Of a DNA stretch of 39,861 bases, positions 1 to 39,861 are shown piece after piece. The stretch lies in contig CALUWU010000039.1 of the NCBI GenBank assembly GCA_944324555.1, forward strand, positions 1 to 39,861, in the 5' to 3' direction. Position numbers and translations under genes: made by a program. The notes beneath the pieces were generated by a model. The model was not told where the DNA came from. It searched no databases and saw only the letters and a list, made by a program, of their open reading frames with translations. Within the stretch, counting starts at the first letter, position 1, and every line of letters starts with the position of its first letter. This DNA is from an uncultured Desulfovibrio sp. GTDB lineage: Bacteria; Desulfobacterota; Desulfovibrionia; Desulfovibrionales; Desulfovibrionaceae.

Positions 1-10
1 TGGGGGGAGT

Positions 11-69
11 TTGAGGGGGGAAGGAACCACCTTTGCGCGCGAGCCAAAGGGGGTTCCTTCCCCCCTCAA
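11..69. repeat. Dispersed palindromic repeat, copy A (candidate terminator of the DASS gene)
   Basis: This is a near-perfect inverted repeat. Its arms begin TTGAGGGGGGAAGGAACC and end in the complementary CCTTCCCCCCTCAA, around a loop rich in GCGCG. It lies just past the stop of the minus-strand transporter. Four related palindromes occur at 9828, 10036, 10471 and 32028. No T-run follows, so a role in termination or mRNA 3'-end protection is inference. Confidence 0.8.
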
Positions 70-110
70 CAAGAAACGTTAACGTGTCAAGGGGAGGGGA
101 AGCGCGCGGC

Positions 111-1550
111 CTACATGCGGGCGGAGACCATCATCCAGAAGGGGACGGCCACGCATCCCAGGAAGGCGGCCATGACGACCATACGGGCCAGCATGACGAG
201 GGCCATGTCTCTGAAGCCGATATAGCCCATGCCCATGGCCAGCATGAAGGGGGCGTATTCGTAGGGAAGGACGTACTGATCGAGGCCGTACTGGAACGAG
301 TGTACCAGGATGGCGGGATCGACTTCCATGGCCGCGGCCATTTGGGTGATGGGTCCCACGAGGGAGACGAAGGCGGCCACGGGCGTCAGCAGGAAGTTGA
401 TCGCCACGCCCATCACATAGCAGATCAGCGCGCTGCCCCAGAGGGAATCCGTATGGAGCAGATGCAGCATGCGTTCCGTCATCCAGTGATCCATGCCGAC
501 GGCATTGGCGCAGATGCCGATACTCATGCAGCCGTTGATGAAGAAGACGATGTTGATGTTCAGGGCGCCGAATTCCTTGCCGTTGATGAGCCCTATGCCC
601 GGCAGGAAGTTGATCAGCCCCATGATGAAGATGACCTGCGCCGTGGGCATGTGGTGCAGGGGTTCCGTCAGGAGCAGCAGCACCGTGAGCGCCAGAATGG
701 CGGCGGCCTTCCGTTCCGCGCCGTTCATGGGAGGCAGCGCGCGATACTGTTCCTCGACGGCGTCCCGCATGCGCCCGTTGCTTCCCGCGCGCAGCAGCAC
801 GAGGACGAGCGCAACCGAAAGGACGGTATAGAGGGTTCCCGGAACCGCGTTGTAGAGGGCGTAGGTCAGCCAGCTTGTGACGCGGCCGGTTTCCTTGTCC
901 ATGAGCGATACGGGCAGGATGACGTCTCCGGCCCCGGTGAGCCAGCAAAGCTTGGCGCTTGTGACGGCAAGGAACGTGCCCAGACAGATCAGGGTCGCTT
1001 CCCGGGAGCGGGGCTTGAAGCCCAGCGCGTCGCAAAGGCCGATGGCGATGATGCCAAACAGAATCGTCTTGCCCGTGATGGAAGGCACCAGAGGACTGAC
1101 GACCATGACGGCGAAGGTCATGCCGGCCAGCAGCCCCGCGAAGGAGCCGCCCATGCGGGTAATGCCCCACAGGGCCATGCGGCGCGTCAGGCCCGTTCGC
1201 ATGACCACATGGCCCAGAATCAGGCCGCCCAGGGTGATGATGGTGAGGGTGTCCGTCCAGCTGGACATGGCTTCCTTGTAGGGAAGGAGTCCGGCCGCCA
1301 CATACAGGACGGGCAGGATCATGGCGACGGCAACCTCGGAGATGAGGTTGAACCCCCAGACAATGATGGCCCAGGACGTGATGACAAGAAAGAGGCGCAT
1401 GCGGTCGTCCAGACCGGAGGCGTCCGGCAGGAGCAGCAGCAGGGGGGGCAGAAGCAGCGACGCGGCCCACGCGAGCAGGGTACGGAGCTTTCCGAATCTT
1501 TCGGAAGCGACGGCGGGAACGGGCGCGGCGGAGACGGAAGCGGTCGTCAT
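111..1550 (-). CDS. DASS/SLC13-family anion:sodium symporter
   Basis: This 479-residue protein is almost wholly hydrophobic, with roughly eleven to twelve membrane segments after a short Ala-rich N-terminus. Length, repeated helical hairpins and small polar patches such as TSAKLCWLTGAGD and the NINIVFFINGC segment fit the divalent anion:Na+ symporter (SLC13/CitT/YbhI) family of the inner membrane. The start is supported by a GGGAGG ribosome site about 7 bases upstream. It begins 25 bases after the stop of the alkylsulfatase gene, so the two are probably co-transcribed. The substrate is unknown. From context it may import sulfate esters or other organic anions, or move the sulfatase products. 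Family assignment is confident; substrate is inference. Confidence 0.88.
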   Translation of the reverse strand: MTTASVSAAPVPAVASERFGKLRTLLAWAASLLLPPLLLLLPDASGLDDRMRLFLVITSWAIIVWGFNLISEVAVAMILPVLYVAAGLLPYKEAMSSWTDTLTIITLGGLILGHVVMRTGLTRRMALWGITRMGGSFAGLLAGMTFAVMVVSPLVPSITGKTILFGIIAIGLCDALGFKPRSREATLICLGTFLAVTSAKLCWLTGAGDVILPVSLMDKETGRVTSWLTYALYNAVPGTLYTVLSVALVLVLLRAGSNGRMRDAVEEQYRALPPMNGAERKAAAILALTVLLLLTEPLHHMPTAQVIFIMGLINFLPGIGLINGKEFGALNINIVFFINGCMSIGICANAVGMDHWMTERMLHLLHTDSLWGSALICYVMGVAINFLLTPVAAFVSLVGPITQMAAAMEVDPAILVHSFQYGLDQYVLPYEYAPFMLAMGMGYIGFRDMALVMLARMVVMAAFLGCVAVPFWMMVSARM

Positions 1551-1575
1551 GGCGAGTCCTCCCTTGAGCCGGGGA

Positions 1576-3297
1576 TCAGCGTATTGTCAGACGGATGCCT
1601 CTGGCGGTGGACCACTCGAACTTGCTGAAGAACAGCAGCGCCTGCTCCCTGTCGCCGCGCGTTATCTGGAGGCGGCCCTCTTCGAGGCAGCGCTCGAACG
1701 AGGAGCGGCGGCAGAAAATGAGATCAAGGTCGGTCTTGGCAAGGCGGACGGCAAGCTCTTCCCTGCCGGAAGGCGCGTCGTGGTATTCGGCGACGCCGCG
1801 CCGGATTTCGAGCGCGCAGGTTTCGCCGTCCACGTCGAAGGCCATGCTCAGGTTCATGTCCAGGGTCTCGTCGCCCAGGAGCTGCATGCTCATGCCGTCG
1901 ATGAGGCCGCGCGCGGAGAAACCGGCCGTCACCGCGGGATAACCGCCGTAGCTGTAGCCGGCGCCGGGGGCGTTCCCTTCCAGTTCGAGCGCGGAACACA
2001 GATACCAGTTGCGAATGTGGATTGCCGTCTGCGTATAGCCTATCTGGCGCAGTGCCCGCGCCTTGAGCAGGCGGGCGTCCATGTCGTCGTTGTTCACGCG
2101 GATGATGTAGGTCGTCAGCTCGGCGGCCCAGTGCCAGTCGCCGCTTTCGGCGGCCTTGCGCGCCTCGTCGAGCACCCGGTCGCGGCCGCCCATGAGCGTC
2201 AGATGCCTGCGGGCGGATTCCACCGGCGGCGTGGGTTGCAGGGTTGTGGGGTCGCCGTCGAAGAAGCCCAGTTCGCCCTGGTAGATTTCCTGCACATGGG
2301 CGTAGACGGCGCCGTAGTATTCTCCCAGCCAGCGGTGACCCGCCAGATGTTCGGGAAGGCGCACCATGTGGGCGAGTTCGCGCGCCGTATGGCCCCGGTT
2401 CATGAGGCGGATGGTCTGGTCGTAGACGTACTGAATGCCGTCGCGGTAGGAACGCAGGACTTCTTCCACGGCGTCCTTGCCGCTGACGGGGCGTCCGTGG
2501 GCGGGGACCATGTGTTCCGCGCCGAGGGCGCGCAGCTTGTCGATGCTCTTGTACCAGGTGCGGGGATTGCGGTAGCGGGTGCCGCGAATGGTGTGGAGGT
2601 TGGGGAAGCATTCGCCCTGCACGACTTCGGCCGTGTGCAGAATCCTGTCGTCGGGCAGCCAGACGGCGATTTCATCCTCGCATTCGCTGGGAACCCAGAG
2701 AAGATGCAGGCGCACGCCGGCGATGGTGATGTCGAGGGTATCCCGGAAGGTGAGGGTGGGGGCGATATAGCCGCAGGTATCCTTGCCGCGCAGGTTGTCC
2801 GGCCCGATGCCGGAGTTGATGCGCCCGTCCTCGGCCACGGGCAGCTCCTGCCCGAAGGTGTAGGAATTTCGCAGACCCAGGATCGTGCCGATGCCGGAGC
2901 TGGATTGCAGGGCCATGAAGTAGGGCAGGCTTTCGTGGGAGATGATCCGCACGCGTCCGGCGGCCACGTCTTCGGGCGAGACGAAGGCGCGGACGCCGAA
3001 GATGTGGTCGGCGTGGAAGTGGGTATAGATCACGGCGACCACGGGCTTGTCGGTGATTTCCCGGAAGGCTTCCAGAGCGCGGCGGCTCTTGAGTTCGCAT
3101 TCATTGGGGTCGATGATGACGATGCCGTCGTCGCCCACGATCATGGCGGGGCTGCCGAGGCCGTAGCCGTAGGCAAGATAGACCCTGTCGGCGATATTGT
3201 AGACCTTCGGGGCCATGATGCGGGAGTGATCGACAAGTCCGTCGGGGACGATGGGCGAGTAGCTGTCATAGACGGGGCACATGGAATTGGTTGTCAT
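1576..3297 (-). CDS. Alkyl/aryl sulfatase, metallo-beta-lactamase (SdsA1-like type III) family
   Basis: This 573-residue enzyme should hydrolyse sulfate esters to alcohol and sulfate using a binuclear zinc site. Residues 92-98 carry the HxHxDH motif (THFHADH), with later conserved motifs including ECEDEIAVWLPDD and PAHGRPVSG. The middle part (about 330-450) matches the helical alkylsulfatase dimerisation domain, and the last 120 residues fit the SCP2-like C-terminal domain. The reading frame extends upstream, but the ATG ending at 3297 follows a clear AAGGAG site. No signal peptide is visible, unlike secreted SdsA1, so the protein is probably cytoplasmic and would need substrate import. That suits the adjoining DASS transporter. 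A -24/-12 promoter lies about 150 bases upstream, so expression is probably sigma-54 dependent. Confidence 0.92.
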   Translation of the reverse strand: MTTNSMCPVYDSYSPIVPDGLVDHSRIMAPKVYNIADRVYLAYGYGLGSPAMIVGDDGIVIIDPNECELKSRRALEAFREITDKPVVAVIYTHFHADHIFGVRAFVSPEDVAAGRVRIISHESLPYFMALQSSSGIGTILGLRNSYTFGQELPVAEDGRINSGIGPDNLRGKDTCGYIAPTLTFRDTLDITIAGVRLHLLWVPSECEDEIAVWLPDDRILHTAEVVQGECFPNLHTIRGTRYRNPRTWYKSIDKLRALGAEHMVPAHGRPVSGKDAVEEVLRSYRDGIQYVYDQTIRLMNRGHTARELAHMVRLPEHLAGHRWLGEYYGAVYAHVQEIYQGELGFFDGDPTTLQPTPPVESARRHLTLMGGRDRVLDEARKAAESGDWHWAAELTTYIIRVNNDDMDARLLKARALRQIGYTQTAIHIRNWYLCSALELEGNAPGAGYSYGGYPAVTAGFSARGLIDGMSMQLLGDETLDMNLSMAFDVDGETCALEIRRGVAEYHDAPSGREELAVRLAKTDLDLIFCRRSSFERCLEEGRLQITRGDREQALLFFSKFEWSTARGIRLTIR

Positions 3298-3330
3298 GGC
3301 GAACTCCTTTTTCAACGATGGAGCGTTTTC

Positions 3331-3357
3331 GGTTTGCAACGCCTCGCGTTGCAAACC
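3331..3357. promoter_or_regulatory. 12-bp perfect inverted repeat in the alkylsulfatase leader
   Basis: GGTTTGCAACGC and its exact complement GCGTTGCAAACC are separated by three bases. The element lies between the predicted sigma-54 start site (about 3436) and the sulfatase start codon, so it would form a stem-loop about 35-60 nt upstream of the start codon in the leader RNA. It could also be a protein operator. Confidence 0.5.
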
Positions 3358-3447
3358 TGCGTCCTGTCCCGCCGCCTCGCGTTTCAGCTTTTTCAAGGAT
3401 GAAACGTTCTGGAGCGCTCTGGAACCAGGGGGCGACGCCCTGTTTGA

Positions 3448-3462
3448 GCAAGGTGTGTGCCA
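3448..3462 (-). promoter_or_regulatory. Sigma-54 (-24/-12) promoter of the alkylsulfatase-transporter operon
   Basis: On the minus strand this reads TGGCACACACCTTGC followed by T. It matches the RpoN consensus TGGCAC(N5)TTGC at every conserved position with the correct GG-to-GC spacing. Predicted transcription start is near 3436, leaving about 140 nt of leader before the sulfatase ATG. Two sigma-54 activator genes lie immediately upstream. Confidence 0.85.
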
Positions 3463-3517
3463 TTTTTAACAAGCTTGATTTTACAGGAGATTTCCATTCC
3501 GGCAGAAAACAGAAATT

Positions 3518-3568
3518 CCCGATTCTGGAAAAATGTTTCCAGAATCAGGAATTTTTTCCAGAATCGGG
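3518..3568. promoter_or_regulatory. Palindromic candidate enhancer (UAS) for the sigma-54 activator
   Basis: A 16-bp arm at 3518-3533 is perfectly complementary to 3553-3568. Nested inside, GATTCTGGAAA (3521-3531) pairs with TTTCCAGAATC (3536-3546), so three TTCCAGAATC half-sites lie close together. The block is about 80-130 bp upstream of the predicted start of transcription, the usual place for enhancer-binding proteins. It also directly follows the regulator stop codon and could serve as that gene's terminator. Confidence 0.65.
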
Positions 3569-3574
3569 AAAATC

Positions 3575-6559
3575 TCAGCGCCTGCCAATCCCGTACCGCC
3601 GCAGGGCGGCGTACAGCGTCGAACGCTTCATCCCGAGAATGCCCTCGGCCCCGTCCGGGCCGCACACCCGGTTGCGCGTCAGCTCCAGAACCCGGCGGAT
3701 ATACCGCTCCCGCAGCGTCTCCATCGTCGGCAGATCCGCCGTCAGATCCTCCATGCCTCCCCGCCGCTCCTCCGGCCTGCCGCGAAGAACAAGATCGGGC
3801 GCGCCGTCGCGCGACAGGATAACCATCCGCTCCACAAAGTTCTTCAGCTCCCGGATATTCCCCGGCCAGGCGTGCGCGCACAACCGGGCAAGGGCGTTCT
3901 CGTCCAGACCGGGAAAGGGAACCTGATGCCGGCGCGCGTAATAGGCCGCGAACTTGCGCGCCAGCGCCGCAATCAGGGCCGCGTTGCCCTGCAGGGGCGG
4001 AATGGCGATGGGAATGACCGCCAGACGATAATACAAGTCTTCCCGAAAGCGCCCCTCGCGCGCCATTTGCGCGAGATCGCGGTGGGTCGCCCCGATGATG
4101 CGGAAATCCGAACGCTGCTCGCGGATGCCGCCCACCCGCATGAAGGTCTTTTCCTGAAGCACGCGCAATAACTTCACCTGCATTGAAAGCGGAATGTCCC
4201 CCACCTCGTCGATGAAGAGCGTGCCGCCGTGCGCCGCCTCGATCAGCCCTATCTTCTGTTGCAGCGCGCCGGTAAAGGCCCCCTTCTCGTGCCCGAACAG
4301 GGCGCTTTCAAACAGGCTCTCCGTCATGCTTGAGGGCTGAATCGCCACAAACCTGCCGCGACGCCCGCTCTGGCGGTGCAGGTAGCGGGCCAGCACCTCC
4401 TTGCCGACGCCCGTTTCGCCCAGCAGCAGCACGGGCACGTTGGCGCGGGCGGCCCTGCCGGCCATGTCCCGCACGGGCGCGGGAATATGCTCCCAGTAAA
4501 TATTCTCGTCCGCCTCGTCCTCCCTTTCCGGCGCTTCCCGCTGCGCGCGCCGGTCGGCGGCTTCCGCCCGCAGCAGGCCCAGGGCCAGGGAAAAGTGCGT
4601 CGTGAACATCCAGCAGAGGCGCTCGCGCCCCTGTTCCCCCAGCTGCGGCAGCACGCTCTCAAGATAGAGATTATCCGCATACGCCAGATAGCGCTCCTCG
4701 CGGAAGACGGGCAGGCAGACCAGGCTCTTTTCCCGCTCAAAAAAGGCGCAGCCGCGCGGCTCCAGACGATCCGGCAGGGCGCGCAGGCCGTCGATGAAGG
4801 CCGCGTTGCGACAGGTTTCAAAGTTGTTGTCCGCCACGGCGTGAAGATCGCCGCACGGCTGAATGCGGAACAGGGCCGAACGCTCGCACTGAAAGGCGCG
4901 TTGCAGGCTCAGAAGAAAGAAATGAAAATATTCCATCCTGTTCGTGCAGCCCTCGCAGGACTCCAGCAGGGCGCGGGCCCGGCTCTCCATGTGCGATTGC
5001 AGCTCCGCGCGGTTCAGGCCATGCTGGGAACAGCTCGCGTCGGCAAAGAACTGTTCCGCCGCCTTGCGAAGCGGCCGGGCCTCGTCCTTCCGGCCCGTCG
5101 CCGCCAGAAGCCGGGCCAGCTCGCGCCGCGTCAGGGCCAGCTCGCGCTGATTCTCCGCCTTTTCCAGATCGGCGAGGCTTTGCCGGAGCAGGGTCAGCCG
5201 GCGTTCCTCCTGCCCCGGCGTCTCCGCCAGCAGCAGCGCCTCGAACCGGCGCGCCGCCCCCTGCAAATGGATGTTGCCGCCGTCCCACAGGCGATCGACG
5301 GCCTGCCGCAGCGCGTAGCCCGGCAGCTCCGGCAGGCCCGCGCGCCGGTATTCCCACAGCAGCTCCAGCAGCCACGGATACCCGTAATAGGAACGCCGCG
5401 CGATCAGGGCGTCGGGAAAGAAGACCGTCTGCCGGAAACTCTGGTAGGACTGGACAATCGCGCCCCGGCAGTAATGATAGAAGGCCAGCACGCGAAACAG
5501 AAAGGCGTGCAGCATGGGCATGAACGCGGCGCTGGAGCAGCGCAGCGCCTTGTCCAGATGGCGGAGCGCGTCGCCGTGGCGGCCCGCCGAACACAGCAGG
5601 TTGCCAAGCTGGGTTCGCAGCCACATTTCATCAAGGCGGTTTTCGTCCTGCCGCGCCTTGTCAAGGCGGCGTTGCAGGGCCGCCAGCCCTTCGTGGATGC
5701 TGCCGGTGAGCACCGCGGCCGCCGCCGACACCACGGCCGCGCAGGTGCTTGTGTAGATATTGCCGATGCGCCCGGGAGTCGCGCGCAGCTGCCCGTGCAG
5801 GCGCATGCAGGTATTCAGGTCGCCCCGGGTGGCGCAGTAGATGACGCGGCAGGCGATGGTCAGGGGGCGCATGTCGCCGTCGCCCAGAGACTCCGCCGCC
5901 GTCAGGGCGCGCGCGAGGGCGTCGTAGCGTTTCCGGCTGGTGCAGCGCATGGCGAACCAGAGACCAAGGAGCAGATCCGCCACAATGGCGGTGCGGATGT
6001 CGCCCAGGCGCGAGGCGTTGGCATGAAGGCGGGCATGCAGGCGCAGGGCCGGACGCAGACGGCGGCATGAGGACGCGAGAAAGGCCTCCATCAGCGCCAG
6101 GGCGATTCCGTTCCAGGAACGCAGGCGCCCGGCGTCCGCGCCGGTCAGATCCATGTCCAGCATTTCCATGAGGCTCAGGCGCAGGACAAGCACGGCCTCT
6201 TCCCATTCCCCGCCGGTCAGCCGCCGGAGCCCGAGATCGCACAGCAGGCTCGCGCCCGCCTGCTGCCTGCCGCACGCCGACAGGATCAGGGCGCGGGCCG
6301 CGTCGCCCATGCTTGCGACGGCGGGGTCCTCCGCCGCCGGAAGCGGATGCGCCTGAAGCCAGCGGAACAGCTCCGGGCAGGTAGTCGCTTCGGCGTCGCC
6401 GCCGGCCGCGCGCACAAAGGGCAGCTCGCGCAGCCTGTCGGGGAGCGTCCCTTCCCCGCCGAACCAGCGGGACAGCAGCCGGACAGGGCAGGGCAGGCGC
6501 AGGCGGCACAGGGCATGCACGGCCAGCCGCAGGGCCGCGCCGTCCTCGCGGGGCGTCAT
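3575..6559 (-). CDS. Sigma-54-dependent transcriptional activator with long helical (TPR/GAF-like) N-terminus
   Basis: This 994-residue regulator ends with a complete AAA+ sigma-54 interaction module: Walker A GETGVGKE at about 714-721, GAFTGA at about 760-765, and Walker B TLFIDE at about 780-785. A Fis-type helix-turn-helix follows at the C-terminus (about 950-994). The first 560 or so residues are Leu/Ala/Arg-rich helices resembling the TPR arrays of MalT/LuxR-type regulators. About 560-680 looks like a GAF-type sensor. The ATG overlaps the TGA of the upstream activator gene (ATGA), so the longer open frame beyond it is not used. Its position directly upstream of the sigma-54 promoter of the sulfatase operon makes it the likely activator of sulfatase and transporter. 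Confidence 0.9.
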   Translation of the reverse strand: MTPREDGAALRLAVHALCRLRLPCPVRLLSRWFGGEGTLPDRLRELPFVRAAGGDAEATTCPELFRWLQAHPLPAAEDPAVASMGDAARALILSACGRQQAGASLLCDLGLRRLTGGEWEEAVLVLRLSLMEMLDMDLTGADAGRLRSWNGIALALMEAFLASSCRRLRPALRLHARLHANASRLGDIRTAIVADLLLGLWFAMRCTSRKRYDALARALTAAESLGDGDMRPLTIACRVIYCATRGDLNTCMRLHGQLRATPGRIGNIYTSTCAAVVSAAAAVLTGSIHEGLAALQRRLDKARQDENRLDEMWLRTQLGNLLCSAGRHGDALRHLDKALRCSSAAFMPMLHAFLFRVLAFYHYCRGAIVQSYQSFRQTVFFPDALIARRSYYGYPWLLELLWEYRRAGLPELPGYALRQAVDRLWDGGNIHLQGAARRFEALLLAETPGQEERRLTLLRQSLADLEKAENQRELALTRRELARLLAATGRKDEARPLRKAAEQFFADASCSQHGLNRAELQSHMESRARALLESCEGCTNRMEYFHFFLLSLQRAFQCERSALFRIQPCGDLHAVADNNFETCRNAAFIDGLRALPDRLEPRGCAFFEREKSLVCLPVFREERYLAYADNLYLESVLPQLGEQGRERLCWMFTTHFSLALGLLRAEAADRRAQREAPEREDEADENIYWEHIPAPVRDMAGRAARANVPVLLLGETGVGKEVLARYLHRQSGRRGRFVAIQPSSMTESLFESALFGHEKGAFTGALQQKIGLIEAAHGGTLFIDEVGDIPLSMQVKLLRVLQEKTFMRVGGIREQRSDFRIIGATHRDLAQMAREGRFREDLYYRLAVIPIAIPPLQGNAALIAALARKFAAYYARRHQVPFPGLDENALARLCAHAWPGNIRELKNFVERMVILSRDGAPDLVLRGRPEERRGGMEDLTADLPTMETLRERYIRRVLELTRNRVCGPDGAEGILGMKRSTLYAALRRYGIGRR

Positions 6560-8511
6560 GCGTCGCCTCCGGCGGGCGGCGCGTCGTCCGCGGGCGCCTT
6601 CATTTCCGCAAGAAAGCGGCGCAGGGTCGCATAGCCCACATCCAGCGCGCGGGCCGCCTCGCGCCGGTTGCCGCCGCAGCGGCGCAGGGCGTCGCGCACC
6701 GCCTCGTCGCGGCAGCGGCGGAGCCGTTCGCGCAGCGACGGCGATTCGGCCGGCGCTTCCGGCCGGAGCGGCGCGACGGCAAGGGGCCGGCCGGGATACG
6801 GCAGCAGGCCGACGCGCTCGTGAAAGGCCTCCCGAAAGGCGTCCTCGTCCGGCGCGTCGTTTTCGAGAAGCTGGGCGTAAATGTCCATGACGGATCGCAG
6901 TTCGCGCACGTTGCCCGGCCAGTCGTAGTCGTCGAGGGCCGCGAGCATGGCCGGAGACAGACAGGCCGGCGTGCGGCCGTGTTCGGCCAGCACCGGCGCG
7001 ACCAGCAGGGGAATGTCCTCCTTGCGCTCGCGCAGGGGCGGCAGGGGAATGAACAGCCCCATGACGCGGTAATAGAGGTCCAGACGAAAGGAGCCGTCCT
7101 GAACGCGGGCCGCCAGCCGGGCGTGGTTGGCCGCGCTCACAAGGCGCACGTCCACGGAAACAAGCCGGTCGCCGCCCACGCGCAGCAGTTCGCCGCTTTC
7201 CAGCACGCGCAGCAGGCGCATCTGCATGGCGGGGGGAATGCTGCATATTTCGTCCAGAAAGAGCGTGCCCCCGTGGGCCAGCTCGAACAGGCCGCTCTTG
7301 CCCTGGCGGCGCGCTCCGGTAAAGGCCCCCTCCTCATAGCCGAAAAGCTCGCTTTCCAGCAGGCTTTCCGGCAGGGCCGCGCAGTTGAGGGCCACAAAGG
7401 GCCGGTCGGCGCGCGGCCCGGCGGCGTGCAGGGCGTGCGCGACCAGCTCCTTGCCGGAGCCGGTTTCGCCGCTGATGCAGACCGGGGCGTGCATGCCCGC
7501 GTAGCGCGCGATGCGGCGGCGCGCCTCCCGCATGGCCGGCGACTGACCGAGAATCGCCGAGGCCTCGTGCCGGCTGGTGAAGCTGCGGCGGGCGAGCGTG
7601 TCGATCTTGCGGCTGAGGCTGCGGATGGACTGCACGTCCCGCAGAAAGATAACCACGCCCCGCCCCTCGGTCAGGTGAAAGGGAAAGGCGCTGACAAGCA
7701 GCCGGCGGCGGCGCAGCGTCAGCACGTCGTCCACGCGGGGCTTGCCTTCCGCCGTCAGCTCCTCCGTAAGCAGATCGGGCAGCAGCGGCCGCAGATCGTC
7801 CTGCCCTTCCACGCCGAGCAGGCGCAGGGCTTCGTCGTTGGCGTAGATGACGTCGCCGTCGAGGCGGGCGCAGACGATCCCCTCGCGGCTGAAGCGCATG
7901 AGCTGGCGCAGGTTTTCCGTATAGGTGCGTTCGCGCTGGCGCGCCTCCATGAGGTTGACGGCGCGGGTGATGGCCTGTTGAATACTGCTTGGCTGGGGCG
8001 CGTCGAGGATGGTCTGGCCGCCGAGGCGGCGCATGTAGCGCGCCGTGCCGCCCCCGCCCACGGCCATGTGCAGCCCGCGCGCATAGCAGCGTTCCAGCTG
8101 CCGTTCCAGTTCCTCGTGGTGGGCGTAGCGGATGGCGTGAATCCGCATCTGGGTGATCTTTTCCATGAAATCGAAATCGCGGGCCTCGTCGCGGTGCGCC
8201 GTCAGAATGACCTCGGAGGTATAGGCGCGGGCGCGCAGCAGGGCGCGCAGCAGATCAAAGTCCGTGCGTTCGATGAAGACGGTCTTCTGCGGATGATCGC
8301 GCTGCACGTCGTAGCGGAAGCCGCCGTGGCAGATCAGGATATCGTAACCGTTGCGGATGCAGCGCTCGGCGTCGCGCCGGGCCGTGTCGTAGGTTGTGAC
8401 GAAAACGTCGATATCCCAGCCGAGGGCGCGGGTTTCCCGGCGGACCTCGTCGGCCACGAAATCGGAATGGACAAGAACGGCAAAGCGGAAGGGGGGCGTG
8501 TCGGCGGGCAT
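6556..8511 (-). CDS. PrpR-type sigma-54-dependent transcriptional activator
   Basis: In this 651-residue protein, residues 8-170 resemble the PrpR N-terminal sensor domain. A PAS-like segment (about 195-295) follows, then an AAA+ domain with Walker A GETGSGKE (348-355), GAFTGA (395-400), Walker B GTLFLDE and the R-finger region. A Fis-like helix-turn-helix ends the protein (about 600-640, RRCGGNRREAARALDVGYAT). The intact GAFTGA loop means it can contact sigma-54. The chosen ATG has a poor ribosome site; an in-frame TTG ending at 8574 would add 21 residues. Its stop overlaps the start of the second activator gene, so both are probably one operon. It is divergent from a desulfhydrase-family gene that has its own -24/-12 promoter, the likely target. 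The effector is unknown; organosulfur sensing is inference. Confidence 0.88.
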   Translation of the reverse strand: MPADTPPFRFAVLVHSDFVADEVRRETRALGWDIDVFVTTYDTARRDAERCIRNGYDILICHGGFRYDVQRDHPQKTVFIERTDFDLLRALLRARAYTSEVILTAHRDEARDFDFMEKITQMRIHAIRYAHHEELERQLERCYARGLHMAVGGGGTARYMRRLGGQTILDAPQPSSIQQAITRAVNLMEARQRERTYTENLRQLMRFSREGIVCARLDGDVIYANDEALRLLGVEGQDDLRPLLPDLLTEELTAEGKPRVDDVLTLRRRRLLVSAFPFHLTEGRGVVIFLRDVQSIRSLSRKIDTLARRSFTSRHEASAILGQSPAMREARRRIARYAGMHAPVCISGETGSGKELVAHALHAAGPRADRPFVALNCAALPESLLESELFGYEEGAFTGARRQGKSGLFELAHGGTLFLDEICSIPPAMQMRLLRVLESGELLRVGGDRLVSVDVRLVSAANHARLAARVQDGSFRLDLYYRVMGLFIPLPPLRERKEDIPLLVAPVLAEHGRTPACLSPAMLAALDDYDWPGNVRELRSVMDIYAQLLENDAPDEDAFREAFHERVGLLPYPGRPLAVAPLRPEAPAESPSLRERLRRCRDEAVRDALRRCGGNRREAARALDVGYATLRRFLAEMKAPADDAPPAGGDA

Positions 8512-8563
8512 GTCGGCGTGGGTTGGAGGAATCTGGAGCCCCTGCCGTATAGCATGAGGCTCA

Positions 8564-8592
8564 AAAATGAACAAGCTGCCTGAAAATGAGCA
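8564..8592 (+). promoter_or_regulatory. Direct repeat, possible activator binding site
   Basis: AAAATGAACA (8564-8573) and AAAATGAGCA (8583-8592) lie 19 bp apart, about 105-130 bp upstream of the predicted start of the desulfhydrase transcript. Spacing of about two helical turns fits an upstream activator site for the divergent PrpR-type regulator. There is no direct evidence of binding. Confidence 0.35.
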
Positions 8593-8669
8593 TGTTTTTC
8601 CCCGCGCGCGGCCCGGCCCGCGCGGCGGAAAGCCCCGCCGGACGCCGTATCCCTTCCCTGTTTTCTCTT

Positions 8670-8684
8670 TGGCATGTTTCCTGC
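8670..8684 (+). promoter_or_regulatory. Sigma-54 (-24/-12) promoter of the D-cysteine desulfhydrase gene
   Basis: The sequence TGGCATGTTTCCTGC followed by T matches the RpoN consensus, with GG and GC at the required 10-base spacing and only small deviations. Transcription would start near 8696, about 58 bases before the start codon. Confidence 0.75.
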
Positions 8685-8753
8685 TGCCCCGGGCGACAAG
8701 GGGATCGCGCCCGTCGCGGCCCGCCGGTCGATCCCCTTCCTGGAGGTATGCCC

Positions 8754-9803
8754 ATGACTCTTGTGGATCGCATCAGGGATGCGGCGGCGCGCGCGGCGCG
8801 CGTGCCGCTGGGCGTCTGGCCCACTCCCTTCATGCCCATGACAGGTCTGCGGCGGGCCCTGCTTGACGAGGGGGCGGACTGTCCCGCGCTCTGGATCAAG
8901 CGCGAGGATCTGACGCCGCTGGGCGCGGGCGGCAACAAGGTCCGCAAGCTGGAATACGTGCTGGCGCGGGCGCGGGCGCAGGGGGCCGACACCCTTCTCA
9001 ATACCGGAGAGGTGCAGTCCAATCAGGTCGTGCAGACCGCCGCGGCGGCGGCGCATGAGGGGCTGGCCTGCGAGCTCTTTCTCGGGCGCGCCGATCCTCC
9101 CTTTTCGGAAGACGATCAGGAAACGGGCAATATCCTTCTCTGCCGCATTCTCGGCGCGCGCGTGCATCTTTTGCCGCCGGGCGGCGACTGCGTCGCGGCC
9201 ATGCGCGCCCGCGCGGCGGAGCTTGAGGCGCGGGGGCGAAAGCCCTTTGTCATTCCGCGCGGCTCCTCCACGCCGGAAGGGGCGCTGGGGTCGCTGGCCT
9301 GCTTCTTCGAGCTTCTGGATCAGGCTGCGGCGCTGGGCTTTGTTCCAAATGCCGTCGCGGTTTCCGTGGGCAGCGCGGGCACGGCCGCGGGCTTTCTGGT
9401 CGGCGCGCAGGCCCTGGCCCTGGACGGCGGGCCGGAGGTGGCCGTCTGCGGTTTTGACAGCTTCGGCATGGATTATCCCGTCATGGCGCAGGATCGCGTC
9501 ATGGAGCATGCCGAGGCCTGCTGGCGCTTTCTGGATCTGCCGGGGTCCTGCACGGATCATCTTCTTCGCCTGTCCTGCGATTTCGTGGGGCCGGGGTATT
9601 CGCGCCCCTATCCCGGCATGATCGAGGCCGTGCGGCTGCTCGCGCGCACGGAAGGCGTGGTTCTCGATCCCAATTATACCGGCAAGGCCATGGCGGGCCT
9701 GCTGGACATGCTGCGGCGCGGCCTCTATCCCCCGCAGGGCAACGTGGTTTTCCTGCATACCGGCGGCCTGCCCGCCCTGTTTGCCATGCGGCGGCATTTT
9801 TAG
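8754..9803 (+). CDS. D-cysteine desulfhydrase / ACC deaminase family PLP enzyme
   Basis: This 349-residue fold-type II PLP protein has the signature GAGGNKVRKLEY, in which Lys62 should bind PLP. The GEVQSNQVVQTAAAAA segment and a C-terminal DPNYTGKAM segment are also typical of the family. D-cysteine desulfhydrases convert D-cysteine to pyruvate, ammonia and sulfide in the cytoplasm; relatives act on 1-aminocyclopropane-1-carboxylate or L-cysteate. The second of two close ATGs (8754) is chosen because GGAGG at 8742-8746 is spaced 7 bases from it. Divergent to the PrpR-type activator and behind a sigma-54 promoter, it is probably induced by its substrate. Desulfhydrase, sulfo-lyase (cysteate) and deaminase activities cannot be told apart from sequence alone. 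Confidence 0.88.
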   Translation: MTLVDRIRDAAARAARVPLGVWPTPFMPMTGLRRALLDEGADCPALWIKREDLTPLGAGGNKVRKLEYVLARARAQGADTLLNTGEVQSNQVVQTAAAAAHEGLACELFLGRADPPFSEDDQETGNILLCRILGARVHLLPPGGDCVAAMRARAAELEARGRKPFVIPRGSSTPEGALGSLACFFELLDQAAALGFVPNAVAVSVGSAGTAAGFLVGAQALALDGGPEVAVCGFDSFGMDYPVMAQDRVMEHAEACWRFLDLPGSCTDHLLRLSCDFVGPGYSRPYPGMIEAVRLLARTEGVVLDPNYTGKAMAGLLDMLRRGLYPPQGNVVFLHTGGLPALFAMRRHF

Positions 9804-9827
9804 GGGGTATTAACCTGAATTGAGCTT

Positions 9828-9882
9828 CTGGGGGGAAGGAAACCCCCTTGGCTAGCGCGCAAGGGGGTTTCCTTCCCCCCAG
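9828..9882. repeat. Dispersed palindromic repeat, copy B
   Basis: Arms CTGGGGGGAAGGAAACCCCC and complement enclose a TTGGCTAGCGCGCAA centre. It lies 25 bases after the desulfhydrase stop and could terminate that transcript. The following bases (CCATCCTTCCCCCAACGCG) recur, inverted, next to copy E at 31998-32022, so the repeat unit is longer than the palindrome. Confidence 0.8.
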
Positions 9883-10035
9883 GCCCCCCATCCTTCCCCC
9901 AACGCGCCTTTTCAAAGGGGACGCAGGGCAGCGGCAGGCGCCTTTCAAGGGGTATGTATGTCCGTATTTTCTATTTATTTGAAATAAATAGAAAATATTG
10001 ATGTTGACGGATCTGGAGCGTTTTGTCTTTGTTTT

Positions 10036-10094
10036 TTTGAGGGGGAAGAAATCTCTTTTGCCTGCGGCAAAAAGTGGTTCCTTCCCCCCTCAAA
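10036..10094. repeat. Dispersed palindromic repeat, copy C (degenerate)
   Basis: This is an imperfect member of the palindrome family. The outer TTTGAGGGGGAAG and CTTCCCCCCTCAAA arms pair well, but the inner stem has mismatches around CCTGCGG. Confidence 0.7.
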
Positions 10095-10099
10095 CGCGG

Positions 10100-10138
10100 A
10101 AAAGGCCGGGCATCCCGCTGGGGATGTCCGGCCTTTTT
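10100..10138. terminator. Rho-independent terminator (bidirectional)
   Basis: AAAGGCCGGGCATCCC pairs with GGGATGTCCGGCCTTTTT around GCTG. It has A-runs on one side and T-runs on the other, so it can act on either strand. Confidence 0.8.
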
Positions 10139-10196
10139 GGGGAATTTTCTCCCCGGAAGATCGCCTTGAGGGGAATATGCCTCAGGTCTCTTTAGA

Positions 10197-10225
10197 GCGT
10201 TTCACCTTTGAAAAAGGTGAAACGC
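10197..10225. repeat. Perfect inverted repeat (hairpin)
   Basis: GCGTTTCACCTTT and AAAGGTGAAACGC form a 13-bp perfect stem with a 3-base loop. It has no T-run, and its function is not evident. Confidence 0.55.
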
Positions 10226-10335
10226 GAGGCTGCGGCGCGCCGCCCGGCCAAAAGTGAGCGGAAAAACAGCGCTTTTTCCGCGAAACGACAGTCCGCATGG
10301 TTTGGAACGCGCCGCGTTTCAAATTGAAATTGCTC

Positions 10336-10552
10336 TAGGGTCAGGACTCATTATCAAGAGCTGTCTTCCTGCGGGATAACATGTAAAATAAAATATTCCT
10401 ATATATTACAATAATGCCCATCTTTACCTGTCAGCACATTATGCGCGGGTTTTGGGGAAGATGGGGGAGTTTGAGGGGGAAGAAACACCTTTTTGCCGCA
10501 AGCAAAAGGGGTTTCTTCCCCCTCAAGAAAGCCGTAATGAGTCCTGGCCTAA
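10336..10552. repeat. Inverted repeats flanking a small MITE-like segment
   Basis: The 12-mer CAGGACTCATTA near 10342 and its complement TAATGAGTCCTG at 10535 form inverted ends, with partly matching bases outside them. The segment of about 217 bp carries palindrome copy D and an AT-rich stretch and ends 12 bases before the metY stop. It may be a non-autonomous element or a decayed insertion. No transposase is visible. Confidence 0.4.
10471..10526. repeat. Dispersed palindromic repeat, copy D (candidate metY terminator)
   Basis: TTGAGGGGGAAGAAAC and its complement form a long stem around TTTTTGCCGCAAGCAAAA. It begins 38 bases downstream of the minus-strand metY stop. The flank GGGGAAGATGGGGGAG recurs inverted near 15732. 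Confidence 0.8.
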
Positions 10553-10564
10553 TGGATTATGCCG

Positions 10565-11830
10565 TTACGCCTGTTCCAGCGCCTGATCGATGTCGGCGAG
10601 AATATCGTCGATGTTTTCAAGCCCCACGGAAAAGCGGACCATGCCGGGCGTGATGCCCGCGTCCTTGAGCTGCTGATCCGAGAGCTGGCGATGGGTGGAG
10701 CTGGCGGGATGCAGCACGCAGGAACGGATATCCGCCACATGCACTTGCAGGGAAACGAGCTTGAGCGCGTCGATGAAGCGGGCGCCGGCGTCGCGTCCGC
10801 CCTTGAGGCTGAAGGAGACGACGCCGCTGCATCCGTCGGGCAGGTATTTGTCGGCCAGGGCCTTGTGGGGATGGCCTTCCAGACGGGGATAGTTGACGCT
10901 CTCCACCTTGGGATGGGCGGCCAGATGGCGGGCGACGGCTTCGGCGTTGGCGCAGTGCCGCTGCATCCGCAGGGGCAGGGTTTCCAGCCCGAGGTTGAGG
11001 TAGAAGGCGCCCTGCGGCGTCTGGCAGCAGCCAAGATCGCGCATGAGCTGCACGCGGGCCTTGACGATGAAGGCCGCCTTGCCGAAGGTTTCCGTATAGA
11101 TCAGCCCGTGATAGGATTCGTCGGGTTCGGTGAATTCGGGGAAGCGCCCCTGCGTCCAGTCGAAGCGGCCGCCGTCCACGATGACGCCGCCCATCTGAAC
11201 GGCGTGCCCGTCCATATATTTGGTGGTGGAATGCACGACGATATCCGCGCCGAAGTCGAAGGGGCGGCAGAGTACGGGCGTGGCAAAGGTGTTGTCCACA
11301 ATCAGGGGCAGGCCGTGCCTGTGGGCCAGCGCGGCCATTCGTTCGATATCAAGCACGTCCAGCGACGGATTTGTCAGCGTTTCGCCGAAGACGGCGCGCG
11401 TGTTCGGGCGGATGTGCCTCTCTATTTCGGCGTCGGGAGCGGTTTGATCGACAAAGGTCACCTCGACGCCCATTTTCTTGAGCGTTACGGCAAAGAGGTT
11501 GAACGTCCCGCCGTAGATGCTGGCCGTGCTGATCACATGATCGCCGCTGCGGGCGATGTTGAGAATGGCCAGCAGGTTTGCCGCCTGCCCCGACGCCGTG
11601 CAGAGGGCGCCCACCCCGCCTTCAAGGGCGGCAATCTTGCGTTCCACGGCGTCGACCGTGGGATTCGCCAGACGGGTGTAGAAGAAGCCTTCTTCCTGCA
11701 GGTCGAACAGGCGGGCCACGGCGGCGGTGGATTCATAAGTAAAGGTGGTGCTTTGCGTGACGGGCAGGACGCGCGGTTCGCCGTTGCCGGGCGTATAGCC
11801 GCCGTGAAGACAGAGTGTCTCTAATTCCAT
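10565..11830 (-). CDS. metY: O-acetylhomoserine sulfhydrylase (aminocarboxypropyltransferase)
   Basis: This 421-residue Cys/Met-metabolism PLP enzyme has full family length. Visible motifs are QSTTFTYES, FFYTRLANPTVDAVE, the PLP-stacking SIYGGTFNLF, D179 in PLIVDNTF and the PLP lysine K204 in HSTTKYMDGH. The family makes homocysteine from O-acetylhomoserine and sulfide in the cytoplasm, the direct-sulfhydrylation route to methionine. GAGGAA precedes the ATG with good spacing. It is a single-gene unit, divergent from hynBA. The nearby desulfhydrase would release sulfide, its co-substrate. I see no SAM riboswitch in its leader. Methanethiol could be an alternative thiol donor. Confidence 0.93.
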   Translation of the reverse strand: MELETLCLHGGYTPGNGEPRVLPVTQSTTFTYESTAAVARLFDLQEEGFFYTRLANPTVDAVERKIAALEGGVGALCTASGQAANLLAILNIARSGDHVISTASIYGGTFNLFAVTLKKMGVEVTFVDQTAPDAEIERHIRPNTRAVFGETLTNPSLDVLDIERMAALAHRHGLPLIVDNTFATPVLCRPFDFGADIVVHSTTKYMDGHAVQMGGVIVDGGRFDWTQGRFPEFTEPDESYHGLIYTETFGKAAFIVKARVQLMRDLGCCQTPQGAFYLNLGLETLPLRMQRHCANAEAVARHLAAHPKVESVNYPRLEGHPHKALADKYLPDGCSGVVSFSLKGGRDAGARFIDALKLVSLQVHVADIRSCVLHPASSTHRQLSDQQLKDAGITPGMVRFSVGLENIDDILADIDQALEQA

Positions 11831-12279
11831 GACTTCCTCATGCGTGTTGCGGTCGTTGAGAGGGCGCGCCGAAGCTGTTGCGGGGAAACGCCGCCGTTTC
11901 CTTCATTATCTCATTGCGTCGCCGGCCGGTTTGCCGGCCCGGCCGCGCGGGGCGGGAAGGAACCGGCCCTGAAACGGCGCCGCGTTTCGGCCGCCGCGGA
12001 CGGCGCGGCTTTGGAAATGCGGAAGCGCCGCAGGGCCGAAATGCCTGTGGATTCAGTAGCGCATGGAAGAGGGCAAGGCAAGATCCGGGCGCGCTGTTCC
12101 CTGCTATCAGGGCAAACCGTATTGACCATTTGCCTGCGGCGAGGTACGATAGGCGCATATCGGCATAGTGGAGCCTTTTTCCTGTTTGCTCTCCGGCAGA
12201 TGGACGAAGGCGGGAGGTTCATGGCGAAGCGTTCTGCGGACGCGACGTCCAAGTTTTCATTTTTGCCAGGAGGCAGAGT
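11831..12279. other. Divergent intergenic region between metY and hynB
   Basis: These 449 bases separate two divergent genes. They contain a likely hynBA promoter at 12122-12150 and a G/C-rich inverted repeat (GGCCGGTTTGCCGGCC, near 11930). On the minus strand, a 22-codon ATG frame ends a few bases before the metY ribosome site. No other gene is evident. Confidence 0.55.
12122..12150 (+). promoter_or_regulatory. Candidate sigma-70 promoter of hynBA
   Basis: TTGACC (12122-12127) and TACGAT (12145-12150) are separated by exactly 17 bp. Transcription would start near 12157, giving a leader of about 120 nt. Confidence 0.55.
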
Positions 12280-13227
12280 ATGCGTATTGCCGTGGGACTG
12301 GGCAAAACGGATGGTCAGGAGCGCCTTGAGCGCCAGGGTATCAGCCGTCGAGATTTCATGAAGTTCTGCACCGCCGTCGCGGTGACGATGGGGCTCGGCC
12401 CTTCAATGGCTTCCGAAGTTGCGGCGGCCCTTACCGGCAAACGCGCCTCTGTGGTCTATCTGCATTGCGCCGAATGCACGGGCTGTTCCGAGGCGCTGCT
12501 GCGGACCTACAAACCGTTTATTGACTCCCTCATTCTTGACACCATTTCCCTTGACTACCATGAAACCATCATGGCCGCCGCCGGCGAAGCCGCCGAAGAG
12601 GCGCTGGAAAAGGCCGTCAAGAATCCCGACGGTTACGTGGCCGTCGTGGAAGGGGCCATTCCCATGGCGGACGGCGGGAAATTCGGCTATGTGGGCGGTC
12701 ATACCATGTACGACCTCTGCAAGCGCGTGCTGCCCGGCGCCAAGGCCGTGATCACCATGGGCACCTGCGCCGCCTACGGCGGCGTGCAGGCCGCCAAGCC
12801 CAATCCTACCGGGGCCGTTGGCGTCAACGAGGCCTTTGCCGATCTGGGCGTCAAGGCCATCAACCTGCCCGGCTGCCCGCCCAATCCGCTGAACTTTGTC
12901 GGCACGGTGGTCGCCTTCCTTCAGGGGCGCGAACTCCGTCTCGACGAACTGGGCCGCCCGCTCATGTTCTTCGGCAAGACCGTGCACGAACTGTGCGAAC
13001 GTCTGCCGCATTTCGAGGCCGGAGAATTCGCTCCTTCCTTCGATTCCGAAGAGGCGCGCAAGGGCTGGTGTCTCTACGACCTCGGCTGCAAGGGCCCCAG
13101 CACGTACAACAACTGCCCCAAGGTGCTGTTCAACGACACCAACTGGCCCGTGCGTGCCGGTCATCCCTGCATCGGCTGTAGCGAACCCGGCTTCTGGGAC
13201 GAACTGACGCCCTTCTATAAGAACTAG
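12280..13227 (+). CDS. hynB: Periplasmic [NiFe] hydrogenase small subunit
   Basis: The 315-residue precursor has a Tat signal with SRRDFMKFC at 22-30 and likely cleavage near residue 50. The mature part carries three iron-sulfur clusters that conduct electrons from the large-subunit active site, normally to cytochrome c3. Proximal cluster ligands include C66 and C69 (ECTGCSE) plus GTCAAYGG and LPGCPPNP. The distal cluster uses the HELC and C-rich GWCLYDLGC region. The medial site reads NNCPKVLFN, then [13 protein letters not shown]. The Pro in WPV replaces a fourth Cys, as expected for a [3Fe-4S] medial cluster of standard [NiFe], rather than [NiFeSe], enzymes. AGGAGG lies upstream of the ATG. 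The large subunit follows after 11 bases. Confidence 0.96.
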
Positions 13228-13238
13228 TAGCATTCTCC

Positions 13239-14924
13239 ATGAGCGAAATCAAGAAAACGCCCCAGAGCAACTACAACGGTTCGGTGGTGGTCGACCCCCT
13301 GACCCGTATTGAAGGTCACCTCCGCATTGAGGTGGAAGTGGAAAACGGCAGGATCAAGGACGCCCGCAGCTGCGGCACCCTGTTCCGCGGTCTTGAAACC
13401 ATCCTCAAGGGACGCGACCCCCGCGACGCGCAGCACTTCACGCAGCGCACCTGCGGCGTCTGCACCTATACGCACGCGCTGGCCTCCACGCGCGCGCTGG
13501 AAGACGCCATCAAGGTCAGCATTCCCGCCAACGCCACCTATATCCGCAATCTGGTGCTGGGCCTGCTGTTCATGCACGACCATCTTGTGCATTTCTATCA
13601 CCTGCACGCCCTTGACTGGGTGGACGTGACCGCCGCCCTGTCCGCCGATCCGGAAAAGACCGCCAAACTGGCGTCCTCCATTTCCCCCCGTCCGGCCAAG
13701 GCCTCTGAATTCAAGGCCGTGAAGGAACGCCTGCAGGCCTTTGTCAACACCGGTCAGCTCGGCCCCTTTACCAACGCCTACTTCCTCGGCGGCCATCCTT
13801 CCTACTACCTGTCGCCCGAAGCCAACCTTCTCGCCACGGCGCATTATCTTGAAGCCCTGCGCATGCAGGTCAAGACCGCCAGGGCCATGGCCGTTTTCGG
13901 CGCGAAAAATCCGCATCCGCAGTTCCTGATCGCCGGCGGCGTCACCTGCTACGAGTCCCTGACGCCCGCCCGTATCAAGGAATTTACGGAACTGTATCAG
14001 GAATCCCGCAAGTTTATCGAGGAAGTCTATATCCCCGATCTGCTGCTTGTGGCCAGCCAGTACAAGGACTGGGCTGCCTTTGGCGGCACGGACAACTTCA
14101 TGGCCTTCGGCGAGTTCCCCGCCCCGGGCGGCGAGCGCAATCTGGATTCCCGCTGGCTCAAGCACGGCATTATCCTCAATCGCAAGCTCGACGCCGTGCA
14201 GCCCATGGACCCCTCCAAGATTGCGGAACATGTGCGGCACAGCTGGTACGAAGGCGATCAGGCCCGCACGCCCTATGAAGGGGAAACCAAGCCGGCCTTT
14301 ACCAAGATGGGCGACAAGGATCGTTATTCCTGGCTCAAGGCGCCGCGTTACGACGGCATCGCCATGGAAACCGGTCCTCTCGCGCAGGTGCTTGTCAGCT
14401 ACGCGCACAAGCATCCCGCCATCGTGCCCCTTGTCGACTATGTGCTGAAGCAGCTCAACGTCGGCCCCGAGGCCCTGTTCTCCACGCTGGGCCGTACCGC
14501 CGCCCGCGGTATCGAGACGCTGGCCATCGCGCAGCAGGTGGAAACCTGGCTGAACGAATACCAGGCCAATATCGACAAGGGCGACAAGAAGATCGCGGAA
14601 AACTGCGAAATTCCGACCAGCCCCTGCCGCGGCGTGGGCTTTGTGAACGCCCCGCGCGGCGGCCTTTCGCACTGGATCTGCATCGACGATCAGAAGATTT
14701 CCAACTTCCAGCTTGTCGTGCCCACCACCTGGAACCTCGGACCGCGCGACGCCAAGCACGTCATGAGCGCCGCCGAGCACGCGCTTGTGGGAACGCCCAT
14801 TGCCGATCCCAAGCGTCCGGTGGAAATCCTGCGCACCATTCACTCCTTTGACCCGTGCATCGCCTGCGCCGTTCATGTCATTGACGGCCAGACCAACGAA
14901 GTGCACAAGTTCAAGGTTCTGTAG
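13239..14924 (+). CDS. hynA: Periplasmic [NiFe] hydrogenase large subunit
   Basis: The 561-residue catalytic subunit carries the Ni-Fe(CN)2CO site. The N-terminal ligand pair is C72/C75 in RTCGVCTYTHA and the C-terminal pair is C540/C543 in DPCIACAVH. The first of the latter is Cys, not Sec, so this is [NiFe]. A 15-residue tail after H546 should be removed by the maturation protease before the heterodimer is exported with the small subunit's Tat signal. It follows hynB in one operon with a weak ribosome site, suggesting translational coupling. A stem-loop follows at 14935. Confidence 0.96.
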   Translation: MSEIKKTPQSNYNGSVVVDPLTRIEGHLRIEVEVENGRIKDARSCGTLFRGLETILKGRDPRDAQHFTQRTCGVCTYTHALASTRALEDAIKVSIPANATYIRNLVLGLLFMHDHLVHFYHLHALDWVDVTAALSADPEKTAKLASSISPRPAKASEFKAVKERLQAFVNTGQLGPFTNAYFLGGHPSYYLSPEANLLATAHYLEALRMQVKTARAMAVFGAKNPHPQFLIAGGVTCYESLTPARIKEFTELYQESRKFIEEVYIPDLLLVASQYKDWAAFGGTDNFMAFGEFPAPGGERNLDSRWLKHGIILNRKLDAVQPMDPSKIAEHVRHSWYEGDQARTPYEGETKPAFTKMGDKDRYSWLKAPRYDGIAMETGPLAQVLVSYAHKHPAIVPLVDYVLKQLNVGPEALFSTLGRTAARGIETLAIAQQVETWLNEYQANIDKGDKKIAENCEIPTSPCRGVGFVNAPRGGLSHWICIDDQKISNFQLVVPTTWNLGPRDAKHVMSAAEHALVGTPIADPKRPVEILRTIHSFDPCIACAVHVIDGQTNEVHKFKVL

Positions 14925-14934
14925 AAAATTGCTT

Positions 14935-14964
14935 CGGGGCGGTTTCCGCAAGGGAATCGCCCCG
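14935..14964 (+). terminator. Stem-loop after hynA
   Basis: CGGGGCG and CGCCCCG, with a TTCC/GGAA inner match, form a hairpin 10 bases after the hynA stop. It lacks a T-run, so it may stabilise the mRNA rather than terminate it. Confidence 0.45.
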
Positions 14965-15084
14965 ACAAACGCGGAGCGATGCCGCGCTCCCTTTTTATGC
15001 GGGCGCGGTTTGCGACGGACGCCTCTGGCGCGACGGCGCGTCGCGCCGAAAGAGTGCGGTATTCCGGTTCTGATTTCGGAAAAA

Positions 15085-15117
15085 AGGCGGTTCGCTTTCA
15101 CGAACCGCTTTTTTTGT
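15085..15117 (+). terminator. Rho-independent terminator between hynA and the maturation protease gene
   Basis: GCGGTTCG (15087-15094) pairs with CGAACCGC (15101-15108) and is followed by a run of T. It separates hynBA from the protease gene. A second hairpin (GCGGAAAAA/TTTTTCCGC, 15174-15197) lies just upstream of that gene. The 294 bases between the two genes hold no other coding frame I would support. Confidence 0.75.
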
Positions 15118-15218
15118 CTGTCCGCGCGGCCAGTCCTGTTAAAACAATTTCAGTATACGGCCTGTGTCGTTTCGCGGAAAAAACGCGGTTTTTCCGCATT
15201 CAAGCGCAAGGAATATTC

Positions 15219-15719
15219 ATGGACGCAATTGCTTCTACGGATGCCGTGCTGATTCTCGGCGTTGGCAACACGCTGCTGACGGACGAAGGTTTTGGCATGC
15301 GCGCTGTGGCATATTTAAAGGAACGCTATAGCTGGCCTGCCAATGTGGATTTGCAGGAAGGGGGCACGCAGGGGCTGATGCTCATGCCGGCCCTTCAGGA
15401 GTGTTCCGTGCTGATTGTGCTGGACGTCGTGCTGGGCGGCGGGGAACCCGGTTCCGTCTATCTGCTGGAAAACGAGGATCTCCGCAAGAGCCTCAGCTTT
15501 CGCGATTCCATGCATCAGACGGATCTGGTCGATACGCTGGCGACGTGCGAGCTTGTCGGCTGCCGTCCGAAAACCGTCGTCTTTGGTTTTGAACCCTTTG
15601 ATTTCCGCACCATGCACCCGGAAATCAGCCCGCAGGCGGAAGCCCTCCTGCCCAAATTCTGCCGCAAGGTTGTCGAGGAGCTTGCCCGGCACGGTTTGCG
15701 GGCCGAGGCAAGGGCCTAG
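15219..15719 (+). CDS. Hydrogenase maturation protease, HyaD/HybD family
   Basis: This 166-residue cytoplasmic endopeptidase should cut the C-terminal tail of the hydrogenase large subunit after nickel insertion. The N-terminal GVGNTLLTDEGFG motif contains E23, with D69 in LIVLDVV and H99 in DSMHQTDL. These three are the nickel-sensing ligands known in HybD. The frame is open further upstream, but AAGGAA before the ATG at 15219 and the family N-terminus fix the start. Its position downstream of hynBA makes HynA the likely substrate. The intervening terminator implies partial read-through or a separate promoter. Confidence 0.93.
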   Translation: MDAIASTDAVLILGVGNTLLTDEGFGMRAVAYLKERYSWPANVDLQEGGTQGLMLMPALQECSVLIVLDVVLGGGEPGSVYLLENEDLRKSLSFRDSMHQTDLVDTLATCELVGCRPKTVVFGFEPFDFRTMHPEISPQAEALLPKFCRKVVEELARHGLRAEARA

Positions 15720-15729
15720 GGCCTTTTCT

Positions 15730-15752
15730 TCTCCCCCATCTTCCCCCAGAAA
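15730..15752. repeat. Solo fragment of the palindromic repeat flank
   Basis: CTCCCCCATCTTCCCCCA is the reverse complement of the flank of copy D (TGGGGAAGATGGGGGAG near 10453-10470) without its palindrome. It suggests a deleted copy of the repeat. Confidence 0.45.
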
Positions 15753-15809
15753 AACGCCGGAAGAGCGTCTTTTGCCGCGCGCGGGAAACGCGGCCGGAAA
15801 GCGGATGCG

Positions 15810-15844
15810 GACGCCGCCCCCTGATTGCCGGGGCGGCGTCTTTT
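15810..15844. terminator. Terminator between convergent hydrogenase protease and fdhD genes
   Basis: GACGCCGCCCC pairs with GGGGCGGCGTC around a 9-base loop and is followed by TTTT on the plus strand. It lies between two convergent genes. Confidence 0.75.
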
Positions 15845-15869
15845 CGTCGGAAGCGACGGGCGGATGCGA

Positions 15870-16655
15870 TCAGAAAAGGAGCTGTCCGTTGTCGTGGTAG
15901 ATATCGAAACCGTCGGTACGGACGTTCCCCAGCAGGGAGAGTCCCGTCGCGCGGGCGAGGTCTATGGATGCGGCCATGGCGCGGGAAAGGGAGGCAAGGA
16001 TGGGAAAACCGGCTCTCAGTGCCTTGTGGACGATTTCCGAGGCGATGCGCCCGCTGGAAAGCACCATGAGTTCCCGGCGATCCAGTCCCCGGAGCAGGGC
16101 ATGGCCCACGAGCGTGTCGACGGCATTGTGGCGGCCTATGTCCATGCAGAAAAAGACAGGCCCCTCGCGGTTCAGAAGAAGCGCATTGTGACAGCCGCCC
16201 GTAAGGCGAAAGATTTCCGAATGGGCGTCCAGCGTTTCGGCGGCCGCCATGATGCGTTTCGCGTCCCAGGAAGGCCGGGCCGGGCGGGGGATGCGCGGCA
16301 GCGCGCGCTCCTGAATGGGCGCGTTCCAGCCCAGCGCCGAGGTAAGGGTAAGCGGCGCGGCGGCGGGGGCTGCCTTCAGGCGCACGAGCGCATCGCAGCG
16401 CCCTTCCCCCTGAGGGGATATGTCCAGAGCGGCAATATCCTCCGCCTCGCTGACGAGGCCGCAGGAAAAGAGAAAGCCGGTTACAAGTTCGGGCATATGC
16501 TCGCCGGAACAGGCCATGCGGACGAAGGGCGCGCCGTCAAGGCGTATGGTCAGGGTTGTTTCCGCGCAGGCGACAAAGGAACGCGGCTGCCGCCGCGCGC
16601 CGTCGTAGCGTTCGATGTCGTAGCGGCGCACGAGGCGCGATGCGGCGTCAGTCAT
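15870..16655 (-). CDS. fdhD: FdhD-like formate dehydrogenase accessory protein
   Basis: This 261-residue member of the FdhD family fits by its N-terminal RSFVACAETTLTIRLDG and MPELVTGFLFSCGLV segments, by IFRLTGGCHNALL, by the strong DIGRHNAVDTLVG motif, and by LSSGRIASEIVHKA. FdhD passes sulfur from a cysteine desulfurase to the molybdenum cofactor of formate dehydrogenase. The loop that carries the Cys-x-x-Cys pair in E. coli FdhD appears here as SALGWNAP (about 106-113) without cysteine. C155 in TGGCH might substitute, or the protein may have another role. Its start overlaps the end of the VOC-fold gene, so the two are co-transcribed. No formate dehydrogenase is in the window. Confidence 0.88.
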   Translation of the reverse strand: MTDAASRLVRRYDIERYDGARRQPRSFVACAETTLTIRLDGAPFVRMACSGEHMPELVTGFLFSCGLVSEAEDIAALDISPQGEGRCDALVRLKAAPAAAPLTLTSALGWNAPIQERALPRIPRPARPSWDAKRIMAAAETLDAHSEIFRLTGGCHNALLLNREGPVFFCMDIGRHNAVDTLVGHALLRGLDRRELMVLSSGRIASEIVHKALRAGFPILASLSRAMAASIDLARATGLSLLGNVRTDGFDIYHDNGQLLF

Positions 16656-17058
16656 TGGCGTCGTCCTGTCCGGGCGCGTCGCGCCGGGAAAATTCGATGA
16701 GTTCTATGGGGGCGCCGTTATGCTCGATCATGGCGACGCGCACGCCGTCGGAAGGGCTGGCAGGCGGCGTCAGAACGATAAAATCGCGCAGACGCAGCTC
16801 CCGCTCAAGGTCCTGCACCTCAAAGGCGACATGGGGAACCGTTTGCACGAGGGGGTGAACGGGGCTTCCCTTTTCAAAGCGCACCCACTCCACGCCGAAC
16901 GGGCTTGTTGAAAATCCGGCCGCATACATGCCAAGATGGGGAATATGGATTTCTCCGGGCATGCTTGTCGTGGTCGGAATGCCTGTATGATGATATTTCC
17001 AGTTCCAGCGAGCTATGCATTCCGGCGCTTCATGATCGAGTCTGACGGTATTTTTCAT
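16648..17058 (-). CDS. VOC/glyoxalase-fold protein
   Basis: This 136-residue protein has the two beta-alpha-beta-beta-beta modules of the vicinal-oxygen-chelate fold. Candidate metal ligands are H24 (HHTGIPT), H76 (VPHVAFEV) and E119 (APIELIEF). Reaction and substrate cannot be read from the sequence; relatives include glyoxalases, epimerases and dioxygenases. No clear ribosome site precedes the ATG. The 3' end overlaps fdhD by 8 bases. It is the last high-GC gene before the AT-rich island. Confidence 0.8.
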   Translation of the reverse strand: MKNTVRLDHEAPECIARWNWKYHHTGIPTTTSMPGEIHIPHLGMYAAGFSTSPFGVEWVRFEKGSPVHPLVQTVPHVAFEVQDLERELRLRDFIVLTPPASPSDGVRVAMIEHNGAPIELIEFSRRDAPGQDDAND

Positions 17059-17163
17059 GGCATGACAGGTCCCGCAACCGGAGCTATTCGGGTTGAGTCC
17101 TAGGGAGCGAATTTCTTTACCATATATATTTCGGTATGGAATAGAGATATCATAAATAGTTTT

Positions 17164-19896
17164 TTATCTAATCACTAGAGCTTTTCGCATGAGGCTAACA
17201 ACCTTAGGGCGAGCTCCCTTAGAGACTCCAAGATTTAGTCCTTGTCTGTACATTTCTGGGAAATAATATTCTCCATCCTCATTGAATATAAAACCGAATT
17301 CTTCTAAAGCTGCTATGTTTTGAATTTGTAGTTCTTCAAAATCTTTTTTTCTTAATGGTATAGATTTATTGCTGCTTTCTAGTTTATTTATACTTTCTGC
17401 CACTTCCTGCATTTCTTGCTTGATTTCTCTTATTTTTTCTTTTCCGCAGGGAGAAAGCGCTGTTTTAAGCATTTTTGGCATTATCAATCTATCTTTGAAA
17501 ACAATTCTTTCTTCACTTGCAGATTGTTTTGATATTTCATGTATGAATCGGACGATATCACGTGCCTGAATATGCCCTTTGAAGTCAGATAAGGCACTCA
17601 ATACCCAATTTACAGAATAGGCTTCTTTTGAGTTTGGAGTACCAAGTTTCAACCCCCAGAAAAATTCCAGAGCCGTACTCATGCTGTCAAAACTTGCGGC
17701 ATACCAAGATTGCATTGAGGAATTTTTACAGTATTTTTTTAGATCACTTGCAATGAGAATCCATCCTACGAGCCGTAGTGCCTCATTTTTGCTCCAGTCG
17801 AGTTCGTAGGACTTATATTTTGCAATAACCTGAGAAGAATTTTGTAAAATAGCTCTGCGGACAATGTCTTTACGAATGAAAATCAAAAATCCTATATTCT
17901 CATTGCTCCATTCATAAATATCAGAAATGAGCTCAACAAGAAGAATACGCAAAGGTGTGATGGGGATGTCGCGTGCAAGCCAAAGAGAGAATAAATCCTC
18001 CAATCCATCCATGAGAAATGTGATTTTTTGAGTTTGCTTTTCTAGCTTTTGTTTTAGCAACTGACGTAAATTATCAGTATTTGAAAACTGTATATTCAAA
18101 ATTTGTAATATATATCGATACCATTTTTCTCTCCATAAAGATTCATCGAGATCTTTTACATCAACAAATGCTTCTTTCAACATAAAAAGAGAGGAATCTT
18201 TTAATGATGTGTTGAAAACGCTTTGCAGAGATTCTGCGGAGAAATTTTTTAAATCTTTTTCTACTCTGCAATTTTCGCTCCAAGAAAGGGGGATAAGTTT
18301 TATGTTGTCGTTAATGTTTATAGATAATGTTGCACAAAATGTTTCCCAAGTTTTCATGGCAGCTAGTTGAAGATAGAAATACGTCTTCCCAGCCCCTTTT
18401 GCTCCAATGATAAGAGCATTGGGAACGCTGGTAGAAAAATTACTGGCAAGCTGTCTATAAGGTTCAATTTGTAGAAAACGTTTATTCCAGTCTGCCTGTT
18501 CATCGAAGACGCTTTGTTCTGCAAAAATAAGACGTTCTGTTTTGTCTCTCAATTTTTGAATATCTTGTTTGCGTATTTCATCTGTGAGACCAGAAATTTT
18601 TTTCTGAGGGGAGAAATCCTTCCAGAGTCTATTGCAAATATCTTGCACGGCCGTTGATTTTTCCAAAACAAACAATGCTTGATCCAACGTATCCAGTCCA
18701 AGCAGGTTTTGATCATAACTGCCTTGCAACAACCAAGAATCAGAGTCAATACTTTTATCATTTAGTAGTAGTGATTGCCAGATATCTATGAGTCGATTTG
18801 AAATCGTGTTCAATTTTATACTATTTATTTCATCAGGAGGAATAAAATTTATAGTGACTCTTGTATTATCTGAATATATATCGTTACTATTGTTATATTG
18901 TTTTAGCAAAGATGCCATTTTTGCAAGCTGTTGCAAAACATAGCATGTCCCTTCTATTGATTGCCGCGATGTCGTGGTAAAAAGCAGACGACGGACTCGA
19001 GGATCAAAAAATAAGGGACTTGCTAATTCGCTCATGCCGGCCCTGAGATCTACGAATATATGCTTTACATCAAGCTTTTTTCCTAGCTGTAGCAGAATAT
19101 CTCCCAGCAACCAAGGTTTTTTCGGATTGTGTGTCAGCTGCTCTGGACTTGCCGGAGGACGCATCATTTGCTCTGTATCACGAAAGACTGGCAAGAAAAA
19201 AACAGAATATTGAGAATTACCGAGCTCAAGCCGAAGCGTTTGTATTTTGTTTGCCGCATATTCAATTATATCTCTTTGCTCATCAGCATCAGAAGCGTCT
19301 GCTAGTAAGTCAAGATATGAATATTGAGGGTCAGGAAATCTTTCTTGTGCCCACCATGTTAATCCTGGAGCCTCTGTATCTGCATCAATCAGCAATATTT
19401 GAGGCTTTGCAAAAGACGATTTTATTTGTTCTGCAAAGTATCTTGCCGCCGCAAGAGTATGCATAGTACGTCCAACCCCGCCTTTATATGAAAAAAAAGC
19501 GTGTAGAAGAGGGGCTTTACGGTTCTTTATTATGTCAGTAAATTGGGTTAATAGTCTATCTTTACAAGAATCTTCATTTAGTAAGGCAATATCTTCCAAT
19601 AGTGGACGGAATGGATAAAGTTCTAGAGATGAGTCTTTTTCCGGTTCTTCAAAGAGCACATCCAATCTCTTAGTGTCAAGATTAATAACGTATTTTGTAT
19701 CCTCTTTAATAAATTTGTGGCCTAAATTTTCTCTAAAAAAATAAATAGCTCTCTCGTGCTCTTCTTTTGTTCCTTCTACATATACAACATCATGAAGAAC
19801 AGTTATTTTTCCAAAACCTTCTGCTTTATTTGCAAGTCGATGTTGTAGGATGAAGTCTCGCAGATCATGATAGTTTTGAATCTCTCTTCTATTCAT
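17164..19896 (-). CDS. Large dual P-loop ATPase (ParA/MinD-like plus STAND/KAP-like), candidate defence protein
   Basis: This 910-residue protein has two distinct nucleotide-binding domains. After an N-terminal region of about 125 residues, residues 138-144 read KGGVGRT, the deviant Walker A of SIMIBI (ParA/MinD) ATPases. LLIDADTEAPG at 168-178 and FVDLRAGMSE at 281-290 follow. A second, classical Walker A (GAKGAGKT) is at 498-505, with FLMDGLEDLF (Walker B, D630) and a segment rich in W/L as in STAND or Sll1717-like P-loop proteins. The C-terminus could be a winged helix. The overall architecture is not one I recognise by name. The AT-rich setting and the adjacent HEPN-like gene (4 bases upstream) suggest a phage-defence or conflict system. 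Function is unproven. Confidence 0.85.
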   Translation of the reverse strand: MNRREIQNYHDLRDFILQHRLANKAEGFGKITVLHDVVYVEGTKEEHERAIYFFRENLGHKFIKEDTKYVINLDTKRLDVLFEEPEKDSSLELYPFRPLLEDIALLNEDSCKDRLLTQFTDIIKNRKAPLLHAFFSYKGGVGRTMHTLAAARYFAEQIKSSFAKPQILLIDADTEAPGLTWWAQERFPDPQYSYLDLLADASDADEQRDIIEYAANKIQTLRLELGNSQYSVFFLPVFRDTEQMMRPPASPEQLTHNPKKPWLLGDILLQLGKKLDVKHIFVDLRAGMSELASPLFFDPRVRRLLFTTTSRQSIEGTCYVLQQLAKMASLLKQYNNSNDIYSDNTRVTINFIPPDEINSIKLNTISNRLIDIWQSLLLNDKSIDSDSWLLQGSYDQNLLGLDTLDQALFVLEKSTAVQDICNRLWKDFSPQKKISGLTDEIRKQDIQKLRDKTERLIFAEQSVFDEQADWNKRFLQIEPYRQLASNFSTSVPNALIIGAKGAGKTYFYLQLAAMKTWETFCATLSININDNIKLIPLSWSENCRVEKDLKNFSAESLQSVFNTSLKDSSLFMLKEAFVDVKDLDESLWREKWYRYILQILNIQFSNTDNLRQLLKQKLEKQTQKITFLMDGLEDLFSLWLARDIPITPLRILLVELISDIYEWSNENIGFLIFIRKDIVRRAILQNSSQVIAKYKSYELDWSKNEALRLVGWILIASDLKKYCKNSSMQSWYAASFDSMSTALEFFWGLKLGTPNSKEAYSVNWVLSALSDFKGHIQARDIVRFIHEISKQSASEERIVFKDRLIMPKMLKTALSPCGKEKIREIKQEMQEVAESINKLESSNKSIPLRKKDFEELQIQNIAALEEFGFIFNEDGEYYFPEMYRQGLNLGVSKGARPKVVSLMRKALVIR

Positions 19897-19900
19897 ATCG

Positions 19901-20293
19901 CTACTTCCTTGCTAGCTCTATTAAAATATCGTCATGTGCTGCTGATATTTTATTTTTAAATTTTTCCAATTCACACGCTTTTATTTTGACTCCATATCGT
20001 AAAACTGTGTGTATTTTGTCTATCGGTATACAAGTTAGTGAGTCATTGACATTTATTATGTTTGGTATTTTAAGAGGGAAATTACATTCTGCAGCTAACT
20101 TGTTGATATTGTGTGTTTTGTATGATTCTTTGAAGGGTTTATTGTTTCTAATAAGTAGAGCCTTTAGTCCGCATTCTACGCCATAAAATAAATCCATAGC
20201 TATGTATCTATTTATTTCAGAATTTTTGATGTGAAGCTTTATTTCTTGAGCTGCATTTTTAAGTTCTTTAAAGTTTGGAATTATATCAGTCAT
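19901..20293 (-). CDS. HEPN-like small helical protein, partner of the dual ATPase
   Basis: This 130-residue protein looks helical. Residues 25-75 (a YxAMDLFYGVECGLKALLI helix followed by THNINKLA) resemble the HEPN fold: a long helix with a KALL segment and then an H-x-L/I-x-x-L helix. The catalytic R-x4-6-H motif of HEPN ribonucleases is not seen; the nearest is R49 with H61, twelve residues apart. It could be a non-catalytic sensor or adaptor, or a diverged RNase. GAGGT precedes the ATG, and the ATPase gene starts 4 bases after its stop, so they are one operon. Fold assignment by eye is moderate. Confidence 0.7.
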   Translation of the reverse strand: MTDIIPNFKELKNAAQEIKLHIKNSEINRYIAMDLFYGVECGLKALLIRNNKPFKESYKTHNINKLAAECNFPLKIPNIINVNDSLTCIPIDKIHTVLRYGVKIKACELEKFKNKISAAHDDILIELARK

Positions 20294-20647
20294 GACATTA
20301 CCTCATTTTTTTTTTTAATATCTGCTATGAAAAATAAAGTCAAGAAATTTGATTTTGTGTCTATCTTAATGGGGATGGTGTTTTGTGCCAAGATATGTAA
20401 ATAAGGGAAGGGATGGCTTTTTATAAGTGTATATTTTGTTTTACGTAGGTAAAAATAATGTTTATATAATTTAATGTGAAAAAAATTGATATGTCGAAAT
20501 TATTTAAAATGACAGCTGGTTAGGAAGTTTAAACTTTTTTCAAAGAAATTGTATATTCAATTTTATTCCCTTTATATTGATTTGTTATGAAAGTGTAGAT
20601 AGGGGAGCTTGTTTTTTATATATAAACAAAATTATTATAATATTTAG
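20294..20647. other. AT-rich gene-free region upstream of the HEPN-like operon
   Basis: There is no coding frame of useful length on either strand. It contains a poly-T tract just upstream of the HEPN-like gene and many TATA-like stretches, so it probably carries the operon promoter. No specific site can be chosen with confidence. Confidence 0.5.
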
Positions 20648-20717
20648 GGTTGTTTTTAAAATTTGGACATCATAAGCTAGTAGGGATGTTTTCATTAGTG
20701 AGGATGAGGAAGAGGTA

Positions 20718-20799
20718 GACTAACAAGCAAAATCCATGCTGGCGTTGACGTTCTTGGAAAACCTTTGCGTCAAAACCGCATGAATTTTGCTTGTCAGTC
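20718..20799. repeat. Long stem-loop inside the IS remnant
   Basis: The 22-base arm 20718-20739 matches the complement of 20778-20799 at 20 of 22 positions. The loop contains a second stem (TTGACG with CGTCAA). This structure is not part of a usual transposase gene and may be a nested small element. Confidence 0.6.
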
Positions 20800-20809
20800 C
20801 GCCCCTTTT

Positions 20810-21091
20810 TCGCCAGTAGCGTGTTAATGCATCCGATAAAGTCGCATCAATGATGAGGGCATTCCGTCCGCTTTTATGGACAGCATGCGCAAGATATCAT
20901 CCCAGACTTCGAGTCTTGTTCATTCGATAAAACGTTTATGGACAGTATTCCATGGCCAGAATTCCGCAGGTAAATCCTTTGAACATAAGATGATTATCTT
21001 TGTGCTTCCGCCCTCTGGTTTCAGTCTTTTTCTTTTCCAGCATAGGACAGATGATCATCCACTTTTCATCTGAAATGTCATGTTTGCTCAT
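20810..21091 (-). pseudogene. IS5-family transposase fragment
   Basis: On the minus strand the frame opens MSKHDISDEKWMIICPML and continues with a K-rich RGRKHKDN segment. In a shifted frame it then gives WPWNTVHKRFIE, a stop codon and TRLEVWDDILRML. These match the N-terminal half of IS5/IS427-group transposases. At least one frameshift and one in-frame stop are present and the catalytic DDE part is missing, so the gene is dead. Confidence 0.8.
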
Positions 21092-21145
21092 GTCAAACAT
21101 GGAAAGCAGGAGTCATCTGAGATGTCCAGCTTTTTTAGAAACAGC

Positions 21146-22045
21146 CTAGACGGCTTTCCACTGCTTGCCGGACTGGGCGGCAAGAATATTAATCAGGTCC
21201 TGCGTTCCGTTTTTGCCGCGGCCCTGCGCAATGGCCATGCGGTAAACTTCCTCGGCGCGTTCCGTGCCGGGCAGGACAAGGCCCATGTGGCGGCATTCCT
21301 CAAGGCAAAGCCCAAGATCCTTGACAAAGTGCTCGATGAAGAAACCGGGCGCGTAATCGCCCTTGAGCACGCGCCGGCCGAGGGTGTTCATGGCCGTGCT
21401 GCCCGCGGCGCCGGCGACAACAAGCTCAAGCCAGGCGCTTTTGTCCAGACCGGCTTCCTGAGCGAAAAGCAGGGATTCGCACACGCTGAACATGACGCCG
21501 GCAATGGCGATCTGGTTGGCGAGCTTTGCCTGCTGGCCGGTTCCCGCGCCGCCGCAGTGCAGGATTTTCTTGCCCATGCATTCGAAGCAGGGGAGAACGC
21601 GCTGGAAGGCGGCTTGTTCGCCGCCGACGAAAATGGAGAGGGTCGCGTTTTGCGCGCCGATGTCGCCGCCGGTGACCGGGGCGTCAAGGGCGGCGCAGCC
21701 GGCCGCGGCGGCCGCCTCGGCGATGCGCCGGGCCAGCGTCGGGCTGGACGTGGTCATGTCGCAGAAGACGCCCCCCCGGGCGAGACCGCGCAGCGCGCCG
21801 TTTTCGCCGATGGAGACGGCTTCCACGTCGGCGGGATAGCCCACGATGCTGAAAACGACGTCGGACTGTTCGGCGACGGCCCGGGGCGTGTCGGCCCATT
21901 GCGCGCCCTTGTCCAGCAGCGGCGCGGCCTTGCTTTTTGTCCTGTTGTAGACCGTAAGGGGGTAGCCCGCCTCTTGCAGGTGCGAAGCCATGGAAAGACC
22001 CATGACGCCGGTGCCGATCCAGCCGATGCGAAGGGATGCGGTCAT
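21146..22045 (-). CDS. NAD(P)-dependent 3-hydroxyisobutyrate dehydrogenase / tartronate-semialdehyde reductase family
   Basis: This 299-residue beta-hydroxyacid dehydrogenase has the N-terminal Rossmann motif GWIGTGVMGLSMASHL, a FCDMTTSSP segment and the substrate-binding DAPVTGGDIGA. The lysine in QQAKLANQ at about 170 is the catalytic lysine of the family. It should reduce or oxidise a small 2- or 3-hydroxyacid semialdehyde in the cytoplasm. AGGAGT is 8 bases before the ATG. Its stop codon lies exactly at the end of the IS remnant. Substrate cannot be decided; sulfolactaldehyde reductases belong to the same family and would suit an organosulfur degrader, but nothing here proves that. Confidence 0.88.
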   Translation of the reverse strand: MTASLRIGWIGTGVMGLSMASHLQEAGYPLTVYNRTKSKAAPLLDKGAQWADTPRAVAEQSDVVFSIVGYPADVEAVSIGENGALRGLARGGVFCDMTTSSPTLARRIAEAAAAAGCAALDAPVTGGDIGAQNATLSIFVGGEQAAFQRVLPCFECMGKKILHCGGAGTGQQAKLANQIAIAGVMFSVCESLLFAQEAGLDKSAWLELVVAGAAGSTAMNTLGRRVLKGDYAPGFFIEHFVKDLGLCLEECRHMGLVLPGTERAEEVYRMAIAQGRGKNGTQDLINILAAQSGKQWKAV

Positions 22046-22149
22046 ATTCGCCAGACTCCTGTGGTGAGATGGTCGCGGATGCGTTGAAAACCTGCTTTCA
22101 ACCTTATCCGTTCCCCGTTTTTTTTCAATGAATCCTTCGGGCGGCCGAT

Positions 22150-23832
22150 CTACTGGAAGCGCCGTTCCAGCAGTTGCGTCCGCACGGCGGGGCGCGACAG
22201 CGGGGCGCTCTTGCGCCAGCGCGCGGCGTGTTCGCGGAACAGCGTCAGATTGCGGCGCATGTTTTCATTGAAGGGGTCCTGCCCGGCAAAGTCCTTTTCC
22301 AGCTGACCCAGCGCATCCGTGAAGGTGGCGTCGTCGAGGGCGCAGGTTTCGGCAACCTTGCTTATGTAGAACGTCAGGGACTTGTCGAGACTGACCTTGA
22401 ACTGTTCGAGGCCGCGATCGGCCAGCGCGATGATTTCCAGCAGCCGGGCCCGGTTGTCGCCCTGCGCCTTCTGCGCGTCGGCGGCCATGTTGCCGCGCTG
22501 GTTTTCCAGCGCCTTCTGGCGGCTGGCATAGTTGCGGATGGTTTCGATCATGTAGACCCCGGTACGCAGCAGGGATTCCGCCTCAAGCTGCTTTTGCCGG
22601 GCGACGATGATGTTGTTCTCCTTCAGGGTCGCCCGCAGTTGCTGGAGGTTTGAGCGCACGGCCTCGTTGGGGGCCAGCGCCAGCAGGCGATCAAGCTCTT
22701 CCAGCGGATTGCGCGCCGCGGGCAGCGGCGAGGAGGGCTGTTCGCCGGCGGCGTGCCAGGCGGCGGCCAGCGCGTCGGGGCGATCGCCGCCGGGGGTGTT
22801 GATGCCGGTCAGCACGGGGCGAAAGCCCAGATCCTGCGCCGACGCCGGGCCGTCGGCAAGAAAGAAGGGGACTTCTTCCCGGCGTCCGGGCATGACGGCG
22901 GCGGCGTCGGAAAGATAGGACCCGCCCTTGCGGACCACGCCCCCCGCCGAGCCGTGCAGACGGCCGCCGATGGAAAAGCGGAACATGTCCATGCACATTT
23001 CTGCCGCGTTGCCCGCCGTGTCGTAGAGTCCCAGCGGGTTGGGCCTGCGGGAGCCTATGCGGGCGGTCTGTTCCACGAAAGCGCCGCCCTGCCGGAAGAC
23101 GGCGTAGTCGTTCAGCGTGCAGGATTCGGCGAAGGGAAAGAAGTCTTCCTGCAAAAGCTGCTGGCTGCCGACGTTCTGGCCGCCGCGCGCGGCGTATTCC
23201 CATTCCGTTTCCGTGGGCAGGCGCAGAAAACCCACGTTGCGCTTGTCGTGCACGAAGCGGGGCAGGGCGTCGGGAGCGTTTTTCAGAAGCCATTCCGTAT
23301 AGCGCCGGGTGAATTCGACGGCTTCATACCAGGAAACGCGGGTCTTGGGGCGGGCGTCGTCGGCGGAAATGTCGTCGGCGGAAAAGCGGGAGTCCATGAC
23401 GGCGCGCCACTGCCCGCCGCTGACTTCGTATTTGGCGACAAGATAGAAGAAATAGGCGCCGCCGTCCCCGGGAGCGGCCTTGCGCCAGGCGGCGGGCAGG
23501 TCCTCAAGGGTGAAGGGCGCCGACAGGGCGGCGGAAAAGCGGCGGTCGTAGTAGGCCCGGCCGGGATTGGCAATGTCGTCCCGTCCGGGGCGCAGGGGCA
23601 TGTCCCAGAGCAGGCCGCGCGCGGGAACGGCCGCCAGCCGGAAAGCCATTTTCAGGCCGCCGGGCATGGGCAGCAGAATATCGTCTTCAGCGGGATGGGG
23701 ATTGTAGAGGTCTTCAATCTGAACGGCGTTCTTGCGGGCAAGGGCGGCCTGGGCCGGCGCCGCGCCTCCGAGCGCGAGGCAGAGCAGGAGAAAGAGCGCC
23801 AGCGCGGAGCGGCGCGGGACGAGTCTAGACAT
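22150..23832 (-). CDS. Secreted FGE-sulfatase-fold protein (TagR-like) with C-terminal coiled coil
   Basis: This 560-residue protein has a Sec signal peptide (hydrophobic residues 10-24, AQA cleavage near 28) and a formylglycine-generating-enzyme fold. Its marks are YEVSGGQWRAVMD, RVSWYEAVEF, LPTETEWEYAARGG, NPLGLYDTAGNAAEM and GGSYLSD. I do not see the paired catalytic cysteines, so it is probably a binding or sensor protein. The last 180 residues form long helices. It overlaps the end of the permease gene by 8 bases. TagR of the Pseudomonas type VI threonine-phosphorylation pathway is also a periplasmic FGE-fold protein next to an ABC pair. That parallel is inference. Confidence 0.85.
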   Translation of the reverse strand: MSRLVPRRSALALFLLLCLALGGAAPAQAALARKNAVQIEDLYNPHPAEDDILLPMPGGLKMAFRLAAVPARGLLWDMPLRPGRDDIANPGRAYYDRRFSAALSAPFTLEDLPAAWRKAAPGDGGAYFFYLVAKYEVSGGQWRAVMDSRFSADDISADDARPKTRVSWYEAVEFTRRYTEWLLKNAPDALPRFVHDKRNVGFLRLPTETEWEYAARGGQNVGSQQLLQEDFFPFAESCTLNDYAVFRQGGAFVEQTARIGSRRPNPLGLYDTAGNAAEMCMDMFRFSIGGRLHGSAGGVVRKGGSYLSDAAAVMPGRREEVPFFLADGPASAQDLGFRPVLTGINTPGGDRPDALAAAWHAAGEQPSSPLPAARNPLEELDRLLALAPNEAVRSNLQQLRATLKENNIIVARQKQLEAESLLRTGVYMIETIRNYASRQKALENQRGNMAADAQKAQGDNRARLLEIIALADRGLEQFKVSLDKSLTFYISKVAETCALDDATFTDALGQLEKDFAGQDPFNENMRRNLTLFREHAARWRKSAPLSRPAVRTQLLERRFQ

Positions 23833-25105
23833 CGCGGATAACCTCCGAGGGTTCTATGCGGGCCGCGCGAAAGGCCGGGCCGAGGGCCGCCGCCAGCGAG
23901 AGGGCCGTCGCCATGCCGAGGGCCGCCGCGAAATGCTGCGGCAGAAGGCGGCACAGGCTCTCCATATGGCCGAGACTGTCCGCGAACAGAACGTTGATGG
24001 TTTGCGAGGCGGCAAGATAGACCAGCGAGGCGAACGCCGTGCCGGCAAGGGCCGTCAGCAGGGCCTGCGTCAGCGGAAAGAGGAGCAGGGCCGTCGTGGG
24101 AAAGCCCGCGAGGCGCAGCAGGCCAAGAATGCGTTCCTTGCGCTTGACGCCCGCCAGCGCGGCGCTTGCCGTGGAGGCGGCGAAACCGACGGCCGCCGCG
24201 ACGCTGATCAGGCTGAAGACAAGCCCCAGCGACGCGGACAGCGTCATGACCTGCTCGATTTCGTCCGCATGGGTGTAGACCTCTATCTGACTGGCGCGAA
24301 AGGCGTCGCGCAGGCGCGGCACGTCTTCCAGCGCGCGGGCGTAGAGGCGGAAGCCCGCGTAGGCGCGCGGCGCGTCGGGCGGGGGCGCGCCCGTCCAGCC
24401 TGCGGCGGGATTCATGAAGGGGGAGGCGCGGCCGTCGCGGAAGTCTTCCGAAGCTTCCAGAAGCGGAAGCGGCAGAAAGACGACGTCCTTTTGTTCCGCC
24501 GCAGGCGGCAGAACGGCGGTCACGGTCAGACGGATCGACGCCTTTTCCACGGCGCCGCGCCGTCCGCGTTCCACGACCCCGGCAATCTCGTCGCCGGGCG
24601 CGACGCCCAGCTTTTCGGCCGTCGAGGCGCTGAGGCAGACGCCGCTGCCGGTCAGGAGGGGGGGAAGCGCGTCGCGCGTTTCGTAGACCGGCGCGGGGAC
24701 GGCGGCTCCGTAGCGCGCAAGCAGCGGATCGCCCGGGGCCGTCGGTTCCATGGACGCCGTGACGACGCGCGGCGCGAGCGGGCCGGAGGTTTTCGGACGG
24801 GAAAGGGCGATGGTGGCGGCAATGGCGCGGGTTCGCGGCAGGGCGAAGGCCACGGCCGGATGCCCGGCCAGCGAGGCCACATAGGCCGCCGTATAGCGCC
24901 CGCTGCCGACCGGCGACAGCTCCAGCGTCGCGGGATTGTGAAGCAGGCGGTTCGTCAGGGTTTCCACCACGCCGAACTTGACCCCGTAGAGAATCAGCAG
25001 CGGCGCGAGGACGGCGGCCAGCCCCAGCACGGCGCAGGCCGAAAGCAGACATTCCCGTCGGTAATCGGCCCAGGCCAGCGCGACGGCGTGAAGGTGCAGG
25101 CCCAT
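23825..25105 (-). CDS. ABC transporter permease, FtsX/MacB-like (TagS-like)
   Basis: This 426-residue membrane protein has one helix near the N-terminus (about 18-42), a large extracytoplasmic domain to about 275, and then three more helices. That is the four-TM layout of FtsX/LolE/MacB permeases. The C-terminus AARIEPSEVIRDV is typical of this family. The start is one base after the stop of the ATPase gene; the longer frame upstream is a shadow of that gene. Such permeases usually act in mechanotransmission or lipoprotein handling rather than solute uptake. It pairs with the ABC ATPase and the FGE-fold protein. Confidence 0.87.
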   Translation of the reverse strand: MGLHLHAVALAWADYRRECLLSACAVLGLAAVLAPLLILYGVKFGVVETLTNRLLHNPATLELSPVGSGRYTAAYVASLAGHPAVAFALPRTRAIAATIALSRPKTSGPLAPRVVTASMEPTAPGDPLLARYGAAVPAPVYETRDALPPLLTGSGVCLSASTAEKLGVAPGDEIAGVVERGRRGAVEKASIRLTVTAVLPPAAEQKDVVFLPLPLLEASEDFRDGRASPFMNPAAGWTGAPPPDAPRAYAGFRLYARALEDVPRLRDAFRASQIEVYTHADEIEQVMTLSASLGLVFSLISVAAAVGFAASTASAALAGVKRKERILGLLRLAGFPTTALLLFPLTQALLTALAGTAFASLVYLAASQTINVLFADSLGHMESLCRLLPQHFAAALGMATALSLAAALGPAFRAARIEPSEVIRDV

Positions 25106-25106
25106 A

Positions 25107-25868
25107 TCAGGCGTCCTCCAGGGAAAAGTGCAGGCGCGAAAGGCCGCGATCGCCGTCGTCGTCCTTTTCCACGCGGATGGGGGCCAGCGTAAAGCCGGTT
25201 TCCCGCGCCATGTCCGGCGCATGGCTGACCATGACGACCGTGCAGCCCTGTTCCCGCGCAAGGCGGGCGAACAGCGCCATGACGCGGCGGGAGTGCGCCG
25301 GGTCAAGGGCGGCCGTCGGTTCGTCGGCAAGCACCACGGCGGGCGCGTGCGCCAGCGCCCGCACAATGGCCACCCGTTGCCGCTCGCCGACGGACAGCGT
25401 CGCCGGGTACTGATCGGCGACGTCGCTCACGCCCAGTTCTTCGGCCAGCCGTTCGACGGCTTCGGCGCGTTCCGCCTCGTTGCCGGCGCAGCGGCACGGC
25501 AGCAGCATGTTCTGCCGCGCCGTCAGAAAGGGCAGCAGGCCGCCGGTCTGGAGGACGTAGCCCATATGGCGCAGACGCAGCGCCGCAAGGCGTTCGCCGC
25601 GACCGGCGCGCCAGATGGCGAGAATGTCGCGCGGTTTTTCCGGCTCGGGGGTAAACTGAAACACGGCGTCCTGCGTTTCGATATCCGGGCGCAGGATGCC
25701 CGCCAGCAGATCCAGCGCGGTGCTTTTGCCGCAGCCGCTCGGCCCCACAAGGGCCAGCAGCTGCCCGCGGCGGACGTCAAGGGCGGAAATGGACAGGTAG
25801 AAACCCTCCGGGCCGGGGCGTTGCTTGCCGACGCCGCGCAGGGAAAACATCAGATCGGTGTTCTGCAT
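25107..25868 (-). CDS. ABC transporter ATPase, LolD/MacB-like (TagT-like)
   Basis: This 253-residue ATPase has Walker A GPSGCGKST (about 43-51), Q-loop YVLQTGGLL, signature LSVGERQRVAIVRAL, Walker B VVLADEPTAALD and H-loop VMVSHA. It is of the LolD/MacB class that energises FtsX-like permeases. An unusual insertion of about 30 residues between Walker A and the Q-loop (ETQDAVFQFTPEPEKPRD and following) is visible. The ATG has a weak ribosome site. A terminator-like hairpin lies between it and the upstream vWA gene. Confidence 0.92.
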   Translation of the reverse strand: MQNTDLMFSLRGVGKQRPGPEGFYLSISALDVRRGQLLALVGPSGCGKSTALDLLAGILRPDIETQDAVFQFTPEPEKPRDILAIWRAGRGERLAALRLRHMGYVLQTGGLLPFLTARQNMLLPCRCAGNEAERAEAVERLAEELGVSDVADQYPATLSVGERQRVAIVRALAHAPAVVLADEPTAALDPAHSRRVMALFARLAREQGCTVVMVSHAPDMARETGFTLAPIRVEKDDDGDRGLSRLHFSLEDA

Positions 25869-26009
25869 AGCTTGCGAGAGAAAGGCTCGTGAGAGGAGAG
25901 GGAAACGCCCGCGCAGAGAACGTTCTCCGCGCGGGGAGACGGGGCCGGGGCCGTCGCGGGGCGTTCCGGCGGCGCGTCCCGGAAGGGGACGCCCGCGGGG
26001 CGGGGCGGG

Positions 26010-26049
26010 AAAAAAGAGGGAGGTTCTCCGCCGGGGCGGGGAACCTCCC
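26010..26049 (-). terminator. Rho-independent terminator after the SH3/vWA gene
   Basis: On the minus strand, GGGAGGTTC (26049-26041) pairs with GAACCTCCC (26026-26018) and is followed by TCTTTTTT. It lies 10 bases past the stop of the vWA gene and 140 bases before the ABC ATPase gene. It could separate or attenuate the ABC/FGE part of the locus. Confidence 0.75.
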
Positions 26050-26059
26050 CCGGCGTCGC

Positions 26060-28027
26060 TTACGGCAGCATGCTCAGGGGAACGCGGTAGACCCAGTCTC
26101 CGGAATTGGTCTGTCCGAAGCTCTCCCAGTTGTCGCTGTCCCGATCGTATTCCTCATAGCGGGCGAGACGGGACTTGAGACGATTGATGAAGGCGGTCTG
26201 TTCGCCGATGCTCATGCGGTACCAGTCGTCTTCGCGCAGGAGCATGATGTCGCTCTTGTAGGGCAGGCCTTCAAGAAATTCCGACAGCACGCCCAGTTCG
26301 GCGAGGCTCTTGCCCTGCGTGGGCGCGTTGGGATCGCGGGCCATGCGGGTGGAGGCGGAAAGAATGCCCTGGAAGAAGTCGCGGGCGTCGGTTTTCTTGG
26401 TGCGCTCGGCGTTGTCGATGATGGAGCGCAACTGTACGCTCAGGTCGTTGAGCTGATTCTTTGTCAGCAGCACGGCCACGTCGACGGTCGGTTCGTGCTC
26501 GCCGCGAGCGAGCTTTTTCAGATCCATGTCGGCGATCCATGAGTTGATGACGTCGGGGGCGCGGTTGGCGTTGCGGCGGCCGAGGTATTCCAGCTGCATG
26601 GCGTAGCCCAGGGCGGCGGCGAGGCGTTCGGCCTGCTGTTCCGGGGTCAGGTTGGCGGGGGCCTCGTCCTTCGGGCGCGTCATGATCTTGCCTTCGGCCG
26701 TGTTCTTGACCATGGCGACCATGCCCCGGGCCAGGGTGGCGGCGACGGTGCGGAATTCGTTGGCGCCGCGTTCGGGCGTGGAGGCGTTGACGGCCTGATA
26801 GTTGGCGCGTTCGCCGGAAAGGCGGCTCAGGGCGCGGTAGTTCTGTTCGGCGTAGGCGTGGTTGGCGTTGCCCTTGGGACTCTTGATGTGGAGGGTGGAG
26901 ATCCAGATCCCCTTCTGCCGCGCGAAGTCGTTCATTTCCCTGGCGGCCATGGGCGTCGAACGGTACTTGTCGCCGGGGCGCAGGGGGCCGGCGTCGGTGA
27001 CGAGGAGGATCAGGCGCGAGGAATAGTCGCCCCAGCTCAGACTTTCGACCGCCTTGTAGACGCCGGCAAGGGAATCCTCGTTGAAATCATGGCTGGAAAC
27101 GGCGGCTTCCTGGGCTTCGGCAAGGCGCTGTTCGAGCGCCGCGCGATTCTTGGCGGTGGCGAAGTCGCTGATTACGCGCGTGGTGTAGCCGAGTTCGGGC
27201 GTGGCCTTGGTGCTGCTGCGGAAGGCCACGACGGCGAAGCCCACATTGTCGGTCATGGCGTCGCGTTCCAGCTGATCGTAGATGGTGCGGACGACGTTGC
27301 GGCTCTGATCGATATAGGGTTTCATGGAAACGGAGGTGTCCATGACGATGGCGATGCCGGTTCTGGGCGCGCCCGCGCCCGCCGCCGCGGGCTGCCGTTC
27401 CCCGGCGTTGCCGGGATCGATGGAAGCGACCTGAAGGAACTTGACGCCTTCATAGGGGTCCTTCATTTCCAGTATGGGCATGAGATAGAAGCGCTTTGCC
27501 GAGACGGCGCCCCTGTTTTCGGCCGGTTCGCTGGCCACGATGGGCAGATCGGCGGCCGGATTCCCGGACTGGGCGGCGGCAAGAAGCTGATCCAGGCGCT
27601 GTTCCATGTCCGGGGCCTGACAGACGTCGTTGAGCCCCTTTTCCGCCTTGAAAAAGAGCACGGGATCGCGGCCGGCGCGGGGGCTGAAAAGCAGGGTCAG
27701 CGACTGATTCCAGGGCGTGCACTTGTCGGCTTCAAGCCAGCCTTCGGGATTCCGGGTTCCCGAACCGACCTGAAGCCAGCCCTTGGAGCGTCCGTAGACG
27801 TAAAGCACGGTGAAGGGCGTGAGCGAGCGCAGCGCCTTCTTGCCCGGCTCCGCGTGCAGTTGCGCGCCGGGGTGGCTGACGACGCGCTGGAAGAGCGTTT
27901 TTTTCCCTTCCTGAATGAGCGGCGCCGCCTGCGCGGCGGAGTCGGGAACAGGCAGGGAAGGGAGGGCGAGGCCGAGACAGAGCAGGGCGGCGACGCGGCA
28001 GAATGCGCTGAAATGGCGTTTGTTCAT
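26060..28027 (-). CDS. Secreted SH3-like / von Willebrand factor A domain protein
   Basis: This 655-residue protein has a Sec signal peptide (about 1-34, SAAQAA). An SH3-like bacterial domain follows (about 45-102, GAQLHAEPGKKALRSL through GWLQVGSGTRNPEGWLEA). A vWA domain begins at about 222, with the MIDAS motif DTSVSM at 230-235 and LLVTDAGPL further on. The C-terminal 250 residues are helical and unrecognised. The start used follows AAGGAT; the frame is open 15 codons upstream. A periplasmic vWA domain also forms the sensor part of the type VI kinase PpkA, but no kinase domain is present here. A hairpin (GGGCGCGGA/TCCGCGCCC, 28048-28069) lies just upstream. Confidence 0.88.
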   Translation of the reverse strand: MNKRHFSAFCRVAALLCLGLALPSLPVPDSAAQAAPLIQEGKKTLFQRVVSHPGAQLHAEPGKKALRSLTPFTVLYVYGRSKGWLQVGSGTRNPEGWLEADKCTPWNQSLTLLFSPRAGRDPVLFFKAEKGLNDVCQAPDMEQRLDQLLAAAQSGNPAADLPIVASEPAENRGAVSAKRFYLMPILEMKDPYEGVKFLQVASIDPGNAGERQPAAAGAGAPRTGIAIVMDTSVSMKPYIDQSRNVVRTIYDQLERDAMTDNVGFAVVAFRSSTKATPELGYTTRVISDFATAKNRAALEQRLAEAQEAAVSSHDFNEDSLAGVYKAVESLSWGDYSSRLILLVTDAGPLRPGDKYRSTPMAAREMNDFARQKGIWISTLHIKSPKGNANHAYAEQNYRALSRLSGERANYQAVNASTPERGANEFRTVAATLARGMVAMVKNTAEGKIMTRPKDEAPANLTPEQQAERLAAALGYAMQLEYLGRRNANRAPDVINSWIADMDLKKLARGEHEPTVDVAVLLTKNQLNDLSVQLRSIIDNAERTKKTDARDFFQGILSASTRMARDPNAPTQGKSLAELGVLSEFLEGLPYKSDIMLLREDDWYRMSIGEQTAFINRLKSRLARYEEYDRDSDNWESFGQTNSGDWVYRVPLSMLP

Positions 28028-28077
28028 CTGAAATCCTTGTGGAAGAAGGGCGCGGATCGTTCCGCGCCCCAAAGGGC

Positions 28078-29358
28078 TTATTTCCAGGTTTGCAGCAGCA
28101 GGCGGGCTTCTTCGTCCCCCTGGCGGGCCTTTTCCTCGGCGAAGGTTCGCAGGGCCGAGAGCGCCTGAGCGCTTTCGGCATGCCCCTTGTCGCGGGCGGC
28201 CTCGTACCAGCTTCTTGCCTGCGCCAGATCCGGCGGAATGCTGCCGCGCGGCAGGTCGGACGCCGGATCATAGAAGCGGGCCACAAGAAACATGGCTTCG
28301 GCGTTGCCCTTCTGGGCGGCGTCTTCCAGCAGGAGGAAGGCGGCGTCGCTCTGTCGGGCGTCGGCGTCGGGCGTGCGCAGGGCCTTGCCGGCGGCAAGGG
28401 TTTCCTCGGGCGCGGCGTTGCGGCGCAGCAGCTCGCGCGCTTCGGAAAGGGCGTGCGCTCCGGCGGCGGCTTCCGGGGCGTGCGTCGCCGGCGGAGGCGT
28501 TTGCGGCGCGGCCTTTTCCGGGGCCGGCGCCGGTTTCGGCGCGTCGGTTTTTTCCGGCGTCTTCCGGGCCTCGGGCGTCGGTTCCTGCGCGGCCGGCGCC
28601 GGGTTTTCCGGCTTGGGCAGTTCGGGCAGGGGGGCCGTGGCCGCGTTTTGCGCGTCGCGGGCAAGATAGCCGTAGGCAAGAACGCCCCCCGCCAGCAGGA
28701 GCGCGAGCAGAAGCAGCAGGGGCAGCCGGCTCTTTCCCTTCGGGGCGGCCGGTTCCATGACGAGGGGAGCCGCCGCCTTTGCCGGGGGCGTTTCGGGCGT
28801 CATGGAGAGCTTTTCCACCGGGGGCGGCGCGCTCGGGCTTTCCGCGACGGGCGCTTCCTGCGGCGCCGGCGCTTCTTCCGTCTTTTCCGCCGCCTTTTCT
28901 CCTTCTACCGGCGTTTCCCGGGCGGGCTGATCCGGCGCGGGCGTTTCTTCAGGGGGTTCCGGAGCGGGATCTTCCGGGGCGGGCGGGGTTTCCTTTTCCG
29001 CGTCGGCCGCCGGGGGCGCCTGTTCCCCCATGCCCTGACCGCCGCCCATGTCGGAAAAGAGCAGATCGCCCGCCTGAAGGGAGCAGGACTGATCGCCCAT
29101 CACGAAGCGGTAGGTTTCCAGCGGATCAAGCTGATCCACCACGGCGGCGCCGACGGCGAGGCGCAGGCGGCCGCTGTCGTTGTCCCAGGCTTCGGGCGCA
29201 AGGAACGTCCTGCTTTCCTGCCAGCCGTCGGCGGAAAGATGTCCCTGCGAGGACAGGATGGAAAAGCGGGGTTCGCCCTCGAAGGGCGGGGCGTCGAAAA
29301 CTTCAATAAGGGCAGTGCCGGGAGCGCCCCCTTCCGGGGTGGCAATAGTGGCTTGCAT
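28078..29358 (-). CDS. Single-pass membrane protein with Pro-rich linkers and Sel1-like repeats
   Basis: This 426-residue protein starts with a cytoplasmic region of about 105 residues that I do not recognise. A Pro/Glu/Ala-rich linker (105-208), one membrane helix (212-231) and another Pro/Ala/Lys-rich linker to about 295 follow. The C-terminal SEL1/TPR-like repeats include DAAQKGNAEAMFLVARFYDP and the AARDKGHAESAQALS segment. The layout could bridge the cytoplasmic SrfB/SrfC-like proteins to the periplasmic vWA and FGE proteins. It starts 6 bases after the SrfC-like gene, so it is in the same transcript. A homologue with known function is not apparent to me. Confidence 0.82.
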   Translation of the reverse strand: MQATIATPEGGAPGTALIEVFDAPPFEGEPRFSILSSQGHLSADGWQESRTFLAPEAWDNDSGRLRLAVGAAVVDQLDPLETYRFVMGDQSCSLQAGDLLFSDMGGGQGMGEQAPPAADAEKETPPAPEDPAPEPPEETPAPDQPARETPVEGEKAAEKTEEAPAPQEAPVAESPSAPPPVEKLSMTPETPPAKAAAPLVMEPAAPKGKSRLPLLLLLALLLAGGVLAYGYLARDAQNAATAPLPELPKPENPAPAAQEPTPEARKTPEKTDAPKPAPAPEKAAPQTPPPATHAPEAAAGAHALSEARELLRRNAAPEETLAAGKALRTPDADARQSDAAFLLLEDAAQKGNAEAMFLVARFYDPASDLPRGSIPPDLAQARSWYEAARDKGHAESAQALSALRTFAEEKARQGDEEARLLLQTWK

Positions 29359-29364
29359 GGATGC

Positions 29365-31983
29365 TCAGTCCTTCCAGAGATGGAGAATGGCGCGCAGTCG
29401 TTCCGTCTGCGCGGGGTCGCGGAGAGCGCCGTCCGCCAGCGCCGCGTTTTCGGCGACGACATGGGCCAGCGCCGTCAGCCAGTCGCGGTACCAGGCGAAT
29501 TCGTAGGCCGGTTCCTTTTCGTCGATATGCGGCGCGCCCTCGAAGGGAGGCGGCGGAACAAAGAGCGTCGCGGCTCTGCCGCCGACGGAAACGGTGCGCC
29601 CGGCGGCGTCCGTGCGGCGGGGGTCGAAGCCGAGCCAGTCCACGAAGGCGTTGACGGCGTCGGCGGCGATACCCGCCTGTTTCCAGAACAGACGTTCGCG
29701 CTCTATATTGCCGTAGGCGGAGGCGGCGCGCAAGGCCTCCGCCATGCGCTCGCGCAGCCGGAGGCGCCGGGCCGCCGCCTGCAGCTCCCCGCACAGCGCG
29801 CCGAGCAGATCCTCGGGCATGGCGAAGAGGGCGCGGGCCCGGGTGTCGGCGGCGAGATCGCGAAGCTGCTCGAACCAGTATTCCATGACCTGATCCGCCA
29901 GCATGTCGGCGGCGTCGCGGGCAAGGGATTCGGCGTTTTCGGCGGGTTCCGGCAGCGGGGCCGTCTCGCCGAAGATGTCGAGCAGCAGATCTTCCGCCTT
30001 GACGCGCGCGCCGATGATGCCGGCGGCCGAGGCCTGCGTCGCGTCGGGGAGCGTGCGCGACATGCGGATGCACACGTTGTAGAGCTGCCAGTCTTCCGTC
30101 TGAAGGCTGCGCATGAGCTTGCCCAGGCGCTGGGCCGAAGCGACCTGCGCGAGGGCCTGGGCCAGCCTGCGGGCCAGCTCTTCCTTTTCCTTGCGGCGCG
30201 CCGCAAGGTCGTCGCTGGGGCAGTAGGGTTGCAGCAGGCGCGTCAGGCGGCGGCGGCATTCCGCGATGGAGGTTTGCAGCTGGCGGCGCTTGAGTTCGGG
30301 ATTGCAGAGCGGGCGCAGGCGCCGCCGCAGCAGGGCGACCCCGCCGTCGTTGAGACGCATGGCCGCATCCCAGACGTCTTCCGGGTCCGCCACATGGCGT
30401 CGCACGGTTTCGGAATCGAGAAAGGCGCGGCGCACCTCGGCCACGTAGCTTTCCTGCTCGCGGCGGACGCTGGTTTCCCGTCCGTCCTGATCGAAGTCGA
30501 AGACGGCTTCGCAGCGAAAGTTGGGGTTTCGCAGCAGGAAGACGTTGGTAAAGGGATGTTCGCCGTCCCAGTTGAGCGGCCAGTCGTACTGCTTGCCGAA
30601 AAAGTCCAGCAGGGAGGCGTGAAGGCGGATATCCCAGCGCTTTTCCACCGAGGGCATGCCCGCCTTCTTCTCGAATTCCATGTCCATCTTGGTCAGCACG
30701 AAGAAGAGGGCGGCGGGCTTGCCCGCGCGGCCGCGGGGATCTTCGCCGTGGGTGGAGACTATCCACTCCTGAACGGCGCGGGGCAGATCCTGCACTTCCT
30801 GATTGCCGGGCCCGATGCAGAGCAGCATGCTGGTAAGTTCCCGTTCCTCGCAGTAGCGCTCGAAAAGATAGGCGACCTTGCCGCGCAGGAAGAGATCCGA
30901 CAGCTTGTCCTCGCGTTCCAGCGCCCGGGCGAGGTCGTCCAGCTGGTAGCGCGAACGATAGCCGGGAAAGTCCAGCAGATCGGTATGATCAAAGAAATCG
31001 TCGGGCTTGTCGCGCATGACGATGGTGATCTCGGCCGTCAGCGCGGCGATGACGGCGCGCGGCAGGCGGGCCGTCCTTCCGCTCTCCGCGGCGCGCAGGG
31101 GCAGAAGATCGTCATCGTCGCTTTCCAGCTTCTGGAGGGTGGCGACGTCGATGATGCTGGAGGCGCGCGGCAGCAGGGCCTCGGCGGGGCAGTCCGCCTC
31201 CGTTGCGCGGCCGAGGGTTTCCAGCGCCTCGATCAGGCGCAGCAGAAGCGCGTGAAACTGCGGCGTGTCGTTCCAGATCAGGCTGAAGAGGCGGGCGCGT
31301 CCGGGGGCGTCCAGCCGGGGGGCCAGCGCCGCGGCCCGCGCCCAGTAGCCGTACTGCAGCATCTGCACGCGCGGGCGGGAGGAAAAGTTGCGTTGCAGGT
31401 ATTCCCTCAGGTCTTCCACGTCGTCGGCGCCGACGGCGCCGTTTTCGGGGCCGGCCTCCCGTTCCAGCGCGTCGAGGGCGGCGTCGAGGGCGGCGGCGTC
31501 GGGCGCTTCCTTGTGATCGCAATCCGCGTAATAGGTATTTGCCAGAACGCGCGCCGCGTCGGTTTCGGTGAGCAGGCGCAGGCGGATGGGAAAATCCGGC
31601 GTCAGCCCCGGCGGCGGGGTCATGGTGAAGCGGGTGACAAGACCCGTGGATTCCCGGCCGCCTTCCGGGTTGATCTCCGTGATGAAATCGTGCGTCGCGC
31701 CGCAGAAGTCGGCCAGCAGCGAACCCTGCGCCGTGCGGGCCAGCGCCGAAATGAGATAGGACTTTCCCGACTGGCTCGGCCCGAACACGCCCGCGCACAT
31801 CTTGCGCCGGGCCGCGGCCTCGCACTTGCCGAAGAAGCGCGCGGCGCGGCGCATTTCCTTTTGCAGCGCGGCGGTCGCGCCGCCCACGAAATCGCCGTTG
31901 TCCTTCAGCCAGTCCCCGGCCTGACGCGCGCTGTCGCGCAGGGCGCGGCAGCGTTGCGCGAGTTCCCTGTCCTGCTGTTCCAT
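29365..31983 (-). CDS. srfC: SrfC-like dynamin-type GTPase
   Basis: This 872-residue protein carries a G1 P-loop GPSQSGKS at 68-75. STGLVTRFTM may contain the G2 threonine. A G3-like DFPGY lies at about 334-338 (DHTDLLDFPGYRSR) and a G4-like TKMD at about 428-431. Long helical regions follow. This is the layout of dynamin-like GTPases and of the SrfC family, annotated in Salmonella as a putative virulence factor without a settled function. AGAGGAAG precedes the ATG. It is downstream of the SrfB-like gene, with palindrome copy E between them. The name rests on family resemblance. Confidence 0.85.
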   Translation of the reverse strand: MEQQDRELAQRCRALRDSARQAGDWLKDNGDFVGGATAALQKEMRRAARFFGKCEAAARRKMCAGVFGPSQSGKSYLISALARTAQGSLLADFCGATHDFITEINPEGGRESTGLVTRFTMTPPPGLTPDFPIRLRLLTETDAARVLANTYYADCDHKEAPDAAALDAALDALEREAGPENGAVGADDVEDLREYLQRNFSSRPRVQMLQYGYWARAAALAPRLDAPGRARLFSLIWNDTPQFHALLLRLIEALETLGRATEADCPAEALLPRASSIIDVATLQKLESDDDDLLPLRAAESGRTARLPRAVIAALTAEITIVMRDKPDDFFDHTDLLDFPGYRSRYQLDDLARALEREDKLSDLFLRGKVAYLFERYCEERELTSMLLCIGPGNQEVQDLPRAVQEWIVSTHGEDPRGRAGKPAALFFVLTKMDMEFEKKAGMPSVEKRWDIRLHASLLDFFGKQYDWPLNWDGEHPFTNVFLLRNPNFRCEAVFDFDQDGRETSVRREQESYVAEVRRAFLDSETVRRHVADPEDVWDAAMRLNDGGVALLRRRLRPLCNPELKRRQLQTSIAECRRRLTRLLQPYCPSDDLAARRKEKEELARRLAQALAQVASAQRLGKLMRSLQTEDWQLYNVCIRMSRTLPDATQASAAGIIGARVKAEDLLLDIFGETAPLPEPAENAESLARDAADMLADQVMEYWFEQLRDLAADTRARALFAMPEDLLGALCGELQAAARRLRLRERMAEALRAASAYGNIERERLFWKQAGIAADAVNAFVDWLGFDPRRTDAAGRTVSVGGRAATLFVPPPPFEGAPHIDEKEPAYEFAWYRDWLTALAHVVAENAALADGALRDPAQTERLRAILHLWKD

Positions 31984-32027
31984 GTGTCTTCCTCTTGAAA
32001 AAGCGCGTTGGGGGAAGGATGGGTGGC

Positions 32028-32083
32028 CCGGGGGGAAGGAAACACCCCTTGCGCGCCAGCCAAGGGGTTTTCCTTCCCCCCGG
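32028..32083. repeat. Dispersed palindromic repeat, copy E (between srfB-like and srfC-like genes)
   Basis: CCGGGGGGAAGGAAAAC-type arms and complement enclose a TTGCGCGCCAGCCAA centre. The flank GTTGGGGGAAGGATGGG (32007-32023) matches the inverted flank of copy B. Its place inside the operon could reduce read-through into the GTPase gene. Confidence 0.8.
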
Positions 32084-32108
32084 AAAAACGAGTTGGCGTT
32101 GACACGCC

Positions 32109-35100
32109 CTAGCCGCCTGTGACGACGACGCCGGTATCCAGCCAGTAGCCCTCGTCAAGGGGCAGCGTCTGAAGACGGACTTCCAGATCCTGTCGCGGCA
32201 CGTTGCGCCCGCCGCGGTCGGTGATGCCGTCAATGATGAAATCGCCCTCGTTGCGATCCCTGTCGTCGTCGCCGCGACTGTCGTCGTCCCAGACGTCGGC
32301 GACGCGCAGGCGCAGCGAAACGACGTAGGGGAGGCGCTCGGCCGCGCGGGAACGGGCGGCCTCGTCGGCAAAGTCCAGCAGGTGATAGCGCGTGGTGGGC
32401 CAGCGTTCCGCGTCAAGCTGACGGTAGCCGATGAAAAGCGGCCCGCTGAAGGTCACGTCTCTGGAGTATTCGCCGCCTTCCTTGTTGTCCACGTCCACCT
32501 CGAACCAGACATGGGGGCGGCGGAGCTGGCCGTTGATGTCCATTTCGCCGATATAGCGGGCCGTGGAGGACAGGCGCAGCGCGCGCGCGTCAAAGGAAAA
32601 GCCCTCCAGATGCCCTTCGGCCAGGGCGCAGAGAATGGCCCCCACCACCACGGTGGTCTTGGGATCGGTGACGCGGCCGGCGGCGTCGGTGAAGGGATAC
32701 CACGCGCCCACATGATAGCGCCGCATGGGAATGATGCGATCCGGCGGCACGGGAACCTTGGCGAGGATGCCGTCGATGACGGCGTTCCATGCGCTGGGGC
32801 GGCCCGTCAGCACAAGCGCGTCGCTGTCGTAGAGCCGGACGATCTCGCACAGGGAGGAGAGCGCGCCGCCAAGCGTGTCTATGATGGTCTTGTCCACGGC
32901 TTCCGGAAGAATCTTCAGCTCCACGTCCATGATGGAAAAGCCTTCGACGGGCGGGTTGTTGCGTCCCGCCAGTTCGGCGATGGCGTCCAGCGTCTCTTTC
33001 TGGGGCCGGGGCGCGCGGAAGGGCATGACGCCGTCCGGCGGCGCGTCGTCGCCCTCGGGGAGAAAGAAATCGCCGATGCGGCAGACGCGCGGCGTTCCGG
33101 CCTCGCCTTCCTCGCACAGCGTCAGGATGCCGAGGGCCACGGGCGCGGCAATCTGGCGGACAAGGCGGACGCGGGTGTTGCGCTCGCGCTGGCTGGTGCC
33201 GATGGCGTCGCGCCCGAAGTAGCGGGCGATCAGGGTCGAGGGGTCTTCAAGCCCCCGGGCCTTCAGCGCCTTTTCCACGGCGGGAATCACATGCCGGGCG
33301 ACGATCTCGCGCAGCGCCTCGTCGCCCGCGCGATTGAAGCCGTCGCGGAATTCCGTATGGGGAACGATGCGCGCCGTTTCGCCGGGGGCGCTGGCCAGCT
33401 CGTAGGTTGTTATGGACAGGTCCGTGGTGCCGCCGCCGATGTCCAGCGAGGCGACGCGCACGCAGGGGCGATTGCCGTAGGCGGCGCGCGGCTTGCCGAG
33501 AATATGGAAAAGGTGGCGGGCGTCGCCGTGATGCTTGACGCCCAGTTCGTTGTAGAGCAGCACGAGCTGCGAGCAGCTGGCCTCGTCCCAGTCGCAGCGG
33601 ACGCGGGGGCTGGCCCGGTAGTCGCTGACGGCGCGCTTGCCGTTGTCGGTATCCCATCCGCTCCAGCCGAGCGCCTCCCAGACGACGCGCACGGCCCAGA
33701 GAACCCAGCGGCGGAAGATGCGCTTTTCCGCGACGGGCATGGCCGTGGGCACGGTGAAGATGACGCGGCGCAGGCGGCGGGGCAGGTTGGGCAGCTCGCG
33801 GCGGGCGCGCGTGGCCGGGGAGTTTATGGTAACGACGGCCTGCGTCAGAATTTCCCCGAGCATGAACATCATGAGCGACGAGCGCGTGAACAGGGATTCA
33901 AACAGGGGTTCCGGCTGCTGCCGGCGCAGGGCCGGGCTTTTCTTGAACAGGGGATCGTCGAAGCAGGCCAGCGGCGTGCCCAGCGGATTGAGCTGTTTCG
34001 GGAAAAGGCCGCGGCTGACCATGGGCTCGGCGTTGCCGCCGGTATTGTAGCGCCAGCTCTGCTGCCAGGGGCGTTCGTCCCAGAGGTAGCGCTTGGGGCT
34101 GGACATGCCCGTGCAGCCCTCGGCGCAGACGGCGCGCGTGGTCAGGCGCGCGGCCTCCGGCCCGAGGCGCACGGACGACGGCCAGGCGAACGCCGGCGTC
34201 CGGCGGCCGGAGCGGCGGCTCAGGGCGTCGTTGCCGAACGCCGCGTCGACAAATTCCACTCGCGTTTCAAAGGGTTCCTCATAGACAAGATCGGGCTGGC
34301 TCAGATCGCGCAGCTGTAACAGATAACTGTCGTTGAGATTGGTATGACTCTGCGGCGGCGTTTCGATCAGGATGCCGGTCGTGCGGGAATTGCCGATATC
34401 GAGGACCAGATCCACGTCCATGGGCGTGTCGCGCGCGGGGTTGATGGTCTGCACGGAAACGTCCTTGATGGCGCGGCGGATGACGTCGAGCCATGTCAGA
34501 TAGGCCGCCAGATGCCGCAGGAGATAGGGTTCGTCGTCGCGCCAGGAGCCGCGCCCGCCGTGGCGGGCCTGCCGGTAGGCGTCGTAGATGCCCGACAGCC
34601 ATTCGTCGACCCACGCGGCGTTGAGAAACCAGGCGTTGTCGCGCACGTGATGCGCCAGCATGAAATGCCCGTGGGCGGCCACGTCCTGCGGCGAAAGCGC
34701 GTGATAGATCTCGCCCGTCCGGGGGCGCTCCTCCACGTTGGTGTCGAAAATCAGGACGACGCGCAGGCGGGAAGGATCGGCGGAAGAGGGCAGGGCGCGG
34801 GCCCGCGCCCAGTTCGAGGGCCCGTATTCAAAGCGCTTGCCGCCGTCGGGCCAGTGCTGATCGAGCGTTCGCAGGAAGGGCACGGGCAGCCAGTGATCCC
34901 GCCAGATTTCCAGAACCCGTTCCGCCGCCATGTCGTAATCGCTGTCGGCCGGCTCGCCGCTCAGCATGTCGACAAGGCCGTCCTGACTTTCCTGAAGGCA
35001 GCGCAGATAATGGGTGTAGCGGCCGTCGTCCTGCTTCAGCTTGCGTTCTTCCCGAAAGCTCCGGCGCACGCCGCGCAGTTCCGACAGGGGCAGTTCAAAG

Positions 35101-35165
35101 TCCAGAAACTGGGGGCATCCGCCGGGAATCAGGCTGACCGGCGAAAGATAGCGAGGTATTTCCAT
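32109..35165 (-). CDS. srfB: SrfB-like actin/Hsp70-fold ATPase
   Basis: This 1018-residue protein has a 250-residue N-terminal region followed by an actin/Hsp70-type ATPase core. Phosphate-1 loop is LVLDIGNSRTTGILIE (about 253-268), phosphate-2 loop ASLDIGGGTTDLSITTYEL (about 573-591), and the adenosine motif LVLTGRPSAWNAVIDGI lies at about 785-800. A C-terminal part of about 200 residues follows. This fits the SrfB family, a putative virulence factor of unknown mechanism in enteric bacteria. It likely acts in the cytoplasm with the SrfC-like GTPase. AAGGAT precedes the ATG. The gene lies between the SrfA-like and SrfC-like genes in the same order as in Salmonella srfABC. Confidence 0.88.
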   Translation of the reverse strand: MEIPRYLSPVSLIPGGCPQFLDFELPLSELRGVRRSFREERKLKQDDGRYTHYLRCLQESQDGLVDMLSGEPADSDYDMAAERVLEIWRDHWLPVPFLRTLDQHWPDGGKRFEYGPSNWARARALPSSADPSRLRVVLIFDTNVEERPRTGEIYHALSPQDVAAHGHFMLAHHVRDNAWFLNAAWVDEWLSGIYDAYRQARHGGRGSWRDDEPYLLRHLAAYLTWLDVIRRAIKDVSVQTINPARDTPMDVDLVLDIGNSRTTGILIETPPQSHTNLNDSYLLQLRDLSQPDLVYEEPFETRVEFVDAAFGNDALSRRSGRRTPAFAWPSSVRLGPEAARLTTRAVCAEGCTGMSSPKRYLWDERPWQQSWRYNTGGNAEPMVSRGLFPKQLNPLGTPLACFDDPLFKKSPALRRQQPEPLFESLFTRSSLMMFMLGEILTQAVVTINSPATRARRELPNLPRRLRRVIFTVPTAMPVAEKRIFRRWVLWAVRVVWEALGWSGWDTDNGKRAVSDYRASPRVRCDWDEASCSQLVLLYNELGVKHHGDARHLFHILGKPRAAYGNRPCVRVASLDIGGGTTDLSITTYELASAPGETARIVPHTEFRDGFNRAGDEALREIVARHVIPAVEKALKARGLEDPSTLIARYFGRDAIGTSQRERNTRVRLVRQIAAPVALGILTLCEEGEAGTPRVCRIGDFFLPEGDDAPPDGVMPFRAPRPQKETLDAIAELAGRNNPPVEGFSIMDVELKILPEAVDKTIIDTLGGALSSLCEIVRLYDSDALVLTGRPSAWNAVIDGILAKVPVPPDRIIPMRRYHVGAWYPFTDAAGRVTDPKTTVVVGAILCALAEGHLEGFSFDARALRLSSTARYIGEMDINGQLRRPHVWFEVDVDNKEGGEYSRDVTFSGPLFIGYRQLDAERWPTTRYHLLDFADEAARSRAAERLPYVVSLRLRVADVWDDDSRGDDDRDRNEGDFIIDGITDRGGRNVPRQDLEVRLQTLPLDEGYWLDTGVVVTGG

Positions 35166-35200
35166 AGATCTGTCATCCTTGGCGCGCCGCGCGGGGCGGC

Positions 35201-36565
35201 CTACTTGCGCTTGAAGCGCGCGTCCCAGCGCAGATTCTTGCCGCCCAGCTCATGGCCGTTGCACTGGGTGCTGCTGTTGTTGCCGCGGCATCGCACTTCC
35301 TGCGGCACATACTGGCCGCCGCGCGGGCAGCGGGCGTCGTCCGCCTCGAAGGAAAGCTGATCCCCCCGGAACTGGGCCCGGGCGCTGCCGCTGCATATCT
35401 GCCCGTTGCGTTCGCGGACGAAACGACGGCCGCGCCCGTTCTTGTCGAAGCAGTATTCGGCCACGATGGGTTCGTTCCGGGGATGCGAGAACAGGCCGGT
35501 TTCGCTGACCCAGCAGCCTTCGAGGAAGGAAAGGTCCTTCTTTCCGGCGGCGTCTTCGGGAATCTTCAGATCCTCGCCCTTGCGCGGGGCCGGTCTGGGT
35601 TCGGGCTTCGGTTCGGGGGCCGGAGCCGGTTTCGGCGCGACCTTCCTGGGTTCGGGCTTCGGCTCCGGTTTCGGTTCCGGGGCCGGGGGCGTCTCGCCGA
35701 AGAAGGGTTCCACCACTTCCGGTTCGGGCTTCGGCTCTTCGACGGGTTTCCGCGTTTCAGGCGCGGGCGCCGGTTTCGGGGCCGGGGCGGGCCTGCACAT
35801 GTCCGCCCGCGCGGTCAGTTGCCGGCGCAGCCCGGCAAGTTCCTCCTCCAGCGCGGCGCGGCGGACTTCCGCCTCTTCCACGGCGCGGCGCGCCTCGTCG
35901 TCGCGGAAGCAGCCCGACGGCAGGGGAGACGGCAGCAGGCCCAGCATGGACGCAAGCAGCCAGAGCAGCAGAAGCAGCAGGAACAGCGGCAGAAGCCAGC
36001 CCGCGAAGGGCAGGCAGCCCCGGGGGGCGGCCGGCGGCGGAGGCGGCGCGACGGCGGCCGGGGCCGGCTGTTCGGGCTGCGGGGCCGGAGCGAGCGCGCC
36101 AAGTCGCGTCAGGTCCTGCGGCTGCGCGCCGACGGCGCCGGGGGCAAAGCCCCAGTTCGTCAGCACGGGCCGGCCGTCGACGGACCAGAGATCGTCGTCG
36201 TCCGGGTGACGCAGGGCAAGCAGCAGGAGCTGTCCGCTCAGGGCCGCGTTGCGCCCGCCCGTATCCAGCTGTTCCGCCAGCGCGCGGATGTCGCGGGCCA
36301 GTTCTCCGGCCCTGGCGCGCAGGGCGTCCGCCTCGTCCGGGGGAAGCTGCGACAGGGGCAGGGCCGCGCCGTCGGCTTCCGCATACCAGTCCACGGAGCG
36401 GCGTTCGGGATCATGCTGGGGTTCCGCCAGCAGGGCGGCGTGTTCCGGGCCGAGCCGTTGCAGGAGCAGGGCGCGCAGTTGCGGGTGGCATTCCACGGCG
36501 AAGACGCCCTGTCCGGCAAGGGCGCGCAGGGCGCCGCGCTGGGAGGTATGAAGAAAGGTACTCAT
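35201..36565 (-). CDS. srfA: SrfA-like single-pass membrane protein with proline-rich periplasmic linker
   Basis: This 454-residue protein has a cytoplasmic N-terminal domain (1-160), then a Pro-rich stretch. One Leu-rich membrane helix (about 187-212), a short coiled coil (222-252) and PEPKPEP-type repeats (265-345) follow. The C-terminal domain of about 100 residues contains six cysteines that may form disulfides in the periplasm. The linker is long enough to reach far across the periplasm. The name SrfA is proposed from position next to SrfB/SrfC and general layout; similarity by eye is weaker than for the other two. It is co-transcribed with the protease gene upstream (48 bases). Confidence 0.75.
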   Translation of the reverse strand: MSTFLHTSQRGALRALAGQGVFAVECHPQLRALLLQRLGPEHAALLAEPQHDPERRSVDWYAEADGAALPLSQLPPDEADALRARAGELARDIRALAEQLDTGGRNAALSGQLLLLALRHPDDDDLWSVDGRPVLTNWGFAPGAVGAQPQDLTRLGALAPAPQPEQPAPAAVAPPPPPAAPRGCLPFAGWLLPLFLLLLLLWLLASMLGLLPSPLPSGCFRDDEARRAVEEAEVRRAALEEELAGLRRQLTARADMCRPAPAPKPAPAPETRKPVEEPKPEPEVVEPFFGETPPAPEPKPEPKPEPRKVAPKPAPAPEPKPEPRPAPRKGEDLKIPEDAAGKKDLSFLEGCWVSETGLFSHPRNEPIVAEYCFDKNGRGRRFVRERNGQICSGSARAQFRGDQLSFEADDARCPRGGQYVPQEVRCRGNNSSTQCNGHELGGKNLRWDARFKRK

Positions 36566-36613
36566 CCTGCGGCCTCGAAAGATGTCGGTTGAAGACGGGG
36601 CGGCGGGCTGCCG

Positions 36614-37615
36614 CTATCGCGCGCTGTCGTCATTGCCGGCCGTGGCGAAGGGGACGCCCGCCTCGCGCAGGAAGTCCATGACGCTGGAGGCGACGATGGC
36701 CAGGCTGGACTGGCGATAGGATTCCTCGTCCAGCTTGATGAAGGTATTGATGCCGACCACGTCGCCGGCGGCGTTGACCAGGGGGCCGCCGCTGTTGCCC
36801 TGCGACACCGTGGCCGAATGCACGATGATGCGGGGCGCGCGATCCAGCACGACGTTGACGACGCCGTCGCTGTAGACGACTTCGGGCGCCGTCCGGCCCT
36901 CGCCCGTCAGCAGGGCGCGGAACTTGGGATCGTCGCCGGAAACGGCGCCGGGAAAGCCCCAGGCGCTGACGCGGTCGGTGCGCCGGGGGTCCGCCGCGAA
37001 GCGCAGGGCCGGCACGTCGGCGGGCTTGTCGATTTGCAGCAGGGCGAAGTCGCGCCCCCTGTCGACGGCGCGGCGCAGCAGCCGGGCGCGGCGCAGCCCC
37101 CCGGTCTTGCCGTTGATCAGAAAGATGTCGGCGGCGTCGCCGATCACGTGCGCGTTGGTGAGCGCGTGTTCGGACGATATGAAAAAGCCCGATCCCAGCG
37201 CAAGGCCGCCGCTTTGCCGGGCCAGCACAAGGACGGTGGCCTGCTCGACGCGCCGGACGTCAGGCGCGGCGGGCGCGTCCGTCGCGGGCGTTTCCAGCGC
37301 GGCCGGCGGCGCGGCGGACAGGGCGTCGAGGCGTTCCTTGACGCGGCAGGGATCTTCCTTGAGCAGGGCAAGCCATTCATCCCGTTGCAGGGCGAGACGG
37401 CGCTCCTGTTCCTTGAGGGCGAGCAGGGCGGTCTCGGCGGCGGCCTTTTCCAGCGCGGCCTCCTGCCGCTGCCGCCACAGGTTCCAGGCCGTCGCGGCCA
37501 GCAGGGCCAGCAGGATCAGGACCGCCCAGAAACGGGGCGTCGCGTACAGCGCCGGACGTGCGCGCTCCGCTTCCGTGGCGGCAGCGGCGGCAGGCGCGGA
37601 TCGGTCTTCACTCAT
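36614..37615 (-). CDS. Membrane-anchored trypsin-like serine protease (DegP/HtrA class, no PDZ)
   Basis: This 333-residue protein has one N-terminal membrane helix (about 28-45), a helical stalk to about 100 and a chymotrypsin-like protease domain. The catalytic triad is H156 (LTNAHVIG), D189 (RDFALLQID) and S275 (SQGNSGGPL). No PDZ domain follows, unlike DegP or DegS. The catalytic domain is expected in the periplasm. In this locus it may process or regulate the SrfA-like or vWA protein. The gene lies 78 bases after the lipoprotein gene. Confidence 0.88.
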   Translation of the reverse strand: MSEDRSAPAAAAATEAERARPALYATPRFWAVLILLALLAATAWNLWRQRQEAALEKAAAETALLALKEQERRLALQRDEWLALLKEDPCRVKERLDALSAAPPAALETPATDAPAAPDVRRVEQATVLVLARQSGGLALGSGFFISSEHALTNAHVIGDAADIFLINGKTGGLRRARLLRRAVDRGRDFALLQIDKPADVPALRFAADPRRTDRVSAWGFPGAVSGDDPKFRALLTGEGRTAPEVVYSDGVVNVVLDRAPRIIVHSATVSQGNSGGPLVNAAGDVVGINTFIKLDEESYRQSSLAIVASSVMDFLREAGVPFATAGNDDSAR

Positions 37616-37693
37616 TGACGAACCTCATGCGGAAGTGCGGGAAGGGGCCTCGCGCGGCGGGGCCGCGCGTTGCCGGAAAGGGTGGGAAGGGCG

Positions 37694-38536
37694 TCAGCCG
37701 AGCAGCGCCGCGACCGAATTTTCATAGCTGGTGATGCGCTTGTCCACATCCTGCCGCGTACTGTCGAGGTCGCGCCGGGCGGCCTTGAATTCTTCCTGCT
37801 TGCGGCGCACTTCGGGCGCGGCGTCTCCGGCAGCCGGGGGCGCGGGCTTTTTCTGCGCGCGCGCGGGAGCGGACGCCCCGGAGGACTTCGCGGCGCGGGC
37901 GCGTTCCGCGCGTTCCTGCTCCGCCTTCTTCTGCTGCAGGGTCGCCTGATATTCCTTGTCCCGTTCCTGCATGGTCGAGGCCGTGCTGCCGAGAATGGCG
38001 GACGTTTCCTGAAGGCCGCTGCGGATTTCCTGATAGCGTTCCTCAAATTCCATGCGGGACAGCTTTCCCGCGCGGTACTGATCGGCGGCCAGCCGGAACT
38101 GCTGATCGTAGCAGCGCATGGAAACCCTGGCCGCGGCCGTGGCGCGGTTCATGCCCGCGGCGTCTTCGCCGAGGCTGTGGGCGTACTGCCGCAGGTAGTC
38201 GGCGTCCCTGGCCCTTGTCTGACTCTTGCCGTAGATGTTGCCGCCCACGGCTCCGGCGGCGCCGCCCGCCGCCGCGCCGACAAGCGCGCCTTCGATCTTG
38301 CCGGTGCTCAGGCCGCCGACGAGCGCGCCCAGAATGGCGCCGCCCATGGCGCCGCCCACGGTGGCGTTGTCGGTCAGCCGCTCGTCCTGGCGCAGGTCGT
38401 CAATGGGCCGGTAGCACTGGGGATAATAATTGACGCTGGTCTGCTGCGCCGGATAGCGGCTGCCCGCGCAGCCGGAAAGGAGCAGGCTGGCGGCGAACAG
38501 CATCGTCAGTACGGGGAACGCGGGGCGGCGTTTCAT
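37694..38536 (-). CDS. Glycine-zipper lipoprotein (TagQ-like position)
   Basis: The 280-residue precursor has a lipoprotein signal (LLLSGC, Cys23). A glycine-zipper region at about 73-115 (VGGAMGGAILGALVGG and then GAAAGGAAGAVGG) can insert into membranes. A coiled-coil C-terminal half rich in Gln, Glu, Arg and Lys follows. AAGGAG precedes the ATG ending at 38536; the frame is open further upstream but without features. It is the first gene of the minus-strand envelope locus. An outer membrane lipoprotein is also the first partner in the Tag system, but direct relation to TagQ is not shown. Confidence 0.85.
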   Translation of the reverse strand: MKRRPAFPVLTMLFAASLLLSGCAGSRYPAQQTSVNYYPQCYRPIDDLRQDERLTDNATVGGAMGGAILGALVGGLSTGKIEGALVGAAAGGAAGAVGGNIYGKSQTRARDADYLRQYAHSLGEDAAGMNRATAAARVSMRCYDQQFRLAADQYRAGKLSRMEFEERYQEIRSGLQETSAILGSTASTMQERDKEYQATLQQKKAEQERAERARAAKSSGASAPARAQKKPAPPAAGDAAPEVRRKQEEFKAARRDLDSTRQDVDKRITSYENSVAALLG

Positions 38537-38835
38537 GGCAGTCTCCTTGGAAATATGCGGGGGGAGCGGAGGAGGACGGGGGGAGCGGCGAGCGGGAGGG
38601 CGTCCGGGATGCGCGCCTTCCGTCTCCCGGGCGCGCGGGGCGCGAGACGCGTCCGCGCGGCGACGCCGGTTCGGAGGATAAACCACGGGACGCCCGGCGG
38701 CAAGCGCCGGGGACGGGCCGCCCTTGCGGCGGCGGCTGTTTGCCAATGGGCCGCAATTTGGTTATACTGGAGCAATGCGCGGGCATCCCGCGTCCTTTTC
38801 CGGGGGGTTCGGAGACCTTTTTGCAGGAGAGAGCC
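38537..38835. other. Divergent intergenic region between the envelope locus and the TAXI gene
   Basis: These 299 bases hold the TAXI promoter at 38740-38768. The part next to the lipoprotein gene is G/C-rich. I see no convincing promoter for that gene and no small gene. Confidence 0.5.
38740..38768 (+). promoter_or_regulatory. Sigma-70 promoter of the TAXI gene
   Basis: TTGCCA (38740-38745) and TATACT (38763-38768) are 17 bp apart, close to consensus. Transcription would start near 38775, about 60 bases before the start codon. Confidence 0.75.
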
Positions 38836-39783
38836 ATGAAAAAACTTCTCAGCCTTCTTCTTGCGGCCGGCCTTGTGCTGTCCGCCGCTTCCGCCTTTGC
38901 CGACGCCAAACGCCTGACCTTCGCCACGGGCGGAACCTCGGGCGTGTACTTTCCCCTTGGCGGGGCCATCGGTCAGGTAATCACGTCCAAGAGCGACGGC
39001 AAGTTTTCCGTGACGCCGCAGGCCACGGGCGCTTCCGGCGAAAACATGCGCCTGGTGGAAATGGGCGAGGTTGATTTCGCCATCGTGCAGAACGACGTCG
39101 CCGACGCCGCCTTCAACGGTTCGGCGCCCTTCCGTTCCAAGTTGGCCAACGTGCGCGCCATCGGCCGCCTCTATCCCGAATACCTGCATCTTGTGGCCAG
39201 CGAGGAAAGCGGCGTCAAGAGCATCGAGCAGTTCAAGGGCAAGAAGGTTTCCGTGGGCGCCCGCGGCAGCGGCAACGAAGTGAACTGCCGCCAGATTTTC
39301 GGTTTCTTCGGTCTTGATTACAAGAACGTGGAACCCATTTTCCTGCCCTATGGCGAAACGGCCGATCAGTTCAAGGACCGTCATATCGACGCCTTTGTCT
39401 TCACCATCGGCACCCCCAACCCCGCCATTCAGGATATCACCACGGCCCAGAAGGTGGTCTTCGTGCCTCTGGAAGGCCCCAAGGTTGACGATATCGTGAA
39501 GAAGTTCCCCTTCCTCGTGAAGGACGCCATCCCCGCCAAGACCTACAGCGGTCAGGACAAGCCCGTGCCGACCCTGTCTGTGCAGGCTATTCTGGTGGTC
39601 AACAAGGACATGCCCGACGACATGGCCTATAATCTGACCAAGCTGCTCTATGAAAATGTGGACGACATCGCTAAGGCCCACAACGAGGGGAGCGAAATTT
39701 CTCTCGAAAAGGCGCGTCAGGGCGTGACCATTCCCTTCCATCCCGGCGCTGAAAAGTATCTCCAGGAAAAGGGCGTGAAGTAA
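38836..39783 (+). CDS. TAXI-family TRAP transporter solute-binding protein
   Basis: This 315-residue periplasmic binding protein has a Sec signal peptide (1-22, SAFA) followed by RLTFATGGTSGVYFPLGGAI, the typical TAXI N-terminus. FSVTPQATGASGENMRLVEMGEVDFAIVQNDVA and VSVGARGSGNE complete the family pattern. TAXI proteins deliver organic acids or glutamate-like substrates to a fused TRAP permease; the substrate here is unknown. AGGAGAG precedes the ATG. A terminator follows. An ATG at 39858 with an AAGGCGG site may open the permease gene just beyond the window edge. Confidence 0.94.
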   Translation: MKKLLSLLLAAGLVLSAASAFADAKRLTFATGGTSGVYFPLGGAIGQVITSKSDGKFSVTPQATGASGENMRLVEMGEVDFAIVQNDVADAAFNGSAPFRSKLANVRAIGRLYPEYLHLVASEESGVKSIEQFKGKKVSVGARGSGNEVNCRQIFGFFGLDYKNVEPIFLPYGETADQFKDRHIDAFVFTIGTPNPAIQDITTAQKVVFVPLEGPKVDDIVKKFPFLVKDAIPAKTYSGQDKPVPTLSVQAILVVNKDMPDDMAYNLTKLLYENVDDIAKAHNEGSEISLEKARQGVTIPFHPGAEKYLQEKGVK

Positions 39784-39798
39784 CGCATTTTTCCGGCG

Positions 39799-39834
39799 GG
39801 GCGGACGACGCTGCGTCGCCCGCCTTCTTTTTTT
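39799..39834 (+). terminator. Rho-independent terminator or attenuator after the TAXI gene
   Basis: A G/C-rich stem (GGACGACG region paired with CGTCGCCCGCC) is followed by TTCTTTTTTT. In TRAP operons such a hairpin commonly reduces permease expression relative to the binding protein. Confidence 0.75.
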
Positions 39835-39861
39835 GTTGCGAACAAGGCGGTGCCTTTATGG

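Follow-up and report, generated by a model that had tools for sequence, protein, structure and literature searches.

A phage defence candidate catalogued in PADLOC-DB, PDC-M28, combines a HEPN-like protein (A), a KGGVGR ATPase (B) and an AAA+ ATPase (C). Note that PADLOC PDC systems are described, in a passage of PMC12988326, as unpublished and unvalidated. In the literature library that we searched, no paper on KGGVGR, PDC-M28 or Sll1717 was found. HEPN proteins also occur beside ParA-like ATPases. In an excerpt of Anantharaman et al. 2013, a toxin-antitoxin role is proposed for the MAE_18760 HEPN next to ParA/Soj-like ATPases; the excerpt marks this family with an Rx4-6H motif and mentions no AAA+ ATPase. 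AbiV, a HEPN abortive-infection protein, is given no operon partner in the 2013 table, as excerpted. For HEPN proteins of the AbiV type, section 6 of PMC3710099 gives a rule: a conserved His in the insert between helices 2 and 3, together with a conserved basic residue.

Here, we consider a stretch of 39,861 nucleotides from an uncultured Desulfovibrio species (the window). The stretch encodes component B with putative components A and C in the PDC-M28 order, and differs from that system in having B and C fused in one chain. The best reading is that the window system is a divergent, fused variant of this already catalogued candidate. A first-pass annotation had proposed a candidate new defence system with an architecture that could not be named. 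The defence part stands, with relatives at defence loci, while the claim of a new system falls because PDC-M28 is in PADLOC-DB. Nor is the architecture nameless: its three parts appear to be those of PDC-M28, usually unfused, NCBI has the family NF047398 for the KGGVGR-motif ATPase, and several phyla contain relatives that are fused and have a HEPN partner.

An AT-rich insertion with two linked genes

The first-pass annotation described a sharp drop in GC content and two tightly linked genes at 17164..20293. Both observations were borne out. Per kilobase, GC content is 0.32–0.38 across positions 17001–21000, compared with 0.64 at 16001–17000 and 0.62 at 21001–22000. Similarly, the two genes have GC3 values of 0.25 and 0.29, whereas four neighbours have values of 0.64–0.81. 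The genes are on the minus strand, encode proteins of 910 and 130 amino acids (P0001 and P0002) and are 4 bases apart (Table 1). The foreign segment extends beyond the positions noted earlier. Comparison by BLASTN with three empty sites, in same-genus genomes, placed the ends of the flanks at 17077/21147 in two cases (L224 and L225, ~44 bp between) and at 17064/21156 in the third (L223, about 66 bp between). We conclude that the AT-rich block is an insertion of foreign DNA.

Table 1. Positions of the insert and of the features within it
Feature	Position	Strand	Basis
Whole insert, 4069 bp	17078..21146	.	BLASTN against three empty sites in same-genus genomes
910-aa fused two-ATPase protein (P0001, B-C fusion)	17164..19896	-	
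N-terminal alpha-beta region, residues 1-81	19654..19896	-	Secondary structure of low-confidence model part
KGGVGR-type ParA/MinD-fold ATPase domain, residues 127-411	18664..19518	-	
Deviant Walker A (KGGVGRT, residues 138-144) with Arg in place of the P-loop Lys	19465..19485	-	
ORC/Cdc6-like AAA+ ATPase domain, STAND-like, residues 443-890	17227..18570	-	
Canonical Walker A GAKGAGKT, residues 498-505	18382..18405	-	
130-aa HEPN-fold protein (P0002, A component), probable effector	19901..20293	-	AlphaFold2 model, PDB structure matches, conserved residues
AT-rich stretch upstream of operon, inside insert	20294..20935	.	
54-aa open frame, possible start of IS5-type transposase	20936..21100	-	Translation; no NCBIfam family at 1e-5

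The insert lies between a 2-hydroxy-3-oxopropionate reductase-like gene and a gene that we take to be VOC-like, the latter having no NCBIfam match. Upstream of the operon, promoter-like sites in the AT-rich stretch are no commoner than by chance (15, compared with 13.9 in shuffled sequences). The adjacent 54-aa frame presumably resembles the start of an IS5-type transposase, and positions 20700–21145 are single-copy within the genome. No tRNA was found, no Rfam family scored above the gathering score, and the insert borders have no convincing direct or inverted repeat. The ten genes around the insert encode hydrogenase, FdhD or metabolic functions, or have no family assignment; none is a clear defence gene. 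Among 68 other window ORFs, PADLOC matched 7 families, all generic-looking (RtcR/PspF-type regulators, RT-Protease, mad3 and mad8).

The fused ATPases and their HEPN-fold partner

According to the first-pass annotation, P0001 joins a ParA/MinD-like ATPase, with a deviant Walker A, to a STAND/KAP-like ATPase with a classical P-loop, and is accompanied by a HEPN-like partner. This domain reading holds. Residues K138, G139, G140, G142 and R143 of the first P-loop, and G498, K500, G501, G503 and K504 of the second, are invariant in 18/18 fused sequences (window included). Since both P-loops fall in conserved columns of this alignment, they are not chance matches. The P-loop Lys position is occupied by R or H in all 14 aligned B sequences, again including that of the window. 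The N-terminal half of P0001 passes the cut-off for NF047398 (KGGVGR-motif variant AAA ATPase; 142.4 bits, cut-off 90), matches PDC-M28B (E 1.4e-11) and is recovered by a profile made from 17 unfused B sequences (7.9e-16). The C-terminal half resembles NF047389 (P-loop ATPase, Sll1717 family) but scores below the cut-off (53.3 bits, cut-off 75). Note that, in one scan, NF047389 matches above the cut-off were in frames of at most 720 aa, unlike the 910-aa P0001. A model of C from 14 other fused proteins recovers this half at 6.3e-16, whereas a model from unfused proteins only misses P0001, and PDC-M28C does not appear among the PADLOC matches of P0001 with E values up to 1. A PDB sequence search returned no relative of P0001.

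The predicted structure of P0001 is of middling quality (pLDDT 66.7) and has a ParA/MinD fold. Confidence falls for residues 1–81, where pLDDT is about 51–62 per block of ten. No fold was identified for the N-terminal region; the list of VIA structure matches for this large model barely tests residues 1–126.

P0002 is predicted to adopt a four-helix HEPN fold. The AlphaFold2 model has a pLDDT of 83.4, and HEPN appears in the title of 9 of the first 19 VIA structure matches; four more are toxin-antitoxin entries. A Foldseek comparison with the PDB gave a probability of 1.00 and a best E value of 0.038, with no match under E 0.001. A PDB sequence search with P0002 returned only pseudoazurin rows, at E values of at least 0.37, that we attribute to chance. 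The candidate alternative active site comprises E40xxxK44, H61 and R99-Y100. Within this, E40, H61, R99 and Y100 are invariant in 29/29 aligned homologues. On the model, these conserved Glu, His, Arg and Tyr residues appear to sit where an AbiV-type alternative HEPN active site is expected, with H61 and R99 supplying the His and the basic residue of the AbiV-type rule. The Rx4-6H motif, which marks the MAE_18760 family, is absent from P0002, and no such conserved column exists in the 29 homologues. We suggest that P0002 is probably an RNase-type effector.

P0002 matched no HEPN model in Pfam or NCBIfam; this includes Pfam HEPN_AbiV (PF18728), for which a relative (L085) scores 25.8 bits against a cut-off of 27.1. 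P0002 is also missed by two HEPN models, one built from 17 unfused proteins and one from 11 other fused ones. PDC-M28A matches at E 0.0048, over residues 28–61 only. Among relatives, L233 matches PDC-M28C at 4.8e-7, its HEPN protein does not match PDC-M28A at 1e-4, and L232 does not match PDC-M28C at 1e-4. Profile models place the window system only at the edge of PDC-M28. Taken with the fate of the partition families described below, the profile searches bear out the KGGVGR assignment and leave the Sll1717, ParA_partition and HEPN models below cut-off or without a match; structure prediction supplied the HEPN and ParA/MinD folds.

Relatives and their genomic settings

Single-sequence searches with P0001 found no relatives in genome or viral contigs, and tblastn against plasmids and phages found nothing. 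Relatives were recovered by searching genome and viral contigs with an alignment of the B domain; in one of these searches, the best 80 of 270 were kept. In most relatives of this class, the two ATPases are encoded separately, in an operon of three genes that runs from the HEPN-like A through the KGGVGR ATPase B to the AAA+ ATPase C. A tree of C placed the window protein on a separate, starred branch apart from PDC-M28; that tree has long branches (L133, L094, L081 and L191), a possible false join involving the clade of the window, and many rows of unusual letter composition. Copies occur on plasmids and viral contigs. The AAA+ half of a viral-contig relative (L175) matched 20 plasmid records and no phage record. 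A fused gene from Kosakonia (L121) matched 27 plasmid records, of which one spans its entire length, and had no match to E. coli at the DNA level. Another fused relative (L195) comes from Pantoea. Several HEPN frames are disrupted as read: that of L074 has an in-frame stop, that of L084 has an early stop, and that of L232 is split over two frames.

The defence context of the relatives is well supported. A clade-mate of the window copy is located in a P2-prophage defence hotspot, and a more distant fused relative lies directly behind a type I restriction-modification system. Hence, the absence of any defence association, an outcome that the first-pass annotation had held against its own reading, was not what we found, although the window copy has no clear defence neighbour. 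We also ran PADLOC on the neighbours of relatives at 12 loci (L073–L078, L081 and L084–L088, with L079 left out). This gave 62 families for 115 ORFs, compared with 6 for 131 control ORFs, where counts are of families rather than distinct ORFs; 25 of the 62 are listed. Of 138 control ORFs, 7 long ones were left out, which biases towards fewer control matches, and one control region (L207, 1984 bp) yielded no ORF. A single methyltransferase ORF among the neighbours matches 37 PADLOC families at 1e-8, and elsewhere one ATPase ORF matches 60; the excess may therefore come from a small number of distinct ORFs. Checked singly, 9 of 10 neighbour ORFs had no PADLOC match at 1e-8. This enrichment lends weak support to a defence context.

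Competing explanations and a proposed mechanism

Partition is the reading that we can set aside most readily. P0001 has a ParA/MinD fold and weak matches to CbiA (E 0.047) and ParA_partition (E 0.037), and the protein of one relative (L172) matches a ParA-like partition family in PHROGs at E 7.6e-9. The P0001 matches are far below curated cut-offs (13.6 bits compared with 180 for ParA_partition), so no known non-defence family emerged for this protein. Furthermore, the P-loop Lys is replaced in all aligned members (Arg at 143 in P0001), an AAA+ half is fused, a HEPN gene is present, and the only other notable insert frame listed is the 54-aa transposase-like one. We therefore reject a partition function; that the insert is a remnant of a ParA-type plasmid or chromosome partition system is very improbable. 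An addiction module, with a HEPN toxin and an ATPase antitoxin that retain a mobile element instead of sensing phage, is a more serious but still unlikely explanation. The plasmid and viral-contig copies would suit it, as would the MAE_18760 proposal of Anantharaman et al. 2013, insofar as excerpted. The partner here is a large two-ATPase protein, unlike the usual small antitoxins, and the P2 hotspot and restriction-modification settings favour defence. Many toxin-antitoxin-like modules of this kind act in abortive infection and, consequently, the addiction and defence ideas overlap. The HEPN protein could instead be an adaptor that binds nucleic acid or protein and has no nuclease activity, with an ATPase or the alpha-beta N-terminus as effector. 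The missing Rx4-6H motif, and an N-terminal region with no identified fold, leave some room for this. Against it, 29 divergent homologues all keep the Glu, His, Arg and Tyr residues at the positions expected for an alternative site, and we regard an adaptor role as quite improbable.

We lean towards the insert being a mobile anti-phage module, a divergent PDC-M28 relative with fused B and C, in which a HEPN RNase would be gated by a two-ATPase regulator. Our confidence is modest, lowered by the HEPN models that miss P0002 and the generic-looking PADLOC matches among window ORFs. According to this model, the HEPN protein would be an RNase-type effector whose alternative active site resembles that of AbiV (Glu40, His61, Arg99-Tyr100). 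Before infection, the large protein would silence it or keep it bound. Sensing and assembly, driven by ATP, may fall to the C-terminal ORC/STAND-like AAA+ half, in which the Walker A is intact. The ParA-fold half, with Arg or His at the P-loop Lys position in every aligned member, could bind nucleotide while turning over little or none of it, and so serve as a switch or dimer clamp. Some phage trigger would alter the ATPase state, so that HEPN is freed or clustered, RNA is cut and growth stops before phage are made (abortive infection). It is rather doubtful, if conceivable, that the system forms a separate defence class, beyond a PDC-M28 subtype, in which one polypeptide joins a Lys-less ParA-fold switch to an ORC/STAND-type AAA+ sensor and gates a HEPN RNase whose Glu/His/Arg-Tyr site is non-canonical.

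That B and C occur fused is an argument for the two working as one unit. Fused forms are spread over several phyla and a clade-mate lies in a P2 defence hotspot, which makes this system well suited to testing, with exact residues (E40, H61 and R99) supplied by the alternative HEPN active site. If confirmed, the mechanism would extend HEPN-based immunity by a control device made of two ATPases.

The AT-rich insertion and its surroundings

The operon consists of two genes, separated by 4 bases. GC content is 0.32-0.38 per kilobase between 17001 and 21000, and 0.64 and 0.62 in the flanking kilobases. Similarly, GC3 is 0.25 and 0.29 in the operon's two genes, and 0.64-0.81 in four neighbouring genes. 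The AT-rich segment, from 17078 to 21146, is an insertion. Among 79 genomes of the genus searched, the left flank was matched in 14 besides the window's own. Three of these 14 match closely (78-79% DNA identity) and all three carry the right flank on the same contig (L223, L224 and L225). Here, the flanks are separated by approximately 44 bp (L224 and L225) or 66 bp (L223), compared to 4069 bp in the window. By eye, the empty site has a terminator-like GC-rich hairpin, followed by T-rich sequence (L224, ~7966-8012; L223, ~6953-7000), that is absent at the edges of the window's insert. No convincing repeats bounding the insert were found. The insert also includes a 54-aa frame (20936-21100) that we take to be the start of an IS5-type transposase. 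This frame had no NCBIfam match, and the transposase-like stretch is single-copy in the window's genome.

Genes of the operon in the window
Gene	Product	Coordinates	Strand
P0002	HEPN-fold protein (part A), 130 aa	19901-20293	minus
P0001	fused KGGVGR-type ATPase (part B) and AAA+ ATPase (part C), 910 aa	17164-19896	minus

The first-pass annotation had proposed a candidate defence system, to be checked by its linkage to known defence genes. An association with defence loci is seen for relatives (L172 and L234, described below) but not for the window copy. An NCBIfam scan of ten frames around the operon, and PADLOC analysis of the 68 other ORFs in the window, revealed no clear defence gene nearby. 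The NCBIfam assignments were hydrogenase subunits, a hydrogenase maturation protease, FdhD, a sulfhydrylase and a 2-hydroxy-3-oxopropionate reductase-like protein; one frame gave a weak lipoprotein-type match and three had no family. PADLOC returned seven generic-looking families at 1e-10, including RtcR/PspF-type regulators (two ORFs), RT-Protease, mad3 and mad8. Separately, an interspersed intergenic repeat, with many pieces of about 150 bp, occupies 9825-10345. Further short pieces lie near 16-64, 3364-3410, 15155-15197 and 31990-32094. Counting the query itself, the repeat matches the genome of the window 71 times, and copies occupy other spots in L223, L224 and L225. No Rfam family scored above the gathering threshold.

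Fused and unfused relatives

Of 297 genomes of the class, 13 have a match above cut-off to the KGGVGR-motif family NF047398. In 11 of them the KGGVGR open frame measures 428-472 aa; it is long only in the window (915) and G088 (982). In loci of these class genomes, the gene order is HEPN, KGGVGR, AAA+. PADLOC named one such trio, at L085, PDC-M28A, B and C (E 1.2e-46, 2.9e-152 and 3.3e-171). Two further AT-rich two-gene blocks lie near the operon in relatives (L087, 12655-14729; L079, 2002-3890); the L087 pair had no PADLOC match at 1e-8. Matches to P0001 itself are rare. Within the family, 6 of 199 genomes have one, counting the genome of the window, and in G194 it covers the C half alone. 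Across the phylum there are nine in 395 genomes, again counting the genome of the window, and two are near full-length (G545, 40%; G374, 31%). A HEPN gene with the same motif is just upstream in G374 (L233); in G545 (L232) the HEPN reading is split across two frames.

Using profiles built from alignments, we surveyed the best 80 of 270 relatives as genome loci, plus 23 viral loci. In the former, B and C share one frame in 14 cases (counting L117, although its C is only partial) and are separate in 7. The remaining 59 (loci among L092-L171) have a KGGVGR domain, often N-terminal, without a C match, a pattern suggesting that several systems have recruited this module. Equivalent viral counts were 4, 10 and 9. 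With L088 and the window added to these 80 genome and 23 viral loci, fused loci total 20. Nineteen have a HEPN gene upstream. Besides the one in the window, 13 were recognised by profile (E 1e-3 or better; L088's is a profile member, several others are weak at 1e-6 to 3e-4) and five by eye (L109, L128, L133, L150 and L172). The exception, L180, is cut off by a contig end. Unfused loci from this set number 27 once class genomes are added, with L179 and L181 being near-copies. A profile detects HEPN in 26, seven of which are profile members; in the other, L074, the HEPN frame carries an in-frame stop.

The C-domain tree has 48 rows (19 fused, 27 unfused and two lone). The fused label changes twice on the tree, versus 15.2 times in shuffles, and 25 of the 27 unfused rows fall within a single starred clade that also holds one lone C. 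The window groups with L089, L172 and L092 in another starred clade (100/100), though the tree is unrooted, and long branches and a possible false join involving the window's clade were flagged. L089 (9046-10485), from the window's own family, is a solitary C gene with its own start that shares 38% identity with the C half of P0001. No B or A was found nearby (tblastn of a 20-kb stretch, best E 1.4).

Relationship to PDC-M28 and defence

A B model from 17 unfused sequences finds P0001 at 7.9e-16. The unfused C model misses P0001, but finds its clade-mates L172 (1.1e-5) and L092 (1.3e-4), and P0001 is recovered at 6.3e-16 when the C model is built from 14 other fused proteins. P0002 was found neither by the unfused A model nor by one from 11 other fused loci. 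PADLOC's PDC-M28C matched L233 at 4.8e-7 and did not match L232 at 1e-4. Hence, the B part and intermediates tie the window copy to PDC-M28; present models would not call it a complete system.

Relatives lie in defence settings. L172 lies on a viral contig where PHROGs assigns portal, terminase, capsid and scaffold functions to the genes of one flank and a replication nickase (the role of gpA) to the opposite flank. The HEPN and fused B-C genes sit between portal and nickase. Judging by its gene set, the contig appears P2-like; in P2, the interval from gpA to portal gpQ is described as a hotspot of antiviral systems (Rousset et al. 2022, PMC9122126). At L234, which shares 24% identity with P0001 across residues 117-513, the order is HsdR, HsdM, HsdS, a HEPN frame (by eye), fused B-C (PDC-M28B, 3e-29; PDC-M28C, 2.1e-11) and an ATPase with NsnB, AriA and GajA-like matches. 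At 1e-10, PADLOC returned 62 families for 115 neighbour ORFs of 12 related loci, versus 6 for 131 control ORFs, a contrast weaker than it seems since families are counted and one ORF can match many: a methyltransferase ORF at L081 alone matches 37 (at 1e-8) and the single L234 ATPase 60. The families listed (25 of 62) include NsnA, NsnB, AriA, PD-T4-2, HEC-03B, PDC-S31, PDC-M55A, mad3 and methyltransferases. Nine other neighbour ORFs, run individually, matched no family at 1e-8. On plasmids, a tyrosine recombinase gene adjoins the operon in Pantoea (fused), and in Enterobacter and Paraburkholderia (unfused); a Burkholderia glumae plasmid stretch has a transposase instead.

No paper on KGGVGR, PDC-M28 or Sll1717 was found in the openly licensed PMC papers searched. 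PDCs are described as unpublished putative candidates from guilt-by-embedding, still unvalidated (PMC12988326). HEPN systems are present, and ParA is not mentioned, in the main text on DefensePredictor (PMC13092281). MinD/ParA-like domains, predicted inactive, are reported in NTP-dependent conflict systems (Kaur et al. 2020, PMC7159879). This would fit a KGGVGR half that acts as a switch.

We conclude that the insert is a divergent, fused and mobile variant of a catalogued, unvalidated anti-phage candidate. Its parts, its insertion and the defence setting of its relatives are well supported. Most likely, the two-ATPase protein would act as a regulator, gating a HEPN RNase effector whose action would result in abortive infection.
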